IMG/VR virus record: IMGVR_UViG_3300046692_000421 | Location: 1-23,504 of that record | Reading direction: 5' to 3' (one strand) | Length of the DNA stretch: 23,504 nucleotides | Origin: a virus | In this document: piece after piece, positions 1 through 23,504 of the stretch | Layout: each line of letters starts with the position of its first letter | Position numbering within the stretch: the first letter of the stretch is position 1 | The notes under the pieces: generated by a model | What the model was told of the DNA's origin: nothing | The model's input: the letters and a program-made list of their open reading frames with translations, nothing else | Database searches by the model: none | Position numbers and translations under genes: made by a program

Positions 1-448
1 ACAGGTTGCGGTTACAGCGCACGCACTGGCGGTGGACGTTGAACGGCTCGAATCGCAGTTCAGGACAGGCGCCGACTGATCGGTAGTGGCCGGCATCCCA
101 GCGGCTGCCGGTGATCAACCCATCATCGGTGGCGACCGAGTCGCAGCTGATGCATGGCAGTTGCGCGTCGCGCAAGCGGATGAAGGCGTTGAACTCTGTC
201 TGAGCCTCGCGCATGTGTTCTGCCCTGCTCTTCAGCTTCTCCTTGCGTGCCCTGACTTCCTTGCGCTCGATCTGTGCCAGCGCCTTGCGGGCCTTGTCCT
301 GATTCGCCGGAGCAATGGCAAGGCCGCACGCCCAGCCGCAAACCTTCTGCCCCAGCTTGGCCGGGACGAACTTGGTGGCGCATTCCGGATTGGCGCAGGT
401 CTTTTGCTTACGCGCCCGTGGCGACTTCTTAACTGCCTGTCCGATCAA
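1..448 (-). CDS. ninG: NinG (Rap)-like recombination protein, 3' end outside window
   Basis: This is the N-terminal 149 residues of a NinG/Rap-type protein. That family is linked to lambda Red-dependent recombination and is a structure-specific endonuclease acting on branched DNA. A Cys-rich start (CANPEC, then CGWAC) is followed by a long basic coiled coil rich in KARKALAQIERKE-type repeats, then the family signature: RLRDAQLPCISCD, a WDAGHYRSVG segment, and HRQCVRCNRN just before the window edge. The start is TTG at 446-448, six bases after GGAGG and overlapping the stop of the upstream 32-residue ORF, so it is easily missed by ATG/GTG searches. It is the last visible gene of the leftward operon. 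The family call is confident; the C-terminus cannot be seen. Confidence 0.88.
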   Translation of the reverse strand, partial: MIGQAVKKSPRARKQKTCANPECATKFVPAKLGQKVCGWACGLAIAPANQDKARKALAQIERKEVRARKEKLKSRAEHMREAQTEFNAFIRLRDAQLPCISCDSVATDDGLITGSRWDAGHYRSVGACPELRFEPFNVHRQCVRCNRNL

Positions 449-543
449 AACCCACCTCCGAACTGAACCGACATGGGCTGAGCGTGATACCCCGCTTCGA
501 GGATGGTCGCCAACGCGCTGATCAGAGTCTTGAAGGTCTTCAT
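445..543 (-). CDS. 32-residue coupled small protein
   Basis: A short ORF (MKTFKTLISALATILEAGYH...) whose ATG overlaps the TGA of the ninB-like gene as ATGA and whose own TGA overlaps the TTG start of ninG. GGGGGAGG precedes its start. The first half is amphipathic or weakly hydrophobic and the tail is Gly-rich. I do not recognise it. Exact start/stop coupling on both sides and a strong ribosome binding site argue that it is translated. It may mainly carry ribosomes to the ninG start. Confidence 0.5.
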   Translation of the reverse strand: MKTFKTLISALATILEAGYHAQPMSVQFGGGF

Positions 544-998
544 GCAGCCTCCCCCATGTTGCAGCGCATTTTCATGTACTCGCTGTCTTCCGGGTGCGGC
601 AGGTAGATTCCGTGTTCGTGCGCCCAGGCATCGATGCAGGTCATGAAGGAATGCATCTCACCCTTGTCGAGCTCGCTGGTATGGCGCAGTTCGTAACGCT
701 CCGTGACTACGCCGGTCTTCAGGTTGATGTCGCGCACCACCTCTTCCCCGAGGAAGGTCAGTTTCAGATTGCGCTTCATGTTTTCCATGTTCATCGGCGC
801 GCCGGTGGCGAACGTGGTCTTGCCCATGCTCACGAAGAACTGGGCAGCGCACTCGCACCACTTGTGAAACAGGGCGTTCTGAGGAAGGCTGCGATTGGCG
901 CCGGTGATCGTCACATTGCAGGGGAATCCCTTATTGCGGATCGCGGCGTTCACGCTGGATAGCTCAGCCAGGGAGTTGATCCGGATCTTCTCAGCCAC
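540..998 (-). CDS. NinB/Orf-like recombination mediator family protein
   Basis: A 152-residue protein with GTG start at 996-998, preceded by AGGGGGTG at short spacing. The segment NRSLPQNALFHKWCECAA (residues ~35-52) is the signature region of the NinB/Orf-like phage family, where an N-R-S-L-x-Q-N motif opens the first helix. A second conserved part, RHTSELDKGEMHSFM, and the tail PEDSEYMKMR follow. Lambda Orf/NinB binds single-stranded DNA and helps load recombinases; that role is inferred here from family and from the position next to ninG in a leftward operon. It overlaps a 38-residue ORF at its start and couples by ATGA to a 32-residue ORF at its end. It could also be annotated only as a conserved phage protein. 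Confidence 0.65.
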   Translation of the reverse strand: MAEKIRINSLAELSSVNAAIRNKGFPCNVTITGANRSLPQNALFHKWCECAAQFFVSMGKTTFATGAPMNMENMKRNLKLTFLGEEVVRDINLKTGVVTERYELRHTSELDKGEMHSFMTCIDAWAHEHGIYLPHPEDSEYMKMRCNMGEAA

Positions 999-1107
999 GG
1001 CTCACCCCCTTGCAGAGCGATTTGCGTGAAACTAAAATTTCCGTGCCAGCCTTCATCGCCAAGAAGCCTTGCGGAAGTCTGATTGAGTGCGAGGGGCTGG
1101 CGGTCAT
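991..1107 (-). CDS. 38-residue coupled small protein, possible
   Basis: MTASPSHSIRLPQGFLAMKA... is a basic 38-residue ORF. Its ATG overlaps the TGA of the upstream 37-residue gene as ATGA, and its TGA overlaps the GTG start of the ninB-like gene by eight bases. AGGAG lies about eight bases before the ATG. I recognise no domain. It exactly fills the gap between two coupled genes, which favours translation, but it is short and compositionally unremarkable. Confidence 0.4.
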   Translation of the reverse strand: MTASPSHSIRLPQGFLAMKAGTEILVSRKSLCKGVSRG

Positions 1108-1217
1108 TTGAACAACACTCCTGAGGGCTTCGGCGCAACGCTCTGGGCTTGGTGTCCGAAGCCATAGGCGGCAAGGACGGCGGTAATGGCAAGGGCGATC
1201 CAGATTCGGTTGGTCAT
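1104..1217 (-). CDS. 37-residue single-TM small protein
   Basis: MTNRIWIALAITAVLAAYGF is followed by a short polar tail (GHQAQSVAPKPSGVLFK). Residues 4-20 form one hydrophobic segment, either a signal anchor or a cleavable signal with an Ala-rich end. The ATG overlaps the TGA of the winged-HTH gene as ATGA. The product is likely a tiny inner-membrane or periplasmic peptide made with the replication/nin genes. I do not recognise a family. Confidence 0.55.
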   Translation of the reverse strand: MTNRIWIALAITAVLAAYGFGHQAQSVAPKPSGVLFK

Positions 1218-1723
1218 GACGCCATACCCTTCAGCAGTGACTGCAACTGTTTGAGCTTTCCGAGCGCTTCCGCATTGCTCTCCTGCTCGGCAGCAACAGA
1301 AAGCGCGACTTCTTCAATGCGGGCGGCCATTGCCTTCATGCGTTTGCTGAACTCATCGGACAGGCTCACCACTTCGCCAGACAGGGCTGCCAGAACATCC
1401 AGCGCGCTTTCAGGCTTCTTGATCGCTACTAAGGTCGGCTTGGCTACTTGAGTCACGACTGGCTCCTTCTTGGTCTTTTGGGTCGCTGCGTCACGCTGAA
1501 ACTTGCCGCCGACTGGCTCGCGGATAAGCCCGGCGTCTTTGAGTTCGCCCAGAGCGCGGCGAACGGCGTAGGAGGAAACGCCCGTTGCATTTGCAGCTAC
1601 GGATGCGTTGTGAATGTCGTGCGTGCTCCAGACGTCCTGAATCGGGACGAACTCGAAAACCTTCCTGGCGATTGAGGATTGGCCGGCGAGCAGCTGGAGT
1701 TGGCGAGATTCGGTGATTGCCAT
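1214..1723 (-). CDS. Winged-HTH protein with C-terminal coiled coil
   Basis: A 169-residue protein. Residues ~15-78 read as a winged helix-turn-helix: a helix with STHDIHNASVAANATG, a recognition-like helix SSYAVRRALGELKDAGLI, and a basic wing. Residues ~80-105 are a Lys/Pro/Val-rich linker and ~109-167 a long alpha-helical, coiled-coil-like tail, suggesting a dimer. The ATG overlaps the stop of the preceding gene (TGATG). Genes of this shape often sit beside the replication genes of Pseudomonas phages as DNA-binding accessory or regulatory proteins; that role is inference. No catalytic motif is visible. Confidence 0.7.
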   Translation of the reverse strand: MAITESRQLQLLAGQSSIARKVFEFVPIQDVWSTHDIHNASVAANATGVSSYAVRRALGELKDAGLIREPVGGKFQRDAATQKTKKEPVVTQVAKPTLVAIKKPESALDVLAALSGEVVSLSDEFSKRMKAMAARIEEVALSVAAEQESNAEALGKLKQLQSLLKGMAS

Positions 1724-2505
1724 CAGGAAGCCCTCCGTTTCTGAAGCTCTTCGATGGCTTCCATGTGCTTGATCACACGCTCGTTGAGGTCGCGACGTTC
1801 CCGGCGGCGACGGTGAGCCTCGACCAGCTTGCGTTTGGCGTTTTGCAGGTGCATGGCCTGCTTCAATTCGCGGATTTTGATTGCGACGTTTGCGGACGGC
1901 TTAACGACTGTGCCGGTGAGCAGTCCCGCGATGGCGCGACCGTCTTCAGTGACTGGTTCGTGGCTCATGTCAGCGATCAGCAGCTGTGCACGTTCTTGCG
2001 GAATGCGCTGCAGCTCGGCGGCCTTGTTGATGGCGGCCACGCGGCGACCAGCGTCGAACCCGAGCGAGATGTGCCAGTTCACTGCCTGGGCGTTGGTGCG
2101 AGCCTCAGTGACGAACCGGTCGTAAGCACTGATGAACGCCATGCGCGCGCCGACCTTGTCGCCTACGTCCAGCACCGGGCGGGCGGCATTCAGGGCCAGC
2201 TGGATTTCGTCGGTCATTACGACAGTGTCGAACTCATCGTTCGAGGCCAGCGCGATCGCCCATGCCTCATCGCGGCCCGGGCGGCCGTCCTCGGCCTGAA
2301 TACGGCTGAGCACTGCGGCCAAGGTCAGCTTGCTGGTCAGTTCACGCCGGCAGGACTGGAGCGCTTTGCGAATTTCGCCTGCTGAGTATTCAGCGAGGTC
2401 TTCAGCCATCAGCTGAGCCGCGCCTGCACTGATGGTTTGGCCCAAAGTTTCTGCGGTGGCGCAGATCGCCCCGGCCAGTTGTGCGATTTCGTCAGAGGAA
2501 AGCAT
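1723..2505 (-). CDS. Candidate helicase-loader-like phage protein
   Basis: A 260-residue protein. I place the start at ATG 2503-2505, with AAGGGGGA seven bases upstream and a 14-base overlap with the initiator gene; a longer frame opening at 2598 only adds low-complexity residues. Residues ~15-75 (LMAEDLAEYSAGEIRKALQSC ... KLTLAAVLSRIQ) have the short helical layout of G39P-type helicase loaders, followed by GRPGRDEAWAIALAS, a block I associate with phage proteins next to replication initiators. The C-terminal third is strongly basic and helical (HRRRRERRDLNERV). By gene order it takes the place of lambda P, which brings DnaB to the origin. The function is inferred from position and a weak pattern; no ATPase motif is seen. 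Confidence 0.55.
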   Translation of the reverse strand: MLSSDEIAQLAGAICATAETLGQTISAGAAQLMAEDLAEYSAGEIRKALQSCRRELTSKLTLAAVLSRIQAEDGRPGRDEAWAIALASNDEFDTVVMTDEIQLALNAARPVLDVGDKVGARMAFISAYDRFVTEARTNAQAVNWHISLGFDAGRRVAAINKAAELQRIPQERAQLLIADMSHEPVTEDGRAIAGLLTGTVVKPSANVAIKIRELKQAMHLQNAKRKLVEAHRRRRERRDLNERVIKHMEAIEELQKRRAS

Positions 2506-3460
2506 TGCGAGGTCCCCCTTCGCGGATGTTCTGGGCGGCCTGCTGCGCGGCATTGATGTTCGCTTGGGTGTCTTCAATCTGGCGGGCGGTGCGGCCATTC
2601 ATCTGGCGGCCGGTCGCCCACTGTGTGTGGTAGGCCTCAGCCTTGGCGATCAGGTTGGTGAGGCTGTGGCAGTCGTTGACGATGCGGGCGTCGTTGATGG
2701 TCAGGTAGTACGCCGCAACGCTGTGGGCAACGTCGATGCCGAGGCGGTCAACCAGCTTGCCGAGAATTCCACCAGCGGTAGCGTTCCATACCGGCCAGCA
2801 CTGGTAGCGCTTGCGGTAGGCCATGGCGTAGTTCGCCCAGGCCTTGAACGTTTTGCAGTCGCGATCTTTGGGACCTGGCATGTCGGCAGGGATCTCGACA
2901 CGAGGAGCGTCTGGGCGATCAACCACAAGTACCAAACTCCCGGACTGGGTCGGCAGCGCCGCACCCTCCGGCAAGTCCTGACTTGTACCCTGATTGGTAT
3001 CCTGATGATTGGTATCCTGATTTGTCGGAGATTTTTCCGACCCTTGCTCGGATTTTTTTCCGACCTTGCTCGGAGATTTATCCGAGGTAGATCGGATATT
3101 TTTCCGACCCTTGTTTTCAGGTGGGGTCGGATATTTTTCCGACCCATCGAGTTTCTGGTTCCACTCAGCAGCTTTCGCGGTCAGGCGAAAAAGGGTGATG
3201 TTCGAAGTGCTCGAAAGCTGGATCAGTCCCGCCTCATCCAATGCCTTCAACATGCGGTACGCAGTGTCGGGTTTATCGGTAAGCAAAGGCAGCTCTTCGA
3301 CGATCTTCGCCTTGCTCAGCGCAAAGAAAACGCCGTCTTCAGTGGTTACCGGCTTGGTCCAGCTCGGGCAGCCGTAGACGAAAGCGAACAGCAGGGCTTG
3401 CTGCGAGTTAAGCCCCCACTCCAGCGCCTTCACCTGATTGATGGTTACGGTGAATTGCAT
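2492..3460 (-). CDS. Phage replication initiator (lambda O-like), contains origin
   Basis: A 322-residue protein with three parts. Residues ~10-100 form an N-terminal winged helix (LSKAKIVEELPLLTDKPDTAYRMLKALDEAGLIQL). Residues ~105-165 are a low-complexity Lys/Ser/Gln linker. Residues ~200-285 are a helical C-terminal domain (TFKAWANYAMAYRKRYQCWPVW ... YYLTINDARI). The linker DNA consists of five iterons, the arrangement of lambda O with ori inside its own gene. The N-terminal domain would bind the iterons and the C-terminal domain a loader or helicase. The start follows the antirepressor stop by one base with AAGG six bases upstream, and the end overlaps the candidate loader. The role is strongly supported by the iterons; sequence similarity to O itself is not obvious. 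Confidence 0.82.
   Translation of the reverse strand: MQFTVTINQVKALEWGLNSQQALLFAFVYGCPSWTKPVTTEDGVFFALSKAKIVEELPLLTDKPDTAYRMLKALDEAGLIQLSSTSNITLFRLTAKAAEWNQKLDGSEKYPTPPENKGRKNIRSTSDKSPSKVGKKSEQGSEKSPTNQDTNHQDTNQGTSQDLPEGAALPTQSGSLVLVVDRPDAPRVEIPADMPGPKDRDCKTFKAWANYAMAYRKRYQCWPVWNATAGGILGKLVDRLGIDVAHSVAAYYLTINDARIVNDCHSLTNLIAKAEAYHTQWATGRQMNGRTARQIEDTQANINAAQQAAQNIREGGPRNAFL
2992..3021. repeat. 15-bp tandem repeat beside the iterons
   Basis: Two exact copies of GATTGGTATCCTGAT lie head to tail (2992-3006 and 3007-3021), with a degenerate third unit just before 2992. They end four bases before the first iteron and encode the repeated NQDT/HQDT stretch of the initiator linker. They may be part of the origin (spacer or accessory binding) or simply an expanded linker. 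Confidence 0.7.
3025..3142. repeat. Five-iteron phage replication origin
   Basis: Five 16-bp repeats of the form TCGGA-(N)6-TCCGA occur at 3025-3040, 3048-3063, 3070-3085, 3092-3107 and 3127-3142. The last two are identical (TCGGATATTTTTCCGA); the others differ at one to three central positions. Each is a small palindrome (TCGG...CCGA) with an AT-only or near-AT core. Start-to-start distances are 23, 22, 22 and 35 bp, so the first four lie on the same helix face at two turns. The repeats lie inside the initiator gene and encode its linker. The layout matches iteron origins such as lambda ori. Confidence 0.85.
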
Positions 3461-3461
3461 G

Positions 3462-4262
3462 TCAGGCCTTCCCGACCAATTTGGCCAATTCGAGGAAGCG
3501 ATCGACGTACCAGTGAGGCTGCGTTTCGCGAGGGGATTGAGGGCTGGTCAGGTTCTTGCCGTAGGCGAGGCCCTTATCAGTAATCGACCAGAACGGAACG
3601 ACCTCCTGCTTCGAGTTCTTGCGGGTCAACACTTTGAGGTAGCCGGCGGCTTCGAGCTTTTTGTTGAAGGACACGACTGAGCCGCCCAAACCGAAGTCTT
3701 TCAGCAGTGCGGTCGCAGACTTAGTGGGCATGGAAGAGCCGCCAGCAGCATCCGGTGCAGCGTCCACGGCATAGCCTGGGAGAAACTTCGGATCGAGGCC
3801 GTTGTTCTCGGCGATCTTCGTCAGCATGAGCATCTGGCTGGACGGCGCAGGCTTCAGTAGGCGCGTGAAGCATTCCATGATGGCGATTTCGCCGATGACC
3901 TTCGTACCGTTTGCCGTGACGGCTTCGCGTGACGCCGACCGCTGCTCGAGTTCGCGCCAACGGCGGATGACCTTCATGCGCAGGCCAGCGCTGTAACCGG
4001 TGAGCAAGCAGTCTGTGTGCTCACGATCAAGCAGATATTCGGTTTGCTCGCGGTTCCGGCCGTCGAGGTAGATGTGAGCAAAACTGCTCACATTAACTTT
4101 CAGTTCGGAGGCCATGGTTTGGATGTCACGCTTGACGTCTGGATGCCGTTTACCGGTCAGGTTCGCAATTTCACGCGAAGACATCGTGCGCGCCACGTTT
4201 TGTTGGTTGTGAAAACGTGGCGCGGTTTGAGGGGTGTTGCTCGAAATTTGGTGGCTGTGCAT
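3462..4262 (-). CDS. Rha-type phage regulatory protein / antirepressor with KilAC-like C-terminus
   Basis: A 266-residue protein with start at ATG 4260-4262 (GAGG five bases upstream). Residues ~26-110 match the pRha/antirepressor N-domain: TMSSREIANLTGKRHPDVKRDI, then YLDGRNREQTEYLLDREHTDCLLTGYS and MKVIRRWRELE. The C-terminal ~100 residues form a second winged-helix-like unit (ALLKDFGLGGSVVSFNKKLEAAGYL, then PFWSITDKGLAYGKN) like KilAC domains. Rha proteins interfere with phage growth in some hosts and antirepressors inactivate CI-type repressors; which applies here is not visible. It lies between the CII-family regulator and the initiator in the PR operon, so it is expressed early. A plus-strand terminator-like hairpin sits just upstream. 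Confidence 0.8.
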   Translation of the reverse strand: MHSHQISSNTPQTAPRFHNQQNVARTMSSREIANLTGKRHPDVKRDIQTMASELKVNVSSFAHIYLDGRNREQTEYLLDREHTDCLLTGYSAGLRMKVIRRWRELEQRSASREAVTANGTKVIGEIAIMECFTRLLKPAPSSQMLMLTKIAENNGLDPKFLPGYAVDAAPDAAGGSSMPTKSATALLKDFGLGGSVVSFNKKLEAAGYLKVLTRKNSKQEVVPFWSITDKGLAYGKNLTSPQSPRETQPHWYVDRFLELAKLVGKA

Positions 4263-4287
4263 ACTTACCTCACTCGTTACAGCATTA

Positions 4288-4313
4288 AGCCGGGCCGCAA
4301 TCCCGGCTTTTTT
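4288..4313 (+). terminator. Intrinsic terminator facing plus strand
   Basis: AGCCGGG, a seven-base loop CCGCAAT, CCCGGCT and then T6. No plus-strand gene ends here, so it would stop antisense transcripts crossing the antirepressor gene. Its tail GGCTTTTTTGTGTCCGG is identical over 17 bases to the terminator at 7776-7799. Confidence 0.7.
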
Positions 4314-4406
4314 GTGTCCGGGGTCCCATCTCATAATGGGAATCCCAAGGGCACTGATTCGGAGATGCCCTCCGAGAGGATAAAAATTCCGCGCATGCGC
4401 AGGTTT

Positions 4407-4832
4407 TCACGCGACCTTCACGGACTGCTTGAACACTTCCAGGCTGACGATCACTTCGTCGGCTTCCTTGATCAGCTCAGACTTCTCACGCGAACACACG
4501 CGGCCATCTGCCTGGGCGTCGTATGCCAGGCGAGTTACGTCCGCCAGATCGACGTGCAGGCGCATCAGCGCAGAGTTGAGGTCGGTAGGGGCAGGCTTCT
4601 CTTTCGGAACGAGGTCAAACCCGAAGTGCTCAGCCCAAGCTTTTAGCGGGCGGAAATCCTCGGTGTACTTCATGATCCGGTGCAGTTCCTGCACATTCAT
4701 CTTGTGGCTGTCGTAGTCCGGATTGGCTTTCTGCGACAGCAAGGTGCGCGATGGGAAGCTCGCGCCCTCGGCGATCTTGCTTGCGCCGTGGGTGTCCACT
4801 ACGTCGTAGATGGCCTTCATCAATTCCTGCAT
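4407..4832 (-). CDS. Phage regulatory CII-family protein
   Basis: A 141-residue protein resembling the phage regulatory CII (CP76-like) family. It has an N-terminal helical part with SKIAEGASFPSRTLLSQKANPD (HTH-like, residues ~18-42), then MNVQELHRIMKYTEDFRPLKAWAEHFGFDLVP, the most recognisable stretch of the family, and a helical C-terminus (LMRLHVDLADVTRLAYDAQ ... EVIVSLEVFKQSV). It probably activates transcription in the lysis/lysogeny decision, by analogy only. It is the second gene of the PR operon after cro, with GAGG about eight bases before the ATG. A period-10 direct repeat upstream could be its target. Confidence 0.78.
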   Translation of the reverse strand: MQELMKAIYDVVDTHGASKIAEGASFPSRTLLSQKANPDYDSHKMNVQELHRIMKYTEDFRPLKAWAEHFGFDLVPKEKPAPTDLNSALMRLHVDLADVTRLAYDAQADGRVCSREKSELIKEADEVIVSLEVFKQSVKVA

Positions 4833-4849
4833 GTCACACCTCGAAAATT

Positions 4850-4865
4850 GTTACGTGGCGTTACG
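4850..4865 (+). promoter_or_regulatory. Period-10 direct repeat, candidate CII site / PRE
   Basis: GTTACG-TGGC-GTTACG places two identical hexamers ten bases apart, the spacing of the lambda CII target TTGC-N6-TTGC. It lies 18 bases before the start of the CII-family gene, where lambda PRE sits, and could drive plus-strand transcription through the 68-residue gene, antisense to cro, towards cI. The same DNA also forms the hairpin GTGGCG-TTA-CGCCAC (4855-4869). No good -10 is visible (weak GATCAT at 4879-4884). Confidence 0.35.
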
Positions 4866-4913
4866 CCACCAGCGACGCGATCATTTGCTTACCAACTGAT
4901 CAAGGACGTATCC

Positions 4914-5120
4914 ATGACCGACTCTTCCGAACTGCAAGGCGAGATAACCGCCCTCTGCTGCTTTGTGGGTGCCTTGGCATCCACCCTGCCCCTGTCTTCC
5001 CAGATGAGGCTCTGGCCTGCGTTCGAGCAGAAGGCAAGTCAGTTGCGTGATCAGTTGAGCGATGAAGCTCTGCGCGGCTTCGAGCAGGCGACGATCTCGC
5101 TCAGTTCGAAGCGCGGTTAG
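4914..5120 (+). CDS. 68-residue small phage protein, antisense between cro and cII
   Basis: MTDSSELQGEITALCCFVGA... is a 68-residue mostly helical protein with start at ATG 4914 and AAGGA eight bases upstream. Its stop overlaps the stop of cro on the other strand (TTAG), so the genes are tail to tail. It resembles small conserved proteins I have seen in Pseudomonas genomes and phages, but I cannot name a function. It lies on the strand opposite the PR transcript, exactly in the stretch a PRE-type transcript towards cI would cover, so it may be made when lysogeny is chosen. That link is inference. Confidence 0.65.
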   Translation: MTDSSELQGEITALCCFVGALASTLPLSSQMRLWPAFEQKASQLRDQLSDEALRGFEQATISLSSKRG

Positions 5121-5317
5121 GCAGCGGTCTTGCGTGCTGGAATTGGGCGAATCTCATTTGCCTGGATCGATCCGTCGTCCATCAAGGTGATGGAGATGGT
5201 CCGATTTGAACGATGCATTTGAGATACGGCGCTTTGCTGGATACCCAGAGCCTTGGCGAGATCGCTCTGGGTTCCGTGCGAGGACAGGTATTCCTCAAGG
5301 GATACGGTATTCATCAT
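5117..5317 (-). CDS. cro: Cro-like repressor
   Basis: A 66-residue protein read from ATG 5315-5317 (GGAG eight bases upstream; a second ATG follows directly). GTQSDLAKALGIQQSAVSQMHRSNR is a helix-turn-helix with the Q-SAV recognition helix. It is followed by ISITLMDDGSIQANEIRPIPARK, which matches the beta-strand/dimer part of lambda Cro (R-x-I-x-I-T-x-x-x-D-G-S-x-x-A-x-E-x-x-P-x-P). First gene of the leftward operon, directly under PR. It should bind the five AGCASTGCT operators and shut down PR, PL and cI transcription. Confidence 0.9.
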   Translation of the reverse strand: MMNTVSLEEYLSSHGTQSDLAKALGIQQSAVSQMHRSNRTISITLMDDGSIQANEIRPIPARKTAA

Positions 5318-5343
5318 CTGAGGTCTCCGGTGGATTTTCGGAG

Positions 5344-5373
5344 ATATTAGCACTGCTGTTTTACAATAAACAA
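5344..5373 (-). promoter_or_regulatory. PR-type promoter for cro operon
   Basis: On the minus strand TTGTTT (5373-5368) is followed after 18 bp by TAATAT (5349-5344). The first operator core (5349-5357) lies in the spacer next to the -10, so repressor binding would block polymerase directly. Cro begins 27 bases downstream. Confidence 0.75.
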
Positions 5374-5417
5374 GGATTTGATTAGCAGTGCTGTTTGCGT
5401 AAATAACAGCTGTGCTA
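5347..5417. promoter_or_regulatory. Right operators (three CI/Cro sites)
   Basis: Three copies of the operator TTAGCASTGCTGTT: 5347-5361 (core AGCACTGCT 5349-5357), 5382-5396 (core AGCAGTGCT 5384-5392), and an inverted, slightly diverged copy at 5403-5417 (core AGCTGTGCT 5408-5416). Core centres are 35 and 24 bp apart. The 9-bp core is palindromic around one base. The same sequence recurs at 8186-8219. The cI promoter (PRM) must lie here too; TTGATT (5378) with TAAATA (5400) is a weak candidate. Confidence 0.85.
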
Positions 5418-5430
5418 CTTAATCACGCGC

Positions 5431-6240
5431 ATGAGAAAACCTATCCGAACCCCACTGAATCCTGAGCAGTTGGCCGACGCCGAGCGCCTGAAGAAGGCGT
5501 ATTTGGAAAAGGTCGCTGAATCGAAAGCCAAAGGCGAAAAGCCGGCGCTCAACCAAAGTGAAGTTGGCGAGAAATGCGGTTGGAATTCTCCGCAGAGCAC
5601 GGTTAGCCAATACCTCAATGGAAAGGTTGCCCTCAACCTCGATGCACTGCTCAAGCTCGCAGATGTGCTGGGGATTAAAGAGCCGTGGAAGATCAGCCCG
5701 ACTCTGGCTGGCGGACTCAAGCGCGTTGCAGCGATTTCCTCAACTCCTAACGGATCCGCGAACGCTGCAAATACGCCCTTCCCGGTCGGTGGTGACGCCG
5801 AAGCTGCCGAGGACAAATACGCTCACGTCCCTCAGCTCACTGCGAGAGCTGCTGCCGGGCTTGGCTCAGAGAACCCGCACGTCGAATCCAACACGACCTT
5901 GGCGTTTAAGCGGGACTGGCTGCGCACCAAGGGAGCCAAGGCTGAAAACCTGTTGGTGATCTACGCCGAGGGCGAAAGCATGTGGCCGACGATCAACGAC
6001 CACGATGTGCTCCTGGTGGACAAGTCGAAAATCGACCCAGCCGACGGCCATGTCTTCGTTCTGTCCAGCACCGACAAGGGTGCGATCGTGAAGCGCCTGG
6101 TGCAGTCGCCTTTAGGTGGCTGGATCATCCGGAGCGACAACGAGGACAAGACTGAGTACGGAGATTTGCTGCTATCGCGGAGCGACGTGAACGAGCACCG
6201 CATAATTGGGCGCGTGATCTGGCGTGGCGGCGATCTGTAG
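5431..6240 (+). CDS. cI: CI-type prophage repressor, S24/LexA-like self-cleaving
   Basis: A 269-residue repressor. Residues ~38-64 are the HTH (LNQSEVGEKCGWNSPQSTVSQYLNGK). The C-terminal half is an S24 peptidase domain: cleavage site Ala-Gly at 142-143 (TARAAAGLG), catalytic Ser183 in GESMWPTI and catalytic Lys221 in AIVKRLV. RecA-stimulated autocleavage and SOS induction are therefore expected. It lies divergent from cro and should hold PR and PL silent through the shared operators. No Shine-Dalgarno sequence precedes ATG 5431, so the message may be leaderless or have a very short leader, as for lambda cI from PRM. No obvious terminator follows. Confidence 0.93.
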   Translation: MRKPIRTPLNPEQLADAERLKKAYLEKVAESKAKGEKPALNQSEVGEKCGWNSPQSTVSQYLNGKVALNLDALLKLADVLGIKEPWKISPTLAGGLKRVAAISSTPNGSANAANTPFPVGGDAEAAEDKYAHVPQLTARAAAGLGSENPHVESNTTLAFKRDWLRTKGAKAENLLVIYAEGESMWPTINDHDVLLVDKSKIDPADGHVFVLSSTDKGAIVKRLVQSPLGGWIIRSDNEDKTEYGDLLLSRSDVNEHRIIGRVIWRGGDL

Positions 6241-6307
6241 ACCCAAAAGGTTGTCGATTGACAGCAAAAAAGCCAAACACATAATTGCGAGCGCATTCAA
6301 GCGTTAA

Positions 6308-6336
6308 TTGACATAGTTATCCAGATTTCCTATTAT
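6308..6336 (+). promoter_or_regulatory. Near-consensus sigma70 promoter for the DUF3800 gene
   Basis: TTGACA, 17 bp, TATTAT: the best promoter match in the window. A second, weaker one lies just upstream (TTGACA 6258-6263, 18 bp, TAATTG 6282-6287). No operator core overlaps either, so the gene downstream should be transcribed in the lysogen. Confidence 0.8.
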
Positions 6337-6393
6337 TAACCCTAGGTGCACGTAAAGCCTGAGATAACCGCGAAGCATGATTTGTATCGTAAG

Positions 6394-6432
6394 CGCTCTG
6401 TAAGAGCGTCGGCCTCAGGGGGTGCACCCCCT
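6394..6432 (+). other. Two leader hairpins upstream of the DUF3800 gene
   Basis: CGCTCT-GTA-AGAGCG (6394-6408) and the perfect 16-bp palindrome AGGGGGTGCACCCCCT (6417-6432) lie in the ~110-nt leader. No T-tract follows the second, so it is not a standard terminator. With no clear Shine-Dalgarno before ATG 6452, the hairpins may limit or regulate translation. Confidence 0.55.
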
Positions 6433-6451
6433 CATTTCTAATCCGCTTTCT

Positions 6452-7114
6452 ATGACGAAACTTTTCATTTTCTTGGACGAAAGCGGAGATCTTGGTTGGA
6501 AATTCGACCAGCCCTATCGGGATGGCGGCTCCAGTCGATACCTCACGATATCTGCCCTCCTGGCCTCTGAGCAATCAGTACGATTGCCTGGTCGTGTCAT
6601 GCGCAAGCTATACGATCGATTCAAATGGCCTACCGATAAAGAGAAAAAATGGGCTCGCATGGAGCCAGAGGAGCGCATCGAATTTGCCCGACTCGCCGCG
6701 AAACTCTGCGCTGGCAACGCCGGCAGCATTCAATACGTCTCGATTACCGCAAAGAAAGAAAACGTGATGCCCCATATCAGGCGGGATCCGAACAAGCTTT
6801 ATAACTACATGATCGGGATGCTTCTACTCGACCACATGTCCAGGGTCGATGAGGTGATATTCGCGCCGGATGATCGTAGCGTTAAGGTAAGGAGCGGCAA
6901 CAGTCTTCACGACTACCTCCAAACTCAGCTGTGGATGGAGAGAGATGTTGCTACCGAGCTAAAAACTCTTCCTTGCGACAGTGCGAAAAATCTCTGCGTC
7001 CAGTTCGCCGACATGCTGTCAGGCGTCGCTCAGAGTCATTACGAAGATCGCAGCTCTGAACCTCTGAGAACGCTGGCAAGACACTTCAGGCCTTTTTTGA
7101 TTTACAACCGCTGA
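6452..7114 (+). CDS. DUF3800 family protein in rex-like position
   Basis: A 220-residue protein beginning MTKLFIFLDESGDLGW. The N-terminal hydrophobic strand followed by DESGD is the signature of DUF3800, a family considered to have an RNase H-like fold with acidic metal-binding residues. Near the C-terminus CVQFADMLSGVAQSHYED gives the second conserved acidic segment (QxADxxxG). Length fits the family. It sits between cI and the left operators on the cI strand, like lambda rexA, but has its own strong promoter and a terminator 4 bp after the stop. DUF3800 genes are frequent in prophages and defence-type islands; a nuclease or exclusion function here is a hypothesis. The start lacks a ribosome binding site. 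Confidence 0.82.
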   Translation: MTKLFIFLDESGDLGWKFDQPYRDGGSSRYLTISALLASEQSVRLPGRVMRKLYDRFKWPTDKEKKWARMEPEERIEFARLAAKLCAGNAGSIQYVSITAKKENVMPHIRRDPNKLYNYMIGMLLLDHMSRVDEVIFAPDDRSVKVRSGNSLHDYLQTQLWMERDVATELKTLPCDSAKNLCVQFADMLSGVAQSHYEDRSSEPLRTLARHFRPFLIYNR

Positions 7115-7117
7115 CAG

Positions 7118-7140
7118 GCCTGCCTTGCGCGGGCTTTTTT
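7118..7140 (+). terminator. Intrinsic terminator after DUF3800 gene
   Basis: GCCTGC, loop CTTGC, GCGGGC and T6, starting four bases after the stop codon. One T-G pair in the stem. It isolates the DUF3800 unit from the next gene. Confidence 0.85.
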
Positions 7141-7164
7141 GTGCCCGTCCGCCACCTGCCCACA

Positions 7165-7173
7165 TGGTAGAAT
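7165..7173 (+). promoter_or_regulatory. Extended -10 promoter for the zinc-ribbon gene
   Basis: TGGTAGAAT fits an extended -10 (TGn TANNNT) 27 bases before the GTG start. No good -35 at normal spacing. It is placed directly after the preceding terminator, consistent with an independent transcription unit. Confidence 0.45.
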
Positions 7174-7200
7174 TCGCGCTCAACTATGGAGGGCTGTGCA

Positions 7201-7758
7201 GTGCGTGGACTTGGGATTTGCGTATTGATCGTGGGATTATTCGTCGTCATCGGAGCGATGAGCATGGACGTATCGGTTTCATCCGGTATGGGCAGAGTGA
7301 ACAATCTCGGACTCATGTCAGAGCGGCAGAATTTCACGATCATTGGCGGGATAATCGCTCTTGGCGGATTGTTGATGTTGCTGCTCGGAGGAAAGAAGAG
7401 TGTTGCTGAAGCAGCGCCTGCGAGCTACGACGAAAGACCCTGCCCTTTCTGCGCAGAACCCATCAAGGCCGCTGCGATCAAGTGCCGCCATTGCGGCTCT
7501 GAGGTCCCTAAAGGCGAAGCTGTTCAGATGCGCTCTGAAGGATATGGATGGACAGTTCGGAAGGATTGCGATTCGCCCGAATCTGTAGAGCAGGCAAACC
7601 TGGCGTTTAAAGAGCTTGGCTTCACTCCAACAGCGCCTGACGGATTGGTGGCCATCTGCGGATTCTTCCAGGACAAAGAGCACGCCAAGGTAGCTAAACG
7701 AGATCTCGCCTCTCAGCACCGCCTAGAGACCTATTTGTATTTTCAGCCTAAGCGCTGA
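7201..7758 (+). CDS. Two-TM zinc-ribbon membrane protein
   Basis: A 185-residue protein from GTG 7201, with GGAGGG seven bases upstream; an ATG at 7186 lies before that site and is less likely. Residues ~2-22 and ~46-64 are hydrophobic membrane segments separated by a short polar loop that would be periplasmic. Residues ~81-100 form a zinc ribbon, CPFC followed by CRHC, in the cytoplasm. The last ~75 residues (GWTVRKDCDSPESVEQANLA ... GFFQDKEHAKVAKRDLASQHR) are soluble, with a fold pattern that could be SPOR-like. I have seen similar zinc-ribbon membrane proteins in proteobacteria but know no function. Its place between cI and the left operators, with its own promoter and terminator, makes it a lysogeny-expressed cargo gene. 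Confidence 0.75.
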   Translation: MRGLGICVLIVGLFVVIGAMSMDVSVSSGMGRVNNLGLMSERQNFTIIGGIIALGGLLMLLLGGKKSVAEAAPASYDERPCPFCAEPIKAAAIKCRHCGSEVPKGEAVQMRSEGYGWTVRKDCDSPESVEQANLAFKELGFTPTAPDGLVAICGFFQDKEHAKVAKRDLASQHRLETYLYFQPKR

Positions 7759-7775
7759 AAACTAGAAACCTGATA

Positions 7776-7799
7776 AGCCCGCCACGTGCGGGCTTTTTT
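7776..7799 (+). terminator. Intrinsic terminator after zinc-ribbon gene
   Basis: AGCCCGC, loop CACGT, GCGGGCT and T6. It begins 17 bases after the stop and shares the tail GGCTTTTTTGTGTCCGG with the terminator at 4288-4313. Confidence 0.9.
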
Positions 7800-7835
7800 G
7801 TGTCCGGCTATTGCCATCCGTTTGGATCCTTTCTA

Positions 7836-7851
7836 CTGTATATCCATACAG
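7836..7851 (+). promoter_or_regulatory. LexA (SOS) box upstream of the DUF1654 gene
   Basis: CTGTATATCCATACAG matches the gammaproteobacterial LexA consensus CTGT-N8-ACAG in all eight fixed positions, with the favoured TATA/AT-rich centre. It lies 18 bases before the ATG, over the likely core promoter (for example TTGGAT 7822 with CATACA 7845). The gene should be repressed by LexA and induced by DNA damage. Confidence 0.88.
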
Positions 7852-7869
7852 CTAACCAAGGAGGACCAC

Positions 7870-8121
7870 ATGGCCAAGCAGAAACCCCAGACACCCGCAG
7901 AACCCACTTCCTACGAATTACTCGGCATGCGCGTACAGCGGGCGATCAACACGCCCAGGGCGCAGACCTCAAAGTCCGTTCTTCTGGAGCGATCCGCGAA
8001 TGACGATCCGGCTGACTGGGATCGCATCCTTGACGAGATCGCCGAAAACGACAACGTCACCATTGCCCATCGCGACGACGGCCTGATCCAGCTGTTTTGG
8101 ACGGTGCCAAAAGAAGATTGA
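7870..8121 (+). CDS. DUF1654 family protein, SOS-controlled
   Basis: An 83-residue acidic protein, start ATG 7870 with AAGGAGG six bases upstream. TSYELLGMRVQRAINTPRAQ, then DWDRILDEIAENDNVTI and a closing strand pair DGLIQLFWTVP, match the Pseudomonas-typical DUF1654 family in order and length. The family's function is unknown to me. The perfect LexA box upstream ties it to DNA damage, and its position between the cI cargo and the left operators invites a role in induction or in the host SOS response; that is speculation. A terminator follows 16 bases after the stop. Confidence 0.85.
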   Translation: MAKQKPQTPAEPTSYELLGMRVQRAINTPRAQTSKSVLLERSANDDPADWDRILDEIAENDNVTIAHRDDGLIQLFWTVPKED

Positions 8122-8137
8122 CCGCTACCCGATCAAG

Positions 8138-8164
8138 AAGCCCGCCTTTGCTGCGGGCTTTTTT
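8138..8164 (+). terminator. Intrinsic terminator after DUF1654 gene
   Basis: AAGCCCGC, loop CTTTGCT, GCGGGCTT and further T (T6 run). It separates the SOS-controlled unit from PL, 20 bases before the first left operator. Confidence 0.9.
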
Positions 8165-8183
8165 GTGGACACACGAAAATATA

Positions 8184-8221
8184 TTAGCAGTGCTGTTTAC
8201 AATGAATATCAGCAGTGCTAA
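8184..8221. promoter_or_regulatory. Left operators (two CI/Cro sites)
   Basis: TTAGCAGTGCTGTTT at 8184-8198 (core 8186-8194), and an inverted copy with core AGCAGTGCT at 8211-8219, centres 25 bp apart. The first copy and its right flank (TTTACAAT) also resemble the operator region at 5344-5367, so the two control regions look derived from one another. One site abuts the PL -35 and the other covers the spacer up to the -10. Confidence 0.85.
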
Positions 8222-8224
8222 TTT
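8196..8224 (+). promoter_or_regulatory. PL-type early promoter
   Basis: TTTACA (8196-8201), 17 bp, TAATTT (8219-8224), interleaved with the two left operators. It drives the rightward operon starting with the leader at about 8232. A TAATAT also lies on the minus strand at 8186-8181 but has no good -35. Confidence 0.75.
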
Positions 8225-8231
8225 AAATCCA

Positions 8232-8569
8232 TCGCAGCGACACACCGCTCCGAACCGCTCTTTAAAAAACCTGACGCACTCAACGACGTACCCTGGCCAT
8301 CACCTGGGTGAGGAAAAGCTAAACCGTCGTCCATGCAGGCTCTGGACCCTGCCGGACTCCACCACTGGAGGACGCAAAGTTGTGCAGCCACCCGATGTGA
8401 CGCCAGTAGCGGCAACGGGCAGTGGTGGGGATACCCGGCAGACGCGCAACGAGATAGCCGAAAGGCAGCCAAGGAAACCGTGGCAGGTAACGGAACCCGG
8501 AAACACAGAACGATTCACTGAAGCACCTGGGTGACCGGGTGCTTTGGGAATCCACTGGAGGAATAAGGC
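8232..8569 (+). other. Structured PL leader RNA without a clear gene
   Basis: About 335 nt between PL and the first coding region. It holds a boxA-like site (8256-8265); two adjacent stem-loops, GCAGG/CCTGC at 8335-8352 and CTCCA/TGGAG at 8357-8370, only four bases apart; a possible long pairing of CCACC (~8388) with GGTGG (~8424); and a strong hairpin AAGCACC/GGTGCTT at 8521-8544 just before the ribosome binding site of the next gene. Open frames exist but have no ribosome binding site or protein-like composition. No N-like arginine-rich protein is encoded nearby, so the RNA itself may act in antitermination. Confidence 0.5.
8256..8265 (+). promoter_or_regulatory. boxA-like antitermination site in PL leader
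   Basis: CGCTCTTTAA resembles lambda boxA (CGCTCTTA) and the rRNA boxA (TGCTCTTTAACA). Placed about 25 nt into the PL transcript, it is where NusB/S10-type factors would load. No clear boxB hairpin follows directly. Confidence 0.6.
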
Positions 8570-8755
8570 ATGAGCCTGAAAGATCAGGGCTATCGCTTCT
8601 GCGTCAGCCCGAATAGGCAAGACGCCAGATGGCTTGCTCCGAACATCTGGCAAGCGATGCACGCCGACTGGATCGATGTGACGGACTGGTCCAGTGAGAA
8701 GCTGGTCGCGTTCGTGACGCCGGAGCCACAACAGAAAGAGCTGTTCGCAGCATGA
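8570..8755 (+). CDS. 61-residue first gene of the PL operon
   Basis: MSLKDQGYRFCVSPNRQDAR... with GGAGG about ten bases before ATG 8570. It is acidic and Trp-rich in the middle (NIWQAMHADWIDVTDW). First gene after the structured leader, so probably made immediately on induction. I recognise no family; small leading PL-operon proteins often act on host functions, but nothing in the sequence shows this. Confidence 0.65.
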   Translation: MSLKDQGYRFCVSPNRQDARWLAPNIWQAMHADWIDVTDWSSEKLVAFVTPEPQQKELFAA

Positions 8756-8815
8756 CAATTTCACTGGCTGGCCTTGGCGACAGGGCCAGACGGGAAATCA
8801 ACCGGAGTCAGCAGC

Positions 8816-9088
8816 ATGCAAATAAACCAGAAGAAAACAGTCCAGGTCGATGTGACCTTGCTCAAGTTGCACCTCAAGGTAAGCGACCGATTCACCGCAG
8901 GCTTGGTCGATGCGCAGGGCGATGAAGTTGGAAGCTTTGAAGGCTACGTGCCTGACTTCTTTCCCGGCGATCACTACGGCGACTACGTGATGCTGGATAT
9001 AGATCTGGAAACGGGCCAGATCAAGAACTGGAAGAAGCCCGCGGCGGATGACATCGAAAAGATGCTCGATGCCGACGACGAAGAATGA
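8816..9088 (+). CDS. 90-residue early phage protein
   Basis: Start ATG 8816 with GGAG eight bases upstream. The protein reads MQINQKKTVQVDVTLLKLHLKVSD..., alternating strands (QVDVTLLKLHLKV, YVMLDIDLETGQI) ending in a strongly acidic tail (DDIEKMLDADDEE). GDHYGDYVMLDIDLETGQI suggests a small all-beta fold. I associate similar proteins with Pseudomonas phages but know no function. It lies 60 bases after the previous gene in the same operon. Confidence 0.7.
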   Translation: MQINQKKTVQVDVTLLKLHLKVSDRFTAGLVDAQGDEVGSFEGYVPDFFPGDHYGDYVMLDIDLETGQIKNWKKPAADDIEKMLDADDEE

Positions 9089-9098
9089 ACCATCACTC

Positions 9099-9142
9099 CT
9101 GCGCATTCACAGAGTGCGCAGTGGGATGCGGAAGACCGCATC
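9099..9142 (+). other. Two tandem hairpins before the alginate-lyase-like gene
   Basis: CTGCGCA/TGCGCAG (9099-9105 with 9115-9121, nine-base loop) and GATGCGG-AAGA-CCGCATC (9125-9142) are two perfect 7-bp stems three bases apart. No T-run follows. They lie in a 110-base gap and could be RNA-processing, stability or antitermination structures. Confidence 0.55.
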
Positions 9143-9198
9143 ACCGTTGGAAGGCAATCGTGCCAGGCCAATGATCTTTATCGTCAGGAGTAGTAACC

Positions 9199-9873
9199 AT
9201 GACTGTAAACATCAGCAATCTTACGATCGCAACACCGGTAGCAACATCCGCAACCAACCCGGTTGCACTTGAGCTCAACGGAGCCCAAGCCATTGCGCAG
9301 TTCCCCAGCGTTGTGACGGTCCTCCCGGACGGCTCGCTGCAACTGTCCGCGCCTACCAAGGGCGCTTCTAGCAAGAGCACACACCGAACCCGATGCGAAT
9401 GGAAAGAGTCGATCTACTGGTCGCTCGCCAGTGCTTCCGAACACATCAACTATCAAGAGATGACCGTGACAAAGGTCAACTCTGCTCAGAAGGTCGTCAT
9501 CTCACAGATGCATGTGAAGGGAGACGACAGTCCAGCCATCAAGGTGTTCTGGCAAAAAGGGAACATCACGATGGGCTTCCGCCAGAGCTACAACCAGACA
9601 GACCCGGTCAACACGACGGTGCTTAAGGGCGTTCCGCTCGGCGCGAAATTCAAAGTCACTATCCGCGTAACGTCGTCCGGCATCGCGCGGGTGACGATCG
9701 ACTACAACGGCAATATAGGCACATCGGGCGATCTGCAGCTCGATTCGTCCTGGAACTCACAAGTGTTCGACTTCCACGGCGGTGTCTACAACCAGATCGA
9801 TTTCACTGACGCCACTCCGGCCGAAGATGGCTCGATCTGCATCATCAGTGACCTTGTGATCACCCACGCCTAA
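9199..9873 (+). CDS. PL7 alginate-lyase-like protein
   Basis: A 224-residue all-beta protein with AGGAG eight bases before ATG 9199. Three segments fit the polysaccharide lyase family 7 active site in order: RCEWK (65-69; family R-x-E-x-R), QMH (103-105; family Q-I/V-H) and GGVYNQ (194-199; family YFKAGxYNQ). Candidate catalytic residues are Arg65, Gln103, His105 and Tyr197. Length equals one PL7 jelly-roll domain. PL7 enzymes cut alginate by beta-elimination. There is no signal peptide or tail-attachment domain and the gene is in the early operon, so release would need lysis, or the fold may have another use. The changes S to C, R to K and I/V to M in the motifs make activity uncertain. Confidence 0.72.
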   Translation: MTVNISNLTIATPVATSATNPVALELNGAQAIAQFPSVVTVLPDGSLQLSAPTKGASSKSTHRTRCEWKESIYWSLASASEHINYQEMTVTKVNSAQKVVISQMHVKGDDSPAIKVFWQKGNITMGFRQSYNQTDPVNTTVLKGVPLGAKFKVTIRVTSSGIARVTIDYNGNIGTSGDLQLDSSWNSQVFDFHGGVYNQIDFTDATPAEDGSICIISDLVITHA

Positions 9874-9915
9874 TCAGCTGACAGCCGGGAAAGACCGGCA
9901 CCCTTCCCCCATATC

Positions 9916-9990
9916 GACCGCATCAGCAGATGCCAGGCCACCTTCACGGTGGGTTTGGTCACCCGCGTCTGGCATCTGACTAATGCGGTC
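9916..9990 (+). other. 75-nt branched hairpin element
   Basis: GACCGCAT (9916-9923) pairs with ATGCGGTC (9983-9990), and AGATGCCAG (9928-9936) with CTGGCATCT (9969-9977), giving 17 perfect pairs with a small internal loop. Inside, CCACC/GGTGG can form an apical hairpin. It ends 22 bases before the next start. No T-tract, so not a terminator. A processed RNA, structured 5' leader or inverted-repeat relic are all possible. Confidence 0.65.
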
Positions 9991-10012
9991 TCAACTCTCC
10001 ACGGAGGCGACC

Positions 10013-10243
10013 ATGGACGATTTCCAAAGAAGACGTTTCGAAAATCTTCTCGCCCGAGCGCAGAAACCAGAGTTCTCCCTGGTAGCGCGCGAACTTATTG
10101 CCCGGGCCTTCGGCTGGATTGAGGGCTTGCTTGAGGGGAATGTCATCAGCCCCACCGATTACTCGGATCTGTTCCGCGAAATAGCCCATGTCGAGGCTGT
10201 GGTCTACGCCCAGACAAATGGGCGGCTGAGCGTCGCATCGTGA
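10013..10243 (+). CDS. 76-residue early phage protein
   Basis: Start ATG 10013 with GGAGG four to nine bases upstream. MDDFQRRRFENLLARAQKPE... is helical and mixed-charge throughout (FSLVARELIARAFGWIEGLLEG, then YSDLFREIAHVEAVVYAQ). No motif is recognised. Its TGA overlaps the GTG start of the next gene (GTGA), so the two are probably co-translated. It follows the branched hairpin element. Confidence 0.7.
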   Translation: MDDFQRRRFENLLARAQKPEFSLVARELIARAFGWIEGLLEGNVISPTDYSDLFREIAHVEAVVYAQTNGRLSVAS

Positions 10244-10467
10244 GTACCAGTTACGCAGACAGTGCCCAGGCTAGGTTGATGGACGATCGAATGGCTGGCA
10301 CATCGACCGGCAGCGCCAATGACAACTGGTTCGACGACGGTCCCGACATCTTCAGCCAGCAATGCAACGAGCGGGATGCAAAGCGTCTCGCTGCCCTGCC
10401 CGGTCGCCTTCGTATCGCCATGGGGCAGATGGAGACGGCTTTCGCCAAGCAAGGAGGTTCGGCATGA
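10240..10467 (+). CDS. 75-residue early phage protein
   Basis: GTG start overlapping the previous stop; a weaker alternative is ATG 10279. The N-terminal half is polar and acidic (AQARLMDDRMAGTSTGSAND, NWFDDGPDIFSQQ), the rest is basic and helical (ERDAKRLAALPGRLRIAMG). No family is recognised. It lacks a good own ribosome binding site and relies on coupling. ATGA overlap with the next gene. Confidence 0.6.
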   Translation: MSTSYADSAQARLMDDRMAGTSTGSANDNWFDDGPDIFSQQCNERDAKRLAALPGRLRIAMGQMETAFAKQGGSA

Positions 10468-10664
10468 CTACTTCACCGGTTAAATCGCTGATCGACGAGC
10501 AGCTCGAAGAGATCAGCGCTCACAACCTGCGCGAGGCATACCGACTCGCAGAAATGCGCGGCTACTACGGTCCTCCGGTTGAGCAATACGCAGAGCCTGG
10601 CTATCGCGGTCGCGTCCTGCAGGTCCTTCGCTACCGCGTTCAGCAGCAACAAACCTCGCAGTAA
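10464..10664 (+). CDS. 66-residue early phage protein
   Basis: ATG 10464 overlaps the previous stop (ATGA) with AAGGAGG seven bases upstream. MTTSPVKSLIDEQLEEISAH... is helical, with GYYGPPVEQYAEPGYRG in the middle and a Gln-rich end. Function unknown. It lies 54 bases before recT and is in the same operon. Confidence 0.65.
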   Translation: MTTSPVKSLIDEQLEEISAHNLREAYRLAEMRGYYGPPVEQYAEPGYRGRVLQVLRYRVQQQQTSQ

Positions 10665-10718
10665 CCCCACCCTTTTCAATCGCAGCGCCCCGGTAACGGC
10701 ATGGCGCAAGGAGCTTCC

Positions 10719-11606
10719 GTGTCCGCACATAACCCCGCGCCTGTGGCGCACGAGCAACAGCTTCACATCATTCCACACGCGGCGACCAGCACCAGTGCCC
10801 TCGTGCTGGACGGCGATAGTTTGGACAAGATGATGCGACTGGCTGACGTCATGGCCACCGGCCGCGCAACCTTGCCAAAGCACTTCAACGGAAACTCCGC
10901 CGACTGCTTGGCCGTGGTCATGCAGTCAATGCAATGGAAGATGAACCCCTTCGCCGTCGCGCAGAAAACGCACCTGGTGAACGGCGTCCTCGGCTACGAG
11001 GCCCAGCTCGTGAACGCTGTAATCAGCACCTGCGCGCCAGTCATGGATCGCCTGCATTACGAGTGGTTTGGCGAATGGGAAAAAGTGATCGGAAAGTTCA
11101 CGATCAAGACCGGCGACAAAGGCGAATACCGCGTTCCCGGCTGGAAGATGTCGGACGAAGAAGGCTTGGGCGTCAAGGTCTGGGCAACCTTTCGCGGCGA
11201 GGACGAACCTCGTGTGCTGGAACTACTACTCGCTCAAGCCCGCACCCGCAACAGCACGCTTTGGGCTGACGACCCACGCCAGCAACTGGCCTACCTCGCC
11301 ACCAAGCGCTGGTCCCGCCTCTACTGCCCTGATGTGATCCTCGGCGTTTACAGCCCTGACGAATTGGAGGAAAGCGCCCCCCGCGTTCGCGACGTCTCCC
11401 CGATTCGTGAAGCAGAGGCCGCCGGCCTGCCGCCCTACCCCGACGACAAGCTCGCCGAGAACCTGCCGAAGTGGCGGAAGTCGGTCGACGAGCGCAAGTC
11501 CTCGCCCGAGCACTTGATCGCAACCATCAGCAGCAAATACACCCTGAGCGAGCAGCAGATCGAGCAGATCAAAAACCTCGCGCCCATCGAAGGAGAGTCC
11601 GCATGA
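10719..11606 (+). CDS. recT: RecT-family single-strand annealing recombinase
   Basis: A 295-residue protein. GTG 10719 with AAGGAG directly upstream is preferred to ATG 10701, which lies before that site. The RecT core runs from residue ~35: LVLDGDSLDKMMRLADVMATG, then ADCLAVVMQSMQWKMNPFAVAQKTHLVNGVLGYEAQLVNAVI, and QQLAYLATKRWSRLYCPDVILGVY. These proteins bind ssDNA and anneal complementary strands after exonuclease resection. The next gene encodes the matching YqaJ nuclease, with an ATGA overlap, so the pair forms a Red-like recombination module. The C-terminal ~60 residues are charged and probably flexible, usual for the family. Confidence 0.92.
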   Translation: MSAHNPAPVAHEQQLHIIPHAATSTSALVLDGDSLDKMMRLADVMATGRATLPKHFNGNSADCLAVVMQSMQWKMNPFAVAQKTHLVNGVLGYEAQLVNAVISTCAPVMDRLHYEWFGEWEKVIGKFTIKTGDKGEYRVPGWKMSDEEGLGVKVWATFRGEDEPRVLELLLAQARTRNSTLWADDPRQQLAYLATKRWSRLYCPDVILGVYSPDELEESAPRVRDVSPIREAEAAGLPPYPDDKLAENLPKWRKSVDERKSSPEHLIATISSKYTLSEQQIEQIKNLAPIEGESA

Positions 11607-13255
11607 AGATCCATAACGTAGCTCAGGGCAGCGCTGAATGGCACGCCCTCCGCGCCAAGTACTTCACCGCCTCCGAAGCCCCGGCAATGATGGGCGCTTC
11701 GAAGTTTCAAAGCCGCACCGATCTGCTGACCTCGAAGAAAACCGGCATCGCGCCAGAGGTAACGCCGAATCAGCAGCGCATCTTCGACAAAGGCCACGCC
11801 ACCGAAGCATCGGCCCGCCCCTTGGTTGAGGTGAAGATCGGCGAGGAGCTCTACCCAATCGTCGGTACCAGCGGCAACCTATTGGCCTCGATGGACGGCG
11901 CGACGATGCTCGGCGATACGCTGTTTGAGCACAAACTCTGGAATGAGTCGCTCGTCGCCCAGGTGCGCGCCGAACAGCTCGATCCGCATTACTACTGGCA
12001 GCTTGAGCAACAGCTGCTGGTGAGCGGCGCAGAACGTGTGATCTTTGTCTGCTCCGACGGCACCGAGCAAAACTTCGTTTCGATGGAGTATCGCCCCGTC
12101 GCTGGGCGTGCTGAGCAACTGGTCGAAGGGTGGAAGCAGTTCGAAGCCGACCTTGCCTCTTTCGAAATGGCTGACGCGCCATCTATTGTCGTCGGCAAAG
12201 CACCTGACGAGCTGCCTGCGTTGCGCATTGAGCTGACCGGCATGGTGACTCAGAGCAACCTCAAGGTGTTCGAGGACTCGGCGCTAGCGGTCATCGACTC
12301 CGTGAAAACTACGCTGACGACTGATCAGGACTTCGCCGACGCCAAGAAAGCCGTTAAGTGGTGCGTCGACGTAGAAGACGCTGTAGCTGCCGCGAAAAAG
12401 CAGGCGCTGTCGCAGACCCAAACCATCGACCAACTGTTTTCCTCGTTGGATCGAATCAGCGCACATGCCCGCGAAACTCGGCTGAAGGTCGACAAGCTCG
12501 TCAAGGCTCAAGAGCTGCTGGTGAAGACCAACATCAAGCAGAAAGCTGAAAATGCCCTGGCTGAGCACGTCGCCGCCATCAACAAAACTCTTGGTCGCGT
12601 TGTGCTGCAACCGGTGGCGTCTGACTTTGCCGGCGCGATGAAAAACAAGCGCACCATCGCCAGCCTGCAAGATGCGGTAGACACCGAGCTGGCCCGCGCG
12701 AAGATCGACGCCAGCCAAAAGGCCGACGCGATCCGCCTCAACCTCGCCAGCCTGGCTGAGCTGGCCGTCGACCACAACTTCCTGTTCAACGACATTCAGC
12801 AGCTGGTCATGAAGGCCAACGATGACCTGGTGACGTTGATCAAGGTCCGCATAGACGAGCACAAGAAAGCCGAGGAGGACCGGCTGGAGAAGCAGCGCCA
12901 GCAGATCCGCGAGGAAGAAGCGAAAAAGCTCGCCGATGCTGAAGCCGCGAGGGTTGCTGAGCAAAATAAGGCCGCTGAGCAAGCAGCACCCGCCCCATCG
13001 GCTTCGACGCCAACGCCTAAACCCCAAACTGCTGCGCGGGTATCGACGGTCGCGCCATCAGCCAAAGTGCCGCCGAAGCCGACGAAGATGGAAGCCCATG
13101 TGCCAGACCTGTCAGTCCTGGTCAAAGCCGTCTATGAAGGCCGGGCGCCTCTCTCTGTGCTCACCGTCAACTGGGGTGCGCTCGACGACCTCGTTCACAT
13201 CCACGGCGAAGAGTTCAGCATGGACGGGGTCGTCCTGCAGCAGGTGGCAGCATGA
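11603..13255 (+). CDS. YqaJ-type viral exonuclease with long coiled-coil extension
   Basis: A 550-residue protein whose ATG overlaps the recT stop and follows AGGAGAG. Residues 1-~210 are a YqaJ/lambda-Exo-like PD-(D/E)XK nuclease: GSAEWHALRAKYFTASEAPAMMG, then FDKGHATEASARPLVE (Glu), LLASMDGA (metal-binding Asp) and LFEHKLW (ExK). The nuclease would resect 5' strands to load RecT. Residues ~220-480 are a long helical, coiled-coil region rich in Ala/Lys/Glu, then a Pro/Ala linker (~485-520) and a short C-terminal domain. The tail more than doubles the usual nuclease length; it may be a multimer or partner-binding module or an old fusion. Confidence 0.88.
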   Translation: MKIHNVAQGSAEWHALRAKYFTASEAPAMMGASKFQSRTDLLTSKKTGIAPEVTPNQQRIFDKGHATEASARPLVEVKIGEELYPIVGTSGNLLASMDGATMLGDTLFEHKLWNESLVAQVRAEQLDPHYYWQLEQQLLVSGAERVIFVCSDGTEQNFVSMEYRPVAGRAEQLVEGWKQFEADLASFEMADAPSIVVGKAPDELPALRIELTGMVTQSNLKVFEDSALAVIDSVKTTLTTDQDFADAKKAVKWCVDVEDAVAAAKKQALSQTQTIDQLFSSLDRISAHARETRLKVDKLVKAQELLVKTNIKQKAENALAEHVAAINKTLGRVVLQPVASDFAGAMKNKRTIASLQDAVDTELARAKIDASQKADAIRLNLASLAELAVDHNFLFNDIQQLVMKANDDLVTLIKVRIDEHKKAEEDRLEKQRQQIREEEAKKLADAEAARVAEQNKAAEQAAPAPSASTPTPKPQTAARVSTVAPSAKVPPKPTKMEAHVPDLSVLVKAVYEGRAPLSVLTVNWGALDDLVHIHGEEFSMDGVVLQQVAA

Positions 13256-13866
13256 TCAGCCTCGAGCTGAGCATGGTCCGCCACAACCAGCCGAAGTCGG
13301 CCGAGCTCGCCGCAGCGATGGATGAGTATCTTCGTCGCGGTGGCCAGGTATCAGAGGTCGCAGGGCCTATTCCGGCTCCACGGCCATACGGGTACCGTAC
13401 TGCTCCCGCCCCAGTCGAATCGCCAGATCGCAAGCCGCTTCCGCCGCGTCGCAGCAAAAAGGAATCGATGCAGCATCTGCGCATTGTTCCGGACATCGAG
13501 GAGGCTCAGGCCAAGCCGGTGAAGCCGAAGACGCCACCGGCTGACTTGGATCGTGTTCGCGATCTGGCCAAGACGCTCTCGCAGGGCGAAGTCGCCGAAC
13601 TCACTGGAATCAGCCGCAAGCAGCTCTACACCATGGCGCGAGCTTACGGCTTCGAATTCCAGCGGGCTGCCAATGGCGGGGCCGCGAACCTGGTGCACAA
13701 CCAGAGTGACCCCGCGAAAGATGCCAGGAATGTCGAGCGCATCAAAGCCCTTCGCGATATCGGTGTAAGCCAGCGCAAGGCCGCCCAGCACATGGGCATT
13801 AGCACCAAGTATTTCCGCAGGCTTGTTCGTGACCACAAGATCGAATACCCGGCGACCAAAAGGTGA
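13252..13866 (+). CDS. Double helix-turn-helix phage protein
   Basis: A 204-residue protein, ATG overlapping the nuclease stop (ATGA). A Pro-rich, basic middle (residues ~36-98) leads to two HTH units: ~110-132 (SQGEVAELTGISRKQLYTMA) and ~171-193 (GVSQRKAAQHMGISTKYFRR). Both resemble Fis/resolvase-type DNA-binding helices. The protein probably binds DNA as an early regulator or as an accessory factor of the recombination genes; the target is unknown. No catalytic domain accompanies the HTHs, so it is not a recombinase itself. Confidence 0.72.
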   Translation: MISLELSMVRHNQPKSAELAAAMDEYLRRGGQVSEVAGPIPAPRPYGYRTAPAPVESPDRKPLPPRRSKKESMQHLRIVPDIEEAQAKPVKPKTPPADLDRVRDLAKTLSQGEVAELTGISRKQLYTMARAYGFEFQRAANGGAANLVHNQSDPAKDARNVERIKALRDIGVSQRKAAQHMGISTKYFRRLVRDHKIEYPATKR

Positions 13867-13957
13867 AGCGCGTCTTCAAGGCGCCACAGCAGCGCAAGCG
13901 AAACCCACAACACCACCTCCCACCAAGCGGGCTGCAGCCCATCTCGGAGAAAGCACC

Positions 13958-14305
13958 ATGCCTACCCCAACAGATACCACCGAGTTCTTCGAAGAACTGA
14001 ATGGTGGCGCCTTCGCAAGTCAGATAGGTCACGCCCTTTCAGAAGTCGCCGCTGGCGTCGTCGATCACGGTAAGGCAGGGAAGCTGGTCATCACCCTGGA
14101 CTTCAGTCAGATCGGTGAATCCCACCAAGTGAAGATTAAGCACAAGCTCGACTACAAGGTCCCGACCAAGCGCGGCACCCGTAGCGAGAACACCAGCCTC
14201 GACACGCCGATGCACGTCGGCACTGGCGGCAAGATCTCGCTGTTTCAGGAAAAGCACGATCAGCTGTTCACCCGCGACGAAGCGCCAATCAAACCGCGCG
14301 ACTGA
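13958..14305 (+). CDS. 115-residue conserved-type phage protein before DUF2303
   Basis: Start ATG 13958 with GGAGA nine bases upstream. MPTPTDTTEFFEELNGGAFA..., then helix FASQIGHALSEVAAGVVDHG, strands KLVITLDFSQIG and HQVKIKHKLDYKVP, and a polar tail. The strand pairs suggest a small alpha/beta fold. Genes of this size often precede DUF2303 genes in phage early operons; the two may act together. No function known to me. Confidence 0.7.
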   Translation: MPTPTDTTEFFEELNGGAFASQIGHALSEVAAGVVDHGKAGKLVITLDFSQIGESHQVKIKHKLDYKVPTKRGTRSENTSLDTPMHVGTGGKISLFQEKHDQLFTRDEAPIKPRD

Positions 14306-14346
14306 CCTTCCCACTGTATCCCCTCCCTCACGAAGAGAACTGACGA

Positions 14347-15159
14347 ATGTCACTGACCAAAGAAGCGATTCAACTCATCACCGACACCGCGCTGGAAGCC
14401 ACCGGCAAGTCGCTGCCAACCTTCACGCCCACCGCCATTTTGCCAGAAGGCGCAAAAGTGCTGGAGCTGGAGAAATTCCAGGCAGGCCGCAGCCGCTTCC
14501 GTGGCACCTACTCCACTCACGCCTTAGCCGATTTCAGTGCTTACGTGGCAGATCGCGCCGAAGCTGGCGCCCGCGGATTCATCAATCAGGACGAGATGAG
14601 CTGCGTTCTGCTGTTCAACCTTGGCACAACTGAGGAGCCAGGCCACGCCGACGACCGCGCAGTTCTAAAGCTCAAAGCAACTGCCGGTTACGCCGCCGCA
14701 CAGGCGATCTCTGACAGCCGCCTGAGTCAGAAAGACCTCAGCGACTGGATCGAAGACTGGCACCAGTACCTGACGCCGGTGGACGACGACGGCAAGGCTA
14801 TCCCAGTGGCCAAGGCCATTGCTGCCGTGCGTACCATAACCGTCAAGGCGACCAGCGAGTCGGAGACCACCGTCGGCGACACCAGCGCCAGCCGTAGCGC
14901 CATGGACAAGATCGAGGCACGCAGCAAAGAAACACTGCCGGCGGCCCTGCAGTTCCACGTTGTTCCGTTTGAAGGCCTGACCGAGCAGTTGATCACCCTG
15001 CGTATTTCGGTGATCACCAGCGGTTCGGTACCGGTGCTGAAGCTGCGCTGGGTCGGCGAGGAAGTTCAGCGCGAGGCGATCGCTCAAGAGTTCAAGGCGG
15101 TGCTTGAAAAAAGTATAGAAGCTACTGCAAAACTTTCTCTCGGTAGTTTCACCATTTGA
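14347..15159 (+). CDS. DUF2303 (YfdQ-like) protein
   Basis: A 270-residue protein. The opening AIQLITDTALEATGKSLPTF, the block KFQAGRSRFRGTYSTHALADFSAYV (~43-67), VLLFNLGTTEEPGHADDRAVLKL and SQKDLSDWIEDWHQYLTPV fit the DUF2303 family represented by E. coli prophage YfdQ. Family length is about the same. The function is unknown; it is an early, non-structural phage protein. RBS is weak (GAAGAGAAC). A hairpin follows the stop and the strand of genes then switches. Confidence 0.82.
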   Translation: MSLTKEAIQLITDTALEATGKSLPTFTPTAILPEGAKVLELEKFQAGRSRFRGTYSTHALADFSAYVADRAEAGARGFINQDEMSCVLLFNLGTTEEPGHADDRAVLKLKATAGYAAAQAISDSRLSQKDLSDWIEDWHQYLTPVDDDGKAIPVAKAIAAVRTITVKATSESETTVGDTSASRSAMDKIEARSKETLPAALQFHVVPFEGLTEQLITLRISVITSGSVPVLKLRWVGEEVQREAIAQEFKAVLEKSIEATAKLSLGSFTI

Positions 15160-15165
15160 ACCCGG

Positions 15166-15194
15166 GCGTGCGCGGGGATGTTCCTCACGCACGC
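15166..15194. other. Hairpin between convergent genes
   Basis: GCGTGCG (15166-15172) pairs with CGCACGC (15188-15194), with inner GGGA/TCCT pairing. It stands between the DUF2303 stop and the stop of the minus-strand membrane gene. Neither strand shows a T-tract, so it is at best an imperfect bidirectional terminator. Confidence 0.5.
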
Positions 15195-15204
15195 ACTATC
15201 CTTA

Positions 15205-15924
15205 CTACGAACATCTGCCTAATGAAGGCTTTACTGTCAGCGAAGACTCGATATCCATGACTACAATGTTTGAGCTAAAGCATTCTACCACTATATATTT
15301 TCCCGAAACTACGCCAGCCAAAACACCAGATACCTTCCCATCACCAGTGATCACAACTGGCAGCCCGGTGTCACCGTTCTTGATTGAGTTTGCTTGCCCA
15401 GAAGCGTCGAAGTAGGGCAGTGCCCCAAACGCCATAACTAGTCCAATTATCCCGGAAACGCAAACCGTTTTGACAGGGGCATTCTCGAAATACAATTTGG
15501 CAGCCCATGAAATAAGAGCAACACTGGCGCCTAAGGGCACGAGTTTCATCCCCAAGATAAGAAGTGGGGATCCATTTAAATTGCCTCCCAAAAAGCCAAC
15601 AATAAAGACTATGACCATTATGACTACGGATGCGAAGGGCAGATAACTACTCATCCCTTCACGCAAACTATCTGAGTTTGGAAACCAAATAAACATCAAG
15701 AAGGTGCAAAGTACGCATACCGTAGCTAAAGGCAGTCCATCTCTAACTAGCGTTTGAGTGTCAATGAGCCCTAATACCCATACGGCTTTCAGCTCAGAAA
15801 ACAAAAAATAAGTTTGAGAAAAACCTGCGATATATGCCAAACCTAAAAGTACACCAAAGCAACTTACCAACTTACCCAGCTTGTCCAGCAAATGGCCGTA
15901 TTTGTCAGCTCCATCGATATCCAC
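15205..15924 (-). CDS. Five-TM membrane protein, accessory
   Basis: A 239-residue protein, GTG start at 15922-15924 with AAGGAAG and GGAAG upstream. Hydrophobic segments at ~17-37, ~64-82, ~95-113, ~121-142 and ~151-170 predict five membrane spans. The last ~65 residues (NGDTGLPVVITGDGKVSGVLAG...) look like a small beta-rich soluble domain. The coding DNA is visibly AT-richer than the flanking operon and runs against it, signs of recent acquisition. A membrane effector or superinfection-exclusion role is possible but not shown. I recognise no family. The A+T-rich stretch before the start (AATTTATACA) may hold its promoter. Confidence 0.72.
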   Translation of the reverse strand: MDIDGADKYGHLLDKLGKLVSCFGVLLGLAYIAGFSQTYFLFSELKAVWVLGLIDTQTLVRDGLPLATVCVLCTFLMFIWFPNSDSLREGMSSYLPFASVVIMVIVFIVGFLGGNLNGSPLLILGMKLVPLGASVALISWAAKLYFENAPVKTVCVSGIIGLVMAFGALPYFDASGQANSIKNGDTGLPVVITGDGKVSGVLAGVVSGKYIVVECFSSNIVVMDIESSLTVKPSLGRCS

Positions 15925-16014
15925 GCTTCCGCTTCCTTGTATAAATTAGGGCTATGCGCAGTATGGATTGTGTCACTTTGAAATACCAACCGTGAGCTTC
16001 ATCACAGCAGCGCA

Positions 16015-16233
16015 TCAGCTGCCTTCCCCACCGCCGAAATCAAGCGCATCAGCTGCAACCTCGATCTCTCGGATAGCGGCAACAACAGACGGCGATACGC
16101 TCTTAGGCAGAAGCGTCAGCGACCCAATTGCCTGCTCGCAAAGCTCATCGACATCAACGTGAAGCTCGCGCGCTGCGTTCAGTACAGCTTCAAGCGCGAT
16201 AGATAGCGCCAATTCCCGGTTTTCACTCATCAC
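16015..16233 (-). CDS. Small helical protein, paralogue A
   Basis: A 72-residue protein (MMSENRELALSIALEAVLNA...). It aligns along its length with the 67-residue product at 16564-16767: MSE-start, A-L-x-A-V-L-x-x-A-R, (V/L)DEL, and closing E-V-A-x-DALDF. RBS AAAGGA upstream. A 14-bp direct repeat AGCGCATCAGCTGC (16009-16022 and 16043-16056) overlaps its stop, so the C-terminus may have been altered by a small duplication. Function unknown. Confidence 0.68.
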   Translation of the reverse strand: MMSENRELALSIALEAVLNAARELHVDVDELCEQAIGSLTLLPKSVSPSVVAAIREIEVAADALDFGGGEGS

Positions 16234-16266
16234 TCTGCATCCTTTCAGTTAATGTAGGTGTCGGCC

Positions 16267-16488
16267 TCAGGGGCGCGGCCCCCAGATCGGAGATGGGACG
16301 TTCCGCAAGGCCAATTGCCAGGCAACGGTGGCTTTACGCTGACGCACATCCGCTTGGTTCCACGCCTCTCCGCTTGTTGTCCCTTGCCTGACAAGATCGC
16401 GAACCGAGTTAAGCGCGAGGCGTAATTCCGCTGCCGCTGCGCTGACTTCCGGGCAGTGTCTGTTGTTGATCTGTGTGATGAGTGCCAT
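16267..16488 (-). CDS. 73-residue small protein between the paralogues
   Basis: Start ATG 16486-16488 with GAGGA nine bases upstream. MALITQINNRHCPEVSAAAA... is largely helical with AELRLALNSVRDLVRQG, then ATVAWQLALRN. It differs from its two neighbours, which are paralogues of each other. A longer frame on the same strand (opening at 16643) has non-protein-like composition and is rejected. Unknown function. Confidence 0.6.
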   Translation of the reverse strand: MALITQINNRHCPEVSAAAAELRLALNSVRDLVRQGTTSGEAWNQADVRQRKATVAWQLALRNVPSPIWGPRP

Positions 16489-16563
16489 ATCGAAATGTCC
16501 TCGTGACAACCCGTCGACTTCGAGCCCGGTACAAAGGTTTTTAGCACCGGCCTTGATCCGCGA

Positions 16564-16767
16564 TCAACGGTCGAAGTCCAGCGCATCCACCGCCACCTCA
16601 ACCTCATTAACGGCCATCGGCACATGCAGTACATCGTATTCACGGTACTGCAGAAGCTCGTCGGCGGCAGCCTCTGACAGTTCGTCCAGATTCAGCCCCT
16701 GCTTTCTCGCAACGCTCAGTACCGCCTTAAGCGCCAGCAACAGCGCTGTAACCCTTTCCTCGCTCAT
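16564..16767 (-). CDS. Small helical protein, paralogue B
   Basis: A 67-residue protein from ATG 16765-16767, preceded by GGGAGAAGG. MSEERVTALLLALKAVLSVA..., LDELSEAAADELL and EVEVAVDALDFDR match paralogue A in order. It probably heads the three-gene leftward set 16767 to 16015. Such small helical acidic proteins may be DNA mimics or adaptor-like peptides, but nothing here proves it. Confidence 0.68.
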   Translation of the reverse strand: MSEERVTALLLALKAVLSVARKQGLNLDELSEAAADELLQYREYDVLHVPMAVNEVEVAVDALDFDR

Positions 16768-16829
16768 GACCTTCTCCCTTCCTGTGGAGAGGTAAGCGTA
16801 GGCCATTCCCAACCGCATGGAATCGAACC

Positions 16830-16925
16830 ATGAGCCAGCAGCATCAGATTCTGGTTGGCGACTGCATCGAGATGATGCGGACGCTGCCGGACAAGTCAGT
16901 TCACACCTGGGTGACGAGCCCACCC
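16830..16925 (+). pseudogene. 5' fragment of a DNA N6-adenine/N4-cytosine methyltransferase
   Basis: On the plus strand ATG 16830 opens QILVGDCIEMMRTLPDKSVH followed by a T-S-P-P motif. This is the start of phage-type amino-methyltransferases: the LxxGDCxExMxxLPDxSVxxxxTSPPY block with catalytic motif IV (S/D-P-P-Y). After the second Pro (base 16925) the expected Tyr is Thr and the frame ends 12 codons later. The minus-strand gene stop lies at 16930. The rest of the methyltransferase is absent, so it was cut off by insertion or replacement of the neighbouring cargo. Confidence 0.8.
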
Positions 16926-16929
16926 ACTG

Positions 16930-17580
16930 CTAAGGCTTCAGCGATTTCGTCCACCAACGCTTGATCGTCCAAGGGGTTTTGCCGACAGCGCGACCTGAGC
17001 TTGCGCTCCAGCCGCGCCGCACATTGAACTTTGACTCAACCTCATCGTCGTTGTCGGAAAGATGCTGCCTGAAAGAAGTGGAGTTTTCCACTTTGAAAAA
17101 AGCTTCTGTTAACTCATTATCCCAACCAATTAGAAGTTGAGTACGATGGTCTGGTATCGCGTTTCTCCAGTAGTCAGACCCCTGAACGATCTTCACTTTA
17201 TTGGCCAGACTTTCAATCCTACCTAAACCTTCGGCAAGCTCGATTGCAGAATGATGATCAAAAATACTCAGTGCCTCAATTGAAGGGTTCGAAATGGCTT
17301 GACAATATTCTGATAACTCCAAGAACTCCCGGTGAATATCAAGCCTCTCTATAATTAGTGTGTCCAAGGTTCGTACTTTCAACTGGACTGTCTTTATCTG
17401 CGACAGCAGTGTGAAAACAGAGGACGCCACACGGAAAGCAGCCAGCGCTGAAATTCTCTTCTCTCTGGCTTCCGCCGATCTGACCTGACTCCCGTGAAGA
17501 AAAAGAGCCACTGCAACTGCTGCAATCGTGCCCAAGGCAGAAACGAGTGAAATCCAGTCAGAAACGTTGAGTGCAGGCAT
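16930..17580 (-). CDS. TM-anchored accessory protein
   Basis: A 216-residue protein, ATG 17578-17580, with AGAGG about 11 bases upstream. Residues ~9-29 are one N-terminal membrane span (ISLVSALGTIAAVAVALFLH). The rest is a cytoplasmic, helical, charged domain. The layout is that of small membrane-anchored proteins common among phage and plasmid cargo, often exclusion or toxin-type, but no family is recognised. The gene is AT-richer than its surroundings, reversed, and lies directly against the truncated methyltransferase, so it is the likely inserted piece. Confidence 0.7.
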   Translation of the reverse strand: MPALNVSDWISLVSALGTIAAVAVALFLHGSQVRSAEAREKRISALAAFRVASSVFTLLSQIKTVQLKVRTLDTLIIERLDIHREFLELSEYCQAISNPSIEALSIFDHHSAIELAEGLGRIESLANKVKIVQGSDYWRNAIPDHRTQLLIGWDNELTEAFFKVENSTSFRQHLSDNDDEVESKFNVRRGWSASSGRAVGKTPWTIKRWWTKSLKP

Positions 17581-17762
17581 TAATACTTAAACCTCTGTTT
17601 GAATCATTAGTCACACCGCAAAGGCGCCGCAGAGCAGGGTAAATTGGCCGGGCTCATGGCAGGACGAACAGGACGTCCCGTAAGAAGCCGTTCAATAGCT
17701 TAGCGCCCCTCAAGCGGATGTATAGGTACAGGATGTCTGGAAATATAGTTAGCGCTCCGATC

Positions 17763-18293
17763 TCACTGTATGCGACTGAGGTAGAAACCCGGGCCCTTCC
17801 ACAGCTTTAGGTCTGCGACAGGACGGGTCATGTTGTAGATATGACCGTGTCGTGTCGGGAGCTCCTTGTACTCTGCGTTGCCCGCGTTAGCCTCCCAAGA
17901 ACACGCGCAGAACGCCACCCCGTCAAACACATCCAGTACAACGACCCAGTGATCGCCAGCATCAATCGAAGCAATTACCACGTGCCCTTCGCCTAACCCA
18001 GTCTCAAGATCCACCGAAGTCAGCTTCGGCAAGGTCTCGACGGCCACGGTAGATCGCAGGCTGCGAGCAAAGGACTTTGCAAAGACCGAAAGTGCATCAG
18101 GAAAGCGATCAAGCGCTCCTGTGCCGTAACCGCCAAGAAACTCCGTGGTTCGAAACGGCATCCCTTCGATGGCGCGTTGCCAATCAGCCCGTGAAATACC
18201 CTTCCCTGTAACGGCGCGAATCGCATTGGCGACGCTGTAGAGAAAGCAAGACCCGTCGAATTCGCCCTGCGAGTAAATCTTCCTTTTTGCCAT
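17763..18293 (-). CDS. Papain-like cysteine peptidase-type protein
   Basis: A 176-residue protein, ATG 18291-18293 with AGGTGA close upstream. Near the N-terminus SQGEFDGSCFLYSVANAIRA puts Cys16 at the start of a helix, after a Gln (Q9) that could form the oxyanion hole. GDHWVVVLDV places His115 before a beta strand and Asp121 at its end, giving a Cys-His-Asp order typical of C39/papain-like folds. There is no signal peptide. It stands head to head with the C5 methyltransferase, 46 bp apart, and ends the reversed accessory block. It may be a processing peptidase, a deamidase or an effector acting on host proteins. Activity is not proven. Confidence 0.68.
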   Translation of the reverse strand: MAKRKIYSQGEFDGSCFLYSVANAIRAVTGKGISRADWQRAIEGMPFRTTEFLGGYGTGALDRFPDALSVFAKSFARSLRSTVAVETLPKLTSVDLETGLGEGHVVIASIDAGDHWVVVLDVFDGVAFCACSWEANAGNAEYKELPTRHGHIYNMTRPVADLKLWKGPGFYLSRIQ

Positions 18294-18339
18294 CCATCTC
18301 ACCTATTGATTTGTTATCGCCGTATGGCGAGGAGCTTAC

Positions 18340-20421
18340 ATGTCCGCGCATCAGAAAAAACACCCCTTCGATTTCAAAACGCAGTACGGCCTTGGCTTCG
18401 ACCCGCAAGACGATGAGATCGTCGTGGACTTCTTCTGCGGCGGTGGCGGCGCCGGTACCGGGCTGGAAATGGGGCTGGGCCGCAAAGTCAGCGTGGCGAA
18501 GAACCACAGCGCCAAAGCAATCAGCATGCACACCATCAATCACCCGGGTGCAAAACACTTCACCACCGACGTGTTCGAGGGTGATCCGGATACGGAGTGC
18601 AGCGGCAAGGCGGTTGGCTGGTTCCACATGTCGCCGGATTGCACGCACCACAGCCAGGCGGCAGGCGGCCAGCCACGTAAGCGCGAGATTCGCAACCTGT
18701 CGTGGATTGGCCTGAAGTGGGCTGGCAAGAAAAAGCCCCGCGTCATCAGCCTGGAAAACGTGAAGCAGATCCTGCAGTGGGGTCCGCTGATCGCCAAACG
18801 CGACAAGGAAAGCGGACGGGCCATCAAGCTTGTGACCGTGCTGAACGCCAAAGGGAAGGAAGTCATCGAGAAGGTTGTTGCGGCACCTGCCGAGGTTGTC
18901 CCGGTCGGCCAGCAATTTCTGGTTCCTGATCCAAAGCGGCGCGGCACCACCTGGCGCCGGTTCGTACAGCTATTGGAAGGCATGGGCTACGCCGTCGAGT
19001 GGCGTGTTATCAAGGCCTGCGACTTTGGCGCGCCGACCAGCCGGGAGCGTCTATTTATGATCGCCCGTTCCGACGGTCAGCCGATTGTGTGGCCAGAGCC
19101 GACACACGCCAAGAAGCCCGCGAAAGGTCAGCAGAAATACCGCACCGCCGCCGAGTGCATCGATTTCAGCGATCTGGGCAAAAGCATCTTCGGACGAAAG
19201 GATGAGTTGGCCGATGCCACCAAGCGGCGCATAGCCAAAGGCATGAAGAAGTTCGTTATCGACAACCCTATCCCCTTCATCGTACCGATCGCGAACTGGT
19301 CAACTGAGGCGGTGCAGTCGATGGATGAGCCGCTGCGCGCTGTGACTTCATACCCTAAAGGCGGTTCGTTCTCTGTAGTCAGCCCGGTGATCGCGCCAGC
19401 AACCCACCAGGGCAGCGACCGCATCAACGACCCGCTCGAACCTCTGCCGACCGTGACCTGCGCCAACCGGGGCGAACTGACATTGATCAGCCCGATTCTG
19501 GCCGGGGTCGGCGGCAGAGCTGGACAAACCGAGCCACGCTCAGCCGCTGATCCGATGTATACCGTGACGGCAAAGGCAGACACCGCCATCGCTTCAGCGC
19601 ACCTGGTCAAATTCCGGTTCGACGATGAAGGCAAAGCGCTGGACGATCCACTTCCCACGATAACCAGCGGCGGCAACTACCAGCGCCCAGCAGGCGCCGC
19701 CCACGCCATGGGCATCGCCACCGCATTCATGGCGCAAATGAATGGCGGTTTCAACACCACCGACGCGAAAAGCCTCAATGACCCGATGACCACGGTGACG
19801 AATACCGGCAGTCAGCAGCAACTGGTGACGGCAAGTCTCCTGCACCTGCGAGGTAATTGTGATGCCAGGGCGGCGGATGAACCCTTGCATACTGTCAGTG
19901 CCGGCGGCACCCACCACGGCCTGATGACTGCCTTCATGGAACGTCAGTTCGGCACCAGCGTTGGCCAGGCACTGACCGACCCATCGCCGACGATCACTGC
20001 CGGTGGTGACGGAAAGAGTTCGCTAGTCAGCTTTGAGCTTTCGCCCGAGCATGAAGAAGGCGCGCTGCGGGTTGCTGCATTCCTGATCAGCTACTACGGC
20101 ACAGAGAACATGAGCACCTGCGATCAGCCGGCGCCCACGATCACGACCAAGGATCGGCTGGGCCTGGTCATCGTCATGGTAAAGGGCACGCCCTATGTGA
20201 TCGTCGATATCAGGCTGCGGATGCTGCAACCGGCTGAGCTGTACCGGGCGCAGGGATTCCCACCGGACTACATCATCACGCACGGCGCCGACGGCAAGCC
20301 GTTCACGAAGACCGAGCAGGTCCACATGTGCGGCAACAGCGTAAGCCCGCCGCCGATGGCCGCCCTCGCCCGCGCCAACGACCCATGGCGCGCCGCTGAA
20401 CGCCAAGCCGTCGCCGCCTGA
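18340..20421 (+). CDS. C5 cytosine DNA methyltransferase with repeat-type target domain
   Basis: A 693-residue enzyme, GAGGAG five bases before ATG 18340. Motif I DFFCGGGGAGTGLE (30-43), motif IV SPDCTHHS with catalytic Cys101, motif VI SLENV (137-141), motif VIII-like TSRERLFMIAR (233-243), motif IX/X at 629-672 (LQPAELYRAQGFPPDY, then MCGNSVSPPPMAAL). Between ~327 and ~612 lie about eight repeats starting D/E-P-x-x-T-V/I-T. S-adenosylmethionine supplies the methyl group. In phages such enzymes guard the genome against host restriction. No cognate endonuclease gene is adjacent, so it is likely a solitary enzyme. Confidence 0.92.
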   Translation: MSAHQKKHPFDFKTQYGLGFDPQDDEIVVDFFCGGGGAGTGLEMGLGRKVSVAKNHSAKAISMHTINHPGAKHFTTDVFEGDPDTECSGKAVGWFHMSPDCTHHSQAAGGQPRKREIRNLSWIGLKWAGKKKPRVISLENVKQILQWGPLIAKRDKESGRAIKLVTVLNAKGKEVIEKVVAAPAEVVPVGQQFLVPDPKRRGTTWRRFVQLLEGMGYAVEWRVIKACDFGAPTSRERLFMIARSDGQPIVWPEPTHAKKPAKGQQKYRTAAECIDFSDLGKSIFGRKDELADATKRRIAKGMKKFVIDNPIPFIVPIANWSTEAVQSMDEPLRAVTSYPKGGSFSVVSPVIAPATHQGSDRINDPLEPLPTVTCANRGELTLISPILAGVGGRAGQTEPRSAADPMYTVTAKADTAIASAHLVKFRFDDEGKALDDPLPTITSGGNYQRPAGAAHAMGIATAFMAQMNGGFNTTDAKSLNDPMTTVTNTGSQQQLVTASLLHLRGNCDARAADEPLHTVSAGGTHHGLMTAFMERQFGTSVGQALTDPSPTITAGGDGKSSLVSFELSPEHEEGALRVAAFLISYYGTENMSTCDQPAPTITTKDRLGLVIVMVKGTPYVIVDIRLRMLQPAELYRAQGFPPDYIITHGADGKPFTKTEQVHMCGNSVSPPPMAALARANDPWRAAERQAVAA

Positions 20422-20432
20422 CCAACCCCAAA

Positions 20433-20466
20433 GTAACCTCCAGAGGTTACATCTCGAAAAGTAACC
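20433..20466 (+). repeat. GTAACC hairpin and repeat in leader
   Basis: GTAACC (20433-20438) pairs with GGTTAC (20445-20450) over a six-base loop, and a further GTAACC follows at 20461-20466, so alternative pairings are possible. It lies between the methyltransferase stop and the next gene and could tune translation. Confidence 0.4.
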
Positions 20467-20490
20467 TGATTGGGCTACAGGGATATCGCC

Positions 20491-20694
20491 ATGCCATTCG
20501 CGACAAGTTTTCAGCACAAGGTCGAGGCGACGATTTTCAACCTCGATGACGACGGGCCGGTGATCGCCCTGAGACTTCTTCCGTTCGGACCGATTACGCC
20601 AAAGCAGGCCCGAGAAATCGGACGCCAAATCATCCAAGCCGCCAACGCCGCCGACCAGGGCGAAGTAGGCACGTACTCGCAGGAGGGGTTATGA
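20491..20694 (+). CDS. 67-residue phage protein
   Basis: Start ATG 20491; an in-frame TTG at 20470 is less likely. MPFATSFQHKVEATIFNLDD... shows strands (VEATIFNLDDDGPVIALRLL) then a helix (TPKQAREIGRQIIQAANAAD). Small alpha/beta protein, unknown. Its TGA overlaps the ATG of the next gene, and AGGAGGGG for that gene lies in its last codons, so the two are tightly coupled. Confidence 0.65.
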   Translation: MPFATSFQHKVEATIFNLDDDGPVIALRLLPFGPITPKQAREIGRQIIQAANAADQGEVGTYSQEGL

Positions 20695-21416
20695 ACATTC
20701 CAAATGGGTGGCAAATCGATCAGCACGACAACGGCGTGATCGTCGTACAGAAGCACGGTGAGTGTGGTTATGCCGCCAGCGTTGACGTGAAAAACATCGC
20801 GAGCACGACCCTGAAGGCACTGGCGCGGGACATGCTCGCCGGCGTACCTGTGCCGCCTGCTGGTGTGGATGTGGAAGTGGAAGTGGAAGTGGAAGTGCTG
20901 GGCCACATGATCGACGACGGCACGGCAAAGTCGTACCACAAGGCATTCCCGCATTGGGCGGCCGGGTACGAAGTAACCGAACTGGTAGACCGCGCCGACG
21001 TCACCCGGTTGCAAGCTGAGCTATGCGCAAGAGCTGGCCAAATCGGGAGCCTTGCAGGTGAGCGTGACGCCCTCAAGGCTGAGGTGGAGCGGCAAGAGCA
21101 GACCCGTCTTGCGTTGCTGCGCGAGCGTGAAGAATTACTGAAGTCTCGGCGTATGTTTCAATCCGAACTGACCAAGGCGCGGGAGTTGCTTGGCGGTATG
21201 TTGTTCGCCTTCGATGACGGAGTTGGCCGCGAATGGTCTGCGCCACTTCTCGACGAGGCCCGCAAGTTCTGCCCTGCTGTCGAGTTCCAATCCGCGCCAG
21301 CCGCGAAGGGTGAAGAGCCTTTGTGCCTGCTCTGCCTGGACGAGAAGACAGTTACCGGTCCAAAAGCAGGGGATCTTGTGCGCGATTGCCCCGATTGCTG
21401 CGGCGACGAGGGATGA
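20691..21416 (+). CDS. Coiled-coil protein with C-terminal zinc-binding motif
   Basis: A 241-residue protein with AGGAGGGG directly before ATG 20691. Residues ~1-55 form a small alpha/beta part, ~60-69 a (VE)n stretch from a hexanucleotide repeat, ~100-166 a coiled coil (LQAELCARAGQIGSLAGERD ... LREREELLKSRRMF), and the end carries CLLC (212-215) and CPDC (233-236), a probable zinc knuckle. The layout resembles phage accessory proteins with variable coiled coils. No function assigned. Confidence 0.7.
   Translation: MNIPNGWQIDQHDNGVIVVQKHGECGYAASVDVKNIASTTLKALARDMLAGVPVPPAGVDVEVEVEVEVLGHMIDDGTAKSYHKAFPHWAAGYEVTELVDRADVTRLQAELCARAGQIGSLAGERDALKAEVERQEQTRLALLREREELLKSRRMFQSELTKARELLGGMLFAFDDGVGREWSAPLLDEARKFCPAVEFQSAPAAKGEEPLCLLCLDEKTVTGPKAGDLVRDCPDCCGDEG
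20865..20894. repeat. In-frame hexanucleotide repeat
   Basis: GTGGAT followed by four exact GTGGAA units (20871-20894), encoding (Val-Asp)(Val-Glu)4. The unit is six bases, so slippage would change the Val-Glu count without shifting the frame. Confidence 0.85.
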
Positions 21417-21886
21417 AACCTTGAAGGAATTCGGCGCCTTGTGCGCTGCTGAAGCCTCACGCCAGAACAAGTAACCCCTACGCCCGTTCGGCCCAACCAT
21501 ATCCCCATTGCCTGCTGCGCGGCTATCTGACCGACCCCTGCAGCATTAAAGCTGGAGCGTCTACATGCCCGAGATGCAGATGCAGAGCGGCGAACGACGC
21601 CTGCTGAACGATGACGGCAGACTTCCAGGCAGGACTTCCCATGGAAGAGAGCACCACAATCTTCATCATATTGATGGTCGACTCATCCAAGGCAAGTAGG
21701 AGCGAATGGGCTGTGAAACGGAAATCGTCTGCGGTCTGCATGCGGAAAACCTACTTACTAAAAGCAATCGGTTATCGATTCCATCTATCTGTGAGTCGTG
21801 TTTGATCAGCTAATTCAATTCAACCGGATCGACGGCTCATAAATCTCATTCCAATTGCCTGCTGCGTATGCGGCGAGGACGAAGTC
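21417..21886. other. Gene-poor 470-bp stretch
   Basis: No convincing gene fills this stretch. Three short frames overlap (plus 21565-21699, plus 21611-21805, minus 21523-21741); only the first has a fair ribosome binding site. The 13-mer ATTGCCTGCTGCG occurs at 21507-21519 and 21854-21866, the latter just before the next gene. DNA from ~21700 to 21850 is AT-richer. It may be a decayed gene or the trace of a duplication. Confidence 0.5.
21565..21699 (+). CDS. Possible 44-residue small protein
   Basis: ATG 21565 follows GGAG at eight bases. MPEMQMQSGERRLLNDDGRL... continues with a His-rich segment (SHGREHHNLHHIDGRL) and stops at 21699. Composition is odd but not repetitive. It overlaps other short frames, so it may be spurious. 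Confidence 0.3.
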   Translation: MPEMQMQSGERRLLNDDGRLPGRTSHGREHHNLHHIDGRLIQGK

Positions 21887-22216
21887 ATGCCTGAAGAAAT
21901 CATATTGATTCAACCAACACCGGTCGTGCGCGACGAATATGGCGCCTTCTACCACCCAGATATGCCCGACTTCGATGAAGGCGACGAAGCCAAGTGCAAA
22001 GCCTGGATCGCCGAGCAGGGCTTGGAAGTGAAAATGGTGAGCCTCGAGTACCACAGCGACGAAGAGGTATCGGAGCGTTACTTCGAGTCCGGCGATGGTG
22101 CCTTCGACTACTGGGAGCCTGACCGCCCAGAAGGCGAAGAGTGGTTCTGCTTGTCCATCCACGACACGGATGACGGCCCGGTCTGCTGGTGGGCTCGGCG
22201 AGTGGTGACGCCATGA
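21887..22216 (+). CDS. 109-residue acidic phage protein
   Basis: Start ATG 21887 with GAGGA nine bases upstream. MPEEIILIQPTPVVRDEYGA..., with DMPDFDEGDEAKCKAWIAEQ, then strand-like VKMVSLEYHSDEE and an ending rich in Trp and acidic residues (YWEPDRPEGEEWFCLSIHD). It is strongly acidic overall, the charge of some DNA-mimic phage proteins, but no match to a named one is seen. ATGA overlap with the next gene. Confidence 0.7.
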   Translation: MPEEIILIQPTPVVRDEYGAFYHPDMPDFDEGDEAKCKAWIAEQGLEVKMVSLEYHSDEEVSERYFESGDGAFDYWEPDRPEGEEWFCLSIHDTDDGPVCWWARRVVTP

Positions 22217-22779
22217 TCATCGACGACATCATGACCGACAGAATCACCCTGCACGGCCTTGGCTTTGTCCAGGTGCAGCTGGAAGGTAACCAGAGGCTGC
22301 ACGTCTGGCACCCGGAGTTGCCGCGCCGGAGCTGCTTCGAGCATTCAGCAATCCACGACCACCGCTTCGACTTCGTGTCGCGCGTGCTGGTCGGGACGCA
22401 GATCAATCACTGCTACGACATGCAGCGCCATGACGAAGGCGACTTCGTCCTTTACCTGCATGAGGGCAAGCGCGGGGCTAACGGTGGACGGCCATGGACG
22501 CCGGACGGACGAGCGATTCTGGAGCGCGGCCCGGTCTTCGAGGTTCGCGCGGGCAACGACTACGGCACTCGCGCTTACGAATACCATCGAACAGATCCAG
22601 GCGGGGACGGCCGAGTCGCAACAATCATGCAGAAGCAGAGCGAGTTCCCAGCAGGCGCTCACTCGACATGCCGGTTCGGCGTACAGCCCGACACAGACTT
22701 CGACCGTTTCCAGTGGTCGCCGGCCAAGCTGTGGGAAATAGTCACCGATGTGCTGCTCGGCCAGGGGGTGAAATCATGA
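22213..22779 (+). CDS. Cupin-like phage protein
   Basis: A 188-residue protein with ATG 22213 overlapping the previous stop. IHDHRFDFVSRVLVGTQINH (47-66) has the HxH and strand pattern of a metal-binding cupin first motif; EYHRTDPG (~123-130) could supply a later His. The remaining sequence is beta-rich with charged loops. Cupin-type proteins of this kind occur as hypothetical proteins in phage early regions; substrate unknown. No own ribosome binding site, so coupled translation is likely. Confidence 0.6.
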   Translation: MIIDDIMTDRITLHGLGFVQVQLEGNQRLHVWHPELPRRSCFEHSAIHDHRFDFVSRVLVGTQINHCYDMQRHDEGDFVLYLHEGKRGANGGRPWTPDGRAILERGPVFEVRAGNDYGTRAYEYHRTDPGGDGRVATIMQKQSEFPAGAHSTCRFGVQPDTDFDRFQWSPAKLWEIVTDVLLGQGVKS

Positions 22780-23180
22780 GTCGCAGCGGATATAGCGACG
22801 ACTGTGACGGTTGGAGCCTGATTTGCTGGCGCGGTGCGGTGACATCGGCCATCAAGGGTAAGCGCGGTCAGGCGTTCCTGACTGAGCTGCGCGACGCGCT
22901 GGATGCCATGCAGGAGCGGCGACTGGTGGCGGATGTGCTTGAGGCCGACGGCGATTTCTGCGCCATCGGCGTTCTCGGCGCAAAGCGCGGGGTCGGTATG
23001 GACAAGCTCGACCCTGCAGACCGCGAGGAGGTCGCCGAAGCTTTCGGCATAGCACCAGCGCTGGCTGCAGAAATCGTCTTCATGAATGACGAGGGCTGCT
23101 GGAACGCAGAGACACCAGAGCAGCGTTGGCAGCGCATGCGCAAATGGGTCGATGAACAAATTCAGCAGGAATCGCCATGA
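22776..23180 (+). CDS. 134-residue conserved-type phage protein
   Basis: ATG 22776 overlaps the previous stop (ATGA), with GGGGGTG eight bases upstream. MSRSGYSDDCDGWSLICWRG, then KGKRGQAFLTELRDALDAMQ, CAIGVLGAKRGVGMDKLDP, and a closing FMNDEG ... TPEQRWQRMRKWVDEQI match a recurring hypothetical protein of Pseudomonas-type phages as I recall it. Soluble and mostly helical, no catalytic motif. The role is unknown. Confidence 0.75.
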   Translation: MSRSGYSDDCDGWSLICWRGAVTSAIKGKRGQAFLTELRDALDAMQERRLVADVLEADGDFCAIGVLGAKRGVGMDKLDPADREEVAEAFGIAPALAAEIVFMNDEGCWNAETPEQRWQRMRKWVDEQIQQESP

Positions 23181-23329
23181 CAAGTCGCGACCAATTCGAA
23201 CAGGCCTACGCCGATTACATCGACGAAAACGTCGAGTTCATCAAAGCTCAACGACTCCACGATAGCTATTCATTGCCGAGGATCGCATCGGCTTGGATCT
23301 GGTGGCAGCGCGGCAAGGAGGCGGCATGA
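23177..23329 (+). CDS. 50-residue coupled small phage protein
   Basis: MTSRDQFEQAYADYIDENVE..., then FIKAQRLHDSYSLPRIASAW, ending in WQRGKEAA. ATG overlaps the previous TGA and its own TGA overlaps the next ATG (both ATGA); AGCAGGA lies upstream. Many phages have short proteins with a similar Y-x-x-x-x-A-W-x-W-W pattern near here. Unknown function. Confidence 0.68.
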   Translation: MTSRDQFEQAYADYIDENVEFIKAQRLHDSYSLPRIASAWIWWQRGKEAA

Positions 23330-23504
23330 GCGCACCAATTGAACCGCAGGACTACCTATACGGCGTGAAGGTCGTCCAGATCGAAGACTTGCGGGTAGCG
23401 CGGGGTTTGACGCGCCGGCCGACATCTTCATGCCAACACCGGAAGCTCGTCTACGACCACAACGAGCGCCGCATCTGGTGCAGTGATTGCGAGACCGAGG
23501 TTGA
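23326..23504 (+). CDS. Zinc-binding phage protein, 5' part
   Basis: The gene starts at ATG 23326 (AAGGAGG seven bases upstream, ATGA overlap) and is open to the window end, 59 residues visible. SCQHRKLVYDHNERRIWCSD followed by CETEV gives C-x-H ... C-x-x-C, a likely zinc site. The rest of the protein lies outside. Confidence 0.65.
   Translation, partial: MSAPIEPQDYLYGVKVVQIEDLRVARGLTRRPTSSCQHRKLVYDHNERRIWCSDCETEV

Follow-up and report, generated by a model that had tools for sequence, protein, structure and literature searches.

Background

In phage lambda, the replication origin is located in the middle of the gene for the initiator, O. It comprises several inverted-repeat iterons with an A-tract, bound by O dimers, with an unwinding tract on the downstream side and the helicase loader gene next (L208; PMC5043065 and PMC7466680, in the parts of these papers available). 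In pSK41 Rep, a RepA_N plasmid initiator, the N-terminal domain binds to four Rep boxes midway along the rep gene, the central linker of the protein being encoded by the origin, and in pPR9 the N-terminal domain and origin have been swapped as a unit (PMC5703833, available part). Rep_3 iteron plasmids and ori2 of V. cholerae, the origin associated with RctB, have iterons beside repeated unwinding-element motifs (PMC10797057, available part). The iterons in PMC2647930 are those of an integrative element, unlike the array described here. Origins may also be attacked: the group targeted by the ICP1 nuclease Odn escapes by swapping the N-terminal domain and origin (PMC8263062, available part).

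The DNA analysed here, referred to as the window, is the whole of the 23.5-kb viral record IMGVR_UViG_3300046692_000421 (23,504 nucleotides), the early region of which is lambda-like. It contains five palindromes that are very probably the iterons of a phage origin lying inside its own initiator gene and operating through the dimer binding, opening and loading steps proposed below. The best reading of the sequence is of a lambda-type origin whose reader would be an unrelated initiator domain. In the literature accessible, which covered few subscription journals, neither an earlier description of this array or of the HNH-initiator fusions discussed below, nor any paper on F116 and iterons, could be found.

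Architecture of the locus

The early genes of the window are NinG, NinB, phrog_6028, an O-like gene, a Rha-type regulator, CII-like, Cro and a CI-like repressor. The O-like gene, which is the initiator gene, also matches the 'replication initiation O-like' phrog_391 (E 4e-19). The features of this region are:

1723..2505, minus strand: phrog_6028 gene in the lambda P position, proposed helicase loader; its start at 2505 overlaps the end of the initiator gene
2492..3460, minus strand: replication initiator gene, 322 aa, in the lambda O position (phrog_11527, E 6e-185)
2495..2887, minus strand: C-terminal helical domain, proposed loader contact (low-confidence model)
2888..3145, minus strand: linker, residues 106-191, encoded by the putative origin and predicted to be disordered (pLDDT <50)
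2984..2995, minus strand: 12-mer unit 3, AATCAGGGTACA (comparison with relatives)
2996..3007, minus strand: 12-mer unit 2, CATCAGGATACC (comparison with relatives)
3011..3022, minus strand: 12-mer unit 1, AATCAGGATACC, proposed unwinding element (comparison with relatives)
3025..3040, no strand: iteron 5, last in the gene direction and adjoining the 12-mers, exact palindrome
3048..3063, no strand: iteron 4, exact palindrome
3070..3085, no strand: iteron 3, exact palindrome
3092..3107, no strand: iteron 2, exact palindrome
3127..3142, no strand: iteron 1, first in the gene direction, exact palindrome
3146..3460, minus strand: N-terminal winged-helix domain, residues 1-105, proposed iteron reader (AlphaFold2 model; co-occurrence with the iteron word)
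3233..3271, minus strand: predicted recognition helix, residues 64-76, including D65, T66, Y68 and R69 (DSSP on the model; conservation)

The earlier note had described five 16-bp palindromic repeats inside the initiator gene, spaced by 22-23 bp with one interval of 35, and an exact scan agrees. Five exact TCGGA-N6-TCCGA palindromes are present at 3025-3142, all within the gene, with start-to-start spacings of 23, 22, 22 and 35, and no exact copy is found elsewhere in the window. When up to one mismatch is allowed, there are 6 matches in the window, as against a mean of 1.02 and a largest value of 4 in 100 dinucleotide shuffles. The sites have an A-tract centre, and their centres are mostly two helical turns apart. 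The neighbouring 15-bp tandem repeat is also real and adjoins the array (2991-3021, 2.1 copies, 100% match); rather than standing apart, it is a variant of a conserved 12/15-bp repeat that immediately follows the last iteron (2984-3022). These 12-mers occupy a place like that of the unwinding tract of lambda, and the stretch in the window is only 59% A+T. Searching for DnaA boxes gave 23 one-mismatch matches in the window against 21.7 expected, none of them between 872 and 4074.

Elsewhere in the window, a 693-aa ORF (18340-20421) resembles by eye a DNA cytosine methyltransferase, and the hexamer GTGGAA is repeated in tandem (5.5 copies, 20865-20897) within the ORF at 20691-21416.

Conservation of the array across relatives

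The strongest evidence came from the comparison of iterons across related phages that the earlier note had called for. The relatives, which are not independent observations, were taken in as 80 of 255, 80 of 413 and 80 of 592, together with 10 of 55 phage records having the N-domain. Among 178 distinct N-domain genes, a count that leaves out two of about 25% identity (L088 and L089), 173 carry three or more sites, counting those with up to one mismatched arm position, and two or more of these sites are exact. Divided by N-domain identity to the window, the array-positive genes are 83 of 85 (at least 85%), 66 of 67 (60-85%), 3 of 4 (45-60%) and 21 of 22 (below 45%). Relatives belonging to several phyla, with identities as low as 30%, have the same iteron word after the N-domain: it is present in Mannheimia and Psychrobacter phages (37%), a Fusobacterium genome (36%) and Flavobacterium phage FCL-2 (47%), as well as in Psychrobacter and Halomonas genomes. 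Similar TCGGA/TCCG repeats occur in the sequence of a Leptotrichia plasmid, which lies outside the 178-gene count. The number of sites in relatives is mostly 3 to 8, and 504 of 696 spacing steps are 22 or 23 bp. When whole records were scanned, all 26 related viral records had 4-5 exact sites each, clustered in one array among the matches listed. The proposal that the N-terminal 100 or so residues are the likely iteron reader is supported by this sequence evidence.

Five genes are array-negative. One (L163) lies at a contig end, one (L087) has a single exact site with the others degenerate, and two (L126 and L172) are HNH-nuclease fusions. In the fifth (L197, 2501-3430), the arms are AGGGA/TCCCT in place of TCGGA/TCCGA, and the predicted recognition helix has the substitution Y68K; 12-mer-like sequence and palindromy are both retained. 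This gene may represent a natural change of specificity.

Initiator frames that end early were seen in L181 (near 2501-2866) and L097 (near 2498-2881), giving 121 and 127 aa, with similar repeats continuing beyond; that of L181 is shifted ahead of its last iteron.

Selection on the DNA of the array

All of the frame, codon and diversity counts come from genes included by having at least two sites. In 109 distinct genes of this kind, 546 sites are distributed over frames 0, 1 and 2 as 311, 123 and 112, and the peptides encoded by the iterons in the three frames are unrelated (SEKYPT, VGKKSE and GRKKIR). Among 80 genes that share one layout, third-position diversity averages 0.008 in the arms, against 0.26 in the stretches separating the sites and 0.32 across the N-domain; the arm figure is partly conditioned, since genes were admitted for sites that depart from the arms at no more than one position. 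The corresponding value for the 12-mers, 0.068, is not conditioned in this way. Translation of the sites in three frames, together with the near-invariance of their third codon positions, indicates that selection is acting on the array as DNA. The 12-mers also have a codon preference of their own, with asparagine codons AAT and AAC in the ratio 268:3, compared with 246:668 elsewhere in the same 87 GC-rich genes; as these are related to one another, a P value for the contrast cannot be taken as a probability. Of 171 distinct genes, 170 have the last iteron and the 12-mers in frame 0; the exception has a frameshift. This constancy is read as a sign that only in that frame are the AT-rich repeats free of stop codons.

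Exchange of N-terminal domains and their repeats

TCGGA arrays are absent from the seven phage records that share mainly or only the C-domain (L090-L096). A direct-repeat scan of L090-L095 found another repeat array at that place in five of the six, L094 having only a 12-bp pair. Two further N-domain families were distinguished from that with the TCGGA array (family 1). The 21 distinct genes of family 2 have varied palindromes about 23 bp apart, and 19 of them at least two copies of the 12-mer CAGAGACTACA; in family 3, which is of HTH_36 type, at least two copies of the 12-mer GAACCAGTCA are found in 67 of 75 distinct genes. No TCGGA site occurs in any of the 21 family-2 or 75 family-3 genes, and the 12-mers of these two families reach two copies in none of 170 family-1 genes, which were included by having at least two TCGGA sites, so that the presence of a TCGGA site in all 170 holds by construction.

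The gene that follows behaves differently, phrog_6028 being located downstream of the C-domain whatever the N-domain (L090, L091, L092 and L095). Among 176 family-1 loci, with clusters typed by representatives, the next gene is phrog_6028 in 121, an IstB/DnaC-like AAA+ protein in 30, lambda P in 14, an untyped cluster in 4 and DnaB in 2; the other five comprise two HNH fusions, FCL-2, one frameshift and one gene that is methyltransferase-like by eye. The next gene of L086 is a methyltransferase too, and the neighbour rule has exceptions. Because the relatives sharing only the C-domain carry other N-domains, iterons and 12-mers, these three components appear to behave as one swappable origin cassette, with the C-domain tracking the downstream helicase-loading gene. 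The phrog_6028 product is proposed to be a helicase loader. Its model is confident and all-helical (pLDDT 81), with no match in the PDB below E 1, and the phrog has no assigned function.

Relationship to described initiators

The AlphaFold2 model places a winged helix at residues 1-103 (pLDDT about 68-90 over residues 1-100), while the C-domain is helical, poorly modelled and of low confidence. The top Foldseek matches of the initiator model are weak, at E 5.5e-3 and 5.9e-3, to 4pql and 4pt7. These PDB entries, named as a DNA-binding protein and an initiator, are presumably RepA_N plasmid initiator N-domains. VIA gave a Z of 9.2 (3.0 Å, 91 residues) against a plasmid initiator N-domain and 9.7 (72 residues) against LexA. 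Kinship with RepA_N, suggested by the fold only, was negative in the sequence test: no RepA_N Pfam match was found in 15 members at E up to 1. The lambda initiator family is no nearer. At E up to 1 the window protein has no Pfam match to PF04492, which detects lambda O at 6e-36 and P22 gp18 at 7e-38, and hhalign against lambda O aligned 20 columns at E 0.45. Hence, by analogy, the initiator is likely to work like lambda O and pSK41 Rep, although by sequence it belongs to neither family.

The layout at the locus is that of lambda, as the earlier note had held: the repeats are inverted, have an A-tract and lie mid-gene, the tract proposed to unwind is on the downstream side, and a putative loader gene is next (compared with L208 and the available parts of PMC7466680 and PMC5043065). 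Sequence evidence supports both this likeness and the difference in the iteron word. The window N-domain also lacks detectable sequence kinship with that of lambda, conserved 12-mers replace the purine-rich tract of lambda, and the next gene is phrog_6028. Palindromic iterons had been thought distinctive, which is correct in relation to plasmids with non-palindromic direct iterons, all of the window sites being palindromes, but not in relation to lambda, whose iterons are inverted repeats too (PMC5043065 and PMC7466680, available parts). With RepA_N plasmids the locus shares a central position in the initiator gene, here that of the iteron array, for which origin activity is supposed by analogy; it differs in being found in phages rather than Firmicute plasmids and in its weak fold match. 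Like Rep_3 plasmids and ori2, it has iterons beside repeated motifs of a proposed unwinding element, and the RctB motif (G/A)ATCA resembles the AATCA of the GC-rich 12-mer (PMC10797057, available part), but AT-rich relatives do not retain AATCA.

An opening word shared with lambda was also considered. A 12-mer weight matrix was run across the complete lambda sequence, a portion of P22 and six further loci; its eight best matches did not include the lambda origin. One P22 match, ranked third, fell in the A+T-rich tract of that phage, and Riah (L090) alone placed two matches where they would be expected, ranked first and fourth. The matrix gave no support to the likeness, noticed by eye, of the lambda/P22 repeats (ACAAAAGACA) to the 12-mer, and an opening word common to both systems was discarded as a general proposition.

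Proposed mechanism and alternative explanations

In the mechanism proposed, whose steps are modelled on lambda (PMC5043065 and PMC7466680, available parts) and pSK41 (PMC5703833, available part), an N-terminal winged-helix dimer would bind each TCGGA-N6-TCCGA site, dimers would assemble across the array and open the adjoining 12-bp repeats, and the C-terminal domain, held on a disordered linker encoded by the origin, would pass on the helicase via the phrog_6028 product. The origin function of the array is likewise suggested by analogy with lambda and pSK41. The observations underlying it are the array itself, its conservation at the DNA level, its association with the N-domain but not with the C-domain, the 12-mers at their constant position after the last iteron and the helicase or loader genes adjacent in most relatives.

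Palindromes bound by winged-helix dimers are typical operators, and the model resembles LexA and MarR-type domains, such that the sites might instead serve the N-domain as an operator limiting initiator expression, with the true origin elsewhere. This is unlikely, as several copies are present, over 300 bp into the gene, a 12-mer tract in a fixed position follows the last of them, the next gene in most relatives is of helicase or loader type, and each of the 26 whole records has only 4-5 sites. It is considerably less probable still that the repeats simply reflect a low-complexity Ser/Lys/Asn linker selected as protein, the repetition of the DNA being incidental. The predicted disorder of the linker and the near-constant frame of the last iteron and 12-mers would fit such a reading, but it is already contradicted by the unrelated peptides of the three frames, by the arm third positions, which are the least variable class measured, and by the preference for AAT over AAC in the 12-mers.

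A role of the palindromes as RNA hairpins in the initiator mRNA could account for palindromy being kept when the arms change, as in L197 and the family-2 phages; yet the stems would be only 5 bp with a 6-nt loop, and the 22 or 23 bp step that predominates suits a face of the DNA helix rather than RNA, making this reading just as improbable as the protein-level one. Scarcely credible is the chance insertion into the initiator gene of a dispersed mobile repeat. Short palindromes in several copies might be expected of such an element, but this is already contradicted by the lack of other exact copies in the window and by the constant position of the sites, behind the N-domain, in 173 of 178 genes.

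Fusions of the N-domain with HNH nucleases

A search with the HNH part of L172 yielded 51 loci. In 47 of these (L317-L363), an in-frame family-1 N-domain is located ahead of an HNH domain, with a family-3 initiator directly after; in L358 only a short piece of the N-domain matches, and L334 is cut by a contig end. The HNH domain is PF01844 (E 1e-10), and phrog_11527 and HNH families are both matched, meaning that an initiator-type DNA-binding domain is joined to a nuclease domain. The carriers lack the putative target array: no TCGGA site is found in the 4-7 kb around the 47 loci, and 35 whole fusion records contain one stray site in total, as against 4-5 in each of the 26 initiator records. 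Among 45 of the 47 fusion proteins, 41 of them distinct, D65, Y68 and R69 are kept in 41 of 41 and T66 in 40. In most fusions the wing is shorter by four residues, and binding could be weaker as a result. The window family, phrog_11527, matches residues 1-106 of the fusion and also the last part of the following gene, as though an older gene had been broken in two. The remaining four of the 51 loci are stand-alone HNH genes, three beside family-1 initiators with arrays and one beside a family-2 initiator.

These stand-alone genes (L364-L367, near 3285-3737) have no initiator N-domain and lie directly upstream of the family-2 or family-1 initiator. A family-2 initiator of 430 aa (L222, 1501 on; L364, 3737 on) has a second, different HNH-like stretch in frame within its linker and retains its C-domain.

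Collinearity with family-1 loci holds on both flanks for 25 of 29 fusion loci. For 23 of the 25 pairs listed, homology breaks off within the N-domain or at its end (gene nt 234-318) and is restored at nt 500-568, immediately beyond the 12-mers; for L355 and L360 the restored homology starts further downstream. At 20 of 44 loci the upstream flank has its closest counterpart in a family-1 phage and not in another fusion phage, as does the downstream flank at 18 of 41; the larger family-1 sample favours both outcomes. One fusion locus (L319) is 99% like L037 upstream and 96% like L317 in the cassette. Fusion and family-1 lists have in common the metagenomes 3300046458, 3300041411, 3300046492, 3300009036, 3300030838, 3300017792 and 3300048928. 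Among 390 genomes of one order, 11 matched, one with a full-length fusion.

On this sequence evidence, the fusions resemble an Odn-type origin-directed nuclease on a mobile cassette that replaces origins. Odn, their nearest precedent though not that of the window, has been compared with GIY-YIG enzymes, whereas the fusions are HNH; it is carried by a lytic phage against its satellite, the fusions by related temperate-type phages (PMC8263062, available part). The HNH fusions also differ in travelling with a replacement initiator and origin. Plain recombination could account for movement of the cassette, the HNH domain could have cleavage sites other than the TCGGA origin, and the N-domain of the fusion could be a remnant, against which stands the retention of the contact residues. 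A broader scheme is put forward tentatively, being plausible but leaning slightly towards doubt: a paired iteron/12-mer code for each N-domain family, swapped across phyla, would have been weaponised by the HNH cassette, as in a homing nuclease whose target is the origin and whose cargo is its substitute. Each N-domain family would have its own palindromic iteron and 12-bp opening repeat, moved as one cassette; the fusion would cleave the TCGGA origin in a rival phage, and recombination through the N-domain and C-domain flanks that the two share would put an immune origin in its place.

Implications

An initiator family without a Pfam name gains a defined DNA word and layout, and phrog_6028, whose function is unassigned, a suggested role as helicase loader. 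The relatives form a natural domain-swap series that splits origin reading (N-domain, iterons and 12-mers) from helicase recruitment (C-domain and next gene). Some related phages have the proposed reading head coupled to a predicted nuclease, an arrangement suggestive of an attack on the starting points of rivals. In the literature accessible, origin-directed nucleases appear only in work on V. cholerae phages or defence. If the fusions do cut TCGGA origins, phages would be fighting over replication origins by a route otherwise found only for ICP1 against PLE satellites, and the swapping of origins would then be escape under selection rather than neutral mosaicism.

Follow-up and report, generated by a model that had tools for sequence, protein, structure and literature searches.

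The DUF3800 gene that lies behind the CI-type repressor of this phage is preceded by a conserved, structured RNA of 88 nt, and judging from the sequences compared, RNA and protein together form a self-contained two-part module. The window analysed here comprises a complete virus record (23,504 bases), whose early region is lambdoid according to profile searches (O-like replication, Rha/Ant, CII and Cro genes in minus and CI in plus orientation) and whose closest relatives are Pseudomonas prophages. An association between RNAs and DUF3800 genes is already known, and the RNA of the window is a diverged relative of the catalogued DUF3800-I RNA. What is new is a widely distributed DUF3800-I-like subfamily, its near-obligate pairing with the protein, and the occurrence of phage-borne orphan RNAs. 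As read from the sequence, the layout runs from a promoter through the RNA to the DUF3800 start codon, 21 nt past the end of the RNA, and ends in a terminator:

5431-6240, plus strand: CI-type repressor (HTH and peptidase S24, profile match), directly upstream of the module and outside it
6308-6336, plus strand: promoter TTGACA-17-TATTAT, 11 of 12 consensus matches
6344-6431, plus strand: 88-nt structured RNA, DUF3800-I-like (covariance model R1, 91.9 bits, E 4e-25; covariation)
6452-7114, plus strand: DUF3800 protein of 220 aa with an RNase HII-like predicted fold (PF12686, phrog_9243)
7116-7143, plus strand: intrinsic terminator with a GCGGGCTTTTTTGTG arm, which closes the module

The original prediction was of a DUF3800 gene at the rexA position behind the phage repressor, bearing a promoter of its own, a terminator and a leader with a hairpin. 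The gene and its position behind a CI-type repressor were confirmed (PF12686 at 40.8 bits, cut-off 21, E 4.7e-10; phrog_9243 at E 2.5e-63), and both the promoter sequence and the downstream terminator (7116-7136) are present. A promoter of the TTGACA-17-TATTAT type is by itself within chance expectation (2 found versus 2.3 expected). A -10-like box ending 3-14 nt 5' of the RNA, however, recurs in 51 of the 60 homologous loci, as against 15-28 in upstream control windows, and the -35 and -10 boxes are kept in relatives while the spacer diverges. Transcription is expected to start at about 6343-6345, where the RNA has its 5' end. The most likely start codon of the 220-aa protein is the ATG at 6452, because relatives conserve it and the alternative GTG at 6422 falls within the RNA; this ATG has no clear Shine-Dalgarno sequence. 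Between RNA and ORF, a T-tract occurs in 40 of 60 relatives and is absent in the window, and no clear terminator was found there in the window or in the other Pseudomonas members. Taken together, the weak translation start and the T-tract of the 40 relatives favour an excess of RNA over protein.

The hairpin of the proposed leader (6417-6432) exists, but it is part of the larger conserved RNA, being the palindromic 3' strand of its closing stem, and is incidental. In the RNA, a closing stem P1 of 7 bp and an inner stem of 6 plus 4 bp lead to a three-way junction, from which two hairpins branch. This structure, first read by eye, was reproduced by RNAalifold on the upstream sequences of 60 homologues, which had been aligned with MAFFT without using the structure. 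Under it, 93.5% of the cells pair, compared with 76.1% in shuffled and 31-46% in slid alignments. Double (compensatory) changes are found at 24 of 29 pairs and in 365 cells, versus 112 in the shuffled and at most 82 in the slid controls. None of 500 shuffles matched the observed value on any of these measures; the shuffles keep the relatedness of the sequences and the slid controls remove it. Since single-sequence folding gave a z of just -1.75, the case for the structure rests on covariation. The GUAAA sequence, the UAA junction and several pairs are near-invariant. A guide RNA was considered and rejected, as the alignment of 60 contains no variable unpaired segment.

Conservation of the RNA exceeds that of the coding DNA. 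The roughly 85 nt from the -10 box to the ORF are almost unchanged across 11 aligned Pseudomonas relatives. Between the window and six relatives, the RNA is 82-91% and the protein 70-93% identical, as against 41-51% at third codon positions of the ORF, a measure taken because dS is saturated. Conserved RNA and protein over diverged third positions speak for long co-conservation with selection on both, and not for a recent copy.

No Rfam family matched anywhere in the window at the gathering cut-off. In a restricted search at low threshold, the single match of the region was DUF3800-I (RF02969), to whose full model the RNA aligns with 28.3 bits (E 0.016), under the gathering cut-off of 44.2; two relatives scored 37.6 (L109) and 30.2 bits (L110) with the same model. 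The UAAGCG hairpin, the CCG/CGG inner stem and the placement at a DUF3800 gene are shared with RF02969, whereas the score below its cut-off and a covarying closing stem P1 that spans the whole element set the window RNA apart. Most relatives of the RNA are missed by Rfam 15, even at E 1, and the covariance model R1 recovers such members.

Across 757 kb of loci, R1 gave 63 matches, one per locus, all directly upstream of DUF3800 and on the same strand, and an RNA precedes every DUF3800 homologue whose 5' region is intact (63 of 63). The only two loci that R1 did not match carry an N-terminally truncated gene (L066) or a decayed one (L097). Because most of the 63 matched sequences were also training sequences of R1, the held-out loci weigh more. 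Two of these (L059 and L067) were matched, as were plasmid and phage DUF3800 homologues of 28-55% protein identity that had been chosen by protein only: L107 (72.7 bits, 55% identity), L110 (62.4 bits, 36%), L109 (49.6 bits, 41%), L108 (49.2 bits, 42%), L111 (36.9 bits, 31%), L084 (32.8 bits, 39%) and L113 (24.4 bits, 28%). Upstream pairing fails for the Firmicutes DUF3800s only (L085 and L112). No intact protein of this subfamily was seen without the RNA. The hosts include Gammaproteobacteria, Acidobacteria, Bacteroidetes, Chloroflexi, Cloacimonadota and others, and the module is found in prophages, on small plasmids (Acinetobacter pittii, Thiothrix) and on chromosomes with ordinary neighbours. 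Of 349 Pseudomonas genomes, only the two that encode the intact protein have the RNA; in this genus the module is rare, linked and mobile.

Several side observations concern these loci. Downstream of the Firmicutes genes, a similar-looking element (GTAAACCC or TCRTAAGC plus a hairpin) was recognized by eye (L112:1461-1600, L085:3679-3860), and such elements are probably other DUF3800 RNA types. In a Streptococcus satellite phage, a sequence of about 29 nt, ACGCAAACCCCAGCAGGTCGGCGCGTGGAA, flanks DUF3800 on both sides (L085:2900-2985 and after 3678). Elsewhere the upstream RNA is intact and DUF3800 is frameshifted or interrupted (L016 and L047, both from Actinobacillus seminis, and L062, L063, L068, L069 and L078); some of these interruptions may be sequencing errors of metagenome assemblies.

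The predicted assignment of the protein to an RNase H-like family with a DESGD motif was borne out. An AlphaFold2 model computed from 49 homologues (pLDDT 92.8, pTM 0.90) predicts an RNase HII-like fold with high confidence, and every one of the 21 best structural matches in the PDB is an RNase HII, H2 or HIII, with a best E of 5e-5 and a TM of about 0.5. A sequence search of the PDB returned no relevant match. RNase HII carries a DEAGRG motif, which the DESGDLG of the DUF3800 protein resembles; unlike RNase HII, to which its identity is about 13%, the DUF3800 protein has a paired RNA. D9 and E10 of the DESGD motif are invariant and D140 and D187 show at least 90% conservation; the four would fit a DEDD-type acidic site. 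The protein also matches weakly a candidate defence family of PADLOC (PDC-M04A, E 4.6e-7). In a large CRISPR survey, DUF3800 was described as an RNase H fold with a catalytic rearrangement, linked to ncRNAs (PMC10910872).

The RNA also occurs without the gene. Pattern scans of viral contigs and a plasmid search recovered it in six phage or phage-like records (L071, L082, L099, L104, L105 and L090, the last being the P. aeruginosa phage-like plasmid CP092847). A profile search found no DUF3800 in the available sequence of these records, nor was one found directly downstream of the RNA; as several of the viral records are fragments, this absence applies to the recovered sequence and not to the whole virus. 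The orphan RNAs, none of which was in the training set, score 68-82 bits with R1. Double changes affect 19 of 29 pairs and 91.3% of the cells pair, in an alignment to R1 that leans towards the model. Genes for an endolysin (L071), a tail terminator (L099) and a portal protein (L105) are among the neighbours, and in the lambdoid phage sequence of CP092847 the orphan is flanked by a Q-like position and the holin gene. Its flanks match 52 phage records; the RNA itself was without a match in a DNA search of an annotated phage collection, and no annotated phage carrying the RNA was found by DNA search. These orphans look like phage decoys, and their location near lysis and structural genes suggests that phages meet the DUF3800 protein. 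In the copy of CP092847 (L090:2961-3044), G-C replaces an A-U pair found without exception in the 60 RNAs linked to DUF3800, and pairing is kept.

An RNA antitoxin that controls a toxin of RNase fold fits these observations best because of the anatomy of the locus, the near-obligate RNA and the orphan RNAs. We therefore favour, tentatively and with a confidence just short of calling it probable, an RNA-protein toxin-antitoxin or abortive-infection unit that rides as lysogenic cargo and has a layout like that of AbiF-RCd22, a system of a Clostridioides difficile prophage whose RNA was experimentally found to neutralise the Abi_2 protein (PMC12373285). The module promoter would yield much RNA and, via readthrough or processing, little mRNA. 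The RNA would bind the DUF3800 protein and keep the RNase inactive, as RCd22 does with AbiF or ToxI with ToxN. An infecting phage that shuts off transcription or degrades this RNA could then free the nuclease, which would cut RNA (or RNA-DNA hybrids), abort the infection and protect the lysogen population, and phages with the RNA alone might use it as a decoy. The original prediction of a nuclease lacked the near-obligate RNA partner, with which the likely mechanism becomes that of a nuclease under RNA control instead of a free one.

The antitoxin reading draws on the strong covariation, on the single RNA upstream of every DUF3800 gene with an intact 5' region, on orphan RNAs without counterparts among intact proteins of the subfamily, on an RNase HII-like fold with conserved acidic residues, and on the absence of common neighbours. 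The weak translation start, the T-tract of 40 of 60 relatives and the weak PADLOC match point the same way, as do the AbiF-RCd22 precedent (PMC12373285) and the phage that evades ToxIN by RNA mimics of ToxI (PMC3475682). Several points speak against it: in the window and the other Pseudomonas members no clear terminator separates RNA and ORF, the RNA is single-copy where classical type III systems have repeats, the fold differs from those of ToxN and Abi_2, and several orphan records are fragmentary. Moreover, an activating cofactor RNA would yield equal co-conservation. Toxicity, RNA binding and phage protection are what we infer for the module, and a widespread anti-phage toxin-antitoxin system with an RNase HII-like nuclease at its core, which phages counter with an RNA-only decoy antitoxin, often in late or lysis regions, is a more doubtful proposition.

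Two other readings are live rivals. The nuclease may need the RNA as cofactor, scaffold or sensor and not have it as inhibitor, with the complex recognising nucleic acid of a phage, or some phage process, and cutting RNA or hybrids; taken as a whole, we think this somewhat unlikely. Near-obligate pairing and the RNase H-type fold would agree with it, as would the DUF3800 accessory in some CRISPR V-A2 and VI-F loci, for which roles in interference or crRNA handling have been proposed (PMC10910872, PMC12669027). Yet the RNA offers no variable unpaired segment able to guide, and protein-less orphans are hard to explain unless they work on a further copy present in the cell. Those structure-keeping orphans in phage genomes without DUF3800 also make a cis-acting leader less favoured. 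Such an autoregulatory or ligand-sensing element, which would attenuate DUF3800 expression, could account for an RNA that is always immediately 5' of the gene on the same strand and for the T-tract that 40 of 60 relatives have behind the closing stem, but the window has no terminator at the end of the RNA and related Firmicutes carry the similar-looking element 3' of the gene. We regard it as quite unlikely.

Lower still is the probability that the RNA-protein pair is a toxin-antitoxin serving maintenance (addiction) of prophage or plasmid rather than defence. Its presence on the small A. pittii and Thiothrix plasmids and in prophages would suit that role, whereas chromosomal copies with ordinary neighbours would not, and the orphans near lysis and structural genes suggest encounters between phages and the protein. 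Least probable by our estimate, and scarcely to be expected, is the free-standing lysogenic-conversion nuclease of the original prediction, with the RNA as an mRNA leader of no role of its own. Promoter, terminator and the position behind CI agree with such a gene, but the RNA is more conserved than the coding DNA, shows compensatory changes and occurs alone.

With AbiF-RCd22, the module shares the prophage location and the order of promoter, RNA of about 100 nt and a single ORF. The protein there is of the unrelated Abi_2/HEPN-like type and the RNA is a different one, and function, proven in that system, is inferred for DUF3800. Type III ToxIN likewise has an RNA directly upstream of an RNase-type protein gene under one promoter, whereas the DUF3800 module has a single three-way-junction RNA without tandem or pseudoknot repeats, and an RNase HII-like predicted fold in place of the ToxN/AbiQ-type endoribonuclease fold. 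In the literature searched, no functional study of a DUF3800-RNA pair was found. Several DUF3800 RNA motifs have been catalogued without an assigned function, and DUF3800 is an unexplained accessory of CRISPR V-A2 and VI-F loci. An 88-nt RNA with a precise structure and a 220-aa protein with candidate catalytic residues are a tractable pair, and the phage orphans make the antitoxin question directly testable.

The comparison with rex holds for the position: as with RexAB of phage lambda, the cargo sits in the lysogeny region behind cI on the same strand. Unlike RexAB, it is a single gene plus an RNA under its own promoter, and a profile search found no RexA or RexB domains in 6452-7114, 7186-7758 or 7870-8121. 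The claim of an independently promoted cargo gene beside CI was upheld, and the cassette is self-contained. Of 10 prophage relatives examined, 7 have an HTH-S24 repressor ahead of the module, with differing CI subfamilies; in the comparison of 11 Pseudomonas relatives, the neighbouring CI is either absent or 41-66% identical. Beyond the prophage relatives, 70 immediate neighbours had no common family (the largest shared family has at most two members). RNA and DUF3800 therefore appear to need nothing else, and the module is cargo behind cI. For the same lack of a common family, a defence island was rejected. The zinc-ribbon gene (7186-7758), whose product is a membrane protein, and the DUF1654 gene (7870-8121) were rejected as parts of the module, since they are absent or different in relatives and have separate terminators.

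Control of the module by CI was likewise rejected, as no copy of the CI operator was found at its promoter. Operator-like sites (TTAGCAGTGCTGTTT-like) lie at 5347, 5382 and 8184 and are likely operators of CI/Cro. Two are placed before cI/cro (5347-5397); the third, at 8184-8199, suggests a second repressed promoter there. The three successive single cargo genes (DUF3800, zinc-ribbon and DUF1654) end, over 7116-8167, in terminators with the identical 15-base arm GCGGGCTTTTTTGTG, at 7129, 7788 and 8153 (chance 0.01), as might be seen in a row of independently inserted cassettes. About 30 nt 5' of the -35 box, a CCAARCACA block (6273-6281) is kept in most Pseudomonas relatives and may be a binding site or the edge of a cassette. 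Elsewhere in the window, 18340-20421 encodes a C5-cytosine methyltransferase of 693 aa with about eight degenerate DPLPTVT-like repeats between its conserved halves.

Follow-up and report, generated by a model that had tools for sequence, protein, structure and literature searches.

Why does a temperate phage keep a polysaccharide lyase of the alginate lyase type, without an export signal, among its early genes? This question is raised by a gene at positions 9199-9873 of a virus record of 23,504 bases, referred to below as the window, i.e. the whole stretch of DNA that was analysed. The window comes from a temperate Pseudomonas phage of lambda-like type; of the phage records, Medea1 matches it best, with 81% identity over 9% of the window. 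The features considered are the following:

5117..5353, minus strand: Cro-position regulator, divergent from cI (phrog_35, 1.4e-12)
5347..5392, no strand assigned: OR operators between cro and cI, at 5347-5357 (one mismatch) and 5382-5392 (exact)
5431..6240, plus strand: CI-type repressor with HTH and S24 peptidase domain (PF00717, 5.9e-14; phrog_4, 5.4e-40)
7786..8121, plus strand: DUF1654 protein gene, between cI and OL (PF07867, 1.3e-26)
8184..8219, plus strand: OL operators, TTAGCAGTGCT at 8184-8194 and TCAGCAGTGCT at 8209-8219
8196..8224, plus strand: putative PL promoter, TTTACA-N17-TAATTT, read by eye; the OL operators overlap it
8570..8755, plus strand: first small predicted gene behind OL, 61 aa, no PHROG match, similar ORF in viral locus L228
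8816..9088, plus strand: second small predicted gene behind OL (ORF listed from 8774)
9088..9144, plus strand: structured leader of two hairpins, 57 bases, ending 54 bases before the PL7 start codon
9145..9173, plus strand: third leader hairpin, from the fold only, the alignment there being unreliable
9199..9873, plus strand: PL7-type polysaccharide lyase gene, 224 aa, ATG start, no signal peptide
10701..11606, plus strand: RecT-family annealing protein (PF03837, 2e-40; PHROG)
11603..13255, plus strand: YqaJ/RecE-like recombination nuclease (PF09588, 3.1e-11; phrog_7655, 3.6e-224)

The enzyme identity of the gene product is well supported. The initial annotation had read the frame at 9199-9873 as a single-domain PL7 protein with the motifs RCEWK, QMH and GGVYNQ and had singled out His105 and Tyr197, and its coordinates, motifs and residue numbering proved exact: the motifs start at residues 65, 103 and 194, respectively, and the frame is preceded by a Shine-Dalgarno-like CAGGAG. 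Indeed (i) the profile search that it had proposed as a check aligned residues 3-223 with positions 1-225 of the 225 of Pfam PF08787 (Alginate_lyase2; 3.3e-46, 158 bits against a cut-off of 29.7), i.e. end to end with the whole catalytic domain, as a single domain, (ii) the protein matches phrog_31475 at 1.6e-116, a family labelled 'unknown function', and its sequence matches in the PDB are PA1167 and A1-II', both at about 5e-8, and (iii) an AlphaFold2 model built from 55 sequences (pLDDT 95.3, pTM 0.92) has 1vav, i.e. PA1167, as its best Foldseek match in the PDB (E 1.8e-17), the structural comparison (VIA) with PA1167 giving a Z of 29.0 and 1.8 A over 207 residues at 23% identity. The top rows of both structure searches made with this model are PL7 lyases (beta-sandwich PL7 fold), so that the expected PL7 match was found by structure as well as by profile. 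The PL7 glucuronan lyase 7nde has the same fold (Z 24.4), and the fold thus does not fix the substrate, which is likely to be alginate.

The active site was followed through a clade set of 89 distinct sequences, the window's included, which comprised matches above 150 bits and down to 38% identity (relatives below 150 bits were left out, and duplicate removal reduced 106 sequences to 89). Six positions, R65, E67, Q103, H105, Y197 and Q199, are invariant in 89/89. In an excerpt of PMC9345997, the conserved catalytic residues of PL7 are given as His and Tyr, and the PDB titles of 2zaa and 2zac name mutants of PL7 catalytic residues; H105 aligns with the Q-x-H of PA1167 and A1-II', and Y197 with the Tyr of the third motif. 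The Arg and Glu of the RSELR motif correspond to R65 and E67 in all 89 sequences, the last position of the motif being K in 66, S in 16, T in 6 and M in 1. PA1167, the PL7 alginate lyase of P. aeruginosa (1VAV), resembles the window protein in its single domain, its Q-x-H and its active-site Tyr, whereas the window protein and its clade have RCEW for RSEL and FHGG for FKAG, the Lys of the latter motif being replaced by His in 89/89; by pattern, FKAG is present in 10 of 17 other PL7 paralogues from 14 genomes. The gene is under purifying selection (dN/dS 0.044-0.080 in four pairs with close phage copies), and the protein is predicted from family, fold and active site to be catalytically intact. 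In line with the initial annotation, a signal-peptide-like N-terminus was found by a simple charge/hydrophobicity rule in 0/89 clade sequences, the window protein included. PDB sequence and structure searches returned no solved structure for this clade.

The layout of CI and its operators around the lyase gene is also well supported. The TTAGCAGTGCT-type operator is common to OL and to the cI/cro region, and the lyase gene lies downstream of OL in the direction of PL. An operator search of the window gave 13 matches with at most two mismatches against 5.1 expected, a number reached by 0/100 shuffles; of the 13, those at 5382 and 8184 are exact, and at OR a third, weaker copy follows when read by eye. 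The -10 hexamer of PL is below the threshold of the promoter scan, from whose list the promoter is absent. No rightward terminator-like site is listed by the scan between OL and the lyase gene, which, together with the operators and the gene order, makes the latter the third predicted gene of a lambda-like left operon. The second of the two small genes that precede it (8816..9088) has no Pfam or PHROG match and has similar ORFs in five viral loci; downstream and in the same direction are more small genes without Pfam match, followed by the RecT and nuclease genes. The position among small early genes and not among tail genes that had been claimed for the lyase is thus confirmed: no tail gene was recognised near it, and its neighbours in the window are early genes and not those of a virion-associated depolymerase. 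When read by eye, the translation of CI shows AAAGLG with its Ala-Gly bond, the Ser of GESM and the Lys of IVKR; these are features expected for repressor self-cleavage, of which CI may be capable.

As in the left operon of lambda, cro and cI are divergent, operators are common to OL and OR, and recombination genes lie downstream; unlike lambda, the window has a polysaccharide lyase before the recombination genes and DUF1654 between cI and OL. A DUF3800 protein (6422-7114) is also encoded between cI and OL, where lambda keeps rex; the gene may be one of exclusion or defence. Elsewhere in the window, a C5-cytosine methyltransferase of 693 aa (18340-20421) contains, by eye, many D-P-x-x-T-V/I-T-type repeat segments in its middle part.

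The PL7 clade is a common gene of lambda-like left operons. A scan of IMG/VR with the single PL7 sequence found six loci, and a scan with a 48-row alignment gave 112 confirmed relatives, of which 80 were kept, the six earlier loci included; context was counted in 79 of the 80, L252 being cut at the gene start. An S24 CI gene is present upstream, on the same strand and within 6 kb, in 62/79 viral loci, a DUF1654 gene in 60/79, both in 58 and recombination genes in 24/79; four of the 62 (L242, L245, L246 and L250) are chromosome-type cassettes of class B, described below, in predicted viral contigs. The 17/79 loci without CI include eight on contigs of at least 224 kb, with no repressor match within 6 kb. 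Tail protein matches were found in 0/79 loci and a terminase match in one (L254), with few structural references.

By tblastn, matches were found in 14 of 50,697 phage records. Nine of these belong to P. putida phages and two to Psa21, the others being AH02, Arace01 and an unannotated record; Medea1 gave no match. The jumbo phage Psa21 and P. putida phages such as vB_PpuM-Lauda encode free-standing proteins of the same clade (53% and 37-38% identity, respectively), annotated as 'polysaccharide lyase family 7' or 'hypothetical'. Neither the Psa21 gene, which lies among tRNA genes, nor the Lauda gene has a repressor context; the latter closes a series of small genes and has a minor tail protein gene as its opposite-strand neighbour. 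Same-clade genes are likewise present in viral contigs of 224 to 317 kb (L295, L297-L303), where some adjoin tRNA-like sequence by eye, as annotated in Psa21. In phage AH02, a distant PL7 (26% identity; L011:7998-8855) is encoded between genes annotated NinG and holin and next to others annotated aminohydrolase and esterase, i.e. a lyase near lysis genes.

The lyase gene of the window is preceded by a structured leader, the fold of 9089-9204 having a z-score of -3.8. In 26 sequences, which were picked for showing the leader and were scored against a structure derived from the window sequence, 96.6% of cells are paired and 30 cells are changed on both sides, and pairing falls to 54% or less when the pairing partners are slid. 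The covariation score is 0.222 against 0.120 in shuffles, with 0/500 shuffles as high, related sequences being able to beat shuffles without structure; two weaker pair measures are reached by 9/500 and 14/500 shuffles. A leader model matches the window, which is in its training set, at 6.7e-22, and the other strand at 1.5e-5. The two-hairpin leader is conserved between phage and chromosomal copies of the lyase gene: model matches are present in 14/99 Pseudomonas genomes, directly before the lyase gene in five of the 14 (G057, G058, G088, G094 and G098), the remaining matches being elsewhere and one of them preceding a CsrA-like gene by reading. Since the same leader stands before other genes, a PL7-specific riboswitch was rejected, and the chromosomal copies with both leader and LexA box (e.g. 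L020 and L070) look phage-derived. In the window, no Rfam family was found at the gathering threshold, and Yfr20 near the leader (E 0.48; score 17.1, gathering score 44) was taken as chance. At the centre of L209, in a phage-like region, a CsrA/RsmA-like gene (by reading) has the same hairpin leader. Further structured leaders of the window lie at about 8756-8800, where a second hairpin type, ATTTCACTGGC..GGGCCAGACGGGAAAT, stands before the 8816 gene, and at about 9913-9985, where by eye a long inverted repeat precedes the 10013 gene. The second hairpin type also precedes the lyase gene in several viral loci, its core pattern occurring 26 times in the 80 viral loci. The leaders of early genes look like interchangeable modules reused before different genes.

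In bacterial chromosomes, a clade match at 1e-40 or better was found in 73/398 Pseudomonas genomes, whereas a sample of 293 genomes of the order yielded matches at 1e-20 in only four. The 85 genome loci whose context was classified (71 and 14 from two retrievals) comprise 6 prophage loci, 14 S24-linked loci, 12 loci with both S24 gene and LexA box, 6 with LexA box alone and 47 with neither; the prophage label stands for at least three phage-like neighbours, by which some prophages are missed, and genes were called by ORF length, some neighbours being antisense artefacts. Prophage, S24-linked or LexA-boxed loci thus make up 38/85, a part and no majority, and with 47/85 loci lacking both S24 gene and LexA box, SOS control is not a family rule. 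In random windows taken from the loci with neither sign, a choice that leans towards low counts, an S24 gene was found in 1/376 and a LexA box in 0/376; another S24 control (10/185) was discarded because its windows could overlap the same cI genes. Among 17 other PL7 paralogues in 14 of the same genomes, a LexA box was found in 0/17 and an upstream S24 gene in 0/17. LexA boxes are present in 18/89 distinct upstream regions of the clade, against 0.7% of 20,000 random 300-base windows; of the 18 LexA-boxed loci among the 85 genome loci, 12 have an S24 gene as well. As loci of one lineage are not independent, these linkage counts are not probabilities. Host-to-phage transfer as the sole direction is unsupported: a tree of 151 proteins requires no fewer than 14 switches of the phage/chromosome label, and, 60/148 inner branches being weak, the strong branches force at least five changes for the phage group. 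In Pseudomonas fuscovaginae, a 1972-aa open frame (L015:8853-14771) directly follows the chromosomal PL7 copy, and a relative of this frame is found near PL7 in L019.

Two classes of repressor-linked cassettes bear on the function of the lyase in cells. In class B, TTTAGC-N-GCTA is found at the cI gene start and at the lyase promoter in 13/13 loci, a further such site being found in 1/13 (both strands, loci of 8.8-13 kb). DUF1654 lies between cI and PL7, and the LexA box adjoins the start of DUF1654, about 220 bases before the lyase gene (e.g. DUF1654 at L186:5691-6002), so that it may serve DUF1654 rather than the lyase. The class-B repressors have, by reading, the Ser and the Lys and no clear Ala-Gly bond, and the lyase evolves faster than CI (median dN/dS 0.168 versus 0.066). 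In class A', an S24 gene precedes the lyase gene and ATATGGGA is present at both promoters in 8/10 loci, the exceptions being L157, which is without it, and L141, which has one copy, at PL7 only; L135 and L139 have a TTAGCAG-type site, like that of the window, near both promoters. A remnant resembling a phage integrase end is found in nine class-A' loci (tblastn 9/9; in pieces in L158 and L161; one at the locus edge); its Pfam score is weak (16.9 bits, below the cut-off of 27.1), no other phage-like neighbours being found in these nine loci with the reference set used. The lyase gene is followed by folE (profiled in L155; same cluster in five loci), and of the few neighbours that were profiled, none stood out as a lysis gene. 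Both cI and PL7 are open in the nine loci, with median dN/dS of 0.115 and 0.070, respectively (36 pairs each). These nine loci look like dead prophages that keep cI, PL7 and an integrase remnant. That repressor, operators and lyase gene are retained where the phage is gone, with cI and PL7 under purifying selection, argues for a function of the pair beyond phage replication, one of use to cells.

Altogether, these data suggest that the lyase is made in doomed cells and freed at their burst. The preferred reading, with a probability of roughly 0.57, is that the protein is a polyuronate lyase of the cytosol whose timing would be set by induction or SOS; freed at lysis, it would open the alginate matrix. 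In the lysogen, the phage CI would silence PL7 through the OL operators; upon infection, or upon loss of CI on induction, PL7 would be transcribed immediately, in third place in the left early operon; its product would accumulate in the cytosol through the cycle, without secretion, and would be set free only when the cell lyses; in the surrounding matrix it would then cut alginate, or else a related polyuronate, which would ease the escape of progeny or kin cells. Chromosomal relatives under S24 repressors or near LexA boxes would be expected to be expressed in DNA-damaged cells, which often end in lysis. This reading is built on what the computations establish, namely the family and fold of the protein, its active site, the selection on the gene, the layout of the operators and the recurrent linkage of SOS type; from these we infer the activity, substrate, timing, repressor self-cleavage, release and benefit that it involves. 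Of the interpretation given in the initial annotation, the PL7 fold, the intact active site and the early operon are supported, and its idea of release on lysis would be the best mechanism.

Several points were counted against the preferred reading. Phages usually make released enzymes late, and early transcription would be an odd way to stock a lysate; moreover, 47/85 genome loci are without an SOS sign, the class-B LexA boxes may not act on the lyase gene, the eight contigs of at least 224 kb are without a repressor, the Lauda gene has a tail neighbour, and the class-B lyases have the substitution rates given above. The His in place of the FKAG Lys, the weak score of the integrase remnant and the class-B repressors without a clear Ala-Gly bond also count against it. 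A broader proposal, put forward tentatively and at somewhat less than even odds, is that of a mobile, damage-timed, matrix-opening cassette shared by Pseudomonas and its phages, in which a non-secreted PL7 would repeatedly stand behind a self-cleaving or LexA-type repressor, move between phage early operons and chromosomes, and be kept after the death of the phage because lysing cells release the lyase for kin or virus.

The lyase could instead act early inside the cell, in host take-over, in blocking exopolysaccharide export or in counter-defence against a polyuronate or a look-alike ligand. Its place, third among the predicted genes that follow OL, in the region where the take-over genes of lambda are found, and the recurrence of an upstream CI gene in 62/79 viral loci are consistent with such a role, which is nevertheless unlikely: we know of no cytosolic alginate pool, copies in apparently dead prophages and in phage-free LexA-boxed loci have no infection to serve, and a role confined to the phage is made less likely by the repressor-linked copies that stand alone. 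Still less probable is ordinary accessory cargo, by which the host would use alginate for nutrition or competition, the repressor linkage being a by-product of the phage insertion site. The 47/85 genome loci without SOS sign would fit this, as would the loci in which the lyase gene stands behind an MFS transporter adjoining a cytochrome bo-type operon (both named by reading), and Medea1, which shares parts of the backbone and is absent from the PL7 matches; against it, the lyase has no secretion signal, several unrelated operators are found where the gene is linked to S24 or LexA, and a repressed gene is of little use to a lysogen. Finally, reuse of the jelly-roll fold for binding without catalysis, which the initial annotation had allowed for and to which the variant motif letters (His for the Lys of FKAG) could point, is very improbable, since all six active-site positions are kept in 89/89 sequences down to 38% identity, as would not be expected of a mere binding protein.

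Release of the lyase from doomed cells would differ from the systems already described. Virion-bound exopolysaccharide depolymerases (tail spikes) open a polysaccharide barrier, whereas the lyase of the window is a single-domain protein of an early operon, with no tail gene recognised nearby. In the PrtR/pyocin and AlpR/AlpBCDE systems of pseudomonads, an S24/LexA-like repressor couples cargo to DNA damage, whereas here the cargo is a matrix-type lyase. An alginate lyase associated with a phage of Azotobacter vinelandii was reportedly described by Davidson in 1977, the likeness being a phage-associated activity such as is proposed here. Already known were PL7 lyases and CI operons, as was the presence of PL7 genes in jumbo-phage records. 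Among the matches listed in the open-licence literature, no paper was found that places this clade in early operons of phages or an alginate lyase under SOS control; the combination of PL7 with a CI operon, its frequency in temperate Pseudomonas phages and the repressor-linked chromosomal cassettes were not found in the open papers searched and appear to be new.

Phage enzymes that attack the biofilm matrix are usually sought on the virion, and the clade supplies further lyases, without a solved structure of their own among the PDB matches. If the preferred reading is true, prophage induction and SOS death would release matrix-degrading enzymes, DNA damage would be tied to the opening of biofilms, and the beneficiary, be it the phage, kin cells or both, would become testable.
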